Assembly (NCBI RefSeq): GCF_913776015.1
Contig: NZ_CAJYMD010000051.1
Location: 62,001 to 126,000 of the forward strand
Source of the DNA: an uncultured Oxalicibacterium sp.
Lineage (GTDB): Bacteria; Pseudomonadota; Gammaproteobacteria; Burkholderiales; Burkholderiaceae_D
Direction of reading: 5' to 3'
Length of the DNA stretch: 64,000 bases
Below, one piece after another: positions 1 to 64,000 of this stretch; the stretch's first letter is position 1, and each line of letters begins with the position of its first letter. Position numbers and translations under genes: made by a program. Below the pieces are notes generated by a model. It was not told the DNA's origin. It made no database searches and saw only the letters and a program-made list of their open reading frames with translations.

Positions 1-290
1 ACGACGATATCGATCACGTACTGCGCCTTGGTGCCGATTTCTTCCAGCAGACTGCCGACTTTCTCGCCCACCAGGCTGGTGACCAGTTCCTGTTCGAGTC
101 GATTGAAGCCGTCGCGCGTAGCGGCCATGGTCGGCAGGATGGCCTTTGCTTCAACCGGACAGTTCATCTTGGCCGAGGCTTCGATCATGCGCCACATGGT
201 GTTGAGCTCGCGCAGCGATTGCTCGCAGCGGCTGACATCGCGCATATAGGGAAGAAACGTATCGATCTGGAGGGCGTGTTCGTGATTCAT
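1..290 (-). CDS. Partial protein of unknown function, N-terminal 96 residues
   Basis: This reading frame starts at 290 with a GGAAC ribosome-binding stretch just upstream and runs off the left edge of the window, so only the N-terminus is seen (MNHEHALQIDTFLPYMRD...). The visible part is acidic, rich in Leu, Glu and Ala, and looks entirely helical, with no signal peptide, membrane segment or catalytic motif. I do not recognise the family. A helical bundle of this sort can open a soluble signalling protein, but that is only a guess. Confidence 0.55.
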   Translation of the reverse strand, partial: MNHEHALQIDTFLPYMRDVSRCEQSLRELNTMWRMIEASAKMNCPVEAKAILPTMAATRDGFNRLEQELVTSLVGEKVGSLLEEIGTKAQYVIDIV

Positions 291-560
291 GGCATGTTCC
301 GCAAAGTGACAAGGGACGCGGTGTACACCGGCAGCTCTATATCCCAAACTTATGGGACAACGACAATATCACTAGCAAGGAACAGGCCATTTATTTCCAT
401 GGAGAAAAGTTAATTTTATTGACCAATTTCTCGCTCCAGCCACATCAAATCACCAAAATGGAGCGCATCATTTTTGACGCACCAACAATGCGCATTCACC
501 GCAGTCACTGCATGGCGTAAATGCCGTTACACTAACGGCCTCATTGTTCCTGCTTTGCCC

Positions 561-1346
561 ATGAAACCCATTGCCCCTGGCACCGTCATCTTTCATCGCC
601 ATCGCGGTTATGGCGTGATTACGGCCGTCAATCTGTTGACGGGCTGGATTTCTGCGCGCTTCGGTAATGAAATGCGTGCGCTTGATCTGAATCTTTCTAC
701 CGATGAAGTCCAGCATGCGGACGGCGAACCCATCCTGTTTCGTCGCGATCCACCGGACCCGATGCCGCATGCACGGCTAATGGCCATGGTGCGCCAACTG
801 CATCGCGCCGGTTATCAGCGCCTTTATCTGTATAGCTGGCCCAAGCCTTCGGGGTTGCACTGGCGCTGGCATCTGTTTGCCGGCCCGCGCAACTGGATGG
901 AACGGCCGTGGCGCGAAGGTTGGTACGGCTCGGGAGCAGACTATATTTTCAATCCGGTGATCGGCTGGGGCGATGCGCCTGGGGAGACGACGGAGGAATT
1001 GGCAAGCACGCTGGCGCAGTTCGATCCTGTCGGCCTAGCACAAGCACTCGGACGCGATGAAGACCATGCACTCTGGTTCGAGACCGTGTGCGATGCCTTG
1101 CTGCCGGACTACACATTCTCGCTGGGCTGGGATAAGCATGACGGCCCGATTCCCGATTCGCTGCCGATCATCCCGATTCGACGCGGTGTGCCGCCGTATG
1201 CCGGTCCGCCGCTGCCGTGGCCGCCGGGCTGGGCCAAGCTGTGGGTCGCCACGCATCTGGCCTCCACCACGGCAACCTTGCTGCCGCGTCGCGAAACCGA
1301 TACTAGAAAAGGTCCGGCTGGCGCCCAGTCCGACGCCGTTCGTTGA
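561..1346 (+). CDS. Conserved hypothetical protein rich in Trp and Pro
   Basis: The frame encodes about 261 residues from the ATG at 561 (MKPIAPGTVIFHRHRGYGVI). It stays open upstream to a TTG at 474, but the methionine start fits better because the preceding translation is not protein-like. The first 60 residues resemble a small beta barrel. The middle has many aromatic residues (LYLYSWPKPSGLHWRWHLFAG) and a run of Gly/Trp, with no membrane segment. I do not recognise a named family. Its 3' end overlaps the convergent MOSC gene by about 44 bases. Confidence 0.65.
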   Translation: MKPIAPGTVIFHRHRGYGVITAVNLLTGWISARFGNEMRALDLNLSTDEVQHADGEPILFRRDPPDPMPHARLMAMVRQLHRAGYQRLYLYSWPKPSGLHWRWHLFAGPRNWMERPWREGWYGSGADYIFNPVIGWGDAPGETTEELASTLAQFDPVGLAQALGRDEDHALWFETVCDALLPDYTFSLGWDKHDGPIPDSLPIIPIRRGVPPYAGPPLPWPPGWAKLWVATHLASTTATLLPRRETDTRKGPAGAQSDAVR

Positions 1347-1899
1347 AAGCCGCCACGGTTTCGGTACGCGGCCCGGCAATCAAGGTCATCGCATCACCTG
1401 CCTGCACTGCGCCTTCCTGCACCACCTTCAGGTAAAAGCCCGTGTATCCGCTTTGCAGCATGCGCTTGGCGGCTTGCGCAAAGCCCATGCGGATCGTGAA
1501 CTTGAAACACGGCTCACGCGGCTCGGTCACTTCCAGCAGCACATCGCCGATCTGCAGTCGATCGCCAATCCACACCGCCTGTTCCAGCAAACCCGTGATG
1601 GTCAGGTTTTCCGCCATCGCGCCATACGGCAAAGCTTCATCCCGCTGAAGATGGGCGTGGCGCTGCGCCTGCCAGAACGCGTAGTGTTCAAATGGATAGG
1701 CGTACACGGCCTTGTCGATGCCGCCATGCACGTTTCGATTGGCCTGTTCATCGCCACTGACGCCCATGCGTGTGATGTGCGCAGTACCTGTGACGGCGCG
1801 CTTGTCGAAAGCGCTGGGCACGCGGCGTACGCCATCGTCTTCGTTGACGAACAGATTACCGACGATACCTGTGTTGACGCTGAGAAGGCGCATCGTCAT
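1303..1899 (-). CDS. MOSC domain-containing protein (YiiM-like)
   Basis: The 198-residue product matches the MOSC fold of YiiM-type proteins, the sulfur-carrier relatives of the molybdenum cofactor sulfurase C-terminus. Diagnostic stretches are the N-terminal strand MRLLSVNTG, the Gly-Val-x-Gly-Asp-Glu-Gln-Ala motif, the conserved VHGGIDKAVYAYP block near residue 60, and a later Cys in REPCFKF that is the candidate sulfur-binding residue. In the wider family such proteins act in Moco-linked detoxification of N-hydroxylated bases. Here the exact substrate is unknown. The start overlaps the stop of the upstream dehydrogenase gene by four bases (ATGA), so the two are translationally coupled. Confidence 0.85.
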   Translation of the reverse strand: MTMRLLSVNTGIVGNLFVNEDDGVRRVPSAFDKRAVTGTAHITRMGVSGDEQANRNVHGGIDKAVYAYPFEHYAFWQAQRHAHLQRDEALPYGAMAENLTITGLLEQAVWIGDRLQIGDVLLEVTEPREPCFKFTIRMGFAQAAKRMLQSGYTGFYLKVVQEGAVQAGDAMTLIAGPRTETVAAFNERRRTGRQPDLF

Positions 1900-2873
1900 G
1901 GCGTCACCAGCACGTTGCGCGGCGTACCGGCCGCATAGTCAAGAATGTTCTGGAAGGCACTGCGGAAATAGAGTTCATAACTGTCCTTTTCGACATAACC
2001 GAGGTGCGGCGTGGCGATCACGTTTTCCAGCCGCAGTAAAGGCGCGGTCGGTGGCAATGGTTCGTTTTCGAAAACATCGAGCGCGGCAAAACCGGGATGG
2101 CCATTCTGCAAGCCGGCCAGCAAGGCATCCGGTGCCACCAGTTCGGCACGGCTGGTGTTGACGAAAATCGCATCGGGTTTCATGCGCGCAAGATCATCGG
2201 CCGTGACGATGCCGCGTGTGACTTCATTAAGGCGCAAATGCAGGCTCAATACATCGGCTTCGGCAAAGAAAGCTTCACGTGATGCAGCAACACGCAAACC
2301 GTCCTGCTCCGCAGCGGCACGACTGGCTTCGCGTCCCCACACCATCACATCCATGCCGAATGCCTTGCCATACCCGGCGATCATGCGACCGATGCGGCCA
2401 TAGCCCCAGATCGCCAAGGTACGGCCCTTGAGCGAACGGCCCAGCGTATTGCGTTCCCACGACATCGAAGCGGTTTGCCACAAGCCATCCCTGAGATTAT
2501 CGATATAGGCGGGAAGTTTGCGCATGGCGCTCATGATCAGCGCCCATGTCAGTTCTGCCGGTGCCGTGGGGTCGCCAATGCCTTCGGTGATGGTGATGCC
2601 ATATTCAGCAGCCGCAACCAGATCGATATGGCCGGTTACCTTGCCAGTTTGCGAAATGAATTTGAGGTTGGGAAGTCGGGTGAGCAGGGCGCGTGTGAGC
2701 GTAGTACGTTCACGGATCAGCACCAGTGCATCGAAAGGGGCAAGGCGGATAGCAAGCTGGCCGGCACCGCGTGCGCTATTGCTGAATACCTTGACCTCAT
2801 GGCCTTCGAGCATGGCAAAGCAGTCCAGTCGGCGGACCACGTCCTGGTAATCGTCGAGAATCGCGATTTTCAT
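1896..2873 (-). CDS. D-2-hydroxyacid dehydrogenase family protein, NAD(P)-binding
   Basis: The product (325 residues) is a member of the D-isomer-specific 2-hydroxyacid dehydrogenase family. The N-terminal catalytic half (MKIAILDDYQDVV) is followed by the Rossmann motif GYGRIGRMIAGYGKAFGM, with Trp-Gly-Arg-Glu after the second strand, and the usual substrate Arg region (VNTSRAELV), the Asp-Val-Phe-Glu-Asn-Glu-Pro motif and the catalytic His (TPHLGYV). The substrate cannot be read from the sequence. It is related only distantly to the formate dehydrogenase at 42972. It is the first gene of a two-gene operon with the MOSC gene. Confidence 0.9.
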   Translation of the reverse strand: MKIAILDDYQDVVRRLDCFAMLEGHEVKVFSNSARGAGQLAIRLAPFDALVLIRERTTLTRALLTRLPNLKFISQTGKVTGHIDLVAAAEYGITITEGIGDPTAPAELTWALIMSAMRKLPAYIDNLRDGLWQTASMSWERNTLGRSLKGRTLAIWGYGRIGRMIAGYGKAFGMDVMVWGREASRAAAEQDGLRVAASREAFFAEADVLSLHLRLNEVTRGIVTADDLARMKPDAIFVNTSRAELVAPDALLAGLQNGHPGFAALDVFENEPLPPTAPLLRLENVIATPHLGYVEKDSYELYFRSAFQNILDYAAGTPRNVLVTP

Positions 2874-3044
2874 AAGCTCCTTGCAAATAGCGACATATTC
2901 AAAACTCTTGATAACGAAGACCCATTCTCAAGAAAACGTTTCTTGAATGCATCATAAATTTACTCGACACTATTACCTCACTCGTGGCAATCGTAAGGGA
3001 GCCCTCGAGTGAGTTTTATCAACAACATAATCGTATATCTATAA

Positions 3045-3788
3045 ATGAATGCCACTTCTGCAGTGACCAAGTTGTGCATAGAACAGCTGCTCAAACAAAC
3101 CTTTGGCAATTTGTCTAAGTGTTACAAGCATCATCACAAAGGTACAACAACGGATGATTACCTCGATAAGTTCTGCGCAGCAGTGAAAGGCAATAACGAT
3201 CCGACGATTGTCGATCATTTCGACATCATTCGCAGAAATCTCTCTGTAGAAAACCGAGGTTTAACAGATGAACAATTAAAAAATTCGCCCACCAGCGTCA
3301 TTATCTTGGGAACAACTTATGCGTTTCGCACAATCCAATCGCTAGAAAAAGATAGCGTCACTCTTGCAATACAGAATTTGGCGGACTCTGCCTACTGGGC
3401 AGGCGTTGCGATGGCCTCGACGGGAGTAGAAAAGGCCTATCTGCATACAGTGCAAGAAACGCAAAAAAGCACAAAAAGGGAAGCCGGTAAAAGTGGCGCT
3501 CAGGGAAGAAATGAAATCTATGAGCCGATTCGTGATTACGCTTATGAATTAGTTCGTATGGGCGGCACTACTTCAGGAACGAAAAAATGGAAGTCGCGGC
3601 AACATGCAGTGTCAGCAATTCAAGACAAAGTTTTTGCTCATGCAAAAGCTAGAGGGATCTTCATGAAAGGGGAAAATTCAAGCAACGACAATTCCCTAAA
3701 AGGTGGCGTGCACGTCTCGCGTACGATCGATGGTTGGTTAAAAAAAATGCCAGATGCAGAAGAGTATTTTCCTAAAAAAGCAAAGTAA
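3045..3788 (+). CDS. Hypothetical protein of the accessory island
   Basis: The 247-residue frame is clearly open and ends just before a strong hairpin terminator, which supports a real gene. The product is hydrophilic and Lys-rich, mostly helical, without signal peptide or transmembrane segment. The last 100 residues are Lys/Gly/Ser-rich, including KKWKSRQHAVSAIQDKV and a C-terminal Lys cluster, which could bind nucleic acid. I do not recognise a family. Codon use is more AT-rich than in the flanking backbone, which marks the left side of the acquired segment. Confidence 0.7.
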   Translation: MNATSAVTKLCIEQLLKQTFGNLSKCYKHHHKGTTTDDYLDKFCAAVKGNNDPTIVDHFDIIRRNLSVENRGLTDEQLKNSPTSVIILGTTYAFRTIQSLEKDSVTLAIQNLADSAYWAGVAMASTGVEKAYLHTVQETQKSTKREAGKSGAQGRNEIYEPIRDYAYELVRMGGTTSGTKKWKSRQHAVSAIQDKVFAHAKARGIFMKGENSSNDNSLKGGVHVSRTIDGWLKKMPDAEEYFPKKAK

Positions 3789-3815
3789 TCAACGCAAGTA
3801 TTAGCTCCGCCTTCC

Positions 3816-3837
3816 AAAGCCGCCTTTCGGCGGCTTT
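3816..3837 (+). terminator. Hairpin terminator after the 3045 gene
   Basis: Nine-base perfect stem AAAGCCGCC/GGCGGCTTT with a TTTC loop lies 28 bases after the stop at 3788. The tail is short, so it may work in both directions. Confidence 0.7.
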
Positions 3838-3981
3838 CTAGTCAAGCCAAAAAAATAACGCCAATCTACTTTCTGCTGAAAAATTGGGCAGACCTTTACG
3901 CGTATGTGGCTTTTCTACACTCCTTCAAAAACATAGCAGTTTGCCGGCAAGCTACGTAGATCGATTTGCCGGCGCTCCCTA

Positions 3982-4123
3982 GACTTCTCCTCACTGATTA
4001 CACATCAAGTGCAAACCAAGGAGAAGTCAATGACATCACATTTCACACCATAGCAAGTCCATCACGCTCTTAGCCAGTCGAGTGTGACAGACGCCGCCAT
4101 CTGCAATCGAATGGCCGATTGCA
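3982..4123 (+). promoter_or_regulatory. Possible regulatory leader: sequestered ribosome site, 7-codon ORF and hairpin
   Basis: A ten-base inverted repeat pairs GACTTCTCCT (3982-3991) with AGGAGAAGTC (4019-4028). The right arm is a perfect Shine-Dalgarno sequence for a seven-codon frame (MTSHFTP) that starts at 4030. A second hairpin, TGCAATCG/CGATTGCA at 4102-4123, is followed by CATTTTTAT like a terminator. The next real gene starts at 4182. The arrangement resembles a leader peptide with attenuator. This is inference from structure only. Confidence 0.35.
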
Positions 4124-4181
4124 CATTTTTATACTTAACAAAGCAAAGCACAGCTCTGCCCCAACATAAGAAAGAACGATT

Positions 4182-4532
4182 ATGCAAAATCAACAAGCCT
4201 CTACTACCCATTCCCAACTCGACATCAATAGCGTTACGAAAAAGCTGGCCGCACTGGCTCCTGCCGGTCAGCAGCAAAAGATCCATGCCTTCCAGCAGTT
4301 GTATATCGGCGTCGAAGAGACGCTGGCTCGTAACGTCCCACAGAAATCAATCATCGCTCTTTTGCAAACAGAGGGATTGTCTCTGTCATTAGGCGGCTTT
4401 CGCTCTCTGCTGAATGCGGAACGCGAGCGTCGCAAATCTCAGGGTGATCTGCCTTGTTGCTCTATGTGCAACAGCGTACTTCCTCGCATCCAGTCTGAAT
4501 CGAGCCCAACGACTGGGATTAATCAAGACTGA
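4182..4532 (+). CDS. Small hypothetical protein upstream of the DUF3987 gene
   Basis: A 116-residue helical protein. The N-terminal 85 residues (LAALAPAGQQQKIHAFQQLY... LSLGGFRSLLNAERERRK) look like a coiled, DNA-binding or adaptor type domain; the motif of a helix followed by SLGGFRSLL is reminiscent of small plasmid accessory proteins such as TraK/MobC types, but the match is not firm. The C-terminal part has a CCSMC cysteine cluster that could bind a metal. The gene sits 76 bases before the DUF3987 start and is probably co-transcribed with it. The ribosome-binding site is weak. Confidence 0.6.
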   Translation: MQNQQASTTHSQLDINSVTKKLAALAPAGQQQKIHAFQQLYIGVEETLARNVPQKSIIALLQTEGLSLSLGGFRSLLNAERERRKSQGDLPCCSMCNSVLPRIQSESSPTTGINQD

Positions 4533-4607
4533 TTAGCAGTGATGGGTAATCACATCGCCCATCACAACAAAAAAACACGCCCACCATATAACAAAGGAAA
4601 GATCAAT

Positions 4608-6083
4608 ATGAACAACTACACTTTTTATCCACCCTATCCATTACATGCATTTCATTTGGTCGTCCGTGAGGCGGTTGATGAGGTCATCCACAAGGTGAAA
4701 GCACCTGAAGCCATGGTTGTCATGGCATTTCTGGAAACAATGTCGATCGCAGCGCAATCGCTGTATGACGTTGAATTACCGTATGGGGAAGTACGCCCAG
4801 TATCTTTGAACCTTTTGGTCATTGCCGATTCAGGCGAGCGTAAAACCGGAGTTCACAATCTGGTGGCGCGCCCCCTCTACCAAGCCGATCATAAGCGTGT
4901 TCAAGCATATAAAGAAGCATGCAAACAATACGATACCGACAACGCTATTTGGAAAGCCACACAAAAAGGTTTAGAGCGCGCACTGATTAAACAAAAGAAA
5001 AATGACGGCGAAACCGACTATATTCAGGAAAAATTACGTGAGCATACTGAAGCTGCTCCTGTAAAACCCCGCTTACGTCGAATCATTTATCAAAACGTCA
5101 CCGAGCGTGCGTTCATGAATGCGATGGAAGGAGAAGGTGAGTCGATCGCCATGATTAGTGATGAGGGCGAACTCATTACGAAAGGTGGTGGGCTGCACAA
5201 ACCAGGCATGCTGAACAAAGCGTGGGATGGCGCGTCTCTGCTGTCAATGGACCGAAGCGATGGCATCACGATTCAAGCTCGTAACCCACGTCTTACTGTT
5301 TCATACATGGTACAACAACAGATTCATCAGGATTTGTTGAATCGGCGCGGCATGACATTGCGCGGCTCAGGTATGTGGGCTCGTTACCTCGTTGCCCAGC
5401 CTGCGTCTACGCAAGGCCATCGTTTTGTGTATTCGGCGGATCATTCATTGAAAGCACTGGCGACTTTTCATAAGCGCATGGATGAGCTATTGCAAACATG
5501 GACCGATCAAGTGGATATTGGCAGCAATCAGCGCATGACATTAAAGTTTTCGGAAGATGCCAAAAACAGCTGGCAATCACATGCGAACTACGTTGAGTCG
5601 ATGCTTGCGCCAAATAACTATCTGCATGACATCAAAGATTTCGCCTCAAAAATGATGGAGATCATCAGTCGTGTCTCGGCAATCCTGCATGTCGTCTCTC
5701 GACAATCGGGTGACATTTCGGTCGATACGTTCGAGCGTGCCAAAGCAATTGTAGAGTGGCACATGCACGAATTTAAGCGCATCTTCGCTACACCGGAGAT
5801 TCCCCAAGAAGTAAGGGATGCTCAGGCAATTGAGAAGTATCTTCTTGATCACTGTTGGAGCAATGGTCATTTGCAGATACAAAAAAATTATGTCCTTAAA
5901 ACAGGGCCGATTCGTCCAGTAGGACGTCTTGATCATGCGCTTGCCTGCTTAATGCGTGACAAACGCATTTATTTGGTAGATGGCGCGAAGCGAACGAAGT
6001 TTATTGCTTTGAATCCATATATTTATGGTTTCCCTAATGGTTCACAAAACATGTCGTCATCTTTGGGATATGTCACAGCTTGA
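4608..6083 (+). CDS. DUF3987 (YfjI-type) domain protein, mobile-element associated
   Basis: The start at 4608 has AAAGGA upstream, giving 491 residues. The protein carries the DUF3987 signature: a P-loop-like stretch IADSGERKTGVHN near residue 85, the conserved block after position 165 with Asn-Val-Thr-Glu, SDEGE and WDGASLLSMDR, and the region around TLRGSGMWARYLVAQP. Family members are usually about 450-500 residues, occur on integrated elements and phages, and are thought to be helicase or primase-helicase relatives working with replication proteins. The lysine of the P-loop is present. The role in replication or transfer of this island is inference. Confidence 0.85.
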   Translation: MNNYTFYPPYPLHAFHLVVREAVDEVIHKVKAPEAMVVMAFLETMSIAAQSLYDVELPYGEVRPVSLNLLVIADSGERKTGVHNLVARPLYQADHKRVQAYKEACKQYDTDNAIWKATQKGLERALIKQKKNDGETDYIQEKLREHTEAAPVKPRLRRIIYQNVTERAFMNAMEGEGESIAMISDEGELITKGGGLHKPGMLNKAWDGASLLSMDRSDGITIQARNPRLTVSYMVQQQIHQDLLNRRGMTLRGSGMWARYLVAQPASTQGHRFVYSADHSLKALATFHKRMDELLQTWTDQVDIGSNQRMTLKFSEDAKNSWQSHANYVESMLAPNNYLHDIKDFASKMMEIISRVSAILHVVSRQSGDISVDTFERAKAIVEWHMHEFKRIFATPEIPQEVRDAQAIEKYLLDHCWSNGHLQIQKNYVLKTGPIRPVGRLDHALACLMRDKRIYLVDGAKRTKFIALNPYIYGFPNGSQNMSSSLGYVTA

Positions 6084-6109
6084 AGCATTGACTAAGTGAT
6101 GCTCAACAC

Positions 6110-6135
6110 AGCGAGAAGAAGTGATTCTTCTCGCT
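6110..6135 (+). terminator. Hairpin after the DUF3987 gene
   Basis: Perfect 11-base stem AGCGAGAAGAA/TTCTTCTCGCT with a GTGA loop begins 27 bases after the stop codon. The downstream tract is only weakly T-rich. Confidence 0.6.
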
Positions 6136-6305
6136 CTTCGATATGTCTGAAGGTACAAACCAAGTACACGTTGGAAACAAATCGCCCATATTCCATAAGC
6201 GATCAAGGCACCCTCTGGAAACATGTCGGACATCTTGCAAATAAGTGCGGTGAACGATATTCAAGCGGCCTGCGATCTTTCATTTTCGTCTCTAATTGAA
6301 GCCTC

Positions 6306-6350
6306 GATTCGTGCAATTCATGCGACTAGATCGCATGAATTGCACGAATC
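6306..6350. repeat. 45-base near-perfect palindrome, 20-base arms, 5-base loop
   Basis: Left arm 6306-6325 (begins GATTCGTGCAATTC) is the exact reverse complement of the right arm 6331-6350; the loop is CTAGA. It lies in the 424-base gene-free gap between the convergent DUF3987 and mobA genes. No T-tract follows on either strand, so a plain terminator is not the best reading. A protein-binding site, transfer or replication site is possible. The rest of the gap 6136-6507 shows no credible gene. Confidence 0.9.
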
Positions 6351-6507
6351 CGCCCACCCCAGATTCAATTTGGGGAGCATTACCATCAGGCTTCGTGTGT
6401 GCATTGCAATGTGCACCTCTGTCAGCAGTACCTTGCTTCTCGAAACTTTAGGCAGTATGAGATGACATCAACATGCTCACATATGACATCTACATAGCCA
6501 CGGCTTG

Positions 6508-7206
6508 TTACTCGTCATTTGATGTATTGTCATTACCCTGCTCATCAACAAGTCTCGCTCGGCGTGGTCCTATATGCATTCCTGGATCGCGATCAATACC
6601 TTGCGCTCTAAGCGTTCGATGATCCACTCGCGCCGAATGCCCGTGTTTCTCTAACATTGCATTCTGTAACTCCGCACATTTCTTTCGCGTAGCAATCAAT
6701 TGGTCTCGAATTGCAATTCGATTCTTTCCGCCACTATCTTTCTTGCACCCTCCTTTCTCAGGGTGATGTGGGTTGTAGCGTGAGAAAGTCTGTTCTGGCG
6801 ACCGCTCAACACCATCTGGCATGCGGTCGGAATACATCAGATGAAGGTGAATATTCGTTTGGTCTTCACGCGCCCCATCGGGTAAGTGAATAGCGTACTG
6901 GTATGGCTTTGCTCCAACAAGATCATCGATCAACTGTTTGACAAGATCCTGTTGCTGTTCCCTTGTAAGCTCCGCAGGCAACGCAATTTCATGCTCACGA
7001 TAAACTGCACCGTTGATGCGTTCGTACTTATCCCCCGCTCGCCAGAACAATGCGGGCCGATGCTCTGCCCATTCCGGCATGTTTCCGTGACCAGCCTCCA
7101 CAAGATCTGTCCGATGACGGTACTTTCCTTGACGGGCAATGTAGGCAGCATGTTCTTCCGCCGCACCCCGTTTTCCACTTTTCACGCAATGATGAAAACT
7201 TGCCAT
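6508..7206 (-). CDS. MobA/MobL family relaxase-like protein
   Basis: The 232-residue product matches the N-terminal relaxase region of MobA/MobL (MOBQ-type) proteins. It starts MASFHHCVKSGKRGAA, has the early conserved Ala-Tyr-Ile-Ala-Arg with Glu-Arg-Ile-Asn-Gly, the REHEIALPAELT motif, and the metal-binding histidine motif NIHLHLMYSDR, followed by the family-typical SPEQTFSRYNPHHPEKGGC block. Such proteins nick oriT and start conjugal DNA transfer. It is short compared with plasmid MobA proteins, which carry a C-terminal primase or helicase part. The catalytic Tyr candidate lies near the N-terminus. Its presence suggests that the island is, or was, mobilisable. Confidence 0.88.
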   Translation of the reverse strand: MASFHHCVKSGKRGAAEEHAAYIARQGKYRHRTDLVEAGHGNMPEWAEHRPALFWRAGDKYERINGAVYREHEIALPAELTREQQQDLVKQLIDDLVGAKPYQYAIHLPDGAREDQTNIHLHLMYSDRMPDGVERSPEQTFSRYNPHHPEKGGCKKDSGGKNRIAIRDQLIATRKKCAELQNAMLEKHGHSARVDHRTLRAQGIDRDPGMHIGPRRARLVDEQGNDNTSNDE

Positions 7207-7435
7207 ATTCCTTTACCTAGCCTTTCTATTTCTGCTCTATACGAACAGATGATTGGTATTTCGAAGGTAAGTAGGCTTATGTTGTCTCAGTAATCGGGAG
7301 AAAGGTTAAGTGCGCGTACTGAACACCTCTGCTATTTAGTACGATTCACTCCAGATTAATCTCAACGTCATTCGCTCTACTTACATACGATGTGGGTCTA
7401 GGTAAAAAATGATTGCCTATGACTACTTTGACTGC

Positions 7436-7963
7436 TCAATCTAGTAGTCCATTCTCTGCAAATGAAAAGGCATTCTTCTCACCAATGATGAAGTGATCCA
7501 ATATCCGCACATCGATATGATCCAGTATCGATTGCAAGTGTTTGGTTAATCGTTTATCTGCCTCACTGGGTGTCGTTATTCCCGACGGGTGGTTATGCGC
7601 AAGAATAAGACCTGCAGCATTCAATGCCATCGCTCGTTGTAAGACTGTTCTGGGATACACCGACGTCTGGTGCAACGTTCCACAAAACAGCGCTTCATAA
7701 GCAATGACACGATGCTGACAGTCAAGAAATATCACTGCAAAACATTCTTGCTGCCTATCCGTGAGCTGCAAACGTAGGTATGCCTTCACATCATTTGGAC
7801 TTTGTAAGGTCGGTCCACGCTTGATCACTCGCTCATCAAGAATCTGTAAAGCACGCTCTACGATCCACGCATCGATTGCATTAAGGTCTGCTAAGAAATC
7901 TCCCCATGTATGGCATGGTTTTTCATTATCTTGCTCTTTTGGAGTTTGGGCCTGAGTTTGCAT
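7436..7963 (-). CDS. radC: RadC family (JAB/MPN-like) protein of mobile-element type
   Basis: The product (175 residues) contains the RadC domain with the JAMM-like metal signature HNHPSGITTPSEAD near residue 122 and the preceding family block FLDCQHRVIAYEALFCGTLHQTSVYPR. It lacks the N-terminal helix-hairpin-helix region of chromosomal RadC, as is usual for versions found on integrated elements, phages and pathogenicity islands. Despite the name, a role in DNA repair is not established for this family. It lies on the same strand as mobA, about 230 bases upstream of its start. Confidence 0.9.
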   Translation of the reverse strand: MQTQAQTPKEQDNEKPCHTWGDFLADLNAIDAWIVERALQILDERVIKRGPTLQSPNDVKAYLRLQLTDRQQECFAVIFLDCQHRVIAYEALFCGTLHQTSVYPRTVLQRAMALNAAGLILAHNHPSGITTPSEADKRLTKHLQSILDHIDVRILDHFIIGEKNAFSFAENGLLD

Positions 7964-8025
7964 AATTCCTCTCTGTATAAAGAGGGCATACCACCCCTGG
8001 AAGGGCTGTCTACCCTCCGGGGTTC

Positions 8026-8053
8026 AGAAATAAAAAGACCGCCGAAGCGGTCT
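8026..8053 (-). terminator. Rho-independent terminator of the lipoprotein gene
   Basis: On the minus strand, AGACCGC/GCGGTCT with a four-base loop is followed by TTTTTATTTC. It lies about 60 bases after the stop of the gene at 8114. Confidence 0.8.
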
Positions 8054-8113
8054 GGTTGAATCTGTTACTTGTTCGAAAACGCTAGTCGATAGACGAACTG
8101 GTGTTATCGCCAA

Positions 8114-9088
8114 TCAAGGCAATTTTCCATCCTTGCACCATTGCTCCCATTCATCCAATTGCGCGATGCTGATTGGCGCATCTCCTACCTGTTTACGATG
8201 CGCTTTTGTCCAATGCTCGACACAAGCCATCATATCGCTTGGATTGGTTGTAGGTTGATTACCATTGGCTGAACCCGATAACGCCTCACCAATGAGTGAC
8301 TTTTGAGGTTCTGTGTTCAAGAAGTCTTTCTCAACCACATTACCTTGCACAATCTGGTGGATAACCAATTTTCCTTGCTCGTCGTACACTTTGAACTCAC
8401 CAGCGGGTTGGCCCAATTTCCACGTGCCGCGTCGTAGCAATTTTCCATTTGGATAAAACTGTTCAATCACCCCGTCCCAGATGCCTCTTGTAATAGTGCC
8501 TTTGACGTGTAGCGCGCCGTCCTCTCCGTACTCGGCATAGTCACCAGTTTGATCACCATTGACCCATTCTGATCGCATACCCAGCTTGCCAGTAGCCGGG
8601 CTATAAATCTCGCGCATACCGTGGATTTTTCCGTTCTTGAATGTGCCTTTGTTTATCAGGCGGTCAGGATTGTCCGCGCTAAATATTTCGATTGGCCCAT
8701 CGAACAAACCGCCCTTGGCACTGAATTTCAGTGTCACTTTGTCGTTTTGTTTGACGAAGCACACGCCGTCTCCTTCCATGTAACCCTTCTTCACAGACAC
8801 GTCACAGAAAAATACGCCAAAGTAAAAACCATGTTTTTGCACCGGGAACAGACTAAACATATCGTTGTTGAATAGCTTTAGTCCTGGCTGAATTGGTTGC
8901 AACGCACCGAAGTCTACATTTGTGACGTGGCCAGTAAAAGGCTCGTTGCTTCCTTGCTGATAGACCTTACCATGCACGATTTCAGCATTACGAAAATCGA
9001 GCACTTGATCTTTGCAACCAGACAACAGGACGAAACACAGGCAAAGTGTCATCGCCATGAGAGATCGTGGTTTAGTGAAATGCTTCAT
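8114..9088 (-). CDS. Lipoprotein with MORN/YwqK-like repeats
   Basis: The start at 9088 (MKHFTKPRSLMAM) has GGGAG at the right distance and begins a lipoprotein signal with lipobox LLSGC, giving about 324 residues. The body shows repeated toothed-strand units of the type G-x-W/I-x-x-G-x-x-x-x-Y-x-x-G-x-L (for example NGDQTGDYAEYGEDGALHVK and YPNGKLLRRGTWKLGQPAG), like MORN-repeat proteins and YwqK-family antitoxin proteins. It is probably anchored to the outer membrane facing the periplasm. The C-terminal 50 residues (ACVEHWTKAHRKQVGDAPIS) contain two Cys. The function is unknown; an immunity role is a possibility given the family. Confidence 0.75.
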   Translation of the reverse strand: MKHFTKPRSLMAMTLCLCFVLLSGCKDQVLDFRNAEIVHGKVYQQGSNEPFTGHVTNVDFGALQPIQPGLKLFNNDMFSLFPVQKHGFYFGVFFCDVSVKKGYMEGDGVCFVKQNDKVTLKFSAKGGLFDGPIEIFSADNPDRLINKGTFKNGKIHGMREIYSPATGKLGMRSEWVNGDQTGDYAEYGEDGALHVKGTITRGIWDGVIEQFYPNGKLLRRGTWKLGQPAGEFKVYDEQGKLVIHQIVQGNVVEKDFLNTEPQKSLIGEALSGSANGNQPTTNPSDMMACVEHWTKAHRKQVGDAPISIAQLDEWEQWCKDGKLP

Positions 9089-9177
9089 TTTGTTACTCCC
9101 TTCAGGATAGAAAATAGGTGATGATGAAAAAACAGCGCGTACAAAGACGCGCTGTTCATCAAAGATAAAAATCAAGG

Positions 9178-9384
9178 TTATTTCTTGCGACGTTCTTGTT
9201 CCTGTTTCAACCGTTCATGGGCGTCCGGCATGTGCTTGACCACGGTGGCGGTTGCCTTGCCAGCAAAGATCGCTGCATTCGCTACGGTTGCCCCTGCCAA
9301 CTTGGCTCCTGAAATGGCCGAATTTTTGAAGCCCGAAGAAAGCCGAAAGTGCAGTAATCGCTGCTCAAGATCGAGATATTTCAT
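9178..9384 (-). CDS. Small hypothetical protein, 68 residues
   Basis: A strong GGAGGCAGGT ribosome site precedes the ATG at 9384. The product has an Ala/Gly-rich hydrophobic middle (KLAGATVANAAIFAGKATATVV) and a charged tail (HERLKQEQERRKK). It lies 89 bases before the lipoprotein start on the same strand and is probably in the same transcript. I do not recognise the family. Confidence 0.65.
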   Translation of the reverse strand: MKYLDLEQRLLHFRLSSGFKNSAISGAKLAGATVANAAIFAGKATATVVKHMPDAHERLKQEQERRKK

Positions 9385-9399
9385 ACCTGCCTCCTTGGT

Positions 9400-9567
9400 T
9401 TAGGAACTGTCTTTACCCGTACCGTCACAGTCAGGGCAAGGCACGCGGGTACGTGAATCTCCACCGCAGACAGCACAACTCTCCGGGTGCTCGTCATCTC
9501 CATATTCGACTGGACATGGGATTTCTCCACGGCCGTTGCATTCAGGACATTTGGATTTAGTAGCCAT
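9400..9567 (-). CDS. Small zinc-finger protein with DnaJ-type CXXCXGXG motifs
   Basis: Translation from 9567 (MATKSKCPECNGRGE) has GAGGAG upstream and gives 55 residues. Three pairs of cysteines occur: CPECNGRG, CAVCGG and CPDCDGTG. The first and last match the DnaJ cysteine-rich repeats, so one or two zinc ions are likely bound. An upstream in-frame ATG at 9615 exists but has no better ribosome site. It precedes the 68-residue gene by 16 bases, so the minus-strand genes 9567-8114 look like one operon. Confidence 0.7.
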   Translation of the reverse strand: MATKSKCPECNGRGEIPCPVEYGDDEHPESCAVCGGDSRTRVPCPDCDGTGKDSS

Positions 9568-9666
9568 TAATTTCTCCTCAAAGTCACCAGATTCTCTGGA
9601 GGAATATATTAACACTGCTACCCAAACTCTGTAGACCCAAAGTCATCAAAAAAGCATCTTTAGTGT

Positions 9667-9906
9667 GTGAAAGCTAAAGATGCAAATTACCAATCCCTTA
9701 CCACCAAAGTTTTGTTTGGTGAACGTCTTCGCCGTGCGCGCGAAGAACTGGGCTTATCACAGGAACGACTCGCTGAACTTGCTGGCCTACATCGAACATA
9801 TATAGGTCAAGTTGAAAGGGGCGAGCGGAATATCTCGATCGAGAATCTGGAAAAACTTGCGAGCTCGATCAATCAGCCACTTTGGCAAATGTTGCGCCCT
9901 GATTAA
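9667..9906 (+). CDS. Xre family helix-turn-helix transcriptional regulator
   Basis: The 79-residue product is a single Cro/C1-type HTH domain: [20 protein letters not shown] then [20 protein letters not shown], followed by the stabilising helix [16 protein letters not shown]. The start used is a GTG at 9667. Proteins of this kind control phage and conjugative-element genes or restriction systems. It faces away from the minus-strand small-gene operon whose upstream end is only 100 bases away, so it probably regulates that operon, its own gene, or both. Confidence 0.85.
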
Positions 9907-10202
9907 TCGTATAGTCGTCTTTAGTCAGGATGACTTAGCTTAGAGTGCCGTCCCTCGATCGAACCACGCTGAACCCAATCGTTGATCCAAGCTTTTGGAG
10001 CATAGCTGTTGATCAACGAATTCCATCACGGCGTTTAACAGTCTCAATTCAGCGTTTTTGCAGGAACGAGACCAACTCGCCTCCGCGTTGCCACTCAAAT
10101 TAAACTCACTCCAACTCCAATAGCAAAAGCCGCGTTAGTGCTCACCGATTTATTCGATTGCACTAACGCGGCTGTTTGATAAAGGTATTGAAAGAATTAG
10201 TT
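9907..10202. other. Gene-free stretch with a 13-base inverted repeat
   Basis: No credible gene was found here. The only clear structure is the inverted repeat AGCCGCGTTAGTG (10128-10140) and its complement (10161-10173), listed separately as a terminator. Confidence 0.6.
10124..10173 (-). terminator. Terminator of the 10203 gene
   Basis: The 13-base perfect stem at 10161-10173/10128-10140, with a 20-base loop, is followed on the minus strand by TTTTGC. It starts 30 bases after the stop at 10203. Confidence 0.7.
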
Positions 10203-10595
10203 CTAAGCAGTGAATGTTGCGCCACAGTCGCAGCATTGATGATTATCGAGCACTGTACGATCAACGATTTGACCGAGTGCAATGCCCGTCGTACATCCGG
10301 CTGCGCCACTGGCCAAAGCAGCCAGAATGGCACCTGCTACACCTCCGACAGCTATGCCTAGCGGTCCACCAATCGCGCCCACAGCAGCACCAGCACGTGC
10401 ACCACTGATACTCGATGCAATGCTGACGCCAGCACCTGCGATTGTGCCGATCGTGCCGCCCAATTTAGTTGCGACATGACCAGTTTCAATGCGATCGGAT
10501 TTACAGAGAGGGCAAACCAGTAAGCCTAATGGCGTGGGACCAAGATAGGGCTTGTAATCTTGGTCATCTTGGTAAAGAGTGAGATTGTTTTCCAT
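10203..10595 (-). CDS. Zinc-ribbon protein with glycine-zipper membrane segment
   Basis: Translation from 10595 (MENNLTLYQDDQDYKPYL) has GAAGGA upstream and gives 130 residues. A CPLC pair near residue 27 and a CCDC pair close to the C-terminus probably form one split zinc ribbon. Between them is a long Gly/Ala-rich hydrophobic region (GTIGTIAGAGVSIASSISG, then AGAAVGAIGGPLGIAVGGVA) of glycine-zipper type that likely inserts in a membrane. The function is unknown. It belongs to the series of tiny cysteine- or glycine-rich genes of the island. Confidence 0.7.
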   Translation of the reverse strand: MENNLTLYQDDQDYKPYLGPTPLGLLVCPLCKSDRIETGHVATKLGGTIGTIAGAGVSIASSISGARAGAAVGAIGGPLGIAVGGVAGAILAALASGAAGCTTGIALGQIVDRTVLDNHQCCDCGATFTA

Positions 10596-10789
10596 AATAT
10601 CCTTCGATAAAAAGTTGAATTCACCGCAACCAAACATTCTTGGTACGCGGCTCATCGAAGGGATATATGTTTGAGATTTTTTGGAATAGTCGCAGATGGC
10701 TTAATTCGAAGTCTCAAATAACTTCGGATGGTCTGCCGTAAGCAAAAATCGGCTTTCAAACTTTCTGGAGACCTTCACTCTGCGCGCTT

Positions 10790-11014
10790 TTATCGCGTCA
10801 TAGCTGACACTTGTTGAAGTTTTCGCACTTCAACCCGCTCCTTTATTCGTTCCCAAAGCTTGTCATGCAAAGGCATCAGCGCGACATTGCAAATTGGCTC
10901 GACGACGGCAGCCACTCCGCCAAGCGCGAGCGATCCTGTGAACACATACATCACGGCGAACGCCACGCTCATGTGCATGCCAACTTGGCTGACTGTTCTT
11001 GCTGCGGTGACCAT
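10790..11014 (-). CDS. DUF2061 family small membrane protein
   Basis: The 74-residue product shows the DUF2061 pattern: a first hydrophobic helix (HMSVAFAVMYVFTGSLALGG), then AVVEPICNVALMPLHDKLWERI, the conserved Glu-Pro and His-Asp-Lys-x-Trp residues of the family. AAAGGAAATC lies upstream of the start. Two transmembrane helices are expected. The role of the family is unknown. It sits near the right end of the island and could belong to the island or the backbone. Confidence 0.75.
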   Translation of the reverse strand: MVTAARTVSQVGMHMSVAFAVMYVFTGSLALGGVAAVVEPICNVALMPLHDKLWERIKERVEVRKLQQVSAMTR

Positions 11015-11165
11015 GATGATTTCCTTTCAATGCCGAATCACGAAGACTTGGAACAAAGAATAATCATTCCCATTTGATAGGTAAAATTGAATTAACAGAA
11101 GAAATTTATAGCGATAATCTATTACACGGCGATGCTGGTGGGCTCGCCCGAACGATAGGCCATGC

Positions 11166-11432
11166 TCAGAGGACGAAACGCTCATTCAGTTGGCGCAACG
11201 AAGCCGCGAAGGGCTCGCCCGGCAGGTTCGGTGCTTCGTCGATCGCCACCTTGACCACACGCATGGCACGTGCGAATGCCTCTTCTGCCGTCATTTCGCC
11301 GCCTTCGAATACGCCACGTACAGGCACGGCAATGCTTTCATGCGCAATCTGGTAGCGCGCACCCCAGCATCCTGCCGCTTGGGCGGCCGGTGCGACGGCA
11401 ATACGACATTGTTTGTATTCAATCCATTGCAT
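11166..11432 (-). CDS. Conserved hypothetical protein, 88 residues
   Basis: The start at 11432 (MQWIEYKQCRIAVAPAA) has GGAG seven bases upstream. The protein looks compact, with alternating strands (CRIAVAPAA, GARYQIAHESIAVPVRGVFE) and a C-terminal helix (EEAFARAMRVVKVAIDEA). Codon use is like the backbone. I do not recognise a named family. Confidence 0.65.
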   Translation of the reverse strand: MQWIEYKQCRIAVAPAAQAAGCWGARYQIAHESIAVPVRGVFEGGEMTAEEAFARAMRVVKVAIDEAPNLPGEPFAASLRQLNERFVL

Positions 11433-11656
11433 GGCGTTTCTCCATTCACGTCGCACATGGCGACAGGAAAGCGCAGATCGGGAAATCGGGCTTCCGCAGA
11501 AAAAGCGGATCGAAGGATAGTAGAAAGCGATTTGCCAACGGTCTAATCACTTTTTCTGATGACTTGATAACTGGCAGTTATCAAAGGACCGCAAGTTGCT
11601 CGACGTCCCGTGAAGGGATCGTTAGAATCGAAGGCATATTCCGCATCAGGATTCGC

Positions 11657-12034
11657 ATGCCAGCCCCACTGCACCGTTATATCGCCACGCCGCTACGTGC
11701 CATGCGCCATAGCGCCCACTTGCTGTGGGCTATGCAAACGCGCGAACGCCTGCGCTTGTGGAAGGAGATGCAGGAAATACGCGGCTTGCTGCCGCTGCTG
11801 ATGAAACCGCGCAACGGCGAATGCTGGAGCGAGGTGGATCGCCGCCGCATCCGCGTGCATTTGCGCAAGCTGGTGGAGTTGAGTCCTTACATGGTGCTGT
11901 TCGTCGCGCCCGGTGGTTTTTTCATGCTGCCGGTGCTGGTCTGGTGGCTGGACCGCCGTCATCCGGTAGTCGTACCGGTACCAGTCTTGCCGCCACCCTT
12001 GAACGAATCGACCTCCACCGAACAGCGCTCCTGA
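11657..12034 (+). CDS. LETM1-like short membrane protein
   Basis: The likely start is the ATG at 11657 (MPAPLHRYIATPLRAM), giving 125 residues. The C-terminal half resembles the ribosome-binding LETM1-like domain: a charged helix (WSEVDRRRIRVHLRKLVELS) followed by the hydrophobic PYMVLFVAPGGFFMLPVLVW segment with the conserved Pro-Gly-Gly turn. It probably has one inner-membrane segment. LETM1 relatives act in cation/proton homeostasis, but this bacterial version has no assigned role. The frame is open further upstream, where it overlaps the neighbouring minus-strand gene, which is why the shorter form was chosen. Confidence 0.6.
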   Translation: MPAPLHRYIATPLRAMRHSAHLLWAMQTRERLRLWKEMQEIRGLLPLLMKPRNGECWSEVDRRRIRVHLRKLVELSPYMVLFVAPGGFFMLPVLVWWLDRRHPVVVPVPVLPPPLNESTSTEQRS

Positions 12035-12049
12035 CTTTGGCGCGACGTA

Positions 12050-12919
12050 TCAGCGTGCCGGCTTGTCGCGCAGACGAATCAAACCTTCCTGCGTGACTGT
12101 CGCCACCAGTGCGCCATCTTCGCGATAGATGTGTGCGAAACATAAGCCGCGACCGCCCGAGGCATTCGGGCTTTCCATCGAAAACAGCAGCCATTCATCC
12201 ATGCGGAACGGGCGATGAAACCAGATCGTGTGATCCAGGCTCGCCAGTTGCAGACGCGGATCGCTGATGCGCACATCGTGCGGCTGTAATGCCGTCCATA
12301 GCAGCCCGTAATCCGAGGTGTAGGCAAACAGGCTTTCGTGCAGCAGAGGCGCATCCGGCAACGGCCCCGGCGCACGCGTCCATACCTGCTTGAGTGCGCC
12401 ATTGCCGTCGGCCATCTCGGCAACGACTTCGCGATCGATACGGAAATCGACCGGCGCTGGATTGAACGGACTGCCGCTTTGCAAGCTGCGCTCACGCCAT
12501 TGCGCCAGCGTGGAAGGCAAGGTCTCGGGATCGCGATGCGCCGGCATGGTCTTCTGATGCGACAAGCCATCTTCCAACGTCTGGAACGACGCCGACATCA
12601 CGAACATGCGGCGACCTTCCTGCGTCGCCACGACACGTCGCGTGCTGAAAGAGCCGCCATCGCGCACGCGTTCGACTTCGTACTCGATCGGCAGACGATG
12701 GTCGCCCGGCAGAATGAACAGCGCATGCATCGAATGCGGACGGCGCTCCGGCACGGTCAGGCCGGCTGCATACAAAGCCTGTCCCAGTGCCTGCCCACCA
12801 AACACATTCGGGCTACCCATGAAATGGCTCTGGCCGAGAAAGCGATCCGGCGCCAGCTGCTGCATCTGCAGAAGCTGCAGTACTTCCTGCGTGTTGTACA
12901 ACGATGCATCATGGCTCAT
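12050..12919 (-). CDS. tesB: Acyl-CoA thioesterase II
   Basis: The start at 12919 (MSHDASLYNTQEV) has AAAGGAGGGG upstream, giving 289 residues, the normal TesB length. The double hot-dog fold is indicated by FLGQSHFMGSPNVFGGQALGQAL, the substrate-tunnel region (HSMHALFILPGD), SFSTRRVVATQEGRRMF, and the second half with SLDHTIWFHRPFRMDEWLLF; the Asp of the LASLDH motif is the catalytic residue. The enzyme hydrolyses acyl-CoA to free fatty acid and CoA in the cytoplasm. It is a single gene, 40 bases from the next gene on the same strand. Confidence 0.92.
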   Translation of the reverse strand: MSHDASLYNTQEVLQLLQMQQLAPDRFLGQSHFMGSPNVFGGQALGQALYAAGLTVPERRPHSMHALFILPGDHRLPIEYEVERVRDGGSFSTRRVVATQEGRRMFVMSASFQTLEDGLSHQKTMPAHRDPETLPSTLAQWRERSLQSGSPFNPAPVDFRIDREVVAEMADGNGALKQVWTRAPGPLPDAPLLHESLFAYTSDYGLLWTALQPHDVRISDPRLQLASLDHTIWFHRPFRMDEWLLFSMESPNASGGRGLCFAHIYREDGALVATVTQEGLIRLRDKPAR

Positions 12920-12959
12920 CGAACGTTCCCCTCCTTTGCACAAACAACGTCGCGCCGGT

Positions 12960-13964
12960 TCAGCTTTGCCATATGTCGGCCACAATCTCGTAGGAACGTT
13001 TGCGCGCGCCGTGATCGTAGATCATGGTGTTGATCATGATTTCATCGGCCTGCGTCATGTCGAGGAAAGCCTGCAAACGTTCGCGTATCTGTTCACGATC
13101 GCCGATCAGCGAAGCACGCAGCATGGACTCGACTGAAAGCTGTTCGTGCGGCAACCAGTGATCTGCCATCGTGCGGATGGGCGGCGGCAACTTGCCTGGC
13201 GTGCCGCGCACCAGGCTCAAATGCATCTGCTGCTGCGAGGTCGCGAGATAGAGCGCCTGCTCCTCGGTTTCGGCGGCGAATACATTCACGCCGACCATCG
13301 CGTAGGGTTTGTCCAGCACGTCGGAAGGCTTGAAAGTCTGACGGTAGAGTTGCAAGGCCGTCAGCATGTAGTCGGGCGAAAACTGGCCGGCAAAGGCAAA
13401 TGGCAACCCCAGATGCCCGGCAAGTTGTGCACTGTAACTGCTCGACCCCAGCAACCAGATCGGAATGTCCAACCCTTCGCCCGGCACGGCACGAACCGGC
13501 GCATGCGCGGCAGAGGACGGTCGCAGAAACGCGCGCAGCTCATTGAGCTGGCGCGGAAACTCACTGCCGTCGTCGCTGATTTCGCGACGCAATGCGCGTG
13601 CCGTCGCTTGGTTCGAGCCCGGCGCACGTCCGAGTCCGAGATCGATACGGCCTGGATACAGGGACTCCAGCGTGCCGAACTGCTCGGCCACCACCAGCGG
13701 CGGATGATTGGGCAGCATGATGCCGCCGGCACCAACGCGAATCGTCGAGGTGCCACCAGCCACATAGCCGATCACAACCGAGGTTGCCGCGCTGGCAATG
13801 CCCGGCATGCTGTGATGCTCGGCCAGCCAGAAACGATGAAAACCCAGACGCTCGACGTGCTGCGCCAGATCCAGCGAACGATGAAACGCATCAGCTGGTG
13901 TGCCATCGACGAGGATGGGTGATAAATCGAGAACGGAAAGTGGCGTCTGTTTCAGTGGTTTCAT
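12960..13964 (-). CDS. LLM class flavin-dependent oxidoreductase (luciferase-like)
   Basis: The 334-residue product starts [21 protein letters not shown] and shows the bacterial luciferase-like fold: [21 protein letters not shown], the barrel segments [21 protein letters not shown] and [15 protein letters not shown]. The arrangement matches the YhbW/MsnO8-type single-component group that uses reduced FMN. The substrate is unknown. It lies directly upstream of tesB on the same strand with a 40-base gap, so they may share a transcript. Confidence 0.9.
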
Positions 13965-14188
13965 GGATGTCTACCGCAAGAAATAACTGTCGGCATGGCG
14001 AGATTGGCAACATGACCGACGGTGAAAACGATATGACCATCAAGCATAACGTGAATCGATCAAACGGACCGACGACGGCTTGCTGAATAACCTCTCCGCA
14101 AATGCGTGCCTTGCAATCCGCCAGCAATGCATTCTTTTCCACAAACCTCTTTTTCTTGGTGAAGCTTCTTTAGCCGAGTGCGGATTGC
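13965..14188. other. Intergenic stretch without a credible gene
   Basis: No convincing coding frame or regulatory structure was seen between the oxidoreductase start and the small frame at 14189. Confidence 0.5.
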
Positions 14189-14341
14189 ATGCTTACGGTT
14201 CGTTGCCTAGACAAAGCTTTTGTTTGCTACGCCGTCAGCAATGAGCTCCATTACGTGCCGCAAATATTTGTCCCTTTCGATAACGAAGACCGCGAACTCC
14301 GCGCCTCCTTGACTGACCGCCATTCGGCGCATGCTATGTGA
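14189..14341 (+). CDS. Possible 50-residue protein
   Basis: The frame begins MLTVRCLDKAFVCYAV and ends at a TGA at 14339. It contains a sensible mix of residues (HYVPQIFVPFDNEDRELR) and a weak GGA upstream. It could be a short gene or a decayed gene fragment. Nothing else supports it. Confidence 0.25.
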   Translation: MLTVRCLDKAFVCYAVSNELHYVPQIFVPFDNEDRELRASLTDRHSAHAM

Positions 14342-14406
14342 GGAATGGCACAGTCGCTCTGGACTGGCTATCTCACAATCGCTGCATCCGCTTCCCGGAG
14401 GTTGCC

Positions 14407-14592
14407 ATGTCGTTCTTTCGCCCTGTACTCGCGTCCAGCCTGATCATTCTCGCCCTTGCCGGTTGCGAGAAAACGCATACACCCACTCCCAAGATGGAAG
14501 CGTCTGCGGTCCAACAAAATTCGCCGGAAACCCGCGTACCTGCCACTAACGGTCAACCCGGCTTGCAAGGCCAGGCGCCCACACCGCGCTGA
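14407..14592 (+). CDS. Small lipoprotein, 61 residues
   Basis: A perfect GGAGG stands five bases before the ATG at 14407. The product begins MSFFRPVLASSLIILALAGC, a lipoprotein signal with lipobox LALAGC; the mature part is short, polar and Pro/Gln-rich without fold signatures. It resembles the many tiny entericidin-like or linker lipoproteins of proteobacteria but has no firm family. It is followed by mgtC 77 bases on. Confidence 0.7.
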   Translation: MSFFRPVLASSLIILALAGCEKTHTPTPKMEASAVQQNSPETRVPATNGQPGLQGQAPTPR

Positions 14593-14669
14593 GGATCCGG
14601 CATGCCGTCGCTCTTTTCCCGGCCTAATAACTGCGGCATCCAGCCAAATTGGCGCATAAGGTGACTGGC

Positions 14670-15164
14670 ATGAACGGCATATGGATCGAAATCCTGCAAA
14701 CCTTTCGCGAGGAATTTTCCGATATCAGCGATGCGTCGCAAGTCACACGTGTCTGCATTCGCCTGACGGTTGCCGTGGTACTCGGCGGGATTCTCGGTTA
14801 CGAGCGCGAGTCGCGCGGCATGTCGGCCGGCCTGCGCACGCACATGCTGGTTGCGCTCGGCTCGGCACTGTTTGTGCTGGTACCGCTGGAGGGCGGCATG
14901 CAGGTGGCCGACATGAGTCGCGTCTTGCAAGGCGTGATCGCCGGCATCGGCTTCCTTGGAGCAGGTGCCATCATCAAGCTCAGCCATGAACAGGAAATCA
15001 AGGGGCTGACGACAGCCGCCAGCGTCTGGATGACCGCCGCCATCGGCATTGCTGCCGGCATGGGGCGCGAATCGACGGCCATATTGAGCGCCCTGTTTGC
15101 CTTGTTCATTCTGGCAGCGTTGCGCCATGTGGAGCGCCGGCACAAGCAGCACAAGGCAGGATAG
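14670..15164 (+). CDS. MgtC/SapB family inner-membrane protein
   Basis: The start at 14670 (MNGIWIEILQTFREEF) has AAGGTG upstream; the product is 164 residues. The family core is clear: VTRVCIRLTVAVVLGGILGYER, the conserved ESRGMSAGLRTHMLVALGSA block, VIAGIGFLGAGAIIKL and TTAASVWMTAAIGIAAGMG, forming four or five transmembrane helices. MgtC proteins help growth at low magnesium and modulate the F1Fo ATP synthase in pathogens; the short form here lacks the C-terminal ACT-like domain, as in SapB/YhiD relatives. Confidence 0.92.
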   Translation: MNGIWIEILQTFREEFSDISDASQVTRVCIRLTVAVVLGGILGYERESRGMSAGLRTHMLVALGSALFVLVPLEGGMQVADMSRVLQGVIAGIGFLGAGAIIKLSHEQEIKGLTTAASVWMTAAIGIAAGMGRESTAILSALFALFILAALRHVERRHKQHKAG

Positions 15165-15252
15165 AAAAGCGGGCAGGTAAACGCGATCGCATCATTCTGC
15201 GAATCGCAAAGTTACCGTCATACGGCGTTCCTCTACCACGTACCAGAAATGC

Positions 15253-15289
15253 AAAACGGGCATCCTCCTTACAGAAGATGCCCGTTTTT
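15253..15289. terminator. Bidirectional terminator between mgtC-type gene and the 15332 gene
   Basis: A 12-base stem (AAAACGGGCATC/GATGCCCGTTTT) with a 12-base loop has A-runs on the left and T-runs on the right, so it can end transcripts from both convergent genes. Confidence 0.8.
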
Positions 15290-15331
15290 CAACCTGCAGC
15301 GCGATCAGCGCCGCCGCAGGCGATCCAACGA

Positions 15332-15535
15332 TCAGTGGCTGGCGCGTTGTGCAGCACCTGCGTTCGCACTACCGAGCTGCGCGACATGCAGCATCGCCTG
15401 CGTTTCAGGGCTTTTCGAATCGTCAGCCGGTTCGTTCTTGTAGGCTTCGGCGTAGGCAGCTTCCGCGGCGCTACGTTCCAGACCGGTTTGCACCAGGGCT
15501 TCGATCCAGCGATTTCTCCAGTAATTCGCGCTCAT
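15332..15535 (-). CDS. Small hypothetical protein, 67 residues
   Basis: AGGAAGAG lies just upstream of the ATG at 15535. The product (MSANYWRNRWIEALVQTG...) is soluble, helical and Ala/Glu-rich, with YAEAYKNEPADDSKSPETQ in the middle. The convergent terminator at 15253-15289 fits its 3' end. The family is not recognised. Confidence 0.6.
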   Translation of the reverse strand: MSANYWRNRWIEALVQTGLERSAAEAAYAEAYKNEPADDSKSPETQAMLHVAQLGSANAGAAQRASH

Positions 15536-15724
15536 TACTTCTCTTCCTTTTCAAGATGACATCATGCGACGTTGTTCGTGATCGCCTGACACGACGATCA
15601 GCGTCGGTAAGCGATTGATAACAAATAGAATTTTTTCCGGCGAAAATTATACCGTGCAATGTCCGCTCAGACCAGATTTGCCGCACCGCCGTTGCAAAAC
15701 CCGCGATACGTTGCATTAAGGGAA

Positions 15725-17785
15725 TCAATCGGCGGCAGGTAAACGCAGACTGAAGATGCTGCCTTTGTTTGCTTCGCTCTCGACCGTAATGGTGCCACCA
15801 TAACGTGCCACCAGAGTGTAGGTGATCGACAAACCCAAGCCGGTTCCCTTGCTGCGCTTGGTGGTGAAGAACGCATCGAAGATGCGCGCCTGATCTTCCT
15901 TGCGAATGCCCTGGCCGGTATCGGCCACGGTGATCGTCACCCCGCGTTTGCCATCTTCCTCCCAATCGCCGCTGGCAATCGTCAGCGTGCCACCATGCGG
16001 CATCGCGTGAATCGCGTTGGTGAAGAGATTGATCAGTACCTGTTGCAGTTCGCCACCGTTGAAAGCCACGGCACAGGTGGCCTGCTTGCGATGCACGACG
16101 GCGATGTCATTCTGGTTCAACAGATGCCGCACCAGCACCAGCGAATCGGCAATCACGGGATCGACATGGATGGCTTCGATGTAACCGGCAAAGTCCTCGG
16201 GGTTGGCAAATTGCAGCAGCTTGGAAACCAGCGTGTTTATGCGGTGAATTTGCTGATCCATCAATTGCAACTCGGCCTGTACCGGGGCAGCATGCGGCCC
16301 CAGGGCTTCGCGCAGTACATCGAGATTACCTTGCAGGACAGCCACCGGATTGTTGATCTCATGCGCCACACCGGCCGTGATCTCGCCGATCGACGCCAGT
16401 TTTTCAGACAGGATGAGCTGCTTCTGCGTCTGCCGCAGCAGCGCATTGGCTTGTTCGAGTTCTGCCGTGCGTTCGATGACTTTCTGATCGAGCTGCTCGC
16501 CCCAAGCCTTGAGTTCGGCATTCTGCGCTTGTACGGTATCGAGAAGCTCGTCCAGATGCAGAGACAGTTTGCCGATCTCGTCGCCCAGCAACACCGCACC
16601 GGTGCGTGCCTGCAAACTGCCTTGCTGCACCGCAGTCATGGTGCCGCTCATGCGTGCCAGCGGCAGGTAGATGCCACGTGCCACGCGTAGCGAGAAGAAC
16701 ACGCCACCGACACAAATAACGGCGAACAAACCAGCGAGTAACATAATCACGAGTTGGCGTGCTTCACGGAACGGCGCTTCGAGATAGCCGACATACAGCA
16801 TGCCGATACGCTGGCCGAAGCTGTCGGTGATCGGCTCATACGCCGAGATGTACCAGTCATGCACGACGAAGGCGCGATCGAGCCACGTCAGCCCTTCGCC
16901 CAGCACATGCTGGCGCACGGCTTGTGAAGCACGCGTACCGAGCGCGCGCTGCTCGCCAAACAGGCGCACATTGGTCGCGACACGCACGTCGTCGATGAAC
17001 AGGGTCGCTGTGCCATCGCTGCCGGCTGGCAGCGAACCCGGCGCATAGACGAGGCTGTTGATGGTATCGACAAAGTCGAGATTCTGATTCAGCAGCATGC
17101 CGCCTTCGAGCACCCCCAGCAGACGACCATCGGCATCGCGCACGGGCGTGGCGGCGTGAATCACCATACCGCTGGTGACGGCCGATTTGGTAGTTGGCTC
17201 GGCATTCGCGGTGGGCACCAGTTCGATATGCGCCTGACGCGCCATGCCATCGTTAATTGCTGCCAGTTGTACTTCCGAATATAGATCGATCTCGGTCTGC
17301 GCCTGCCCCTGCAATGCTGAAGTCACGACCGGCCAGAATCCATGATCGGCGAGCGCCGGGCCGGGACCGCGTTCGCGCGAAGCGGCTTGCACCACACCAC
17401 GCGCATCGAGGAAATTCAGGAAGTCGAGCTTGAGTTCATCCTGCTTTTGTTGCAGCAGTGTCGTCAGCCGGGCACGATCGGCACCTTCGATCGTGCGCAC
17501 CAGCACATGCGCATCGCCTAGGCTGACGACATCCGAACCGACGCGTTCCTGCACATGGTTGAAGTATTCATGCGCGACCGCCAAATCGCTGCTGACCTTG
17601 AACGTCAGCAGACGATCGTAATACGCCGCACCCCAGTAAAAAATCAGGAAGAAAAGAATCGGCAGCACCGTGAGGAACGGCACCAGCGCCACCAGCAGCA
17701 GCTTGGTGCGCACCGAAGCATTGCGCAGTGGCTGCAGTCCCGACAGCGTGCGTATGCGGTTCAGCAGGGAAGGGCGCGCATCCAC
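15725..17785 (-). CDS. Membrane sensor histidine kinase, NtrB/DctB type
   Basis: The 686-residue kinase has a first transmembrane helix at about 29-52, a large periplasmic sensing region of double-Cache type to about 342, a second transmembrane helix at 345-366, a HAMP linker, a coiled-coil to about 460, then a HisKA domain with the phospho-accepting His475 (GVAHEINNPVAVLQGN) and a HATPase domain with Asn590, DTGQG (622-626) and GTGLGL (647-652). This layout is typical of kinases that sense small carboxylates. It lies three bases after the response-regulator gene. The likely partner function is control of the nearby oxalate/formate-type transporter; the ligand is inference. Confidence 0.93.
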   Translation of the reverse strand: MDARPSLLNRIRTLSGLQPLRNASVRTKLLLVALVPFLTVLPILFFLIFYWGAAYYDRLLTFKVSSDLAVAHEYFNHVQERVGSDVVSLGDAHVLVRTIEGADRARLTTLLQQKQDELKLDFLNFLDARGVVQAASRERGPGPALADHGFWPVVTSALQGQAQTEIDLYSEVQLAAINDGMARQAHIELVPTANAEPTTKSAVTSGMVIHAATPVRDADGRLLGVLEGGMLLNQNLDFVDTINSLVYAPGSLPAGSDGTATLFIDDVRVATNVRLFGEQRALGTRASQAVRQHVLGEGLTWLDRAFVVHDWYISAYEPITDSFGQRIGMLYVGYLEAPFREARQLVIMLLAGLFAVICVGGVFFSLRVARGIYLPLARMSGTMTAVQQGSLQARTGAVLLGDEIGKLSLHLDELLDTVQAQNAELKAWGEQLDQKVIERTAELEQANALLRQTQKQLILSEKLASIGEITAGVAHEINNPVAVLQGNLDVLREALGPHAAPVQAELQLMDQQIHRINTLVSKLLQFANPEDFAGYIEAIHVDPVIADSLVLVRHLLNQNDIAVVHRKQATCAVAFNGGELQQVLINLFTNAIHAMPHGGTLTIASGDWEEDGKRGVTITVADTGQGIRKEDQARIFDAFFTTKRSKGTGLGLSITYTLVARYGGTITVESEANKGSIFSLRLPAAD

Positions 17786-17788
17786 CGA

Positions 17789-19195
17789 TCAGACGCCCCA
17801 TTCGGCGCATTTGCGTTCCAGCGTCTTGCGCGACACACCCAGCCGTCGTGCCGCTTCGCTCTTGTTGCCGCCGCTTTCGGCCAGCACCTTGATGATGTGG
17901 CGCTTCTCCACGGCTTCGAGTGAAATATCATGCTCGCCGCTCTCGGTTTCGCCGCCTTGCGCATCCGTCATGGCGGGAATGCTGCCGAGGATGAGCCAGC
18001 GTTCGACCAGATTGCGCAGCTCGCGCACATTGCCTGGCCAGCCATACGATTGCATCGAGCGCAGCAAGGCCGCATCCGGCACCTGCGGTGGCACGCCGAG
18101 TTGTTGTGACAGTTGCCGCACGAAACTGCTGACCAGCGCAGGGATGTCTTCGGGACGATCTCGCAAGGGCGGCATCGGCAATTGCACGACGTTGAGGCGG
18201 TAATACAGATCGGCACGGAAACGACCGGCAGCCACTTCCTCTTGCAGATTGCGATTGGTGGCGGCAATCACACGTACATCGATGGGGATTTCACGCTCGG
18301 TACCGACCGGACGGATGCGCCGCTCTTCCAGCGCGCGCAACAGCTTGACCTGCATCGCCGAAGGCAACTCACCGACTTCGTCGAGAAACAACGTGCCGCC
18401 CTGCGCATAAAAGAACAAGCCTTCCCGCGACGATGCCGCACCGCTGAACGCGCCTTTGACATGACCGAACAATTCGCTCTCGATGATTTCAGGCGGAACC
18501 GCACCGCAGTTGAGTGGCACGAAATGGTTGCGCGAACGCTTGCTGAGTGTGTGCATGGCGCGCGCCGCGATTTCCTTGCCGGTGCCGGATTCACCGGTGA
18601 TCAACACCGTGGTTGGCACGGCCGCCAGACGCACGATGGCCTTGCGTATCGGTTGCAGTGCGGCGGATTCGCCGACGAGTCCTTCGATACCAGCCTGTTC
18701 CCCATGCGAATCGAGTTCGCGACGCAGCACGAAATTCTCTCGACGCAAATGCGCGCGGTCGAAGCAGCGGCCGATTGCATTGAGCATCTGGTTCACACGG
18801 AATGGCTTGAGCAGAAAATCGGCGGCACCTGCACGCAGGGCACGGATCGCCGTATCGAGATCGGCGAAGGCTGTCATCAACACCACATCGTTGTGATAGC
18901 CCATTTCACGCAATTCCTGCAACCATTCGACACCGGATTTGCCGGGCAGCGTGTTATCGAGAATGATCAGGTCGAAATGACGTTGCGTCAGCAGCGGTGC
19001 GGCCTCTTCGACGGAGCCGGCGGTGGCGACATGCGCGCAACGTTCAACCAGCGCACGCTGCAGAAAGCTCTGCACCCCAGGCTCGTCATCGACGATCAGA
19101 ATGGCGCGTTCCTGCCATCCGGCAAAGGCATCGTTCTGTTGCTCGTCGCTGTCACGCGGAAAACTGGACATAGTGCTGATCTGGTCGAAAGGCAT
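17789..19195 (-). CDS. NtrC-family sigma-54-dependent response regulator
   Basis: The start at 19195 (MPFDQISTMSSFPRDSD) has AAGGAT upstream; about 468 residues. Order of domains: receiver (ILIVDDEPGVQSFL, phospho-Asp in LIILDNTLPGKSG, Lys in LLKPF), AAA+ domain with Walker A GESGTGKE, the sigma-54 contact loop GAFSGA, Walker B TLFLDEVGELP, the Arg-finger region ATNRNLQEEVAAGRFR, and a Fis-type HTH at the C-terminus (GGNKSEAARRLGVSRKTLER). The usual loop is GAFTGA; the Thr is Ser here. It forms an operon with the kinase and probably drives the sigma-54 promoter at 21062-21077. Confidence 0.94.
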   Translation of the reverse strand: MPFDQISTMSSFPRDSDEQQNDAFAGWQERAILIVDDEPGVQSFLQRALVERCAHVATAGSVEEAAPLLTQRHFDLIILDNTLPGKSGVEWLQELREMGYHNDVVLMTAFADLDTAIRALRAGAADFLLKPFRVNQMLNAIGRCFDRAHLRRENFVLRRELDSHGEQAGIEGLVGESAALQPIRKAIVRLAAVPTTVLITGESGTGKEIAARAMHTLSKRSRNHFVPLNCGAVPPEIIESELFGHVKGAFSGAASSREGLFFYAQGGTLFLDEVGELPSAMQVKLLRALEERRIRPVGTEREIPIDVRVIAATNRNLQEEVAAGRFRADLYYRLNVVQLPMPPLRDRPEDIPALVSSFVRQLSQQLGVPPQVPDAALLRSMQSYGWPGNVRELRNLVERWLILGSIPAMTDAQGGETESGEHDISLEAVEKRHIIKVLAESGGNKSEAARRLGVSRKTLERKCAEWGV

Positions 19196-19245
19196 GCGCA
19201 CATCCTTAGAGTCGTGCGCCATGCGATGAAGAGAATCGTATGGTC

Positions 19246-19278
19246 GCACAAAAGAAAGAGGGGTCATGCGACCCCTCT
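19246..19278 (-). terminator. Terminator between transporter operon and two-component operon
   Basis: AGAGGGGTC (19257-19265) pairs with GACCCCTCT (19270-19278) around a four-base loop. On the minus strand the tail is TTCTTTTGTG; on the plus strand GTTTTTTT follows, so the hairpin may serve both directions. Confidence 0.75.
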
Positions 19279-19341
19279 GTTTTTTTCTGCAGCCTGTCAG
19301 ACGCCTGATGGCATCTCAATGCCAGACATCGACAACCAACA

Positions 19342-19512
19342 TCAGTGGAACAAGGCCATGGCCTTTTGCAGCGTGGACCAGATGCCCCACGCCAGCGGTA
19401 CGCCAACGAACAGCCAGAATAGCAAGACAGTCACAGGACTAGTGCGATGATGGCTTTCTTCAGCGACATCGTGATGGTGTGCGGCATCGTGTTGCATGAC
19501 GGCGGTAGTCAT
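19342..19512 (-). CDS. MFS transporter small partner protein, 56 residues
   Basis: AAGGAGAAATTC precedes the ATG at 19512. The product has a His-rich cytoplasmic head (MQHDAAHHHDVAEESHH) and a single transmembrane helix (VTVLLFWLFVGVPLAWGIW) followed by a short amphipathic end. Tiny single-helix proteins of this type are known beside OFA-family MFS transporters. It begins 29 bases after the stop of the transporter gene on the same strand, so they are co-transcribed. A role as accessory subunit is inferred from the position. Confidence 0.75.
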   Translation of the reverse strand: MTTAVMQHDAAHHHDVAEESHHRTSPVTVLLFWLFVGVPLAWGIWSTLQKAMALFH

Positions 19513-19541
19513 GAATTTCTCCTTGAAATGGGATGAACGGG

Positions 19542-20948
19542 TCAGCGTGCGCCGACAGGTTGCGGCATGGTGCCGAAGGAAGGTGCGGCGGCCGGTTTGG
19601 CTGCTTCTTCACCCATGTGATGTTTCGCATTGACCGGACGAATCGCCAGGTTGCAGAGGAAGCCGATCAGCAGTAAGCCCGCCATGATGTACATCGTCAC
19701 GGTGTAGGCATCTCCGGGAGCGACGCCGCTGTTGATCTGGTATTCGCGGATATAGTTGACGAGTACCGGACCCAGCACGCCAGCCGTCGCCCACGCCGTC
19801 AGCAAACGACCGTGAATGCCGCCCACATACTTGGTGCCGAACAGATCGGCAAGGTAAGCCGGCACCGTCGAGAAGCCACCGCCGTACATGCTGATGACCA
19901 GCGCATAGAGCGCAACGAACAGACCGATACTACCGATGTGCCCCATGTAGGGGACTGCGGCATAGAGCGCAGCGCCAACCACGAAGAAGATGAAATAGGT
20001 CGCCTTGCGGCCGATGTAATCCGAAGCCGACGACCAGAACAGGCGACCGCCCATGTTGAACAGACTCAGCAGACCGACGAAGCCGGCAGCCGCAGCCGGC
20101 GTGACGGCACCCTTGAAGGTTTCCTGAATCATCAGCGAGGCTTGGCTCAACACACCGATACCGGCCGTCACGTTGAGGCACAGCACGATCCACAGCAGAT
20201 AGAACTGCGGCGTTTTCATCGCTTCATCGATATGCACATGGCCGGTCGAAATCATTTTTTTCTGTACGACAGGCGGCGTCCAGCCTTCCGGTTTCCAGTC
20301 TGCGGCAGGGATGCGAATCGTGAATGCACCGATCATCATCGAGATGAAATACACGATACCCATGACGATAAATGCCTCGATCACGCCAACCGATGTGGCG
20401 GTCTTGAAGTGGTCCATCAAAAAGACGGCGAGCGGTGCGCCGATCATCGCACCGCCGCCAAAGCCCATGATCGCGAGGCCCGTGGCTAAACCACGGCGAT
20501 CGGGGAACCACTTGATCAGTGTCGATACCGGCGACACATAACCGAGACCGAGACCAATACCACTGAGCACGCCATAACCGAGATAAACGAGCCAGATTTG
20601 ATGAAGATGCACGCCGAGTGCAGCGACCAGAAAGCCGCCACCAAAACAGCAGGCGGCCACGAACATCGTCAGGCGCGGACCGACTTTTTCCAGCCACTTG
20701 CCGCCGAATGCCGCCGACAAGCCGAGGAAGAAGATCGCGATACTGAAGATCCAGCCCAGCGTCGTCAGCTTCCAGTCTTCGGGCGCTGAACTGTTGATGC
20801 CGATGACTTTCGACAACGGACCGTTGAACACACTGAACGCATAGGCTTGCCCAATGCACAGGTGCACAGCCAGCGCCGAAGGCGGCACCATCCAGCGGTT
20901 GAAACCGGGACGGGCCACACTTTTTTCTTTCGACAGAAATTCAAACAT
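19542..20948 (-). CDS. OFA-family MFS transporter, oxalate/formate antiporter-like
   Basis: The start at 20948 (MFEFLSKEKSVARPGF) has GGAG upstream; 468 residues with twelve predicted helices. Family landmarks are the opening RWMVPPSALAVHLCIGQAYAFSVF, the first-half signature (WFPDRRGLATGLAIMGFGGGA) and the second-half block NMGGRLFWSSASDYIGRKATYF. OFA proteins exchange oxalate for formate or import related monocarboxylates; the exact substrate here is not proven. A sigma-54 promoter precedes it and an NtrC-type system follows it, so regulated uptake of a carboxylate is likely. The nearby formate dehydrogenases would fit oxalate or formate use. Confidence 0.9.
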   Translation of the reverse strand: MFEFLSKEKSVARPGFNRWMVPPSALAVHLCIGQAYAFSVFNGPLSKVIGINSSAPEDWKLTTLGWIFSIAIFFLGLSAAFGGKWLEKVGPRLTMFVAACCFGGGFLVAALGVHLHQIWLVYLGYGVLSGIGLGLGYVSPVSTLIKWFPDRRGLATGLAIMGFGGGAMIGAPLAVFLMDHFKTATSVGVIEAFIVMGIVYFISMMIGAFTIRIPAADWKPEGWTPPVVQKKMISTGHVHIDEAMKTPQFYLLWIVLCLNVTAGIGVLSQASLMIQETFKGAVTPAAAAGFVGLLSLFNMGGRLFWSSASDYIGRKATYFIFFVVGAALYAAVPYMGHIGSIGLFVALYALVISMYGGGFSTVPAYLADLFGTKYVGGIHGRLLTAWATAGVLGPVLVNYIREYQINSGVAPGDAYTVTMYIMAGLLLIGFLCNLAIRPVNAKHHMGEEAAKPAAAPSFGTMPQPVGAR

Positions 20949-21061
20949 GATGCATCTCCAGGCATTCACGGCATAACTGCACCGTGATCATTTTTGTATG
21001 ACGATGCATCGTGGCATCGTCGTCGCGCATTGAGCCGGCGCAGTGCCGGTGCAGGAGATAA

Positions 21062-21077
21062 GGCAATCGATATGCCA
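21062..21077 (-). promoter_or_regulatory. Predicted sigma-54 promoter of the OFA transporter gene
   Basis: Read on the minus strand the site is TGGCATATCGATTGCC, matching TGGCAC-N5-TTGC with the invariant GG and GC ten bases apart. The start of transcription would be near 21051, giving a leader of about 100 bases before the start codon at 20948. The rest of 20949-21343 holds no gene; AT-rich DNA at 21080-21130 could bind IHF. Confidence 0.6.
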
Positions 21078-21343
21078 GCTTGTTTGGCACTTATAAGCCA
21101 TTGATATATATGGATTTTCTATTTCTTGATATTCACGATCGGCGCGACAAATTGACGCATGCGCAGACAGAATGTCGCACTCCGTCCACGATCAATCTCA
21201 TGCCCACGGTCGCGAAAATGCCACGAACGACCACAAAGTTAACTATGTAGTTCAAATACATAACGTATATACTCCCGCCTTTTAAATTCGTTATGACTCT
21301 TTGAATATATCGAGAGCATTACGTTACAAAACAGGGAGAAAAA

Positions 21344-23326
21344 ATGAAGCAACCGTTATCTCGTACCGTCCTGGCCGCCTCGCTGATGCTGGCATTCGGT
21401 ACCGTACAAGCTGCTGAAGTGGCAGAGTCGTCGCAAGTGTTTGCGTTGGGGGAAATCAACGTAAGCGGTTCCGGCAATACCACCCCCGCTACCGGCGGCA
21501 GCAAAGTAAGTCGGGAAGAGCTGGACGACTTCAATCGCGAAACCGTCGTCGATGCGCTGAATCTGATGCCCGGCATCACCACGACGGGTGGTGGCCCGCG
21601 CAATGAACGCATGATGTATCTGCGCGGCTTTGACAATCGCCAAGTGCCGGTCTTCATCGACGGCATTCCCGTGTACGTGTCGTATGACGGTTATGTGGAT
21701 CTGGCGCGATTCACGACGTATGACATCGCTTCCATCGAAGTCGCCAAGGGATTCAGCTCGGTGTTGTACGGCCCGAATACGCTGGGCGGCGCGATCAACC
21801 TGATCAGCCGCAAACCCGTCAAGGCGTTTGAAGGTGATGTGGGCATCGGCTTGCGTGCCAATGACAAGTTGGATGGCAATGGCAAAAGCACGTACGTCAA
21901 TCTCGGCACCAATCAAGGCATGTGGTACGCGCAACTCGGCCTGTCTTACCTTGATCGCGACGGCTATACGCTCTCTCGCGACTTTCGTCCGACAACTGCG
22001 CAACCCAATCGCGAACGTCGCAATGCTAACAGTACCGATAGCAAGATCAATCTGAAATTCGGCCTGACACCCAATGCAACAGACGAATATGCCATCAACT
22101 ACATCAAACAAAAAGGCGAGAAAGGCAGCCCGCTTTATTCCGGTACGCTGGATACAGTTCGCAACTGGAGCTGGCCAGCTTGGAACAAGGAAAGTCTGTA
22201 TTTCATTTCCCATACCGCACTTGGCACCGCTGCGTACATCAAAACACGGTTGTACTACGATAAGTTCGACAACGAATTGCTCACCAGCCCGACAGCAATA
22301 CCCAGCATCTATAACGATTACACGTATGGCGGCAGTGCAGAATTCGGCGTGCAACTGGGCACACGCAATCTGTTGAAGGCAGCGTTGCACATGAAGGAAG
22401 ACATTCATCGCGAACATAACGTCGGTGAACCAGTACAAACTTCTCGCGATCGCACACTATCGATCGGCGTGGAGGACACGCAGAAGTTGACCGACAAGCT
22501 CGATCTTGTCGTTGGCGGCAGTTACGACCGACGTGAAGGAAGACGCGCGGAGGAATACAGCAGCAGCAAAGGTCTGTACAGCTTCAACCTCGGCGACGCC
22601 TCTGCTTTCAATCCGCAGGCAGGACTGATTTATCACACATCGTCGACGGGCAATGCCTACGCCACCATCGCACGCAAGTCCCGCTTCCCTACGATCAAAG
22701 ATCGTTACTCGTTCCGGATGGGAACAGCGATTCCCAATCCCGATCTGACCGCCGAACGAGCGATGAATTATCAGATTGGCTTTACGGAAAAAATCTCTGC
22801 CGATGTACGCATGGATGCAAGTATCTTCTACAGCGACATCACGGACATGATCCAGACCATCACTGTGCCAAGCACGCTCTGTGGCGGCAGCACCTGCAAC
22901 CAAATGCAGAACATCGGCAAGGTAATTAATAAAGGCGTCGAACTCGGTGTCACTGCAAACGTCAGCAAGACAATCGAAATTGGCGGCAACTACACCTATA
23001 TCGATCGAGAAAACAAGAGCAGCCCGACGGTCTATCTGATCGACACGCCTGCTCACAAATTGTTTGCTTACGCCAAATGGTCTGCCACACCGCGTCTGGA
23101 CTTAATCGGCAACGCCACTTATAACAGCAAGCGCTACAGCAATAGCACCGGTACACGTATCGCATCAGGCTTCAGCCTGATCAATGCCAAGCTGCGTTAT
23201 GCACTGGACAAAGGCTGGTCTCTCGAAGCCGGCGTCAACAATCTGCTCGATCGTAATTACGCCTACTCCGAAGGCTTCTACGAAGAAGGTCGCAGCCTGT
23301 TTGCCAATCTCAACTATCGCTTCTAA
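21344..23326 (+). CDS. TonB-dependent outer-membrane receptor
   Basis: The 660-residue protein begins with a signal peptide ending near residue 23 (SLMLAFGTVQA). The plug domain follows with TVVDALNLMPGITTTGGGPRN, YLRGFDNRQVPVFIDGIPVY and the SVLYGPNTLGGAINLISRKP block; the remainder is a 22-strand barrel ending in the aromatic C-terminus NLNYRF. Such receptors import iron chelates, cobalamin, or other scarce compounds. The start has AGGGAG upstream. It is the first gene of a three-gene operon with an iron-type binding protein and a di-heme enzyme, so iron or another metal chelate is the likely cargo, but the substrate cannot be read from the sequence. Confidence 0.92.
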   Translation: MKQPLSRTVLAASLMLAFGTVQAAEVAESSQVFALGEINVSGSGNTTPATGGSKVSREELDDFNRETVVDALNLMPGITTTGGGPRNERMMYLRGFDNRQVPVFIDGIPVYVSYDGYVDLARFTTYDIASIEVAKGFSSVLYGPNTLGGAINLISRKPVKAFEGDVGIGLRANDKLDGNGKSTYVNLGTNQGMWYAQLGLSYLDRDGYTLSRDFRPTTAQPNRERRNANSTDSKINLKFGLTPNATDEYAINYIKQKGEKGSPLYSGTLDTVRNWSWPAWNKESLYFISHTALGTAAYIKTRLYYDKFDNELLTSPTAIPSIYNDYTYGGSAEFGVQLGTRNLLKAALHMKEDIHREHNVGEPVQTSRDRTLSIGVEDTQKLTDKLDLVVGGSYDRREGRRAEEYSSSKGLYSFNLGDASAFNPQAGLIYHTSSTGNAYATIARKSRFPTIKDRYSFRMGTAIPNPDLTAERAMNYQIGFTEKISADVRMDASIFYSDITDMIQTITVPSTLCGGSTCNQMQNIGKVINKGVELGVTANVSKTIEIGGNYTYIDRENKSSPTVYLIDTPAHKLFAYAKWSATPRLDLIGNATYNSKRYSNSTGTRIASGFSLINAKLRYALDKGWSLEAGVNNLLDRNYAYSEGFYEEGRSLFANLNYRF

Positions 23327-23338
23327 GCGAGGCAACTC

Positions 23339-24691
23339 ATGATTCGCACATCGCTCTCCATCGGCAAACTGGTTTCTTCTTTTGTCATCTCCACCGCACT
23401 CACACTTTGTGCGACGCAGGCAGCCGCAGAAACACCGGTCCGGAAGGTCGTCGTTATGACCAGCTATCCGGAGGAAGTGGTGTCGCGATTCGAAGCGGGA
23501 TTTGAAAAAACGCATCCGGGCACGCGTGTCGAGATTGTCTGGCGTCGCTCGGGTGATGCGGCCACATATCTGAGAGAGCAGCCGGGCCGCATCGATGTTT
23601 ACTGGACGCCTGCGCAGCGCGGTTTTGCGATGCTGGCAAAAGACGGGGCTTTTGCTCCGTTATCGATCGCCATGAAAGGTTTGCCGAACAAGGTTGGCGG
23701 CTTCCCGATCTCTGACCCTGCGTTGCGCTATGTCGCGACCGAAATTGCCGGCTTCGGCTTCGCACTCAATACGCAGCGCATGAAAGAGCGAGGTTTGCCC
23801 GAACCGAAGCAGTGGACCGATCTGACCGATGCGCGCTGGCAGGATGAACTGATATTCCCGATACCCGGCAAGGTCGGCTTTGCACCGCCCATCGTGGAAA
23901 TCATCACGCAAGGATACGGCTGGAAAAAGGGCTGGACGCTGCTGCAACAGATCGGTGCCAATGCACAGCCGCTGGAAGAAGGGGGCCCCAATATTGCCGA
24001 TGAAGTCGCCAAGGGGCGCGTGAGTCTTGGCGTGTCCATCGATTTTTTCATCAAGTCTGCGATGGCGAACGGTGCGCCCGTACGCTTTGTCTATCCGGGC
24101 ATCACCGGCTACTCGCCGGCACATGTCGCCATTTTGAAAGATGCGCCGCATCCTGAAGCGGCAAAGGCTTTCACACAATATGTTTTGTCTGACGAAGGAC
24201 AACGGATTCTGTTCCATCCGGATATTCGCAAACAGCCGGTTCGGCCCTCTGTATATAAAGCAATGCCTGCCGGCTATTACGATCCATTCACTGCCGCAGC
24301 GGCAATGCCCTATCGTTTCGACACCCAAGGCGCATTGCATCGTCAGGGCCTGAACAACACACTGTTCGACATCATGGTGAGCGAGCGGCATCAACGGCTA
24401 CGTGAGCTCTTGGCCATGCTGGCTGACGCAGAGCACGCTGCCGGAAATGATCGCGCTTTGCGCAATGACGTGCAGCACGCACGACGCTTGGCAACGGAAA
24501 TCCCGCTCTCGCGAAAAGAGGCCGATCGACTGGCCAATCGCTTTATGTCGAATTTCGAAGGAGAGCCGCAACCGGAAGCCAACGCAGCATTGCTCAATGC
24601 ATGGCGCGAGAAAGTACACGCGCACCGTCAGCAAGCTGAACAGATTGCGCAACGCGTAATCGCCCAACGCAGGGAAGGGATGCATCCTTGA
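23339..24691 (+). CDS. Periplasmic ABC-type substrate-binding protein, Fe(III)-like
   Basis: A signal peptide (LVSSFVISTALTLCATQAAA) leads a 450-residue type 2 periplasmic binding protein with VVVMTSYPEEVVSRFEAGFE, GDAATYLREQPGRIDVYWTP and GVSIDFFIKSAMANGAPV, the pattern of iron(III)/thiamine/putrescine-type proteins (AfuA/FbpA group). It carries a helical C-terminal extension of about 100 residues (from HQRLRELLAMLADAEHA on), not part of the standard fold. No permease or ATPase gene lies nearby, which is unusual. It starts 12 bases after the receptor stop and its end overlaps the next gene by four bases, so the three are one operon. Confidence 0.85.
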   Translation: MIRTSLSIGKLVSSFVISTALTLCATQAAAETPVRKVVVMTSYPEEVVSRFEAGFEKTHPGTRVEIVWRRSGDAATYLREQPGRIDVYWTPAQRGFAMLAKDGAFAPLSIAMKGLPNKVGGFPISDPALRYVATEIAGFGFALNTQRMKERGLPEPKQWTDLTDARWQDELIFPIPGKVGFAPPIVEIITQGYGWKKGWTLLQQIGANAQPLEEGGPNIADEVAKGRVSLGVSIDFFIKSAMANGAPVRFVYPGITGYSPAHVAILKDAPHPEAAKAFTQYVLSDEGQRILFHPDIRKQPVRPSVYKAMPAGYYDPFTAAAAMPYRFDTQGALHRQGLNNTLFDIMVSERHQRLRELLAMLADAEHAAGNDRALRNDVQHARRLATEIPLSRKEADRLANRFMSNFEGEPQPEANAALLNAWREKVHAHRQQAEQIAQRVIAQRREGMHP

Positions 24692-26076
24692 ACGCAAGGC
24701 ACGTCGTCATCGCGATGTGCGGGATTGCAGGCTTGCTGGTTCTTGGCGGCGCAGCCAGCCTCGATACACAGGTACTAAGTGCTGGCAGCGACACCGTTTT
24801 CGATACGTCGCGCGAAGCGTATTCGCAGCCCAGCCCGATGATGGATGACGCCAATGAACGCGCCTTTGCGCGCGGGCGCAGCCTGTTCCGCCAATCCTGG
24901 GTGATCGCGCCGGCAACCGATCGCGCGGCAGGTCTTGGCCCGTTGTTCAACCGCATCTCTTGCATTGCCTGCCATGCGCGTAACGGGCGTGGTGGCGCAC
25001 CCGATGATCCTCAAGCCTCGATGCAAGCCATGCTGCTACGCTTGAGCATTCCCGGCACCGATGCACATGGCGGCCCGAAACCGCATCCTGCTTATGGCGA
25101 CCAGCTCAACGAACGCGGCGTTCCCGGCGTACCGGGTGAAGGCATTGCCTCCTTGCTGTACGAGGAGCACACGGAAACCTTCGCCGATGGATCGGACATC
25201 ACCTTGCGCAAACCCGCCATCCATTTACGCGACCTGGCTTACGGTCCACTGGGCAACGACATTCTGGTATCGCCACGCGTCGGCCCGGCTGTCTATGGTT
25301 TGGGGCTGCTGGAAGCGATTCCTGACGAGACTTTGCTAGCCCTGCGGAATCAGCCCAAGCCGGCCGGCATCGGTGGTCGTGTGAATATCGTATGGGATGC
25401 GATCAACAAGAAGGAAGCCATCGGCCGCTTCGGCATGAAAGCCAATGTGGCGAGCCTGACCGAACAGGTCGCGAATGCCTTTGTTGGCGATCTTGGCATT
25501 ACCTCCAGCCTACGGCCACAGGAAAACTGCACGGCAGTGCAAACTGCCTGCAAGCAAGCGCCCTCGGGCCGTGCATCCGAATACGAAAGCAGTGAACTGT
25601 CGCAAGCCGATCTGTTCGCCACCGTGTTTTATCACCGTTCGCTCGCCGTTCCTGCGCGCCGCAACATGCAGGACCAACAGGTATTGCGTGGGCAACAATT
25701 GTTCCGGCAAGCGCATTGCGCGGCCTGCCATGTACCCGAATTACGCACACGCAAGGATACAGCGCTGCCTTCTTTGTCAAACCGGTTGATCCGGCCGTAT
25801 ACCGATCTGCTACTGCATGACATGGGGGAAGGCTTGGCCGATGGCCGTCCCGATTATCGTGCCACCGGACGCGAATGGCGCACACCGCCATTATGGGGTA
25901 TCGGTCTGGCGAAGAAGGTCAATCCCAATGCGGGCTTCTTGCACGATGGACGCGCACGCACATTGCTGGAAGCAGTAATGTGGCACGGTGGTGAAGCGCA
26001 AGCATCACGCGAAGCAGTACGCGCAATGCCGACCGAGGATCGCGCAGCGCTGTTGCGTTATCTGGGATCGATTTGA
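24688..26076 (+). CDS. Di-heme c-type oxidoreductase, DUF1111 family
   Basis: The 462-residue product has an N-terminal signal-like helix (VVIAMCGIAGLLVLGGAA) and two covalent heme sites: Cys92-x-x-Cys95-His96 (SCIACHARNGRGG) and Cys344-x-x-Cys347-His348 (HCAACHVPEL). The conserved family regions are present, including VSPRVGPAVYGLGLLEAIPDE and WRTPPLWGIG. DUF1111 proteins are periplasmic di-heme oxidoreductases related to the MauG and peroxidase groups and are often encoded with iron-uptake genes. Here it follows the receptor and binding protein with a four-base overlap. Redox release of iron from its chelate is a reasonable but unproven role. Confidence 0.88.
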   Translation: MNARHVVIAMCGIAGLLVLGGAASLDTQVLSAGSDTVFDTSREAYSQPSPMMDDANERAFARGRSLFRQSWVIAPATDRAAGLGPLFNRISCIACHARNGRGGAPDDPQASMQAMLLRLSIPGTDAHGGPKPHPAYGDQLNERGVPGVPGEGIASLLYEEHTETFADGSDITLRKPAIHLRDLAYGPLGNDILVSPRVGPAVYGLGLLEAIPDETLLALRNQPKPAGIGGRVNIVWDAINKKEAIGRFGMKANVASLTEQVANAFVGDLGITSSLRPQENCTAVQTACKQAPSGRASEYESSELSQADLFATVFYHRSLAVPARRNMQDQQVLRGQQLFRQAHCAACHVPELRTRKDTALPSLSNRLIRPYTDLLLHDMGEGLADGRPDYRATGREWRTPPLWGIGLAKKVNPNAGFLHDGRARTLLEAVMWHGGEAQASREAVRAMPTEDRAALLRYLGSI

Positions 26077-26249
26077 AGCAATGCCGGCGGCATTTCACCA
26101 AGCCATGAGTAAGCTTGTCGTGTCATGCATTACCATGCGGAGCGCTGACGGCGTACCGTTTCGCGTGCCGTTTTTCATGTAGCTCGATAGCGCTTTCCTT
26201 CACCGCGCACTCGTGCAACACTAGAGCGACACATTACAAGGAAACCATC

Positions 26250-26447
26250 ATGGCCAAAAAAGAAGAAATTGATCCGGAAACCCAGGCCATTCTGGACTGG
26301 TGCATTGAAGTTGAAAATTTTCTGGTGGCCGGTGGCGCCACGCGCGAGCAGGCGCAGGATCATATCGAGGAACAGATCGAATGGTTTACCGACCTGTTTT
26401 ACGATGGCCTGACGCCGGAAGAGGCAGCGAAGGAAGCCCTGGCTTGA
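26250..26447 (+). CDS. Small acidic hypothetical protein, 65 residues
   Basis: CAAGGAAACC precedes the ATG at 26250. The product is strongly acidic and helical (MAKKEEIDPETQAILDW..., VAGGATREQAQDHIEEQIEWFTD, GLTPEEAAKEALA). It looks like a two-helix domain with a repeated G-x-T/S-x-E-x-A pattern. The family is not recognised; codon use matches the backbone. Confidence 0.65.
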   Translation: MAKKEEIDPETQAILDWCIEVENFLVAGGATREQAQDHIEEQIEWFTDLFYDGLTPEEAAKEALA

Positions 26448-26532
26448 AGCAAGGAGATTATTTGAAACGCCTGAATTTTTGCTAGCCAAACCCTATCACC
26501 AACCGACACAAGAACACTTTGCGTCGACAGAG

Positions 26533-26946
26533 TCAGGAAGCGCCGTTCTTTTTAGCCGACAATGTTGATACCAATTGCGGCTTACTCAGTAGTTTGCTGA
26601 ATAGAGCGAAGTCATTGGCAATCGCTTCGGCCGCCTTCCGCTCCATGTCACGATAGCGCTCCACAACACTTCGACCGAAATCAGTCACGATGGCACCGCC
26701 GCCACCCGCTCCGCCAGTCGCCGTCACTACCAGCGGCTCAGTGAAAGCCGCATTGGTAGATTCGATAAGAAGCCAGGCGCGACGGTAGGACATGCTCAGC
26801 TCGCGCCCGGCGGCAGAAATCGAACCGGTTCGCGCGATGGCATCGATTAAATCAGCCCGCCCCGGCCCCATCGCCGTCATTTCACCCATCAAGATACGGA
26901 CACGCGGAACACGACGAGGTGACGAGAATGTTTTTTTCTTGGGCAT
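26533..26946 (-). CDS. ModE-type winged-helix regulator without sensor domain
   Basis: GGAAG stands upstream of the ATG at 26946. The 137-residue product is the DNA-binding half of ModE: MGPGRADLIDAIARTGSIS, AAGRELSMSYRRAWLLIES, and the beta wing GGAGGGGAIVTDFGR. It lacks the molybdate-binding TOBE domains. Similar single-domain regulators are often annotated as LysR-related. It is one of three ModE-head proteins in the window. A candidate operator, AATGGAGCG at 26959-26967 with an inverted copy at 27012-27020, lies before its start. Confidence 0.82.
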   Translation of the reverse strand: MPKKKTFSSPRRVPRVRILMGEMTAMGPGRADLIDAIARTGSISAAGRELSMSYRRAWLLIESTNAAFTEPLVVTATGGAGGGGAIVTDFGRSVVERYRDMERKAAEAIANDFALFSKLLSKPQLVSTLSAKKNGAS

Positions 26947-26958
26947 GATGACTTCCAG

Positions 26959-27285
26959 AATGGAGCGCTTATTCTCTCCTACGCTGTCTTTGTCGCAAAG
27001 TACAAATTACTCGCTCCATTTATTCACTCCTTGAATGGACGCGGATTGGTAGGCAAGCGCCTTGCGTCCTTCGGATGATCGAGCGGCACGAGACATTTCG
27101 TTCTGGAGTTAGCTGATCACGTCACGGCCATTGATTTCGGCGGTCACATCTCCAGCCAACAATTATCGACATAAGCTGGCACGACACGATGGAGATCGCT
27201 GCACGAATACATATAGGTGCGCAATTCTGCGCACAGACTTGCGGCTGCACACGCTGCATGAAATTGACTGTGAGGGAGGGCGACT
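26959..27285. other. Intergenic region with a 9-base inverted repeat before the ModE-type gene
   Basis: AATGGAGCG (26959-26967) faces CGCTCCATT (27012-27020), 44 bases apart, and could be an autoregulatory site. No credible gene was found in the remainder. Confidence 0.4.
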
Positions 27286-28296
27286 TCACCCTTGAACAAT
27301 GCAAGCCTTCCCGGCTTCTTTGGCCATGTATAAAGCCTGATCCGCGCGCGTTAGGACGGTAGTTAAATCTTCATCATCGGTCAAAGTAACAATCCCCGCA
27401 CTGAAACCGAAACGAACTCCTTCAACTTCGAGTTCATTAACCGCCGACAACAAGCTCTGAATTCTTGCTAACGCGTTGGCATCACTAAACCCTTGCAATA
27501 CCACGCCGAACTCCTCGCCCCCTAATCTTCCGACCGCATCCGAAGGGAGGTGTTGTTTCAACGCGCGCGCCATTGCCATCAGCACGAGATCACCGACATG
27601 ATGGCCGTACCGGTCATTAATGCGCTTGAAATTATCAATATCGATCATGCAAAAATGGACTCGCGTAAGAGAGCGCCGGCTTAGAGCCTGCTCCATGATT
27701 TGCATGAATGCGCGACGATTGTTCAGGCTAGTAAGGGTATCCGTATGCGACAAAATGCGAAAATTCTCCTTTGCCTCGCTCATGTTCTGCATTGCCAGCA
27801 TGAACATGTGGTGGACCATCAAGCCTAGCAAAAGGGCCGACGAAAGCGCGATACCCAGTAGCGGAGTCGAAACTGCCTCGAAAAATCGCGCGTCTTCAGC
27901 TACAAAGACGCAACCAATGACAAGCAAGCTGCTAAGGAAATAGTCGCGTCGGTAGTTGAATACCAGCGCTGTGGTCATAATGATTTCTATCGCGACCGCA
28001 ATCGACCAATAGAACCGTGCATCGGCCATAGCTCCAAGCTGTAGACGGAAGCCAAGCGACATTGTAAGAATGTAAGCAAAACCTAGAACACGATGTGCGG
28101 TAAAGGTGTACCAAATCTTGGTGTTAACGTAGGTTATACCGCCAAGTATCAGAGAGATCAGACTGAATTCGATCAGTGGCAGGTGTTCGACGTAGGGATT
28201 CATCAAAAAACTGCTAACGAATGCCACTATCCCGATTACCATCGAAACAAGAATCTGCTTGTGCAGCAGTCGCCGGATTCCGACCTGGTGATTCAT
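27286..28296 (-). CDS. Membrane diguanylate cyclase (GGDEF domain)
   Basis: The 336-residue product has about six N-terminal transmembrane helices (for example QILVSMVIGIVAFVSSFLM) and a C-terminal GGDEF domain beginning SHTDTLTSLNNRRAFMQIME. The active-site motif is GGEEF within GRLGGEEFGVVLQ, and the substrate Asp and Asn are present (MIDIDNFKRINDRYGHHVGD), so synthesis of cyclic-di-GMP is expected. No RxxD inhibitory site precedes the motif. The membrane part resembles the MHYT-free MASE-type input regions but the ligand is unknown. Confidence 0.92.
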   Translation of the reverse strand: MNHQVGIRRLLHKQILVSMVIGIVAFVSSFLMNPYVEHLPLIEFSLISLILGGITYVNTKIWYTFTAHRVLGFAYILTMSLGFRLQLGAMADARFYWSIAVAIEIIMTTALVFNYRRDYFLSSLLVIGCVFVAEDARFFEAVSTPLLGIALSSALLLGLMVHHMFMLAMQNMSEAKENFRILSHTDTLTSLNNRRAFMQIMEQALSRRSLTRVHFCMIDIDNFKRINDRYGHHVGDLVLMAMARALKQHLPSDAVGRLGGEEFGVVLQGFSDANALARIQSLLSAVNELEVEGVRFGFSAGIVTLTDDEDLTTVLTRADQALYMAKEAGKACIVQG

Positions 28297-28494
28297 TCAT
28301 TCCGCCTTGTCGAACTTTTATGTTGCACTACACATTTTTCGGCAGAATATTCGTGAAATTGAGTGACGAACTTGAAAGGCGCCGTGCTGGTCATTTTACG
28401 GATGCATCACCGTTATCGGTGCGGTTGGCAAACAGACGTTTTGTTCTTTGCATTTGTTTGGAATTAAGTCGTATAAATGCTGCATTTCCACAAC

Positions 28495-28525
28495 AAAAAA
28501 GGGACCACATGGGCCCCTTCTTTAT
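28495..28525 (-). terminator. Terminator of the LysR gene at 28540
   Basis: On the minus strand a GC-rich hairpin (AAGGG...CCCTT, loop around CATGTG) is followed by TTTTTTG, 15 bases after the stop codon. Confidence 0.75.
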
Positions 28526-28539
28526 TGTCGGCTACTCTC

Positions 28540-29499
28540 TTATTTATGTTTCTTTGCCGGTGCAATGCCTTCATGCGTACTCAAATTCATCTGTTCGCGG
28601 AGCCATTTGTGTGCCGGATTACGTGCATCACGCTCGTGCCATAGCATATCCACATTGACCGCAGGCAGTTCGAAAGGCAGCGTTTTGGCGATCAGCGAGT
28701 GCTCCATGCCCGTTGCAGCAATCAGATGGCGTGGCAGCACCGTGATCAGATCAGAACTGGCAACCACTTTACCTGCCGTGAAAAACTGATTCACCGTCAG
28801 CAGAATACGGCGCTCGCGGCCCAGTTCGCTCAAGGCATCGTCCATCAAGCCTTTGGCGCGTCCCGAGAAACTCACCAGCAAGTGGTGCGCCTCGCAGTAG
28901 TTATCCAGCGTCAGCTCTTCCTTTGCCAACGGATGACCCTTGCGCATCACGCAAACGTATTCACCCGTGTACAGGCTTTCGTGGCGAATCTGCGATACCG
29001 CGGTGTTCTGACCACTGGCCAGTTGCGCGGCAACCCCAGGGAAAAACCCGATTGCCAGATCGATATCGCCGCGCAACAGCATGGGGCGTGGTTCACGCGT
29101 CGTAAGTGGCACCATGCGCACATTGAGGCCAGGCGCTTCCTTTTCGATGGCGCGCACCAGATAGGGCAGCCAGAGCGCCGCCGTGGCATCGGCCATTGCC
29201 ATGCGGAACGTGGTGTTTGCACGCGACACATCGAAGGTGTCCGGCGTCACAGCCGCTTCGAGATCGGACAGGGCGCGGCGCACAATCGGCCACAACTCGA
29301 CCGCACGCGACGTCGGCTTGACGCCGTGCGCCGTACGAATCACCAGTTCGTCCCCTAGCGTATCGCGCAAGCGACGCAAGGCATTGGACACTGCAGGCTG
29401 TGTCATGGCCAGCAGATTCGCTGCGCGTGTCAGGTTCTGTTCTGTCATGACTGCGTCAAAGACGCGGAGCAGATTCAGATCCAGTGTCAAAAAACTCAT
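28540..29499 (-). CDS. LysR family transcriptional regulator
   Basis: The 319-residue product opens with a LysR HTH (MSFLTLDLNLLRVFDAVMTE, NLTRAANLLAMTQPAVSNAL, RRLRDTLGDELVIRT) and continues with the periplasmic-binding-like effector domain (FRMAMADATAALWLPYLVRAI). The arrangement is like NodD/LeuO-type members. The effector is unknown. It is transcribed away from the small gene at 29646, which it may control. Confidence 0.9.
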   Translation of the reverse strand: MSFLTLDLNLLRVFDAVMTEQNLTRAANLLAMTQPAVSNALRRLRDTLGDELVIRTAHGVKPTSRAVELWPIVRRALSDLEAAVTPDTFDVSRANTTFRMAMADATAALWLPYLVRAIEKEAPGLNVRMVPLTTREPRPMLLRGDIDLAIGFFPGVAAQLASGQNTAVSQIRHESLYTGEYVCVMRKGHPLAKEELTLDNYCEAHHLLVSFSGRAKGLMDDALSELGRERRILLTVNQFFTAGKVVASSDLITVLPRHLIAATGMEHSLIAKTLPFELPAVNVDMLWHERDARNPAHKWLREQMNLSTHEGIAPAKKHK

Positions 29500-29645
29500 T
29501 GTTATTTACCGTTTAAAAGAATCGGCAACCCGAAATTTGTCATTCACAAAATATATGACAGCCATCCCGAATTGAAATTAGATTTATATCTCTAGTGTAC
29601 CTATACTGCAAAACATCACAACTGCCGCATGATTCAAGGACCATC

Positions 29646-29924
29646 ATGTTTACCTCATTCCGCCGCCTTACAACGACCGCTTCGCCATTTGCTCTGTTCC
29701 GCCAAGCCAACCGTATTGCACAATCGCAACCGGAAGTTGCTGCCGAACTGCGCATGCTCGCGATTTACGGAAAGAAAAAGCAGGGAGGGCGACCACAAGG
29801 TGGAAGCAAGACGCAGTCCAAGCCACTCATTACGCCTGCTCCATACAAACCAGCCTTTGCTGCAGAAGTCCGCATTCCGCGCGTCTTCGTGTCGCTGTTC
29901 TCTGGTAAGCCGGCGCTTGCCTGA
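29646..29924 (+). CDS. Small basic hypothetical protein, 92 residues
   Basis: The start ATG at 29646 has AAGGACC upstream. The product (MFTSFRRLTTTASPFAL...) is basic, with KKKQGGRPQGGSKTQSKP in the middle and no hydrophobic signal. It lies opposite the LysR gene across a 146-base divergent region. It shows no recognised family. Confidence 0.5.
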   Translation: MFTSFRRLTTTASPFALFRQANRIAQSQPEVAAELRMLAIYGKKKQGGRPQGGSKTQSKPLITPAPYKPAFAAEVRIPRVFVSLFSGKPALA

Positions 29925-29998
29925 TTTCCGGCATGCCGTTGCAGTCCTCTAGCAACGGAAAGCAGATAGAGTCGGTTGACCGTTTTGCAAGTTAGTCT

Positions 29999-30104
29999 GT
30001 CGCATGCAGAGAGGTATCTGCAAATGCAGCCCAGGATGTCTCCTCCTCCCTCTCAGGGAAGGTTCAAGTCCCAGCGTGCCTATCGCCGCTGGGCTTTTTT
30101 TATT
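29999..30104 (+). ncRNA. Candidate small RNA with C-rich loop and terminator
   Basis: About 105 bases without a good reading frame contain three consecutive hairpins: a first stem GCAGA/TCTGC, a middle CCCT/AGGG with an exposed CTCCTCCTCCCTC tract complementary to Shine-Dalgarno sequences, and a final CCCAGCG/CGCTGGG stem followed by CTTTTTTTATTT. This is the layout of trans-acting bacterial small RNAs. The promoter is not clear (a TTGACC at 29976 lacks a good -10). It lies in a 311-base gap between 29924 and 30236. Confidence 0.45.
30070..30104 (+). terminator. Rho-independent terminator (end of candidate small RNA)
   Basis: CCCAGCG/CGCTGGG with a ten-base loop is followed by CTTTTTTTATTT on the plus strand. 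Confidence 0.8.
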
Positions 30105-30235
30105 TGTTGCCATCTGTGAGACGTTTAACCGATTGTTGTTGCAATTAGGCATACAACTACTGTGTTTGCAGGCAGAATGGCTGAAACCGCAGTAACAAGC
30201 GCCCGCGCAAGCTCATCGAGCGCGCATTTGATGTT

Positions 30236-30457
30236 TTGCCGAAAGTGAAGTTACCTTGCTACAGGGAGTACGACTTGGGTCAGATAATCAAAAACAACTA
30301 CACGAACGGTGCCTTGCTCAAAGAGCTGATGACGGCACCGCCAATGACAGCCGAGCAGCATGCCGAAATCATGCGCCAGAGGATTGCACATCGCCGCATG
30401 GTAGAGGAAGCGCGGGATAAAAAGCAGGCGAGTGAAGATATCTTTGCCGAAGAATGA
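30236..30457 (+). CDS. Small hypothetical protein, up to 73 residues
   Basis: The frame ends directly before a strong terminator at 30459, which favours a real gene. The start is uncertain: TTG at 30236 or GTG at 30245, with no clear ribosome site. The product is helical and charged (RQRIAHRRMVEEARDKKQ) without hydrophobic segments. The family is not recognised. Confidence 0.4.
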   Translation: MPKVKLPCYREYDLGQIIKNNYTNGALLKELMTAPPMTAEQHAEIMRQRIAHRRMVEEARDKKQASEDIFAEE

Positions 30458-30458
30458 C

Positions 30459-30484
30459 AAGCGCGGTTCATCCGCGCTTTTTTA
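30459..30484 (+). terminator. Rho-independent terminator after the 30236 gene
   Basis: AAGCGCGG/CCGCGCTT with loop TTCAT, then TTTTT. Confidence 0.85.
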
Positions 30485-30584
30485 TGCCAACCATCATCCG
30501 GCATCTGCTAGGGACGCTCTTTACATATGCGCTTGATGGCAACAGCCCCTTACACGACGGCGGCTGTTCCTTGAGGCAACTGGA

Positions 30585-30625
30585 AGAAAGGAAAAAGGCT
30601 GCATTGTCGAAACAATGCAGCCTTT
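30585..30625 (-). terminator. Terminator of the fds operon
   Basis: A perfect 14-base stem (AAAGGCTGCATTGT and its complement) closed by a CGAA tetraloop lies 24 bases after the fdsD stop; the minus-strand tail is TTCCTTTCTTCC. Confidence 0.85.
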
Positions 30626-30648
30626 CCTTGGATCCTTGCCGGCAGGGC

Positions 30649-30876
30649 TTAGATCAATTTGCGTGAACGCACGGCTTCCAGTGCAAACTCGCTCAGACCT
30701 TCGCCATTGTGTTGATCGACATGCGCCATCAGTGCCTTGCGCATGCGTGGATCCCACGAACGCTTGAGATGGCCGATGAATTCATCGATCGACTGATTGC
30801 GGTCGCGCATGGCCACGAAAAAATCACCGATCTGGTTTGCCATCTTGATCAGCGTATCAATGTTATTGCCGCTCAT
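30649..30876 (-). CDS. fdsD: NAD-dependent formate dehydrogenase delta subunit
   Basis: The 75-residue product (MSGNNIDTLIKMANQIGDFF) has the FdsD signature: IDEFIGHLKRSWDPRMRKALMAHV and the conserved GLSEFALEAV. FdsD is a small subunit or assembly partner of soluble Mo-dependent formate dehydrogenase in Cupriavidus and Rhodobacter. It is the last gene of fdsG-B-A-fdhD-fdsD, 29 bases after fdhD, and is followed by a strong terminator. Confidence 0.9.
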   Translation of the reverse strand: MSGNNIDTLIKMANQIGDFFVAMRDRNQSIDEFIGHLKRSWDPRMRKALMAHVDQHNGEGLSEFALEAVRSRKLI

Positions 30877-30905
30877 TCCTGTCTTCCTTCGAAAGAATAA
30901 CTACT

Positions 30906-31733
30906 TCAATTATCGTGCTTCAACCGATGCGGCTGCGCATAAACGACGTGGCTCTGGTCACGTACGAAACCCACCAGCGTGACATTGGTGTCATTGGCCA
31001 TCTTGATCGCAAGACTTGTCGGCGCCGAAATGGCGGCAATCAATCCGATACCCATCGTGGCCGACTTCTGCACCATTTCATAACTGGCACGGCTCGTAAT
31101 CAGCACCGCGCCGGCGGCAAAATCGAAACGACGGCTGGCCATCGCACCGATCAACTTGTCCAGCGCATTGTGACGCCCTACATCTTCACGAACGAGTACG
31201 ACTTCGCCGCTTAGATCCATCCATGCTGCAGCATGCGTCGCGCCCGTATACTTCTGCAGGCGCTGTTGCGCACGCATGGCACGCATGCCGGCATGAATCT
31301 GCGACGCAGTGAACATCGCATTGCCCTGGGCTGCCTGCGGGTGCCGAATTGCCTGTTCCAGCGTTTCGGCACCGCATAAGCCACATCCCGTGCGACCCGT
31401 CAGATTGCGACGTTTGTCTTTCAGCGCCACGAATCGTTCGGTTGCGATTTCCAGTTGTACCTGAATGCCATCGCATCCGGGCACGACCTCACAGTCATAC
31501 AGTTCCGACTTGCTCTGGAGGATGCCTTCACTCAGGGAAAAACCCAGCGCAAAGTCTTCCAGATCGTAGGGTGATGCCATCATCACCGCGTGCGAAATGC
31601 CGTTGTACTCCAATGCCACGGGCACTTCTTCAGCGACATCGTCTTCGCAGACAATGTGCTGGTCCGCATCCCATTTTTCTACCGGGACGCGAACCAGTGC
31701 ACTGCGTTCATCGTCGGTGACAGCATTCATCAC
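30906..31733 (-). CDS. fdhD: Formate dehydrogenase accessory sulfurtransferase
   Basis: The 275-residue product is FdhD (FdsC in fds nomenclature). It passes sulfur from a cysteine desulfurase to the molybdenum cofactor before insertion in the dehydrogenase. The loop cysteines are present as TGCGLCGAE, followed by the sequence around MRAMRAQQRLQKYTGATHAA, the conserved VLVREDVGRHNALDKLIG and ITSRASYEMVQKSA. It lies 13 bases after fdsA on the same strand, inside the fds operon. Confidence 0.95.
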   Translation of the reverse strand: MMNAVTDDERSALVRVPVEKWDADQHIVCEDDVAEEVPVALEYNGISHAVMMASPYDLEDFALGFSLSEGILQSKSELYDCEVVPGCDGIQVQLEIATERFVALKDKRRNLTGRTGCGLCGAETLEQAIRHPQAAQGNAMFTASQIHAGMRAMRAQQRLQKYTGATHAAAWMDLSGEVVLVREDVGRHNALDKLIGAMASRRFDFAAGAVLITSRASYEMVQKSATMGIGLIAAISAPTSLAIKMANDTNVTLVGFVRDQSHVVYAQPHRLKHDN

Positions 31734-31746
31734 GCGTCATTACACC

Positions 31747-34611
31747 TTACTTCGTTGCCGTTTCACGCGGGATCATGTCCGTACTGGCAAAACGCTCCTG
31801 CTGCGTGTTGAAGCGGTTATACGTACGCTGCCATTCCGAAGGTTGATCCACCGGCGTGATCTGAACAGCCGTCACCTTGTACTCAGGGCAGTTGGTTGCC
31901 CAGTCGGACGAGTTGGTGGTGATCACGTTGGCACCCGACTCAGGGAAGTGGAACGTGGTGTACACGACGCCTGGTTGGATACGCTCGGTGATATCAGCGC
32001 GCAGAACGGTTTCACCAGCAGACGACTTAATACCAACCCAGTCGTTCTGTTTGATGCCTTTTTCTGCTGCATCGTCCGGATGGATCTCGAGACGATCTTC
32101 GCTATGCCACATGTTGTTGAAGGTACGACGCGTTTGTGCACCAACGTTGTACTGCGACAGGATACGACCCGTGGTGAGGATGAACGGGAATTCCTTGCTT
32201 GGACGTTCGCCACTGCCGTAGAACTTGGTGTTGATGAAACGACCTTTGCCGCGCACGAATGCATCGATGTGCATCGTTGGCGTACCTTCTGGCGCTTCGT
32301 CGTTGCATGGCCACTGGATGCTGCCACCCAGTTCGTCGATGCGCTTGAAGCTCACACCGGTAAAGGTTGGCGTCAGTGCAGCGATTTCGTCCATGATTTC
32401 ACGTGGATGCTTGTAGTTCATTGGGTAACCCAATGCGTTCGACAGCATCTGCGTGACTTCCCAGTCAGCGTAACCAGCTTTAGGCGGCATCACTTTACGA
32501 ACGCGCGAGATACGACGTTCGGCGTTGGTGAAGGTACCGTCTTTTTCCAGGAACGATGCGCCCGGCAAGAAGACGTGTGCGTACTTGGCGGTTTCGTTCA
32601 GGAAGATGTCCTGAACGATGACACATTCCATTGCTTCCAGAGCAGCGGTAACGTGTTGCGTGTTTGGATCGGACTGAACAACGTCTTCACCTTCGCAGTA
32701 CAGACCCAGGAAGGTACCTTCCAGAGCAGCGTCAAACATGTTCGGAATACGCAGACCTGGTTCGGATTCCAGTTTGCAATTCCAGACAGCTTCGAATTCG
32801 GCGCGAGCGACGGAATCCGAAACGTGACGGTAGCCTGGCAGTTCGTGTGGGAACGAACCCATATCGCACGAACCTTGAACGTTGTTTTGACCACGCAACG
32901 GGTTCACGCCCACGCCTTCGCGGCCAACGTTGCCGGTTGCCATCGCCAGGTTGGCGATACCGATAACGGTGGTCGAACCTTGTGCGTGTTCGGTAACGCC
33001 GAGACCGTAGTAAATCGCTGCGTTGTTTGCCGATGCAAACATGCGGGCAGCACCACGAATGTCGGCAGCAGGCACGCCAGTGAATGGCTCAAGAGCTTCT
33101 GGCGAGTTTTCTTCCAGCGACACGAATTCTGCCCATTCTTCGAACGACGCAACTTCGCAACGTTCCTTGATGAAGTCTGGCTTGTGCAGGTTTTCGGTGA
33201 TGATGACGTGCGCCAATGCATTGACGATTGCCACGTTGGCACCTGGTTTCAATTTCAGGTGATAGTCAGCCTGGATGTGTGGCGACTTGACCATTTCGGT
33301 CGTACGTGGATCGACAACGATCAGTTTTGCACCTTGGCGCAGACGACGCTTCATGATCGACGCGAACACTGGGTGACCCGCGGCAGGATTGGCGCCGATG
33401 ATCAGGATGCAGTCCGATTTCATGACGGAGTCAAACGTCTGCGTACCCGCCGATTCACCCATCGTCACTTTCAGGCCATAACCCGTTGGCGAGTGGCAAA
33501 CACGTGCGCAGGTATCAACGTTGTTGTTGCCGAATGCAGCACGAACCAGCTTCTGAACCAGATAGCCTTCTTCGTTGGTGCAACGCGACGAAACCAGACC
33601 ACCAACCGAATCCTTGCCGTGTTTAGCCTGGATACGTTTGATTTCGGATGCGGCGTAGTTGATCGCTTCTTCCCACGACACTTCTTTCCATGGATCCGTG
33701 ATTTTGCTGCGGATCATTGGCTTGAGCATACGATCTTTGTGGGTTGCATAGCCCCAGGCGAAACGGCCTTTAACGCAGGCGTGACCATGGTTTGCACCAC
33801 CGTTTTCGTTAGGCACCATACGAACGACTTCATTGCCCTTCATCTCGGCTTTGAACGAGCAGCCAACACCGCAGTATGCACAGGTGGTGACTTTGCTGTG
33901 TTCGCCTTGACCCAGCATGATGACGGTTTTTTCGGTCAGGGTTGCGGTTGGGCATGCGTCAACGCAAGCACCGCAGGAAACGCATTCCGAATCGATGAAG
34001 TCTTCGTTCTGGCTGGCCGACACACGCGATGCGAAACCGCGGCTGTCGATCGTCAGAGCAAACGTACCTTGGGTTTCTTCGCAGGCACGGACGCAACGGT
34101 TACAAACGATACATTTCGATGCATCGTAGGTGAAGTATGGATTGGATTCATCCTTTTCCATGCGCAGATGGTTGTTGCCATCGTAGCCATAACGCACTTC
34201 GCGCAGGCCAACAACACCAGCCATGTCCTGCAGTTCGCAGTTACCGTTGGTTGGGCAGGTCAGGCAGTCCAGTGGGTGATCCGAGATGTACAGTTCCATG
34301 ACGCCACGGCGGATGTCTGCCAGTTTAGGCGTCTGGGTCTTGACCTTCATGCCAGGATCGACCGGCGTGGTGCACGATGCCGGATAGCCGCGACGGCCTT
34401 CGATTTCAACCAGGCACAGACGGCACGAACCGAATGCTTCGAGGCTGTCGGTAGCGCACAGTTTAGGGACGTTGATACCGTATTCGGCAGCAGCACGCAT
34501 GACCGACGTACCTTGCGGTACGGTCACAGTGATACCGTCGATTTCCAGGGTGATCATGTTTTCCGACTCGCGCTTTGGCGTGCCGTAATCGATACCGTTT
34601 AACAGATTCAT
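31747..34611 (-). CDS. fdsA: NAD-dependent formate dehydrogenase alpha subunit, Mo-containing
   Basis: The 954-residue catalytic subunit oxidises formate to CO2. Read in order: a [2Fe-2S] ferredoxin domain with Cys52, 63, 66 and 80; a NuoG-like His/Cys [4Fe-4S] site (His112, Cys116, 119, 125); two ferredoxin [4Fe-4S] clusters (Cys167/170/173/177 and 210/213/216/220); a further [4Fe-4S] site at Cys244, 247, 251 and 279; and the bis-MGD molybdenum domain. The Mo ligand is Cys372 in TCARVCHSPTGYG, so this is the cysteine rather than the selenocysteine type. Length matches other FdsA proteins. It follows fdsB in the operon. Confidence 0.96.
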   Translation of the reverse strand: MNLLNGIDYGTPKRESENMITLEIDGITVTVPQGTSVMRAAAEYGINVPKLCATDSLEAFGSCRLCLVEIEGRRGYPASCTTPVDPGMKVKTQTPKLADIRRGVMELYISDHPLDCLTCPTNGNCELQDMAGVVGLREVRYGYDGNNHLRMEKDESNPYFTYDASKCIVCNRCVRACEETQGTFALTIDSRGFASRVSASQNEDFIDSECVSCGACVDACPTATLTEKTVIMLGQGEHSKVTTCAYCGVGCSFKAEMKGNEVVRMVPNENGGANHGHACVKGRFAWGYATHKDRMLKPMIRSKITDPWKEVSWEEAINYAASEIKRIQAKHGKDSVGGLVSSRCTNEEGYLVQKLVRAAFGNNNVDTCARVCHSPTGYGLKVTMGESAGTQTFDSVMKSDCILIIGANPAAGHPVFASIMKRRLRQGAKLIVVDPRTTEMVKSPHIQADYHLKLKPGANVAIVNALAHVIITENLHKPDFIKERCEVASFEEWAEFVSLEENSPEALEPFTGVPAADIRGAARMFASANNAAIYYGLGVTEHAQGSTTVIGIANLAMATGNVGREGVGVNPLRGQNNVQGSCDMGSFPHELPGYRHVSDSVARAEFEAVWNCKLESEPGLRIPNMFDAALEGTFLGLYCEGEDVVQSDPNTQHVTAALEAMECVIVQDIFLNETAKYAHVFLPGASFLEKDGTFTNAERRISRVRKVMPPKAGYADWEVTQMLSNALGYPMNYKHPREIMDEIAALTPTFTGVSFKRIDELGGSIQWPCNDEAPEGTPTMHIDAFVRGKGRFINTKFYGSGERPSKEFPFILTTGRILSQYNVGAQTRRTFNNMWHSEDRLEIHPDDAAEKGIKQNDWVGIKSSAGETVLRADITERIQPGVVYTTFHFPESGANVITTNSSDWATNCPEYKVTAVQITPVDQPSEWQRTYNRFNTQQERFASTDMIPRETATK

Positions 34612-34632
34612 TTTTAGCTCCAGTCTCTCAGC

Positions 34633-36186
34633 TTACGCTGCGGTTGCCATAGGTTGATCGCCGAAATCTTCAGGGAAGTGGTTCAGGGCCGACAACACCG
34701 GGAACGGTGTCATATTGCCCATCGCGCACAGCGATCCCGTGACCATCACATCGCACAAATCACGCAACAGACGAATCTGTTGTGGACGATTCTGGTTAGC
34801 AATGATCTTGTCCATCACTTCTACACCACGCGTCGAACCGATCCGGCACGGGGTGCACTTGCCGCACGACTCAGCAACGCAGAAATGCATTGCATAGCGT
34901 GCCTGCTTTGCCATATCAACGGTATCGTCGAAGGCAACCAGACCACCGTGACCAACCGTCGAATCGACGGCAGCAAATGCTTCATAGTCAAACGGTGTAT
35001 CGAACAGCGATTCAGGCATGTAGGCGCCGAGTGGGCCACCAACCTGTACCGCACGGATAGGACGGCCCGATTCCGAACCGCCACCGAAGTCATACAGCAA
35101 TTCACGCAAGGTCACGCCGAATGCTTTTTCAACCAGGCCACCGTATTTCAGGTTGCCAGCCAATTGCATAGGCAGCGTGCCGCGCGAACGGCCCATGCCG
35201 TAGTTCTTGTAGAACTCAGCGCCACGTGACAGGATCAATGGTACAGCAGACAGCGAAATGACGTTGTTGATGACCGTTGGCTTGCCAAACAGGCCTTCCA
35301 GTGCTGGAAGCGGTGGTTTTGCACGAACCATGCCGCGCTTGCCTTCGATCGATTCCAGCATAGCGGTTTCTTCGCCACAAACGTAGGCACCAGCAGCCTT
35401 GCGCACTTGCAAATTGAAGGTGCGGCCCGAACCGAGGATGTTTTCGCCCAGGTAACCGGCAGCCTTGGCGTTGTCGATGGCTTCGTTCAGGTTAGCGATC
35501 GAGTGCGGGTATTCCGAACGCACGTAGATGTAACCTTCGGTTGCGCCAACGGCGATACCGGCGATCGTCATGCCTTCGATCAGCATGAATGGATCGTCTT
35601 CCATGACCATACGATCGGAGAAGGTGCCCGAGTCGCCTTCGTCGGCATTACAAGCGATGTATTTCTGATCGGCTTTTGCGCCCAGAACGGTTTTCCACTT
35701 GATACCGGTCGGGAATGCTGCACCGCCGCGACCACGCAGACCGGAGTCGGTGACTTCCTGCACGATGGCAGCCGCTTCCATGGTGATGGCTTTTTTCAGG
35801 CCGACATAGCCGTCGTGTGCCAGATAGTCTTCCAGCGAAACAGGATCGGTGATACCAACGCGCACGAATTGCAGGCGTTCCTGTTTTTTCAGGTAAGGGA
35901 TTTCTTCCACCAGGCCGAGCGCCTTGTCATGCTTGCCGCCGTTCAGGAAATCAGCGTCGAACAGACCGGCGACTTCGTGTTCTTCGATCGGACCAAAGCC
36001 GATGCGGCCAGCGTCGGTCGCGACTTCAACCAGCGGTTCCAGCCAGAACATGCCGCGCGAACCATTGCGCACGAGCTTGATGTCGATGCCACGGGCTTTC
36101 GCTTCCTTGGCGATGGCGGCAGCGGTTTCATTCGCGCCGAGAGCCAGCGCGGTCGAATCGCGCGGGACGAATACGGTAATGGTCAT
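34633..36186 (-). CDS. fdsB: NAD-dependent formate dehydrogenase beta subunit
   Basis: The 517-residue product is the diaphorase subunit, homologous to NuoF, that binds FMN and NAD and one [4Fe-4S] cluster. Visible motifs: the FMN-binding RGRGGAAFPTGIKWK, the NAD-site region GAYVCGEETAMLESIEG, and the cluster cysteines ESCGKCTPCRIGSTRG. An N-terminal thioredoxin-like part of about 130 residues precedes them. The start overlaps the fdsG stop by four bases, so translation is coupled. Electrons pass from FdsA to NAD here. Confidence 0.96.
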   Translation of the reverse strand: MTITVFVPRDSTALALGANETAAAIAKEAKARGIDIKLVRNGSRGMFWLEPLVEVATDAGRIGFGPIEEHEVAGLFDADFLNGGKHDKALGLVEEIPYLKKQERLQFVRVGITDPVSLEDYLAHDGYVGLKKAITMEAAAIVQEVTDSGLRGRGGAAFPTGIKWKTVLGAKADQKYIACNADEGDSGTFSDRMVMEDDPFMLIEGMTIAGIAVGATEGYIYVRSEYPHSIANLNEAIDNAKAAGYLGENILGSGRTFNLQVRKAAGAYVCGEETAMLESIEGKRGMVRAKPPLPALEGLFGKPTVINNVISLSAVPLILSRGAEFYKNYGMGRSRGTLPMQLAGNLKYGGLVEKAFGVTLRELLYDFGGGSESGRPIRAVQVGGPLGAYMPESLFDTPFDYEAFAAVDSTVGHGGLVAFDDTVDMAKQARYAMHFCVAESCGKCTPCRIGSTRGVEVMDKIIANQNRPQQIRLLRDLCDVMVTGSLCAMGNMTPFPVLSALNHFPEDFGDQPMATAA

Positions 36187-36659
36187 TGGACACCTCGCTT
36201 CGCCTGGATCAGGCGGTTGAATTTCTCTTTCGATACGCGTGCGTACAGGTCGTCATCGATCTGGACAGCAGGGCCGCTAGCGCATTGGCCGAGGCAGTAC
36301 ACGGTTTCGAGCGAGAAGTTGTTGTCGTCGGTGGTACCGTGGAAATCGCAACCCAGCAATTCCTTGGCGTGCGAGGCGAGATCTTCGCAACCGCGTGCCT
36401 GGCAGGCTTCGGCGCGGCAGATCTGCACAACGTGCTTGCCCGCTGGATGCTGACGGAAGAAGTGGTAATAGGTAATGACACCATGCACTTCAGCGCGCGA
36501 GACATTGATGCCTTCGGCAATCGCAGGAACAGCGCTTGGCGGAATGTAGCCAATCGCACCTTGAATGTCATGCAGAATCGGCAGCAATGCGCCTGGCATC
36601 GATTTACGTTTGGCGATGATCGCCTCAACGGTTGCCATATCAAAAGTTTGGGTGCTCAT
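36183..36659 (-). CDS. fdsG: NAD-dependent formate dehydrogenase gamma subunit
   Basis: The start at 36659 (MSTQTFDMATVEAII) has GGAGGAG upstream, giving 158 residues. It is a NuoE-like [2Fe-2S] protein with a helical bundle and thioredoxin-like fold; the cluster cysteines are in CRAEACQARGCE and VYCLGQCASGPA. It is the first gene of fdsG-B-A-fdhD-fdsD. The operator-like repeats upstream suggest control by the divergent regulator. Confidence 0.95.
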   Translation of the reverse strand: MSTQTFDMATVEAIIAKRKSMPGALLPILHDIQGAIGYIPPSAVPAIAEGINVSRAEVHGVITYYHFFRQHPAGKHVVQICRAEACQARGCEDLASHAKELLGCDFHGTTDDNNFSLETVYCLGQCASGPAVQIDDDLYARVSKEKFNRLIQAKRGVQ

Positions 36660-36757
36660 ACTTACACTCCTCCTAGCGACGCAAATGGCACTGCTGCCTG
36701 CCATACGGTCGTGAAATCCAACGAGACCATAGTGTTTCCTTGTAAAAATTCTTGTCT

Positions 36758-36777
36758 ATATGCTGTTTAGAGCATAT
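36758..36777. promoter_or_regulatory. Operator-like repeat 1, ATATG-N10-CATAT, fds promoter region
   Basis: Part of a longer palindrome, CTATATGC-N8-GCATATAG (36756-36779), about 100 bases upstream of the fdsG start. Same motif and spacing occur at 36838 and 36896. Confidence 0.6.
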
Positions 36778-36837
36778 AGTTTTGCTGGGGTATGCCTTGC
36801 AACACGCGAAAGGTAACACTGCCAGTGTGGTAATTCA

Positions 36838-36857
36838 ATATGCTTTTTCATTCATAT
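36838..36857. promoter_or_regulatory. Operator-like repeat 2, ATATG-N10-CATAT
   Basis: ATATG at 36838-36842 and CATAT at 36853-36857, 80 bases from repeat 1. The gap 36660-36982 otherwise contains no gene. Confidence 0.5.
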
Positions 36858-36895
36858 CGGTAAACACGGCGTAAACGCCACAGCGTGTGGCAACT

Positions 36896-36915
36896 ATATG
36901 TTTCTCTGTGCATAT
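36896..36915. promoter_or_regulatory. Operator-like repeat 3, ATATG-N10-CATAT
   Basis: ATATG at 36896-36900 and CATAT at 36911-36915, 58 bases from repeat 2 and about 70 bases before the start chosen for the regulator gene, which fits autoregulation. Confidence 0.5.
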
Positions 36916-36982
36916 GAAAGCGGTTTTTTCACCGTTTGCGCCCGTTTTTGACCGGATATTCATTCTAGGACGCTTCCGAGTC

Positions 36983-38068
36983 ATGTTCAAAGTCATCATC
37001 AATCCCCACTGGGAGGTGACACATGAGGCAAACGAGACCGTCGATACCGCCGTTCTGCTTCGGTTGCTGACCGCAATCCAGCGTACAGGCTCCATTTCGA
37101 ATGCAGCCAAATCGGTTGGACTGTCTTATCGTTATGCATGGGGCATGTTGCGCAACGTCGAACAGCTCTTCAATACCGCACTGTTGAACACGGATCGCGG
37201 ACGCGGTACCACGCTGACACCCCTGGCGGAAAAACTGATCTGGGCCGATCGCCGCATTCGTGCGCGCCTGTCGCCGATGCTGGAAAGCCTGGCTTCCGAA
37301 CTCGAAAACGAAATCGGCAAAACCATCGTCGGCAAGATTCATTCATTGCGTCTCGATGCCAGCCACGGCTTTGCCGTCGATGCGTTGCTCAAGCAACTGA
37401 CCGAAGCGAACCTGCCGGTCGATCTGCGCTATCGCAACAGCACCGATGCGGTCGCTGCGCTCTCACGCCGCGAATGCGATCTGGCTGGTTTTCATGTGCC
37501 GCTCGGCGAGTTCGAAGCCAAGGCCGTCGAACGTTACATGCAATGGCTCAATCCACGCGAACATTGCCTTGTGCATCTGGCGGTTCGTACGCAAGGGCTG
37601 TTCGTCCTGCCGGGCAATCCGAAAAACATCTCGCAACTGGAAGACCTCAAACGCGATGGTGTGCGCTTCGTCAATCGGCAAGTCGGTTCCGGCACGCGCA
37701 TGCTGCTGGAACTGATGCTGGCCGGTGCCGATATTTCACCGAATGAGATCGAAGGTTATCCAAGCAATGAGTTCACGCATTCGGCGGTAGCCGCCTACAT
37801 TGCCAGTGGCATGGCGGACGTCGGCGTGGGCGTGCAAACGGCGGCAGATCGTTTCAACCTCGACTTCATTCCGTTGGTGAAGGAGCGCTACTTCATGGCA
37901 TTGCCGGTAGCGATGATGGAAGACCCGTTAATCGAACTCGTGATCAAGGTTGTGCAGTCGGCCAGCTTCAAGCAGGCGATTGACGATCTGGCCGGTTACG
38001 ATTCGAGCCAGACCGGTCAGATACTCAAACTCTCCGAAGCCTTTGGTTTGAACAAGTCGGTTGGCTGA
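36983..38068 (+). CDS. fdsR: FdsR-like regulator: ModE-type HTH with periplasmic-binding-like domain
   Basis: From the ATG at 36983 (MFKVIINPHWEVTHE) the protein has 361 residues; earlier in-frame starts exist but precede the operator-like repeat. The N-terminus is a ModE-type winged helix (TGSISNAAKSVGLSYRYAW), and residues from about 115 form a periplasmic-binding-like effector domain (LRLDASHGFAVDALLKQLTEA, VGSGTRMLLELMLAGADI). It is divergent to fdsG, as fdsR is to the fds operon in Cupriavidus necator, where it controls formate dehydrogenase synthesis. The ligand, formate or molybdate-related, is inferred. Confidence 0.82.
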   Translation: MFKVIINPHWEVTHEANETVDTAVLLRLLTAIQRTGSISNAAKSVGLSYRYAWGMLRNVEQLFNTALLNTDRGRGTTLTPLAEKLIWADRRIRARLSPMLESLASELENEIGKTIVGKIHSLRLDASHGFAVDALLKQLTEANLPVDLRYRNSTDAVAALSRRECDLAGFHVPLGEFEAKAVERYMQWLNPREHCLVHLAVRTQGLFVLPGNPKNISQLEDLKRDGVRFVNRQVGSGTRMLLELMLAGADISPNEIEGYPSNEFTHSAVAAYIASGMADVGVGVQTAADRFNLDFIPLVKERYFMALPVAMMEDPLIELVIKVVQSASFKQAIDDLAGYDSSQTGQILKLSEAFGLNKSVG

Positions 38069-38131
38069 TACCAACTCGGCCATTCAGACCAGCGTCGTTG
38101 CCTTCCGTCAACGCGCTGCATTAAGCCAATC

Positions 38132-39214
38132 TTATTTAAGAATCGCGACACCCTTGATCTGCGCATAAACACGCGAGCCGATTTGCAGTTGCATGGCGGC
38201 GACCGATTTACGCGTGATGCGTGACAACAGCCGTGTGCCATTGGCATCGAGCCCGATCATTGCCTGCCCGGTCGCTTCTTCCAGAATGTCGGTAACGATG
38301 GCCGGCACACTGTTGAGCACACTAGTGCCTTGTTGCGGTGCCAGCGTCAGACTGACATCGCGCGCCTGCACACGAATACGTACGGTCTGTCCGATGCGTG
38401 CATGCTGTTGCGTCAATTGCAGGCTGCCGCCGCTGAATTCGGCGCGCATCAGGTGGAATACTTCATCCTGCTCGACGATCGTGGCCGTTACCAGTGCACT
38501 GGCTGCATCGCCATGTGCCAGCGGCAAATCCAGACGTGTCAGCAGGTCTGCCGCCGCGCCACTGGCAACTACCTTGCCGTTTTCCAGCAGGATCAGATGA
38601 TCGGCCAGACGTGCGACCTCATCCGGCGAATGGCTGACGTAGATCACGGGAATCTCCAGCTCGTCATGCAGGCGCTGCAGGTAAGGCATGATCTCTTCCT
38701 TGCGGCGCGGATCGAGCGCGGCAAGCGGTTCATCCATCAACAGCAGACGCGGACTCGTCGCCAGCGCACGCGCAATCGCCACACGCTGACGTTCGCCGCC
38801 GGATAGACGATCCGGCTTGCGATCCATCAGATGCGCAATATCGAGTAATTCGACCGCCTGATCGAGCGACACGCGCCGTTCCGCAGCTGGCACGCGGCGC
38901 ATGCCGAATTCGAGATTGCCCCGCACATTCAGATGCGCAAACAGACTCGCTTCCTGAAACACATAACCGAGCGGGCGCTTGTAGGTCGGCAAAAAGATGC
39001 CTTGTACATCGTCTTGCCAGACATGCTGATTCACCGACAGATACGCGCCCTTGAATCGTTCGATGCCGGTGAGTGCGCGCAGGATGGTGGTCTTGCCCGA
39101 ACCCGAAGGCCCGAACAGCGCCGTCACGCCGCGCACCGGAATAGCCAGATCGACGTTGAGTTCGAATGCACCGTAGCGAATATCGAAACGCGCGCGGATT
39201 TGTGCGTCGCTCAT
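38132..39214 (-). CDS. modC: Molybdate ABC transporter ATP-binding protein
   Basis: The 360-residue product has the ABC core: Walker [16 protein letters not shown], signature [15 protein letters not shown], Walker [16 protein letters not shown], and the switch His in [11 protein letters not shown]. The C-terminal 75 residues are a TOBE/Mop molybdate-binding domain, characteristic of ModC. Its start overlaps the modB stop by four bases. It hydrolyses ATP to drive molybdate uptake at the inner membrane. Confidence 0.96.
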
Positions 39215-39885
39215 TTGCGCCTCCCGGTCGGGTTCAGCAGATAGAGCGTCATCAGCACCAGCAGCGAGAACGCCACCATGCCGCCGGCCAGCACATGTGC
39301 CTGCGCATATTCAAGCGCTTCGACATGATCGTAAATCTGCACCGAGATCGTACGCGTGACGTTGGGGATATTCCCGCCGATCATGAGGATCACGCCGAAC
39401 TCGCCAACCGTATGCGCAAAACCAATCACGATGGCCGTCAGATAACCGGGCTTGGCCAGCGGCAGCGTGACATTGAAAAAAGTATCGAGCGGCGAAGCAC
39501 GCAAGGTGGCGGCGACTTCAAGCGGACGGTCGCCCATCGCCTCGAACGCATTCTGAATCGGCTGCACAACGAACGGCATCGAATAAAACACCGAACCGAC
39601 CACCAATCCCGTGAAGGTGAAGGGTAGGGTACCAAGGCCGAGCGATTGTGTGAGGTGGCCGATCGGGCCATTGGGGCCGAGTGTCACCAAAAGATAGAAG
39701 CCGATCACGGTCGGAGGCAAAACGATGGGCAGTGCGACGAACGCCCCGACCGGGCCCTTGAACCACGAGCGGGTACGCGCCAGCCACCACGCAATCGGCG
39801 TACCGATCAACAACAGGATGAAGGTGGTGAGACTGGCGAGCTTGATGGTCAAGACAATCGCACCGATGTTTTCATCGGTGAACAT
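39211..39885 (-). CDS. modB: Molybdate ABC transporter permease
   Basis: The 224-residue membrane protein has about five helices and the permease EAA loop ([20 protein letters not shown]). Other family segments are [19 protein letters not shown] and the end [17 protein letters not shown], typical of ModB. It lies 21 bases after modA and overlaps modC. Confidence 0.96.
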
Positions 39886-39906
39886 CAGGAAACCTCTTCA
39901 ATGCGA

Positions 39907-40668
<762 letters not shown>

Positions 40669-40711
40669 TCAACCAGGTAGTGGAAAAATCGATGCGGCCT
40701 TCACGCAGCAA

Positions 40712-41506
40712 TCACGACGGAACGGCCAGAATGATGTGCGATGCCTTGATCATGGCCGTGGCCTTGCCACCGACCTTGAGGCCGAGCGTTTTCACGCTTT
40801 CGTTGGTGATGATGGCGGCCACCGTTTTGCCGCCCGGCAGTTCGACCACGACTTCGGCATTGACGGCACCTTCCTGGCAACGCACCACGGTACCCGTCAG
40901 CGTATTGCGCGCGCTGGTCTTGAAATTGGTTTCGACCGTCAGGATGATCCATTGCGCTTTGACCAGCGCGTAGGCTTCATTGCCGACTTCAAGCGCCAGA
41001 TGATCGGCGCTGTCATTCGTGATGATGGCAGCGAGTTCATTGCCGCCACCAATATCGAGCACGACCTCGGCGTTGACTGCGCCTTTCTTGACGTGTTTGA
41101 CCGTGCCGAGAAACTGGTTGCGTGCGCTGGTTTGCATATCGAATCTCCTGCTCATCGAGTAATAAAGGTCAAAATCGCCCATCATGCGACTGACCGATTC
41201 CGGCACGGCTGCCCACATCTCTTCGAGACGTCGGTAAGTGGCGACGATGCGGCGACCGTATTCGGTCAGTGCCGTACCGCCACCACTGCTGCCACCGGGT
41301 TGTCGCACAACGACAGGTTCGTGCGACAGATTGTTGATTGATTCCACGGCTTGCCAGGCTGCCTTGTAACTCATGCCCATTTCGCTGGCCGCGGCCGAAA
41401 TCGAACCCGACGCATCGATGCGTTCCAGCAGTTCGAGATGGTCCCAGCGTTTGCCGCGCGTTTTGGACAATCCTTCCATCTTGATCGGTGAGGATGCCTT
41501 GCTCAT
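40712..41506 (-). CDS. modE: Molybdate-responsive regulator ModE
   Basis: The 264-residue protein has the N-terminal ModE winged helix (SGSISAAASEMGMSYKAAW and the wing QPGGSSGGGTALTEYG) and two C-terminal TOBE/Mop domains (SARNQFLGTVKHVKKGAVNA and SARNTLTGTVVRCQEGAVNA) that bind molybdate. ModE with bound molybdate represses mod genes and activates some molybdoenzyme genes. It is the first gene of modE-A-B-C. A direct repeat at 41573-41591 before its start may be its operator. Confidence 0.95.
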   Translation of the reverse strand: MSKASSPIKMEGLSKTRGKRWDHLELLERIDASGSISAAASEMGMSYKAAWQAVESINNLSHEPVVVRQPGGSSGGGTALTEYGRRIVATYRRLEEMWAAVPESVSRMMGDFDLYYSMSRRFDMQTSARNQFLGTVKHVKKGAVNAEVVLDIGGGNELAAIITNDSADHLALEVGNEAYALVKAQWIILTVETNFKTSARNTLTGTVVRCQEGAVNAEVVVELPGGKTVAAIITNESVKTLGLKVGGKATAMIKASHIILAVPS

Positions 41507-41572
41507 GTCAGTCTCTTTGAATGAAAGGGTTCAAAAGCCTGATCGTCATGTAGTCAAGATACCTATCGATCG

Positions 41573-41591
41573 CGATATACTACACGATATA
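41573..41591. promoter_or_regulatory. Possible ModE-region operator, direct repeat CGATATA
   Basis: CGATATA occurs twice, at 41573-41579 and 41585-41591, separated by CTACA and followed by AACC. The region lies between divergent modE and the LysR gene. The rest of 41507-41883 shows no gene. Confidence 0.35.
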
Positions 41592-41883
41592 ACCTTAAAC
41601 AACATAACGAAATCAGTTCAGGCCCACATTTTATCGATGACAGACGCCGGCCACGCCGAAATTCGCAGGATTTCCCCGCGTTTGCAGCAGGGACATTCAC
41701 AGGCTCGCGCAAAGGAATCGCTACCATGTGGCTTGCACATTTCGACTTGTAGGCAGCAATCGGTCGATATCGTCATGGCAAACGCGCTTTCGGATTTCGT
41801 CGTTACTGTGCCAATTCGCTGTGTCCGCTTTTACTCGCATGCCTTCACGGCATGTCGTGCCAACCATTGAATGGATCGCCACC

Positions 41884-42822
41884 ATGTTCGTACGCCAACT
41901 CGATTACCTGGTCACGCTGGCACGTGAAAAACATTTCGCGCGTGCTGCCGAGGTATGCTGTGTTTCGCAACCCGCTTTGTCGGCCGCGGTGCGCAATCTG
42001 GAGAACGAACTCGGGGTGGCCATCGTGCAGCGCGGCCATCGCTTTCAGGGATTCACACCGGAAGGCGAGCGCATTCTCGACTGGGCACGGCAAACCCTGG
42101 CAGCACTGGAAGGGCTGAAGCAAGCCGCGTCACTATCGCAAGAAAAGCTGACTGGCACCGTCCGTCTGGGTGCGATTCCCACCACCATGCCGATCGTCTC
42201 GCTGCTGACAGGCGCATGCCGCGAAGCGCATCCCGATCTGCGACAGCAGGTACTGTCACTGAGCACTGAAGAAATCATGCGACGTCTCGATGCCTTCGAA
42301 CTCGACGTCGGCATGACGTATCTCGAAGACCAGCGCCTGAGCGGCTTTCATGTGCAACCGCTTTACGAAGAGCGCTACATGCTATTGGCGCGTGACCGTG
42401 CCGCGCTCGATGGCAAGCAAAGCATCACGTGGGAAGAGGCAGCAACCTTGCCGATGTGCCTGTTGATGTCGCACATGCAGAATCGGCGCATCGTCGATGC
42501 CGGATTTCGGCAGGCAGAAGTCAAACCGAATGTCGTAACCGAAACCGATTCCACCTTTGCCGTGTATTCGCATGTGCGACATGCTGGCCTGTTCAGCGTC
42601 GTGCCGCACAGTCTGCTGTGCCTGTACGAACTGCGTGACGACATGACTGCGATTCCGCTCACACCCGAACTCAGTCGATCCATCGGCTTGATTTCACTCG
42701 ATCACGATCCCAGCTCGCCCGTCGTCGTCGCCATGCGACAAGTGGCCTTGCAACTAGATCTGCAGGCGCGTTTCGATGCTTACATAAGCAAGGCTTATCA
42801 AGCTATCACATCAAACGATTAG
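41884..42822 (+). CDS. LysR family regulator next to the metal-free formate dehydrogenase
   Basis: The start at 41884 (MFVRQLDYLVTLAREKHF) begins a typical LysR HTH (ARAAEVCCVSQPALSAAVRN) and gives 312 residues. The effector domain follows (LTGTVRLGAIPTTMPIVSLL). The HTH carries CysCys in AEVCCVSQ. It lies 149 bases upstream of the formate dehydrogenase gene on the same strand and diverges from modE, so control of formate dehydrogenase is probable. Confidence 0.9.
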   Translation: MFVRQLDYLVTLAREKHFARAAEVCCVSQPALSAAVRNLENELGVAIVQRGHRFQGFTPEGERILDWARQTLAALEGLKQAASLSQEKLTGTVRLGAIPTTMPIVSLLTGACREAHPDLRQQVLSLSTEEIMRRLDAFELDVGMTYLEDQRLSGFHVQPLYEERYMLLARDRAALDGKQSITWEEAATLPMCLLMSHMQNRRIVDAGFRQAEVKPNVVTETDSTFAVYSHVRHAGLFSVVPHSLLCLYELRDDMTAIPLTPELSRSIGLISLDHDPSSPVVVAMRQVALQLDLQARFDAYISKAYQAITSND

Positions 42823-42971
42823 ACCCTCTTTTGCTTCCTTCCTAAGATGCATGCGCTGACATCACACGATGTCTGCTTGAAGAAGAACAAGGAAAAGCCG
42901 GTGCCGGCCAAGTCTTTTCCCAACTTCCCCAAGACCTCGCAAATCCTTGCAACCAACTGGAGAGAAGCAAC

Positions 42972-44177
42972 ATGGCAAAAGTCCTTTGTGTTCTGTACGA
43001 CGATCCTGTCACCGGCTATCCGAAAACCTATGCACGCGACGAAGTCGCGCAACCATCGATCTATCCCGACGGCCAGACGCTGCCAACCCCGAAAGCCATC
43101 GACTTCACGCCAGGCCATCTATTGGGCAGCGTATCGGGCGAACTCGGCCTGCGCAAATATCTTGAATCGAATGGCCATCAACTGGTCGTGACGTCGAGTA
43201 AAGATGGCGCAAACAGCGTACTCGACAAGGAACTCGTCGATGCCGAAATCATCATCTCGCAACCTTTCTGGCCTGCCTACATGACGGCCGAACGCATCGC
43301 CAAAGCCAAGAAACTGAAGATGATCGTGACGGCCGGTATCGGTTCCGATCACACCGATCTGCAAGCAGCAAACAAGCACAACATCACAGTTGCCGAAGTC
43401 ACGTATTGCAACAGCCATTCGGTGGCCGAACACGTGGTGATGATGATCCTCTCACAAGTGCGTAACTACATTCCTTCGTACAACTGGGTCGTCAAGGGCG
43501 GCTGGAACATTGCCGACTGTGTCTCGCGTTCCTACGATCTGGAAGCGATGAGCGTCGGTACCGTTGCTGCAGGCCGTATCGGTTTGCGTGTGCTGCGTCT
43601 GCTCAAGCCGTTCGACGTCAAGCTGCATTACATGGATCGTCACCGCTTGCCTGAATCGGTTGAAAAAGAACTGAACCTGACCTATCACAGCACGCTGAAG
43701 AGTCTGGCCGGCGCCTGCGATGTCGTGACGCTGAATTGCCCACTACATCCCGAAACCGAACACATGATCAATGAAGACACTCTGAAATACTTCAAGCGCG
43801 GCGCCTACATCATCAACACCGCACGCGGAAAACTCTGCGATCGCGATGCGATCGTCAAGGCACTTGAAAACGGCCAGTTGGCAGGTTATGCCGGCGACGT
43901 CTGGTTCCCGCAACCGGCACCTGCAGATCACCCATGGCGCACCATGCCGCACCACGGCATGACGCCACATATCTCGGGCACCAGCTTGACGGCCCAAGCA
44001 CGTTACGCAGCCGGTACGCGTGAAATCCTCGAATGCTATTTCGAAGGCCGTCCGATTCGTGACGAATACCTGATCGTGCAGGGCGGCAAACTGGCGGGCG
44101 TTGGTGCGCACTCGTACAGCGATGGCAATGCCACGGGTGGATCGGAAGAAGCTGCCAAGTTCCAAGCCATCAAATAA
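42972..44177 (+). CDS. fdh: NAD-dependent formate dehydrogenase, metal-free type
   Basis: The 401-residue enzyme oxidises formate with NAD and needs no metal. It is of the same length and nearly the same numbering (+1) as the Pseudomonas sp. 101 enzyme. Key residues are present: Ile123 and Asn147 in the substrate pocket, the Rossmann motif AAGRIG at 199-204, Asp222 and Arg223 for NAD selectivity (MDRHRLPE), Arg285 (NTARGKL), Gln314 (WFPQPAP) and His333 (TPHISGT). AGAGAAGC precedes the start. A strong terminator follows. It is unrelated to the Mo-dependent enzyme at 30649-36659. Confidence 0.97.
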   Translation: MAKVLCVLYDDPVTGYPKTYARDEVAQPSIYPDGQTLPTPKAIDFTPGHLLGSVSGELGLRKYLESNGHQLVVTSSKDGANSVLDKELVDAEIIISQPFWPAYMTAERIAKAKKLKMIVTAGIGSDHTDLQAANKHNITVAEVTYCNSHSVAEHVVMMILSQVRNYIPSYNWVVKGGWNIADCVSRSYDLEAMSVGTVAAGRIGLRVLRLLKPFDVKLHYMDRHRLPESVEKELNLTYHSTLKSLAGACDVVTLNCPLHPETEHMINEDTLKYFKRGAYIINTARGKLCDRDAIVKALENGQLAGYAGDVWFPQPAPADHPWRTMPHHGMTPHISGTSLTAQARYAAGTREILECYFEGRPIRDEYLIVQGGKLAGVGAHSYSDGNATGGSEEAAKFQAIK

Positions 44178-44241
44178 AAACACGTTTTGTCTCAACCCGA
44201 TTGCGGATGGCCGGTCCGGTCTGATTATCGGGTTCCTTCAT

Positions 44242-44270
44242 GCCGATGCCCTGGCGCATCGGCTTTTTTT
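44242..44270 (+). terminator. Rho-independent terminator after fdh
   Basis: GCCGATGC/GCATCGGC stem with a six-base loop, then seven T. Confidence 0.9.
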
Positions 44271-44341
44271 CAGCTTCGCCTTGCCGTCGCTCGTCTCATT
44301 CTCTTTTTCACATACGCGCTTGCTTGCAAGCGTTACATGCC

Positions 44342-44848
44342 ATGCAGGAAAACAAGCGATTTTTTGAAAATGCCATGCCTTTGCCAGTGCGACCCTCGTT
44401 CAAACAGATCGTGTTGTCAGGCATCGGCGGCTTTGTTGCGATTGCCCTAATCGCGCTACTTGCCGAAATGACGGAAACCATTCTGATTCTTGGTTCGTTC
44501 GGTGCTTCCTGCGTCATCATCTTCGCCTTGGCAGATAGCCCGCTGGCGCAGCCACGCAATGTGATCGTCGGCCATTTTCTGAGTAGCCTGATCGGTCTGC
44601 TTTACCTTCATCTCGTCGGACCTCAATGGTGGTCACTGGCACTTGCCGTCGGCAGCGCTATCATCGTCATGATGGCAACCCTTACCGTACATCCACCTGC
44701 CGGTTCCAATCCGGTCATCGTGTTTCTCGGTATGCCGGGCTGGCATTTTCTGTTGTTTCCCACCTTGCTTGGCGCCATTTTTCTGGTTCTGGTCGCATTG
44801 GCGTACAACAATCTGGTGCGCAAGAAAACCTATCCGATGTATTGGTAA
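44342..44848 (+). CDS. HPP family transmembrane protein
   Basis: From 44342 (MQENKRFFENAMPLPVRPSF) the product has 168 residues; a second in-frame ATG is at 44375 and the ribosome site is weak for both. Four to five helices are present, with the signature TVHPPAGSNPVI and the earlier LGSFGASCVIIFALADSPLAQPRNV. HPP proteins include chloroplast nitrite transporters and similar bacterial proteins of uncertain cargo. It is a single gene after fdh. Confidence 0.88.
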   Translation: MQENKRFFENAMPLPVRPSFKQIVLSGIGGFVAIALIALLAEMTETILILGSFGASCVIIFALADSPLAQPRNVIVGHFLSSLIGLLYLHLVGPQWWSLALAVGSAIIVMMATLTVHPPAGSNPVIVFLGMPGWHFLLFPTLLGAIFLVLVALAYNNLVRKKTYPMYW

Positions 44849-45086
44849 GGTTCGATGATGCCTCTATATACGGGTTCTTTTTGCAAGACTGAACGAAGCA
44901 GTCGCAACGTCGGCTGCCTACGTTCATAGACCATCCATTTTTTTCTATCCGCATTGTCTGACAGACTGCTTTACCCAACAGATCAACATCCCTTCCTGAA
45001 CGATGCATGCTTGCATCCGCGGTTGAACTCGCCTGCGAAATCCCGACTCTCATTCATTCCACTCAGATAACAATGAAAGAAGAGAG

Positions 45087-47105
45087 ATGGCTATGTCACG
45101 CGCAAAGAAAATCATCCTATGGAGCGGAATCGCCACATTGGCGACAATCAGTCTGCTGATCATCATCCTGATCACGTTCGACTGGAATCGCGCCAAGCCC
45201 TGGATCAACGATAAGGTCAGCGAGGCAACTGGCCGTCCATTTGCCATCAATGGCGATCTTTCGCTGACCTGGCAACGCGGCTTTCCCAAAACGGATACCT
45301 GGCGTGACTGGGTGCCGGTTCCCCGGCTTAGCGCGCAAGACGTGGTGATGGGCCAGCCGGAATGGTCAAAGCAAAAACAGAACATGGCAGAAGTGGGCCA
45401 CATCACTTTCTCGGTCAATCCCTTGCCCTTGCTAGCCAAGAATATCGTCATCCCGACTCTTCAACTCGATGATCCAAAAATCGTGTTGGAACGCCTGAAA
45501 GATGGCCGCAACAACTGGACGTTCGACAAGGAAGACGATAGCCCATCCGAATGGAAACTCGATTTGCAGCGCTTGCTGTTCTACAAGGGCGAAATTGCAC
45601 TCAAGGATGAAATCAAGAACATCGATGCCAAGGCCAACATCGACTCACTCGATCCTGCGACCAATAGCGATTTCGTGATGGGCTGGAAATTGTCCGGCAG
45701 CTTCAACGGCGCACGTATTGGTGGTGAAGGCAAGGCAGGCGAGTTGCTTGCCTTGCGCAATGTGGAAAAACCTTTTCCTCTGCAAGCCAGCGTGAGCGTC
45801 GGCAAAACATCGATTGCCGTCAATGGCACGATCACCAAGCCGCAGGAACTGGCGGCCATCGACATGCGCCTGAAGCTCTCCGGCCCGAGCATGGCGGATC
45901 TCTATCCGCTGACAGGCATCACTTTGCCAAAAACACCTGCTTATTCCACTGAGGGCCGTCTGATAGGCACCACGAACGATTTGGGCGGTAAGTGGACCTA
46001 TGAAAACTTCAAGGGCAAGATGGGGGAGAGCGATATCGGCGGTACCCTGACTTACGAAGGCAAACAGCCACGTCCTCTGCTGTCGGGAACAGTTGTCTCC
46101 AATCTGCTCAATTTTGCCGATCTGGGGCCGATCATTGGTGCCGATTCCAACGAAAGCAAACGTGAACGCGGTGTTGCTGCCAATCAACCGGCCGACAAGC
46201 TTTTGCCGGTGGAAAAATTCACGACGGATCGCTGGGACAGCATTGATGCCGATGTGCAGATAACCGGTCGCAAGATCGTTCGTGATGCATCGCTGCCTAT
46301 CGATAACCTGAACACGCACCTGATCCTCAAGGACAAGGTGGTGACCCTGAGTCCCCTCAAGTTCGGCATGGCTGGCGGTACGCTGACGGCCGATATCAAG
46401 ATGGATGGCAGCAATCCAGTCATCAAGGCGCAAGCCAAGGTATCGGCACGCAGCTTGAAGCTCAAGCAACTGTTCCCGACCTTCCAGCCGATGCAGGCGA
46501 GCTTTGGTGAAGTCAATGCAGATACCTCCCTGTCTGCCACTGGCGGCTCCATAGCGAGCTTTCTGGCGGCCTCCAATGGTGAAATCAAGGCGCTGGTGAA
46601 TGACGGCACCATCAGCAAGCTGCTGCTGGAGCAAATGGGTCTGAATGTCGGCAATATCGTTTTGTCTACCTTGTTCGGCGACAAGCAGGTCAAGCTGAAC
46701 TGCATGGCGACCGATCTGGCCGTGACCAATGGCGTGATCAATACCCGTACGCTTGTCGTCGATACCGAAGATGCCATCATTCATGTCACAGGCGATATCA
46801 ACATGGCAACGGAGAACTTCAATCTGACCATCAAGCCTGTCAGCAAGGGCTTGCGTATCGTATCGCTGCGTGCGCCGCTCTATGTCAAAGGAACATTCAA
46901 GAATCCGGACGTTGGCGTAGACAAAGGCGTGCTGGCATTGAAAGCAGGTGGCGCACTGACACTCGGTGCGGTTGCAGCACCGCTTGCCGCCTTGCTGCCC
47001 TTGATCAACGTAGGTGGCGAAGAACAGAGCCAGTGTGCCACCTTGCTCAAGGAAGCAAAGGAAAAACCGGTTGCGCCACCACCAGGTAAAACCTTGAAAA
47101 AGTGA
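45087..47105 (+). CDS. AsmA family protein
   Basis: The 672-residue product starts MAMSRAKKIILWSGIATL, with one N-terminal inner-membrane helix (LATISLLIIILITF) and a long beta-rich periplasmic body. The family motifs are present: VSEATGRPFAINGDLSLTW near the start and, in the C-terminal AsmA domain, LKQLFPTFQP, ASNGEIKALVNDGTISKLLL and the final hydrophobic segment. AsmA-like proteins bridge inner and outer membranes and are linked to phospholipid transport. An in-frame ATG at 45093 has a comparable ribosome site. It is an isolated gene followed by a terminator at 47178. Confidence 0.88.
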   Translation: MAMSRAKKIILWSGIATLATISLLIIILITFDWNRAKPWINDKVSEATGRPFAINGDLSLTWQRGFPKTDTWRDWVPVPRLSAQDVVMGQPEWSKQKQNMAEVGHITFSVNPLPLLAKNIVIPTLQLDDPKIVLERLKDGRNNWTFDKEDDSPSEWKLDLQRLLFYKGEIALKDEIKNIDAKANIDSLDPATNSDFVMGWKLSGSFNGARIGGEGKAGELLALRNVEKPFPLQASVSVGKTSIAVNGTITKPQELAAIDMRLKLSGPSMADLYPLTGITLPKTPAYSTEGRLIGTTNDLGGKWTYENFKGKMGESDIGGTLTYEGKQPRPLLSGTVVSNLLNFADLGPIIGADSNESKRERGVAANQPADKLLPVEKFTTDRWDSIDADVQITGRKIVRDASLPIDNLNTHLILKDKVVTLSPLKFGMAGGTLTADIKMDGSNPVIKAQAKVSARSLKLKQLFPTFQPMQASFGEVNADTSLSATGGSIASFLAASNGEIKALVNDGTISKLLLEQMGLNVGNIVLSTLFGDKQVKLNCMATDLAVTNGVINTRTLVVDTEDAIIHVTGDINMATENFNLTIKPVSKGLRIVSLRAPLYVKGTFKNPDVGVDKGVLALKAGGALTLGAVAAPLAALLPLINVGGEEQSQCATLLKEAKEKPVAPPPGKTLKK

Positions 47106-47177
47106 CGTATCCAGTTGCTTTGGAAACGAGCATTCAAAGAATAAAAAACTGAATCCAGTGATTTTGTGGCAATTGAG

Positions 47178-47207
47178 AACCCCGGCAGAGATGTACGGGG
47201 TTTTTTT
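47178..47207 (+). terminator. Rho-independent terminator after the AsmA gene
   Basis: AACCCCG/CGGGGTT with an 11-base loop, followed by TTTTTTT. Confidence 0.85.
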
Positions 47208-47261
47208 ATATCTGTGATGTATATATAAGAATAGTAGTAATGGTTAACGTCATGCTTGTTC

Positions 47262-47270
47262 TGTGGATAA
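47262..47270 (-). promoter_or_regulatory. DnaA box TTATCCACA
   Basis: Perfect match on the minus strand, in repeat copy 1. Confidence 0.8.
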
Positions 47271-47418
47271 GTCTGTTAACTTCTTTTAAATCAAGTCTCT
47301 AGAATTTTTACATCTATATGGAAAACCATCCTGATTACAAAGGACAGATTCTGTATAAATTCTGTTCAGAAGGTTTTCCCTTTCTTATTCACTGTTCAAG
47401 CAATGGTTTTCCAAAGAT

Positions 47419-47427
47419 TTATCCACA
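47419..47427 (+). promoter_or_regulatory. DnaA box TTATCCACA
   Basis: Perfect match on the plus strand, in repeat copy 1. Confidence 0.8.
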
Positions 47428-47621
47428 TTGCTGTTGAATGGAAGCCAGGTTTTGTTCCTTCTCGCTCATTTTTTATTTCAAGGAAAAAGGTTTTCCAAAA
47501 AGAAGCGATGAGGTTCCATTCCATGAGAAGTTGAAGAGGAATCCGGCAGAAAAAGAGCGAGGGTTTTAATACTTTTGTTTGTATATATGAATAGTAGTAA
47601 TAGTTAACGTCGGGTGTTAAT

Positions 47622-47630
47622 TGTGGATAA
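47622..47630 (-). promoter_or_regulatory. DnaA box TTATCCACA
   Basis: Perfect match on the minus strand, in repeat copy 2. Confidence 0.8.
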
Positions 47631-47778
47631 GTAGAGTAAACCTATAAAAATCATGACCTTGTACGATTCATAAATCCTTGCATAAGGGGTGTACGAAGCA
47701 AGGATGGATTTTGTATAAATTCCTGACTGAAGTTGTAAACAGCTTTACCCACAAGCTATCCATGCGTTTTATACAGCT

Positions 47779-47787
47779 TTATCCACA
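47779..47787 (+). promoter_or_regulatory. DnaA box TTATCCACA
   Basis: Perfect match on the plus strand, in repeat copy 2. Confidence 0.8.
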
Positions 47788-47886
47788 GGTTGTCATACGT
47801 GACAAATGTGCATGCCTGGTCAAAGCGCAGAATGGTAATCTTGACGTTTTCTTTCATTGGCGGCGTGCATCAAACTGGGAGGCAAC

Positions 47887-49407
47887 ATGAGCATGCAGGA
47901 CGACGGGCGAATTGGTCATTTCATCGATGGTCGTGTCGTAAACATCGCAGACCGCAGCTATCAGGATGTCTTTAATCCGGCAACGGGCGAGGTCAGTAGA
48001 AAAGTCTTGCTGGGCAATACGACTGATGTGAAAAATGCGGTGGCCGTTGCCAAGGCAGCCGCGCCAGCATGGGCCGACACTTCGCCTTTGCGACGTGCGC
48101 GCGTGCTATTCAAATTCAAGGAATTAATAGAAAAACACCACGATGATTTGGCAGCAGCCATCACGCGTGAGCATGGCAAGGTGTTTTCCGATGCCAAAGG
48201 TGAGGTGACACGCGGCCTGGAAGTGATCGAATTTGCCTGTGGCGCACCGCAATTGCTGAAGACTGCTTATACCGATCATGTTGGTGGTGGCATCGATAAC
48301 TGGAATCTGCGACAGCCATTGGGTGTCACGGTCGGTATTACGCCTTTCAATTTCCCTTTCATGGTGCCGATGTGGATGGCACCGATGGCGCTGGCAACCG
48401 GGAACACCTTCATTCTCAAACCATCGGAACGTGATCCTTCTCCATCATTGATGGTGGCGGAATTGCTGCAACAAGCCGGCTTGCCTGATGGTGTGTTCAA
48501 TGTCCTCCAGGGGGACAAGCAAGTGGTCGATGGTTTGCTGGCGCACCCGGATGTGCGCGCAGTTTCCTTTGTCGGTTCGACTCCGATTGCCGAGCATATT
48601 TATACGACGGGTGCCGCGCGCAAGGGACCTTATCCTTTGCGGGTGCAGGCATTGGGCGGTGCCAAGAATCACATGGTGGTCATGCCCGATGCCAATCTGG
48701 AACAGGCGGTGGATGCGTTGATGGGGGCAGCGTATGGTTCGGCAGGGGAACGTTGCATGGCAATTTCGGTTGCCGTGGCGGTGGGTTCGATTGCAGATGC
48801 ACTGGTCGATACGTTGCAAAAACGCGTTCGTTCCCTGAAGGTGGGCAACGGCATGGATCAGCAATCGGAAATGGGGCCGGTTGTCAGTGCTGCGCATCAA
48901 GCAAGAATCGAAGGCTATATTGTCGATGGTGTTCGGGCAGGTGCCAAATTACTGGTGGATGGCAGAGGGTTCCGTGTAGTCGGTCATGAAAAAGGATTCT
49001 TTGTCGGCGGTACCTTGTTCGATCATGTGACGCCGGAGATGCGTATTTATCAGGAAGAAATCTTCGGCCCTGTATTGTGTGTCGTACGTGTGCCGGATTT
49101 GGGCGCGGCCATCGATTTGATCAATGAACATGAATTTGCCAATGGCGTAGCGCTGTTCACAGCGGATGGCAACACGGCACGGGAATTCTCCCGACGTATC
49201 GAAGTCGGTATGGTTGGCATCAACGTCCCGTTACCGGTTCCGATGGCTTGGCATTCATTTGGAGGCTGGAAGCGTTCCATGTTTGGTGACTTGCATGCTT
49301 ATGGAGAAGAGGGTGTGCGGTTCTACACTCGGTATAAATCCATTATGCAGCGTTGGTCATCATCGATAGGCAAGGGTGCGGAGTTCTCGATGCCCGTCAA
49401 TAAGTAA
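47887..49407 (+). CDS. mmsA: CoA-acylating methylmalonate-semialdehyde dehydrogenase
   Basis: GGGAGG precedes the ATG at 47887, giving 506 residues, the usual size. It is an aldehyde dehydrogenase of the MmsA class: NAD region [41 protein letters not shown], the catalytic Cys in [17 protein letters not shown], and the class-typical [15 protein letters not shown]. It converts methylmalonate or malonate semialdehyde with CoA and NAD to propionyl- or acetyl-CoA in valine, inositol or beta-alanine breakdown. Its 3' end is directly followed by a parS palindrome. Confidence 0.93.
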
Positions 49408-49432
49408 TATACTGGTAGTTTCTTCGACAGGA

Positions 49433-49448
49433 TGTTTCACGTGAAACA
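49433..49448. promoter_or_regulatory. parS: parS site 1, ParB-binding
   Basis: Exact TGTTTCACGTGAAACA. It lies in a 26-base perfect palindrome (49428-49453) followed by TTTTTG, so it may double as the mmsA terminator. Confidence 0.93.
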
Positions 49449-49471
49449 TCCTGTTTTTGTTTAGGTGAATG

Positions 49472-50236
49472 ATGGATCAATTGATTGTTGCTCTCGGCAT
49501 TGCTGCGTTCTTTGCCGGGATGATCGATGCGGTAGTTGGGGGTGGTGGCTTGATCCAGATTCCTGCCTTGTTTTCGGCAATGCCGAATATGGCGCCAGCA
49601 ACGCTCTTGGGAACGAACAAGTTTGCAAGTGTATGGGGAACGGTGGCAGCGGCACATGGTTATGCGCGCAAGATCCGTGTGCAATGGAGCACTGCGCTAC
49701 CAGCTGCTATCGCAGCATTTGCTCTGTCGTTTGTGGGCGCCTATACGGTAACGCATGTTTCACCTGACTTTTTCCGCAAGCTGCTTCCTGTTGTATTGGT
49801 GGCCGTGGCGATCTATACCTTGAGTAAAAAAGACTTTGGCAGTGTGCATGCACCAGTACATGCTGGCCGTACTGAAAAGATCGCCGCAATTCTAGTTGGC
49901 TCCTGCATAGGGTTTTACGACGGATTCTTCGGGCCGGGAACAGGGAGTTTTCTGGTCTTCTTGTTCGTCAGATTCTTTGGTTTCGATTTTCTGAGTTCTT
50001 CGGCGGTTGCCAAGGTGGTCAATGTCGCCTGTAATGTCGCCGCGTTACTTTGGTTTGGTTATAGCGGTCATGTGTTGTGGCAACTGGGCGCGGTGATGGC
50101 GGTATGTAATGTCTGTGGTTCCTTGATCGGTATCCGTCTGGCAATGCGATATGGCACAGGTTTCGTTCGCGTTCTGTTTTTGATCGTCGTGGGTAGTTTG
50201 ATTGTGAAAACCACCTACGATGCGTTCCTGAGGTGA
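49472..50236 (+). CDS. TSUP family (TauE/SafE) membrane transporter
   Basis: The ATG at 49472 (an ATG three bases earlier is also possible) has AGGTG upstream. The 254-residue product has about eight hydrophobic helices and the TSUP repeats: AFFAGMIDAVVGGGGLIQIPAL, ATLLGTNKFASVWGTVAAA and the second-half GFYDGFFGPGTGSFLVFLFV. Family members export sulfite, sulfoacetate or related organosulfonates, but the cargo is unknown here. It sits between the two parS sites. Confidence 0.9.
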   Translation: MDQLIVALGIAAFFAGMIDAVVGGGGLIQIPALFSAMPNMAPATLLGTNKFASVWGTVAAAHGYARKIRVQWSTALPAAIAAFALSFVGAYTVTHVSPDFFRKLLPVVLVAVAIYTLSKKDFGSVHAPVHAGRTEKIAAILVGSCIGFYDGFFGPGTGSFLVFLFVRFFGFDFLSSSAVAKVVNVACNVAALLWFGYSGHVLWQLGAVMAVCNVCGSLIGIRLAMRYGTGFVRVLFLIVVGSLIVKTTYDAFLR

Positions 50237-50237
50237 C

Positions 50238-50253
50238 GGTTTCACGTGAAACA
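50238..50253. promoter_or_regulatory. parS: parS site 2, ParB-binding
   Basis: GGTTTCACGTGAAACA, one mismatch from the consensus at the first base, two bases after the TSUP stop and about 100 bases before mnmG. Confidence 0.85.
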
Positions 50254-50310
50254 TTGTTTTGTTCATTGATAAGTCACGTCAGTGACAGGGAAATAAAGTT
50301 GAAAAGCCCT

Positions 50311-50316
50311 TATAAT
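50311..50316 (+). promoter_or_regulatory. Possible -10 box of the mnmG operon
   Basis: A perfect TATAAT lies 36 bases before the mnmG start. No well-placed -35 hexamer was seen. Confidence 0.35.
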
Positions 50317-50351
50317 CTCGCCTCTGTTTAACCGTCTCGTCGAGGCGCATC

Positions 50352-52286
50352 ATGCTCTATCCCACCAAATTCGATGTCATTGTTGTTGGCGGCGGCCATG
50401 CCGGAACGGAGGCCGCGTTGGCTTCTGCACGCATGGGGCAGGCTACATTGCTGCTTACCCATAACATCGAAACCCTGGGGCAGATGTCTTGCAATCCATC
50501 GATCGGTGGGATTGGTAAGGGGCATCTGGTCAAGGAAGTGGATGCCATGGGTGGTGCGATGGCCATTGCCACTGATGAGGCTGGCATCCAGTTCCGCATT
50601 CTGAATTCGTCCAAAGGTCCGGCGGTGCGTGCTACCCGTGCACAGGCAGACCGTTTGTTGTACAAGCAGGCAATCCGTTCGCGTCTGGAAAATCAGCCTA
50701 ACCTCTGGTTGTTCCAGCAAGCCGTGGACGACTTGATCGTCGAGGGTGATCGAGTGGTTGGCGCGGTGACGCAGGTCGGTATCCGTTTTCAGGCAAAAGC
50801 CGTTGTGCTGACGGCCGGGACTTTCCTCGATGGGAAAATCCACGTCGGCCTGAATAACTATGCAGCAGGTCGGGCAGGGGATCCACCGGCTGTATCGCTG
50901 TCGGCACGCCTTAAGGAATTGCAGCTGCCGCAGGGTCGTCTGAAAACCGGTACGCCGCCACGCATCGATGGTCGCAGTATCGATTTCTCAGTGATGGAGG
51001 AACAACCGGGCGATCTTGATCCGGTGCCAGTCTTTTCGGTGATGGGTAATGCTGCCATGCATCCGCGCCAGATGCCGTGCTGGGTAACGCATACCAACGA
51101 GAAAACACACGACATCATCCGCAGCGGCTTGGATCGCAGCCCGATGTACACCGGTGTGATCGAAGGTGTAGGGCCGCGTTATTGCCCGTCGATCGAAGAC
51201 AAGATTCATCGCTTCGCTAGCAAGAACTCGCACCAGATTTTCCTCGAACCCGAAGGCCTGACGACCAACGAGTTTTATCCGAACGGTATTTCCACCAGTC
51301 TGCCTTTTGACGTACAGCTCGATCTCGTACGTTCGATGCGTGGAATGGAAAATGCCTACATTCTGCGTCCCGGCTATGCGATCGAATACGATTACTTCGA
51401 TCCGCGTGGATTGAAGGCATCGCTGGAAACCAAGGTCATCAAGGGACTGTTCTTTGCCGGCCAGATCAACGGCACCACCGGTTACGAAGAAGCGGCAGCA
51501 CAAGGCATGCTGGCCGGACTGAATGCCGCGCTGCAGACGCAGGAACGTGATGCCTGGACGCCACGCCGCGACGAAGCCTATCTGGGTGTGTTGGTTGATG
51601 ATTTGATAACAAAAGGCGTGCTGGAACCATATCGCATGTTCACCAGCCGCGCCGAGTACCGCCTGAGCCTGCGTGAAGACAACGCCGATATGCGTCTGAC
51701 AGAAATCGGTCGAAAGCTCGGTTGCGTCGGTGATGCGCAATGGGCTGCTTTTGAAGCCAAGCGCGAAGCCGTTGCGCTTGAACTCGAACGTCTGCGTTCG
51801 ACCTGGGTGAATCCCCGCATTCTGGCGCAGGCGGAAGCCGAGCGCGTGCTGGGTAAGGCTATCGAACGCGAGTATGCGCTTGCTGACTTGTTGCGCCGCC
51901 CGAACGTTTCGTATGAGTCCCTGCTGACGCTCAAGGGTATGGACGGACAAGACCTCGGTGGTCCGGGCGTTACCGATGATGCTGTGCGCGAGCAGGTGGA
52001 AATCCAGCTCAAATACGCGGGCTACATCGATCGGCAGGCCAAGGAAGTCGAGCGCCACGATCATTATGAAAACCTGAAGTTGCCCACCGTGTTTGACTAC
52101 ATGGAAGTCAAGGGACTGTCTTTTGAAGTGCGGCAGAAACTGTGCAAGCATCGTCCCGAAACGCTGGGGCAGGCATCGCGTATTTCCGGCGTGACACCGG
52201 CAGCGATTTCGCTGTTGCTTGTCCACCTGAAGAAAGGCGGCTTCAAGGAATTTTCCGCGCTACCACCATCTGAAGCCGCTGCATGA
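50352..52286 (+). CDS. mnmG: tRNA U34 carboxymethylaminomethyl-modifying enzyme MnmG (GidA)
   Basis: The 644-residue FAD protein begins with the dinucleotide fold [22 protein letters not shown] and the family block [17 protein letters not shown]. Later motifs include [32 protein letters not shown], and the C-terminal region [22 protein letters not shown]. With MnmE it makes the 5-carboxymethylaminomethyl modification at the wobble uridine of certain tRNAs. It overlaps rsmG by four bases and opens the mnmG-rsmG-lipocalin run. Confidence 0.97.
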
Positions 52287-52945
52287 AGCCACTGGATATT
52301 GCCGCCTTGAAGGCACAACTGGCGGATGGCGCGCAAGCCTTGTCGTTATCGCTCAGTGAAGCGCAGCTGCAAAAGCTGATCGATTATCTGGGGCTGATGA
52401 TCAAGTGGAATGCCGTCTACAACCTTACCGCCGTGCGTGATCCGGCCCAGATGGTCGTACAGCATCTGCTCGATTCGCTGGCCGCTGTATCGGCATTTGA
52501 CGGTGCTGAACGTGTACTGGACGTTGGCGCCGGTGGCGGCTTGCCGGGCATCGTGCTGGCGATCTGGGCGCAGGAAGCGCAACCGCAGTTGCGACTGACG
52601 ATGATCGATACGGTCCATAAAAAAACAGCCTTCCTGACGCAAGTCAAAGCGGAACTTGGCTTGTCTAACGTCAGTGTGCAGACCGGACGTGTGGAGCATT
52701 GGCAGGCACCGCAACCGTTCGACGTCATCACGTCGCGCGCGTTTGCCGAACTTAATGACTTCGTGACCTGGTCAGGGCATTTGCTGAAACAGGGTGGGCG
52801 TTTCATCGCTCTCAAGGGCGTGGCACCCGACGAAGAAATTGCGCGACTGCCTGCCGGCTGGCACGTTACCGAGGTACGTGCCTTGCACGTGCCGACTCTG
52901 CATGCCGAACGTCATCTGATTTTAATCGAAAGGGAAACATCATGA
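52283..52945 (+). CDS. rsmG: 16S rRNA (guanine527-N7)-methyltransferase (GidB)
   Basis: The 220-residue product has the SAM-binding Rossmann motif [20 protein letters not shown] and the family signature [25 protein letters not shown]. It methylates G527 of 16S rRNA. It overlaps mnmG by ATGA and its own stop overlaps the next gene by four bases. Confidence 0.96.
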
Positions 52946-53481
52946 AGCGCTTATTGGTGGTGGGTATGATGCTGGCGGGTTTGGCGAGTTTTCCCGCGGT
53001 GGCACAAGAAGTGAAGCCGGTTGCCAAGGTCGATCTGACCAAGTATGTCGGGACCTGGTACGAAGTTGCGCGGTTTCCGAACCGTTTTCAGGATCAGTGC
53101 ACGGGCAATGTCACGGCACAATATCGCAAGCGTGAGGATGGTGATATTGATGTCATCAATCGCTGCAAGCAAAAGGATGGCAGCGCGGATGAAGCAGTCG
53201 GCCGGGCACGCGTGGCCGATGCCGTCACCAATGCACGCTTGAAAGTACGTTTCGCTCCGGACTGGCTGGCATGGGTGCCCTTCGTCTGGGCCGATTACTG
53301 GGTGATCGATCTGGCCGATGATTATTCGTATGCAGCCGTCGGCGAACCGTCGCGCGAATATCTGTGGATTTTGTCGCGCACCCCAACTTTGCCGGAAGCC
53401 ACTTATGAAGCCATCGTCAATCGCGTTACAGTGCAGGGATTCGATACCGCCAAGCTGGTGAAGACGCGTCAGGAACCTTGA
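52942..53481 (+). CDS. Lipocalin family protein (Blc-like)
   Basis: The 179-residue product has a signal peptide ([19 protein letters not shown]) without a lipobox, then the lipocalin GTWYE motif ([20 protein letters not shown]), [22 protein letters not shown], the second structural region [22 protein letters not shown] and the final [13 protein letters not shown]. It probably binds a lipid or hydrophobic ligand in the periplasm. Its start overlaps the rsmG stop, so it is translationally coupled to an rRNA methyltransferase and sits 53 bases before parA. This inserted position is unusual. Confidence 0.9.
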
Positions 53482-53533
53482 GTGCAGCAATGATCGCCGT
53501 CAGGGAGGCGGCGATCTCCAACAAAAAGACAAT

Positions 53534-54304
53534 ATGGCAAAAATCTTTTGCGTCGCCAACCAGAAGGGCGGCGTTGGTAAAACCACTACGGCAGTCAATC
53601 TCGCAGCAGGCCTGGCCAAGCTCAACCAGCGCGTCTTGCTGGTGGATCTCGATCCGCAGGGCAATGCCACCATGGGGGCCGGCATTAACAAGGCCGAGCT
53701 GAAGTCATCCATTTATGAAGTCATGCTTGGCATGGCCGATGTGGCGACAGCGCGTGTGCGCTCCGAAGCAGGGCGTTTCGATGTGCTGCCAGCCAACCGC
53801 GAACTGGCTGGTGCTGAAGTCGAAATGGTCGAACTCGACAACCGCGAACGACGCCTGAAGGATGCGCTGGCCGCCGTTGGTGAAGAATACGATTTCATGC
53901 TGATCGATTGCCCGCCCGCATTGTCGATGCTGACGCTCAACGGCTTGTGCGCCGCGCATGGCGTGATCATTCCGATGCAGTGCGAATACTATGCCCTCGA
54001 AGGTTTGTCCGATCTGGTCAATACCATCAAGAAGGTACACGCCAAACTCAATCCCGATCTCAAGATCATCGGTTTGCTGCGCGTGATGTTCGATCCGCGC
54101 ATGACGCTGTCGCAACAGGTTTCCTCGCAACTCGAACAGCACTTCGGCGACAAGGTATTCCGCTCGATCATTCCACGCAATGTGCGCCTGGCCGAGGCAC
54201 CGTCATACGGCATGCCCGGCATCAACTTCGATCCTTCTTCCAAGGGTGCCCAGGCCTATATCGCTTTCGGTGCCGAAATGATCGAACGCATCAAGACACT
54301 TTAA
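53534..54304 (+). CDS. parA: Chromosome-partitioning ATPase ParA (Soj)
   Basis: The 256-residue product is a deviant Walker-type ATPase: VANQKGGVGKTTTAVNLAAGL at the N-terminus, the switch Asp in LLVDLDPQGNATMGAG, and DFMLIDCPPALSMLTLNGL. It binds DNA non-specifically and, with ParB bound at parS, separates replicated origins. It sits 67 bases before parB. Confidence 0.96.
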   Translation: MAKIFCVANQKGGVGKTTTAVNLAAGLAKLNQRVLLVDLDPQGNATMGAGINKAELKSSIYEVMLGMADVATARVRSEAGRFDVLPANRELAGAEVEMVELDNRERRLKDALAAVGEEYDFMLIDCPPALSMLTLNGLCAAHGVIIPMQCEYYALEGLSDLVNTIKKVHAKLNPDLKIIGLLRVMFDPRMTLSQQVSSQLEQHFGDKVFRSIIPRNVRLAEAPSYGMPGINFDPSSKGAQAYIAFGAEMIERIKTL

Positions 54305-54370
54305 GCGGTCTGGTACCGTGCGCGAGCCTTAAGGTTCGTTTTTCAGATAGAACAGAATTTAGTTACTTTT

Positions 54371-55264
54371 ATGGCCACGAAAAAACAAAAGGGACTGGGA
54401 CGTGGTCTCGACGCTTTGCTAGGCGGTAGCAGCGATTTCAGCGAAGCTGTCGCGACGGTTCCCGGCTCGCCATCCACGTTGTCGGTCACGGATATGCAGG
54501 CTGGTAAATACCAGCCGCGTACGCGCATGGATGAAGGCGCACTCAACGAACTTGCCGCCTCCATTAAGGCACAGGGCTTGTTGCAGGCGATTCTGGTGCG
54601 TCCGATTGCTTCCAGCGGACCGCGTCAGCGCTACGAAATCATCGCCGGCGAACGCCGCTTCCGCGCTGCGCAATTGGCTGGCATGACCGAAGTGCCGGTG
54701 CTGGTCAAGGAAGTGGACGACGAAGCCACGGCAGCGATGGCGCTGATCGAAAACATTCAGCGCGAAGACCTGAATCCGCTCGAAGAGGCACAGGGCATCC
54801 ATCGCCTGATCGCCGATTTCAATTTCACGCACGAGCAAGCGGCGACGGCGGTAGGGCGTTCGCGCAGTGCTGTTTCCAATCTGTTGCGTTTGCTGAATCT
54901 GGCCAAGCCGGTCCAGACTATGCTGATGGCAGGCGATATCGACATGGGCCATGCGCGTGCCCTGCTGGCAGTGGACGCTGCGACGCAGATTGCCCTGGCT
55001 AACCAGGTTGTTGCCAAGCGCATGTCGGTGCGCGATGCTGAAAAACTGGTGACCAAGGCGTCGGCAGAGCAGAGCGCCTCCGCCAAGCCGCGCCAAAAGG
55101 AAAAGTCGCGCGACATCGCCCGATTGGAAGAGGAGTTGTCGGACACGCTGGCCACTTCCGTGGCAATCAAGCTCGGTGCCAAGAACAAGGGACAGCTTGT
55201 GATCGACTTTGCCAACCTTGATGCGCTGGATGACTTGATCGCACGCCTGCGCAGCAAGGCGTGA
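54371..55264 (+). CDS. parB: Chromosome-partitioning protein ParB (Spo0J)
   Basis: The 297-residue product has an N-terminal ParA-contact region (KQKGLGRGLDALLGG), the ParB/Srx CTP-binding fold with GERRFRAAQLAG and ALIENIQREDLNPLEEAQG, the HTH (THEQAATAVGRSRSAVSNLL) that reads parS, and a C-terminal dimer domain (LGAKNKGQLVIDFANLDALDDL). Two parS sites lie 4-5 kb upstream at 49433 and 50238. Confidence 0.96.
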   Translation: MATKKQKGLGRGLDALLGGSSDFSEAVATVPGSPSTLSVTDMQAGKYQPRTRMDEGALNELAASIKAQGLLQAILVRPIASSGPRQRYEIIAGERRFRAAQLAGMTEVPVLVKEVDDEATAAMALIENIQREDLNPLEEAQGIHRLIADFNFTHEQAATAVGRSRSAVSNLLRLLNLAKPVQTMLMAGDIDMGHARALLAVDAATQIALANQVVAKRMSVRDAEKLVTKASAEQSASAKPRQKEKSRDIARLEEELSDTLATSVAIKLGAKNKGQLVIDFANLDALDDLIARLRSKA

Positions 55265-55364
55265 TCTTTCTTTTAAGAAATCTCGCTCTTGCACCATGAA
55301 CACGCATGTAACGTTGTAGCGGTGCAATAACTACAATGATCTTGTTCCATTGCAGCGCAAACGT

Positions 55365-55394
55365 TTGACGCTATCCTGAGAATCCACTTATAAT
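55365..55394 (+). promoter_or_regulatory. Promoter of the atp operon
   Basis: TTGACG (55365-55370), an 18-base spacer and TATAAT (55389-55394). This is a near-consensus sigma-70 promoter, about 95 bases upstream of atpI. A hydrophobic frame with no start codon lies between. Confidence 0.75.
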
Positions 55395-55488
55395 CCTCGG
55401 GCTTCACGGAACGCAAGAGTTTGCATTACTTTCAACTCAGGAAGCGGACAGCAAATTTGCCCGCCGAACTGCACCTTTTGGACTTGCC

Positions 55489-55827
55489 ATGCTGCCCGTC
55501 GTCCTCACGCAATTTGTGGCCACGGTTATCTGCAGCGCGATTGCCGGTCTGATTGCCGGTCTGCCAGGGTTCTATTCTGCTTTGTTGGGTGGCTTGTGCT
55601 GCGTGGTGCCGAATGGCCTTTTTGCCTTGCGCCTTTTCATAGCTGCGCAATTGAGCAAATCCGTCAGCCCGCATGTGTTTTTCGTGGGCGAGTTCGTAAA
55701 GCTTGGCGTAACGGCTGCGGCACTTTGGGCAGTCGTTCATTTTTACCATGATGTCAACGTGCTGGCGCTGGTCGCTGCCTTCATCGTGGTACTGAAAAGT
55801 TACATCATTTTATTATTTAGGCACTGA
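55489..55827 (+). CDS. atpI: ATP synthase subunit I
   Basis: The 112-residue membrane protein has four helices ([21 protein letters not shown], then [37 protein letters not shown] and [19 protein letters not shown]). It is the AtpI type of the betaproteobacteria, which helps assemble the c-ring. The frame is open upstream to near the promoter but contains no acceptable start codon. Its stop is adjacent to the atpB start. Confidence 0.85.
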
Positions 55828-55828
55828 C

Positions 55829-56674
55829 ATGGCGACTGAAATGGCTACTGCAGGGGCGGCGCATCACGCAGCACCAACCGCTTCCGAATATATCGTCCAC
55901 CATCTGGGTCACTTCTCGACCAAACATCAGGACAAGATCGTCGATTTCTCGATCCTGAACATGGATACGATTTTCTGGGCAATCTTCGCCGGTGTCGTTG
56001 GTTCTCTGTTGATGTGGGCTGCTGCACGCAAGGCAACCTCCGGCGTGCCAGGCCGTTTCCAGGCTGCAGTGGAAATGATCGTCGAAATGGTTGACGGTCA
56101 GGCAAAATCGATCGTCCATGGCGATCGTACCTTTATCGCACCTTTGGCATTGACCGTGTTCGTCTGGGTTGCCCTGATGAACTCGCTGGATTTCCTGCCT
56201 GTGGACATGTTCTCGTCGTTCTTCCACTGGGCCGGCATCGATCACATTTTCCCGTATCACCGCGTTGTGCCAACGGCCGATTTGAACGGCACGATGGGTA
56301 TCGCTCTCGGCGTGTTCGCGCTGATGATCTACTACAACTTCAAAATCAAGGGTGCAGGCGGCTTCATCCACGAATTGTTCGCCGCGCCTTTCGGCATCTG
56401 GTTGGCACCGTTCAACCTGCTGCTGAACATCATCGAATTCGCAGCTAAGACCGTTTCCCTGGCGATGCGGTTGTTCGGCAACATGTACGCTGGCGAATTG
56501 CTGTTCCTGCTCATCGCATTGCTGGGTTCGACCGCGACCGCGTTCGGCTTCTTCGGCCATGTCCTGGCAGGTTCGTTATGGGCAATCTTCCACATCCTGA
56601 TCGTGCTCCTGCAGGCATTCATCTTCATGATGCTAACGCTGGTGTACATCGGTCAGGCACACGAAAGCCATTAA
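55829..56674 (+). CDS. atpB: ATP synthase F0 subunit a
   Basis: The 281-residue product shows the subunit a helices and the essential Arg in the motif [16 protein letters not shown], with [22 protein letters not shown] and [14 protein letters not shown] ahead. It forms the proton half-channels against the c-ring. Confidence 0.96.
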
Positions 56675-56733
56675 GCCGTATCGAAATTGCAGTATCAGCA
56701 GGATCCGTTTTTTGTATTTATTTTTTGCTTTAA

Positions 56734-57003
<270 letters not shown>

Positions 57004-57077
57004 TTTAACGTTACTGTCGATTCTCATCTGCCGAACTCGCTGGTTCGGCACTTGTTATTCTTGAGAAGGAAATCACT

Positions 57078-57548
57078 GTGAACTTAAATGCAACCTTGTT
57101 TGCACAGTTCGTAGTCTTTTTCATCCTGGTGCTGTTCACGATGAAATTCGTGTGGCCACCACTGATGAAGGCACTCGATGAGCGTGCCGCAAAGATTGCG
57201 GATGGTCTGGCTGCAGCAGAGCGCGGCAAATCCGATCTGGCACTGGCTGAAAAGCGTGCCCAGGCAGAAGTCGCCGCAGCACAGGAAGTGGGTCAGAAGC
57301 GTATCAGCGATGCAGAAAAGCGCGGTCAGTTGATCGTTGACGAAGCCAAGAAAACGGCTGAAGCAGAAGCAGCGCGCATTATTGCCACTGCCAAGGCAGA
57401 CGCTGAACAGCAAGTGACCCAGGCGCGTGAAGCATTGCGTGATCAGGTTGCCACCCTCGCAGTCAAGGGCGCTGAGCAGATTCTGAAACGTGAAGTCAAC
57501 GCTGCGGCACATGCCGACCTGTTGAAACAACTGAAAGCCGAGCTGTAA
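57078..57548 (+). CDS. atpF: ATP synthase F0 subunit b
   Basis: A short N-terminal helix ([20 protein letters not shown]) is followed by a long charged coiled-coil, 156 residues in total; this is the peripheral stalk. Confidence 0.96.
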
Positions 57549-57550
57549 TC

Positions 57551-58084
57551 ATGGCCGAACTCGCAACGATTGCCCGCCCCTACGCTGAAGCCCTGTTTCG
57601 CGTGGCGAAAGCCGCCGATTTGACTGCATGGTCAGGTCTTGTTTCCGAAATGGCACAGGTTGCCGCGCATCCCGATGTTCAGGCATTGGCGCACAACCCG
57701 AAAATTTCGCCGGAACAGATCAGCAGCACCTTTATCGCTGCGCTGAAAACGCCAGTTGGCGCTGAAGCCAAAAACTTCATCGACATGCTGGTGCAAAACA
57801 ATCGCCTGACCTCGCTGCCGGAAATCGCAGCACAGTTCCATGCATTGAAAAATGCACAGGAAGGTGCCGCTGATGCCGACATCACTAGTGCGTTTGAATT
57901 GTCGCAAGCGCAAGTGGCAGAACTGATCGCTACGCTGGAAAAGAAATTTGGCCGCAAGCTCAATCCGACTGTCGTCGTGGATGACACGTTGATCGGTGGT
58001 GTGCGCGTCGTTGTCGGCGATGAAGTGCTCGACACCTCGGTGCGCGCCAAGCTGCAACAGATGCATGTTGCGCTGACTGCCTGA
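57551..58084 (+). CDS. atpH: ATP synthase F1 subunit delta
   Basis: The 177-residue product begins [20 protein letters not shown] and ends with [20 protein letters not shown], typical of the delta subunit that links the stator to F1. It starts three bases after the atpF stop. Confidence 0.96.
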
Positions 58085-58133
58085 TCGTCCGTGCCCTCAA
58101 GCCCAAGCTACAGAGAAAATTTTAGGAGTTTAT

Positions 58134-59669
58134 ATGCAACTCAACCCGTCTGAAATCAGCGAGCTGATCAAGAGCCGGATTCAAGGGCTCGGCGACAGCG
58201 CTGAGATTCGCAATCAAGGTACGGTGATTTCCGTGTCCGACGGTATCTGCCGCATTCATGGTCTGTCCGAAGTCATGCAAGGCGAGATGCTCGAATTCCC
58301 GGGCAACACCTTCGGCCTCGCGCTGAACCTGGAACGTGATTCCGTCGGTGCCGTTATTCTGGGTGAATACGAGCACATTTCCGAAGGCGATACCGTCAAG
58401 TGCACGGGCCGCATTCTGGAAGTCCCGATTGGTCCTGAACTGCGTGGCCGTGTGGTCAATGCACTGGGTCAGCCAATCGACGGCAAAGGTCCTGTCAATG
58501 CAAAACTGACCGCCCCGATCGAAAAGATCGCGCCAGGCGTTATTGCACGTCAATCCGTTGACGAACCATTGCAAACCGGTATCAAGGCAATTGATGCCAT
58601 GGTGCCGATTGGTCGTGGTCAACGTGAATTGATCATTGGCGATCGTCAAACCGGTAAATCGGCAGTGGCTGTTGATGCAATCATCAACCAAAAAGGCCAA
58701 AACGTTACCTGTATCTACGTTGCAATCGGTCAGAAAGCATCGTCGATCAAGAACATCGTGCGCTCGCTGGAACAAAACGGCGCCATGGAATACACCATCG
58801 TCGTTGCCGCATCGGCTTCGGAATCGGCTGCCATGCAGTTCGTTTCGGCCTACTCCGGTTGCGCCATGGGCGAATACTTCCGCGATCGCGGTGAAGACGC
58901 ACTGATCGTTTATGACGATCTGTCGAAGCAAGCTGTTGCGTACCGTCAGGTTTCGCTGCTGCTGCGCCGTCCACCAGGCCGTGAAGCGTTCCCTGGCGAC
59001 GTGTTCTATCTCCACAGCCGTCTGCTCGAACGTGCAGCACGCGTCAACGCCGACTACGTCGAAGCTTTCACCAAAGGTGAAGTTAAAGGCAAAACTGGTT
59101 CGCTGACTGCTCTGCCAATCATCGAAACGCAAGCTGGTGACGTTTCCGCATTCGTTCCAACCAACGTGATTTCGATTACCGACGGTCAGATCTTCCTGGA
59201 AACCAACCTGTTCAACTCAGGTATCCGTCCTGCGATCAACGCCGGTATCTCGGTGTCGCGTGTTGGTGGTGCTGCTCAGACCAAAGTCATCAAGGGCTTG
59301 TCCGGTGGTATCCGTACCGACTTGGCGCAGTATCGTGAACTGGCAGCATTTGCACAGTTCGCTTCGGACCTCGACGCAGCAACCCGCAAACAGCTGGATC
59401 GCGGCGCACGCGTGACCGAACTGTTGAAGCAAGCACAGTACGCACCATTGTCGATTTCGCTGATGGCGGTTTCGCTGTTCGCCGTCAACAAGGGCTACTT
59501 CGACAGCATCGAAGTCAAGGATGTGTTGCGCTTTGAATCGGGTCTGCATGGCTTCATGAAGTCCAGCCACGCTGCTCTGCTGCAAAAGATCGAAGACACG
59601 AAGAAACTCGACAAAGACGACGAAGCGGCATTGGCAGACGCAGTTGCCGATTTCAAAAAATCGTTTTGA
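58134..59669 (+). CDS. atpA: ATP synthase F1 subunit alpha
   Basis: The 511-residue product has the Walker A motif [18 protein letters not shown] and the catalytic-interface sequences [19 protein letters not shown] and [18 protein letters not shown]. It is nearly identical in arrangement to proteobacterial alpha subunits. TTAGGAG precedes the start. Confidence 0.98.
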
Positions 59670-59696
59670 TCTGACTGTAGCGAAGGAGTAAACCTC

Positions 59697-60572
59697 ATGG
59701 CTGCAGGCAAAGAGATACGTGGCAAGATCAAGAGCGTAGAAAATACGAAGAAGATCACCAAGGCGATGGAAATGGTCGCGGCATCCAAAATGCGCAAGGC
59801 GCAGGACCGGATGCTGGCGGCCCGTCCATACAGCGACAAGATCCGTAACATCACGGCCAACCTGTCGCAGGCCAATCCGGAATATACGCATCCCTTCCTC
59901 GTGAAGTCGGATGGCGCGAAGACGGTTGGCTTCATCATCGTCACGACCGACAAGGGTCTGTGCGGCGGTATGAACACGAACACCCTGCGTGCCGTGACCA
60001 GCAAGCTGCGCGAACTCGAAGCGGAAGGCAAGAAAGTACAGATCGCGGCAATCGGTAACAAGGGCCTGGCCTTCTTGAACCGTATTGGCGCTCCGGTCGT
60101 ATCGCAAGTGACCCAGATCGGCGATACGCCGCATCTGGAAAAACTGATCGGTCCGATCAAGGTCTTGCTGGATGCGTACGAAGACGGTCATCTGGATGCG
60201 GTCTATCTGGTGTACACCAAGTTCATCAACACGATGAAACAGGAACCACGGATGGACTTGCTGCTGCCTTTGTCGGCAGACAAGCTGAAAGCGGATGAAG
60301 GTTCGGACGCCTTGTCGTGGGAATACATCTACGAACCGGATGCCCAGACCGTGATCGACGATCTGCTGTTGCGCTATGTCGAGGCGCTGGTATTCCAGGC
60401 AGTAGCGGAAAACCTGGCGTCCGAGCAATCGGCGCGTATGGTGGCGATGAAAGCGGCAACCGACAATGCCGGCAGTGTGATCAGCGAACTGAAACTCGTC
60501 TACAACAAGACGCGTCAGGCTGCTATTACGAAAGAACTGTCCGAAATCGTCGCCGGTGCGGCAGCGGTTTAA
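59697..60572 (+). CDS. atpG: ATP synthase F1 subunit gamma
   Basis: The 291-residue rotor subunit shows [20 protein letters not shown] at the N-terminus, [14 protein letters not shown], and the C-terminal [20 protein letters not shown] helix. Confidence 0.97.
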
Positions 60573-60622
60573 TGTGATGGCAGACGGCATCGTGGATGCC
60601 GTCTTGCATAACCAGATTTTAA

Positions 60623-62047
<1,425 letters not shown>

Positions 62048-62135
62048 TGGTTGAAGCCGGCGGCTTGTAATGCACGCTGTCGGCAAGTTCTTATCGATCG
62101 GCGATCGATCCTTGAACGAATTAAAAGGTTCTCAC

Positions 62136-62558
62136 ATGGCAAACACAATGCGCGTAGATGTCGTCTCGGCCGAAGAAGAAATCTTCTCAGGTCAGGCGGA
62201 ATTCGTAGCGCTGCCGGGTGAAGCTGGCGAACTCGGCATTCTGCCGGGCCACACGCCGCTGATCTCCCGCATTCGTCCAGGCGCAGTACGCATCAAGGTA
62301 CCGGGCCAGGCAGAAGACGAATTCGTTTTCGTCGCGGGCGGTATTCTCGAAGTGCAACCCGAAGTGGTAACGGTTCTGGCCGATACCGCAATTCGTGGCG
62401 GCGATCTGGATGAAGCCAAGGCAGCAGAAGCAAAACGATTGGCCGAAGAAACACTGGCCAACAAAGACTCGCAAATCGATTACGCACAGGCACAGGCCGA
62501 ATTGGCCAGCGCCGTGGCGCAGTTGGCGGCGATTCAGCGTCTGCGTCAAAAACGCTGA
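62136..62558 (+). CDS. atpC: ATP synthase F1 subunit epsilon
   Basis: The start at 62136 ([19 protein letters not shown]) has AAAGG upstream; 140 residues. An earlier in-frame ATG is not supported by a ribosome site. The beta-barrel ([20 protein letters not shown]) is followed by two C-terminal helices. The operon ends at the terminator that follows. Confidence 0.96.
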
Positions 62559-62578
62559 TCGTTATTCCGCATACAATA

Positions 62579-62608
62579 AAGGGCAGCTTAGGCTGCCCTT
62601 TTTGTTTT
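62579..62608 (+). terminator. Terminator of the atp operon
   Basis: AAGGGCAGC/GCTGCCCTT with a TTAG loop, then TTTGTTTT. Confidence 0.9.
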
Positions 62609-62649
62609 ATGCGCTGTTTTCATTCACTGATTATTTATTGATCGCCACC

Positions 62650-63090
62650 ATGCATTATCAAGATCCGGATGTCATCACGAAGTTGCTTGCGGAATCGCGC
62701 GTCATCGCCATCGTCGGTTTGTCGCCCAAGGAAGACCGCCCCAGCCATGGTGTGGCTGCCTATCTGCAGCAGCATGGTTATCGCATCATTCCCGTCAATC
62801 CCGCCGCTGCCGGTACGCACATTCTCGGTGAGCATTGCTATGCCACATTAACGATGGCTGCTGCAGCCTTGCAGGAACAGGGCACGCGTATCGATCTGGT
62901 GGATGTCTTCCGCAAGGCCGATCAGGTCGAGCCGATTGCCGATGAAACCATCGCCATTCATGCGCGCGGCTTCTGGCTGCAACTGGGCATTGTGAATCAG
63001 GAGGCTATCGACAAGGTGCAGGCAGCGGGTATCGCCGCAGTGGCCGATCGTTGTACCAAGATCGATCATGCCATTCGCCATAATCGCTGA
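62650..63090 (+). CDS. CoA-binding domain protein (YccU-type)
   Basis: The ATG at 62650 (MHYQDPDVITKLLAESRV) begins a 146-residue protein with a Rossmann fold: VIAIVGLSPKEDRPSHGVAAYL, GYRIIPVNPAAAGTHILGE and IDLVDVFRKADQVEPIADE. It matches the small CoA-binding proteins such as YccU. The physiological role is unknown. The PPK2 gene follows after 15 bases and is probably in the same transcript. Confidence 0.88.
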   Translation: MHYQDPDVITKLLAESRVIAIVGLSPKEDRPSHGVAAYLQQHGYRIIPVNPAAAGTHILGEHCYATLTMAAAALQEQGTRIDLVDVFRKADQVEPIADETIAIHARGFWLQLGIVNQEAIDKVQAAGIAAVADRCTKIDHAIRHNR

Positions 63091-63105
63091 TCACTGGAGG
63101 ACAAC

Positions 63106-63915
63106 ATGGCAGGTGCATGCGAACAATTCCGCGTCGGGAAGAACTACAAGATCAAGGAAAGTGATGCCGCTGCCAAGCCCTTGTCCGGCGAGAGCAAGGC
63201 GGCGGACAAAGCACGTGTCGACGAAATGGCACAGCAGATTGCCGAGTTGCAGGAAATTCTCTATGCGCAGCGTTCACGCAAGATTCTGGTCGTGCTGCAA
63301 GGCATGGACACGTCGGGTAAGGATGGGACGGTGCGCGGTGTGTTTGGTCGTGTCGATCCGCTAGGTGTCATCAGTGTACCGTTCAAGGCACCGACCGAAC
63401 CCGAGAAAAGCCGTGATTTCCTATGGCGCATTCATCAACGTGTGCCGGCACTTGGTGAGCTTGTGATCTTCAATCGCAGTCATTACGAGGATGTGTTGAT
63501 CACACGCGTGCATGACTGGATCGACGATGCGGAATGCCAGCGGCGCTACGCGCACATTCGTGATTTCGAGCGGATGCTGGCGGAGACCGGCACGACGATC
63601 ATCAAATGCTTTCTGCATATTTCGAACAAGGAACAGAAAGCGCGTCTCGAAGAACGCATTGCCGATCCGAACAAACACTGGAAGCTGCAACCGGATGATC
63701 TGCGAGAGCGCAAATTCTGGGATGCGTATCGCAAACAGTATGAAGACGCGATTCTGGCAACAGATGCCGATCATGCGCCATGGTATGCGATTCCAGCGGA
63801 CTCCAAGACGCATCGCAATCTGACGATTGCCTCCATTGTGCTCGAGACGTTACAGGCCCTCAAACCGGCGTTTCCGCCGCCACATCCGGAATACGCCGAC
63901 CTCAAGGTTGAATAA
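63106..63915 (+). CDS. ppk2: Polyphosphate kinase 2 family protein
   Basis: The 269-residue single-domain product has the PPK2 Walker A region ILVVLQGMDTSGKDGTVRGV, the lid Arg motif FNRSHYEDVLITRVH, and CFLHISNKEQKARLEERIAD with DPNKHWKLQP. PPK2 enzymes transfer phosphate between polyphosphate and nucleotides; whether this acts on nucleoside mono- or diphosphates (class I or III) cannot be decided here. AGGACAAC precedes the start. Confidence 0.92.
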   Translation: MAGACEQFRVGKNYKIKESDAAAKPLSGESKAADKARVDEMAQQIAELQEILYAQRSRKILVVLQGMDTSGKDGTVRGVFGRVDPLGVISVPFKAPTEPEKSRDFLWRIHQRVPALGELVIFNRSHYEDVLITRVHDWIDDAECQRRYAHIRDFERMLAETGTTIIKCFLHISNKEQKARLEERIADPNKHWKLQPDDLRERKFWDAYRKQYEDAILATDADHAPWYAIPADSKTHRNLTIASIVLETLQALKPAFPPPHPEYADLKVE

Positions 63916-63951
63916 GTACGAACGCTTGATGACGTGCCGTAGTGTGATAGA

Positions 63952-64000
63952 TCACTGCGGTGTATCGGCAGGCAATTCCTGACTCAGGACGGCGATGACT
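63952..64000 (-). CDS. Possible C-terminus of a minus-strand gene cut by the window edge
   Basis: On the minus strand the last 15 codons before a TGA read VIAVLSQELPADTPQ, a plausible C-terminus, convergent with the PPK2 gene. Too short to identify. Confidence 0.3.
   Translation of the reverse strand, partial: VIAVLSQELPADTPQ

Follow-up and report, generated by a model that had tools for sequence, protein, structure and literature searches.

Two tandem oriC-like modules at the very probable chromosomal replication origin of a member of the Oxalobacteraceae

The chromosomal origin of the genome studied here appears to be built of two tandem oriC modules, the one on the mmsA side (module 2) being the probable main opening site and the one on the AsmA side (module 1) a second site, competent or assisting, a reading that we consider reasonably likely. 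The region that carries the two units, offset from one another by 360 bp, is very probably the chromosomal replication origin as such. The evidence consists of motifs, their spacing and conservation, their position relative to the GC skew and the presence of genes for DnaA and IHF, and from these we infer binding, opening and use of the modules.

Organization of the locus

The window analyzed is a stretch of 64,000 nucleotides within a 155-kb contig (C51) of the source genome, which comprises 3.16 Mb in 82 contigs; coordinates are those of the window unless a contig or another genome is named. A gene-free stretch of 781 bp (47106-47886, GC 37%) lies between an AsmA-family gene and an mmsA-like gene, and no ORF of at least 45 codons was found wholly inside it. 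The names of these two neighbours are taken over from the original prediction, as is that of mnmG. The surroundings are as follows.

45087-47105, plus strand: AsmA-family gene, left neighbour (ORF; ortholog beside the modules in genus relatives)
47179-47208, plus strand: downstream of the AsmA gene, a terminator-like stem (ACCCCG...CGGGGT) with a run of T, read from the sequence by eye
47887-49407, plus strand: mmsA-like gene, right neighbour (from an ATG inside the ORF; ortholog in genus relatives)
49433-49448, strand not assigned: candidate parS site TGTTTCACGTGAAACA (sequence match)
50352-52286, plus strand: mnmG (gidA) (ORF; served as query in relatives)

The mnmG gene likewise adjoins oriC in E. 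coli (public E. coli record). Wherever both were located in a family genome, mnmG and the modules are about 3 to 20 kb apart; in G141, a genome of another family, the distance is 129 kb. The source genome encodes DnaA and both IHF subunits, IHF alpha and beta being named above the NCBIfam cut-offs.

Two units at an offset of 360 bases

Two ungapped units at an exact 360-base offset had been predicted, and the alignment bears this out, with 147 of 313 positions identical at that offset vs. 63-95 at other offsets from 340 to 380, and at most 121 at the best offset in any of 500 Markov sequences of equal composition. The motifs are all found where they had been reported, i.e. GAATAGTAGTAAT at 47229 and 47589, GTATAAATTC at 47353 and 47713, exact TTATCCACA boxes on the minus strand at 47262 and 47622 and on the plus strand at 47419 and 47779, and a fifth near-box, TTACCCACA, at 47745. 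Read on the plus strand, each unit begins with an AT-rich segment, TAGTAGTAAT(G/A)G and an 18-nt spacer starting TTAAC, and continues with an R1-like TGTGGATAA (position 0), a match to the IHF consensus WATCARNNNNTTR at +27, a less perfect box at +123 and an exact TTATCCACA at +157. This site and the third box position at +123 are additional to what had been described before, and what had been noted as AT-rich GAATAGTAGTAAT consists of successive DnaA-trios. The parts of the two modules are listed below.

47208-47427, plus strand: origin module 1 (AsmA side, more diverged)
47208-47231, plus strand: module 1, AT-rich segment, candidate unwinding element (from sequence)
47232-47243, plus strand: module 1, DnaA-trios TAGTAGTAATGG
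47262-47270, minus strand: module 1, R1-like DnaA box, exact TTATCCACA
47289-47301, plus strand: module 1, IHF consensus at +27, 12/13
47385-47393, plus strand: module 1, degenerate DnaA box at +123, two mismatches
47419-47427, plus strand: module 1, far DnaA box at +157, exact
47568-47787, plus strand: origin module 2 (mmsA side, closer to the genus type)
47568-47591, plus strand: module 2, AT-rich segment, candidate unwinding element (from sequence)
47592-47603, plus strand: module 2, DnaA-trios TAGTAGTAATAG
47622-47630, minus strand: module 2, R1-like DnaA box, exact
47649-47661, plus strand: module 2, IHF consensus at +27, 12/13
47745-47753, plus strand: module 2, DnaA box at +123, one mismatch
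47779-47787, plus strand: module 2, far DnaA box at +157, exact

The trios upstream of TGTGGATAA read TAG TAG TAA, with a further TAG in module 2, giving at least three NAN trios in the polarity of a basal unwinding system (BUS); a box with four mismatches, a possible weak second box, can be read by eye in the trio-to-box spacer of module 2. The two exact boxes of a unit had been said to face each other; read as TTATCCACA they in fact point apart, the left one lying on the minus and the right one on the plus strand, which is the same way round as R1 and R4 of E. coli.

Neither the combination of trio plus box nor a set of four exact DnaA boxes occurred in any of 20,000 Markov sequences of equal composition, and the four exact boxes at the locus are 4 of only 17 in the whole genome. 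Over the whole window 14 boxes with at most one mismatch were counted vs. 9.4 expected, a number reached in 13 of 100 shuffles, so that it is the clustering of the boxes that is unusual.

As predicted, the elements were kept while the rest of the units diverged: 44 of 50 element positions (trio plus GTTAAC, R1, IHF 13-mer and far box) are identical between the modules vs. 85 of 180 others (Fisher p 1e-7), and 18 of the 19 positions of trio plus GTTAAC are kept in module 1. The GTATAAATTC block, which had been counted among the conserved elements, is indeed common to both units but is not a general element in the genus, being found with at most one mismatch in only three of ten other genus origins (G003, G009, G010). 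Recent duplication or an assembly artefact in the source genome was rejected because the modules are 56% identical after alignment.

Position of the modules relative to the GC skew

Had the origin been placed correctly, cumulative GC skew was expected to turn at the locus, and on C51 it does, falling to one minimum at 45949, 1.3 kb from the modules, and then rising; short local rises occur at 20-24 kb and 40-46 kb of the contig. The minima given here are those of contiguous stretches of 100-155 kb, complemented by sampled stretches, rather than of whole chromosomes. In G002 (4.11 Mb) the minimum of a 120-kb stretch is at 4043568, between modules at 4043249-4043287 and 4043905-4043943, and among the sampled stretches those running from the modules past dnaA up to 1.8 Mb are positive and those from 2.2 Mb round to the modules negative, the sole exception being +0.005 at 3.4 Mb. 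The minimum of a 100-kb stretch of G010 (3374766) is inside the module pair. For G059 (6.31 Mb) a 120-kb stretch has its minimum at 362962, only 0.24 kb from the first of three modules (from 363205); the skew of this genome is weak, and 2 of 20 stretches, at 0.12 and 5.8 Mb, are of opposite sign. In G001 the minimum of a 140-kb stretch is 8.6 kb from the module pair. With minima 1.3 kb (C51) and 8.6 kb (G001) off, the skew points to the locus and cannot tell which module is used. The skew position supports the original prediction; that each unit is a whole oriC-like core goes further than the pair of boxes described there.

An origin at dnaA was considered and rejected. The gene is at 45 kb on C51, 64 kb to the left of the modules, and the rise there (40-46 kb) is merely local and followed by another 60 kb of fall. 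In G059, where dnaA is at position 388 and the minimum 363 kb from it, the skew is negative on both sides of the gene.

A DARS1-like array between priA and hemE

A cluster of DnaA boxes elsewhere in the genome had been named as a finding that would speak against an origin at this locus. Such a cluster does exist: the only further place in the genome where several exact boxes cluster (C14:42429-43233, three units) is between priA and hemE, named from their sequences, but the skew runs one way through it. The box offsets in each unit, 0, +14 and +26, equal those found in E. coli bioD-uvrB, the location of DARS1. An origin at this cluster was therefore rejected, since the skew of C14 keeps falling through it and its geometry is that of E. 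coli DARS1; the array is a candidate for a triplicated DnaA-reactivating site near the origin. Each of the 13 genus genomes has two or three units flanked by priA and hemE. Array and origin modules share a contig in ten of these genomes, where they are 30-57 kb apart; in the source genome they are on different contigs.

Generality of the module geometry

A set of 69 modules was gathered by trio and R1 box alone, and the remaining elements were then scored. The loci had been retrieved with trio-plus-box patterns, leaving out G141 and the contig-end modules of G004 and G005, and the modules come from 35 names that are non-independent (related species, and one genome possibly under two names). 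An IHF consensus of at least 12/13 is at exactly +27 in 64 of the 69, in 35 of them perfect, with the next best offset accounting for 4 modules. The far box is exact at +156 to +158 in 60 and has at most one mismatch within +155 to +159 in 67. Weak DnaA boxes recur at +43, +88, +105, +122 and +141 in subsets of the set; an E. coli-type oriC has an array of low-affinity DnaA-ATP sites between its strong boxes, to which they may or may not correspond.

The geometry of R1, IHF site and far box was rejected as a class-wide pattern, as it was found in 6 of 274 genomes of the class, a sample with only 3 genomes of the same order, vs. 55 of 116 of the family; the source genome is matched twice among the class genomes and five others once each. 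At least two such places were counted, by eye from the table, in 23 of the 55 matching family genomes; the two matches in G074 are a single place read on both strands. In two genomes (G181 C1:221841-224780 and G051 C32:259621-262052) the geometry matches are about 2.1-2.6 kb apart, wider than usual.

Copy number and orientation in relatives

With a looser family-wide pattern, counting exact matches only, modules were found in 182 of 294 Oxalobacteraceae genomes, 65 of which have one, 91 two and 26 three; the other 112 may hold diverged modules that such counting passes over. A reversed-pattern control gave no match among the same 294 genomes. At least two modules are present in 117 genomes (all on one strand in 104, on both strands in 13) and in 17 of the 26 genera having any match, and the module pairs are at one locus among the places listed. 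An earlier, stricter pattern had matched 33 of 148 relatives, with 1 match among 59 outside the family. A scan of a named genome collection with the strict pattern returned 42 stretches, all from records titled with an Oxalobacteraceae genus or with the family name, apart from two titled only as Burkholderiales. All 26 genomes of one genus (g6) have two or three modules, and three modules with position-specific trio signatures are common to 10 of the 16 g6 genomes listed, across species.

Within the genus of the source genome, tandem pairs are found in the source genome and G009, and inverted pairs with the trios inward in six relatives (G001, G002, G003, G010, G011 and G012), with arms 83-97% identical over 164-314 bp. 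By equal criteria G006, G007 and G008 have a single module, so one module suffices in the genus. Conservation in close relatives, which the original prediction called for, therefore holds in part: family genomes often carry two or three modules, but G006, which by mnmG identity is the nearest among the 12 genus relatives, has one module, in the same place. The contigs of G004 and G005 end less than 100 bp from the origin modules, as expected if near-identical inverted arms break the assembly.

In a tree of 28 module rows the two copies of each of G001, G002, G011 and G012 group together with strong support, and the AsmA-side copy of G003 groups with the AsmA-side copy of G010. This is a sign that the module pair may predate some of the species and have been homogenised, or newly made, in others. 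The near-identity of the inverted copies could result from gene conversion or, alternatively, from repeated recent duplication. The tree gives no support for shared descent of the tandem pairs of the source genome and G009. Module 2 is 61-66% identical to most genus modules and 55% to one, module 1 is 52-59% identical to them, and the branch of module 1 is the longest in the tree (1.55).

It is conceivable, and we suggest it only tentatively, that Oxalobacteraceae start replication from natural oriC arrays, each with two or three complete and independently competent modules at a single locus, tandem in most genera and, in many Herminiimonas, mirror-imaged with inward trios and gene-converted. 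There is continuing discussion of how a single core loads two helicases in opposite directions. If the suggestion is true, each module of a mirror-image pair may be responsible for opening one end and loading one helicase, and bidirectionality would be written into the DNA.

Proposed working of the modules

By a mechanism carried over from E. coli and B. subtilis, DnaA would bind the R1-like boxes (47262, 47622) and the far boxes (47419, 47779), and IHF would bend the DNA at +27 as it does in the E. coli origin. Nucleated at R1, a filament of DnaA would spread onto the upstream single-stranded trios (TAGTAGTAATRG), and the AT-rich segment to the left of the trios would open for helicase loading. 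We infer that the copies open independently of one another. Of the two, module 2 is the probable main opening site, as it is nearer the genus type. Module 1, which keeps trios, R1, IHF match and far box and is without a good +123 box, is most likely a second opening site, competent or assisting: the preserved trios suggest that it can be opened, and its divergence and the loss of the +123 box that it is secondary. Having two copies could make initiation more likely, provide a reserve or allow the work to be shared.

It is somewhat unlikely, though it deserves consideration, that only module 2 (47568-47787) opens and that module 1 is an accessory that loads or titrates DnaA, like one half of a bipartite origin. 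The greater divergence of module 1 and its lack of a good +123 box, a feature shared by the AsmA-side module of G009, are compatible with such a role, and in C. difficile a clear DnaA-trio was reported in only one half of the origin, the half that melts, although both halves are needed for this (PMC7561715). On the other hand, the trios kept in module 1 would be needless for a mere binding site, and the three modules with distinct trio signatures shared across g6 species argue against a single opening site.

It is improbable that module 1 is a decaying duplicate without function. Copy number does vary within the genus and the closest relative manages with one module, yet decay fits poorly with elements so much better kept than the remaining positions, and with the occurrence of at least two modules in most of the matched genera. 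DnaA boxes also serve as regulatory sites, but a promoter under DnaA control, or a region titrating DnaA, ahead of mmsA in place of an origin is very improbable given the conserved geometry of trio, IHF site and far box and a skew that turns within 1.3 kb of the modules on C51 and in G002, G059 and G010 (8.6 kb off in G001).

Comparison with known origins

A bacterial chromosome is usually described with one oriC core. Each core of the two-module origin proposed here is of a known kind, and bipartite and putative double origins are known as well; no account of repeated complete origin cores in Oxalobacteraceae was found in searches of a library of open-licence papers. A family whose related species have one, two tandem, two inverted or three cores at a like locus offers a natural experiment on origin copy number and orientation.

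Like E. coli oriC, the modules have an R1-type TGTGGATAA beside an AT-rich opening region, a far box of opposite sense, mnmG nearby and an IHF site at exactly +27 (11/13 in E. coli). They differ from it in the position of the far box (+156 to +158 here, +180 for R4), in the pronounced TAG trios and in having two cores. There is no GATC in 47106-47886, and therefore the locus is not classed as a full E. coli-type oriC and SeqA control of the E. coli type is not expected.

The BUS of B. subtilis and others has DnaA-trios (3'-GAT-5') beside a DnaA box (PMC8287927). The modules share with it the order and polarity of the trios and the placing of the box, which is 3' of them on the TAG strand, whereas their spacer is 18 nt vs. 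a limit of 16 nt given there for a located box, and the unit is repeated two or three times per origin (PMC8287927). Bipartite origins (B. subtilis, H. pylori, C. difficile) likewise have two groups of DnaA boxes at one locus; in those origins dnaA usually separates the two groups and the opening element belongs to one of them, while here no gene lies between the copies and each has trios of its own (PMC7561715). More than one oriC-like region per chromosome was also reported as putative double origins by Gao 2015, where the four cases tabulated, by that paper's own account a sample, are from other taxa, three with widely separated regions and the fourth with two dnaA-linked bipartite origins (PMC4403523). 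None of these four repeats a single module in a short array, tandem or inverted (PMC4403523).

Location of dnaA

An origin at the modules would mean that the family has its origin placed away from dnaA. Modules and dnaA are on one contig in 18 of 27 family genomes, 39-363 kb apart, the distances in G002 and G010 being measured through the ends of the records. Of six family records that are single contigs, three begin at dnaA. The single-contig records of G002, G010 and G059 start there though the local skew minimum is 50-363 kb away, and position 1 of the record is thus not the origin. In the source genome, exact DnaA boxes at C51 44566 and 46118 flank dnaA without a lasting switch of the skew; perhaps they serve dnaA autoregulation.
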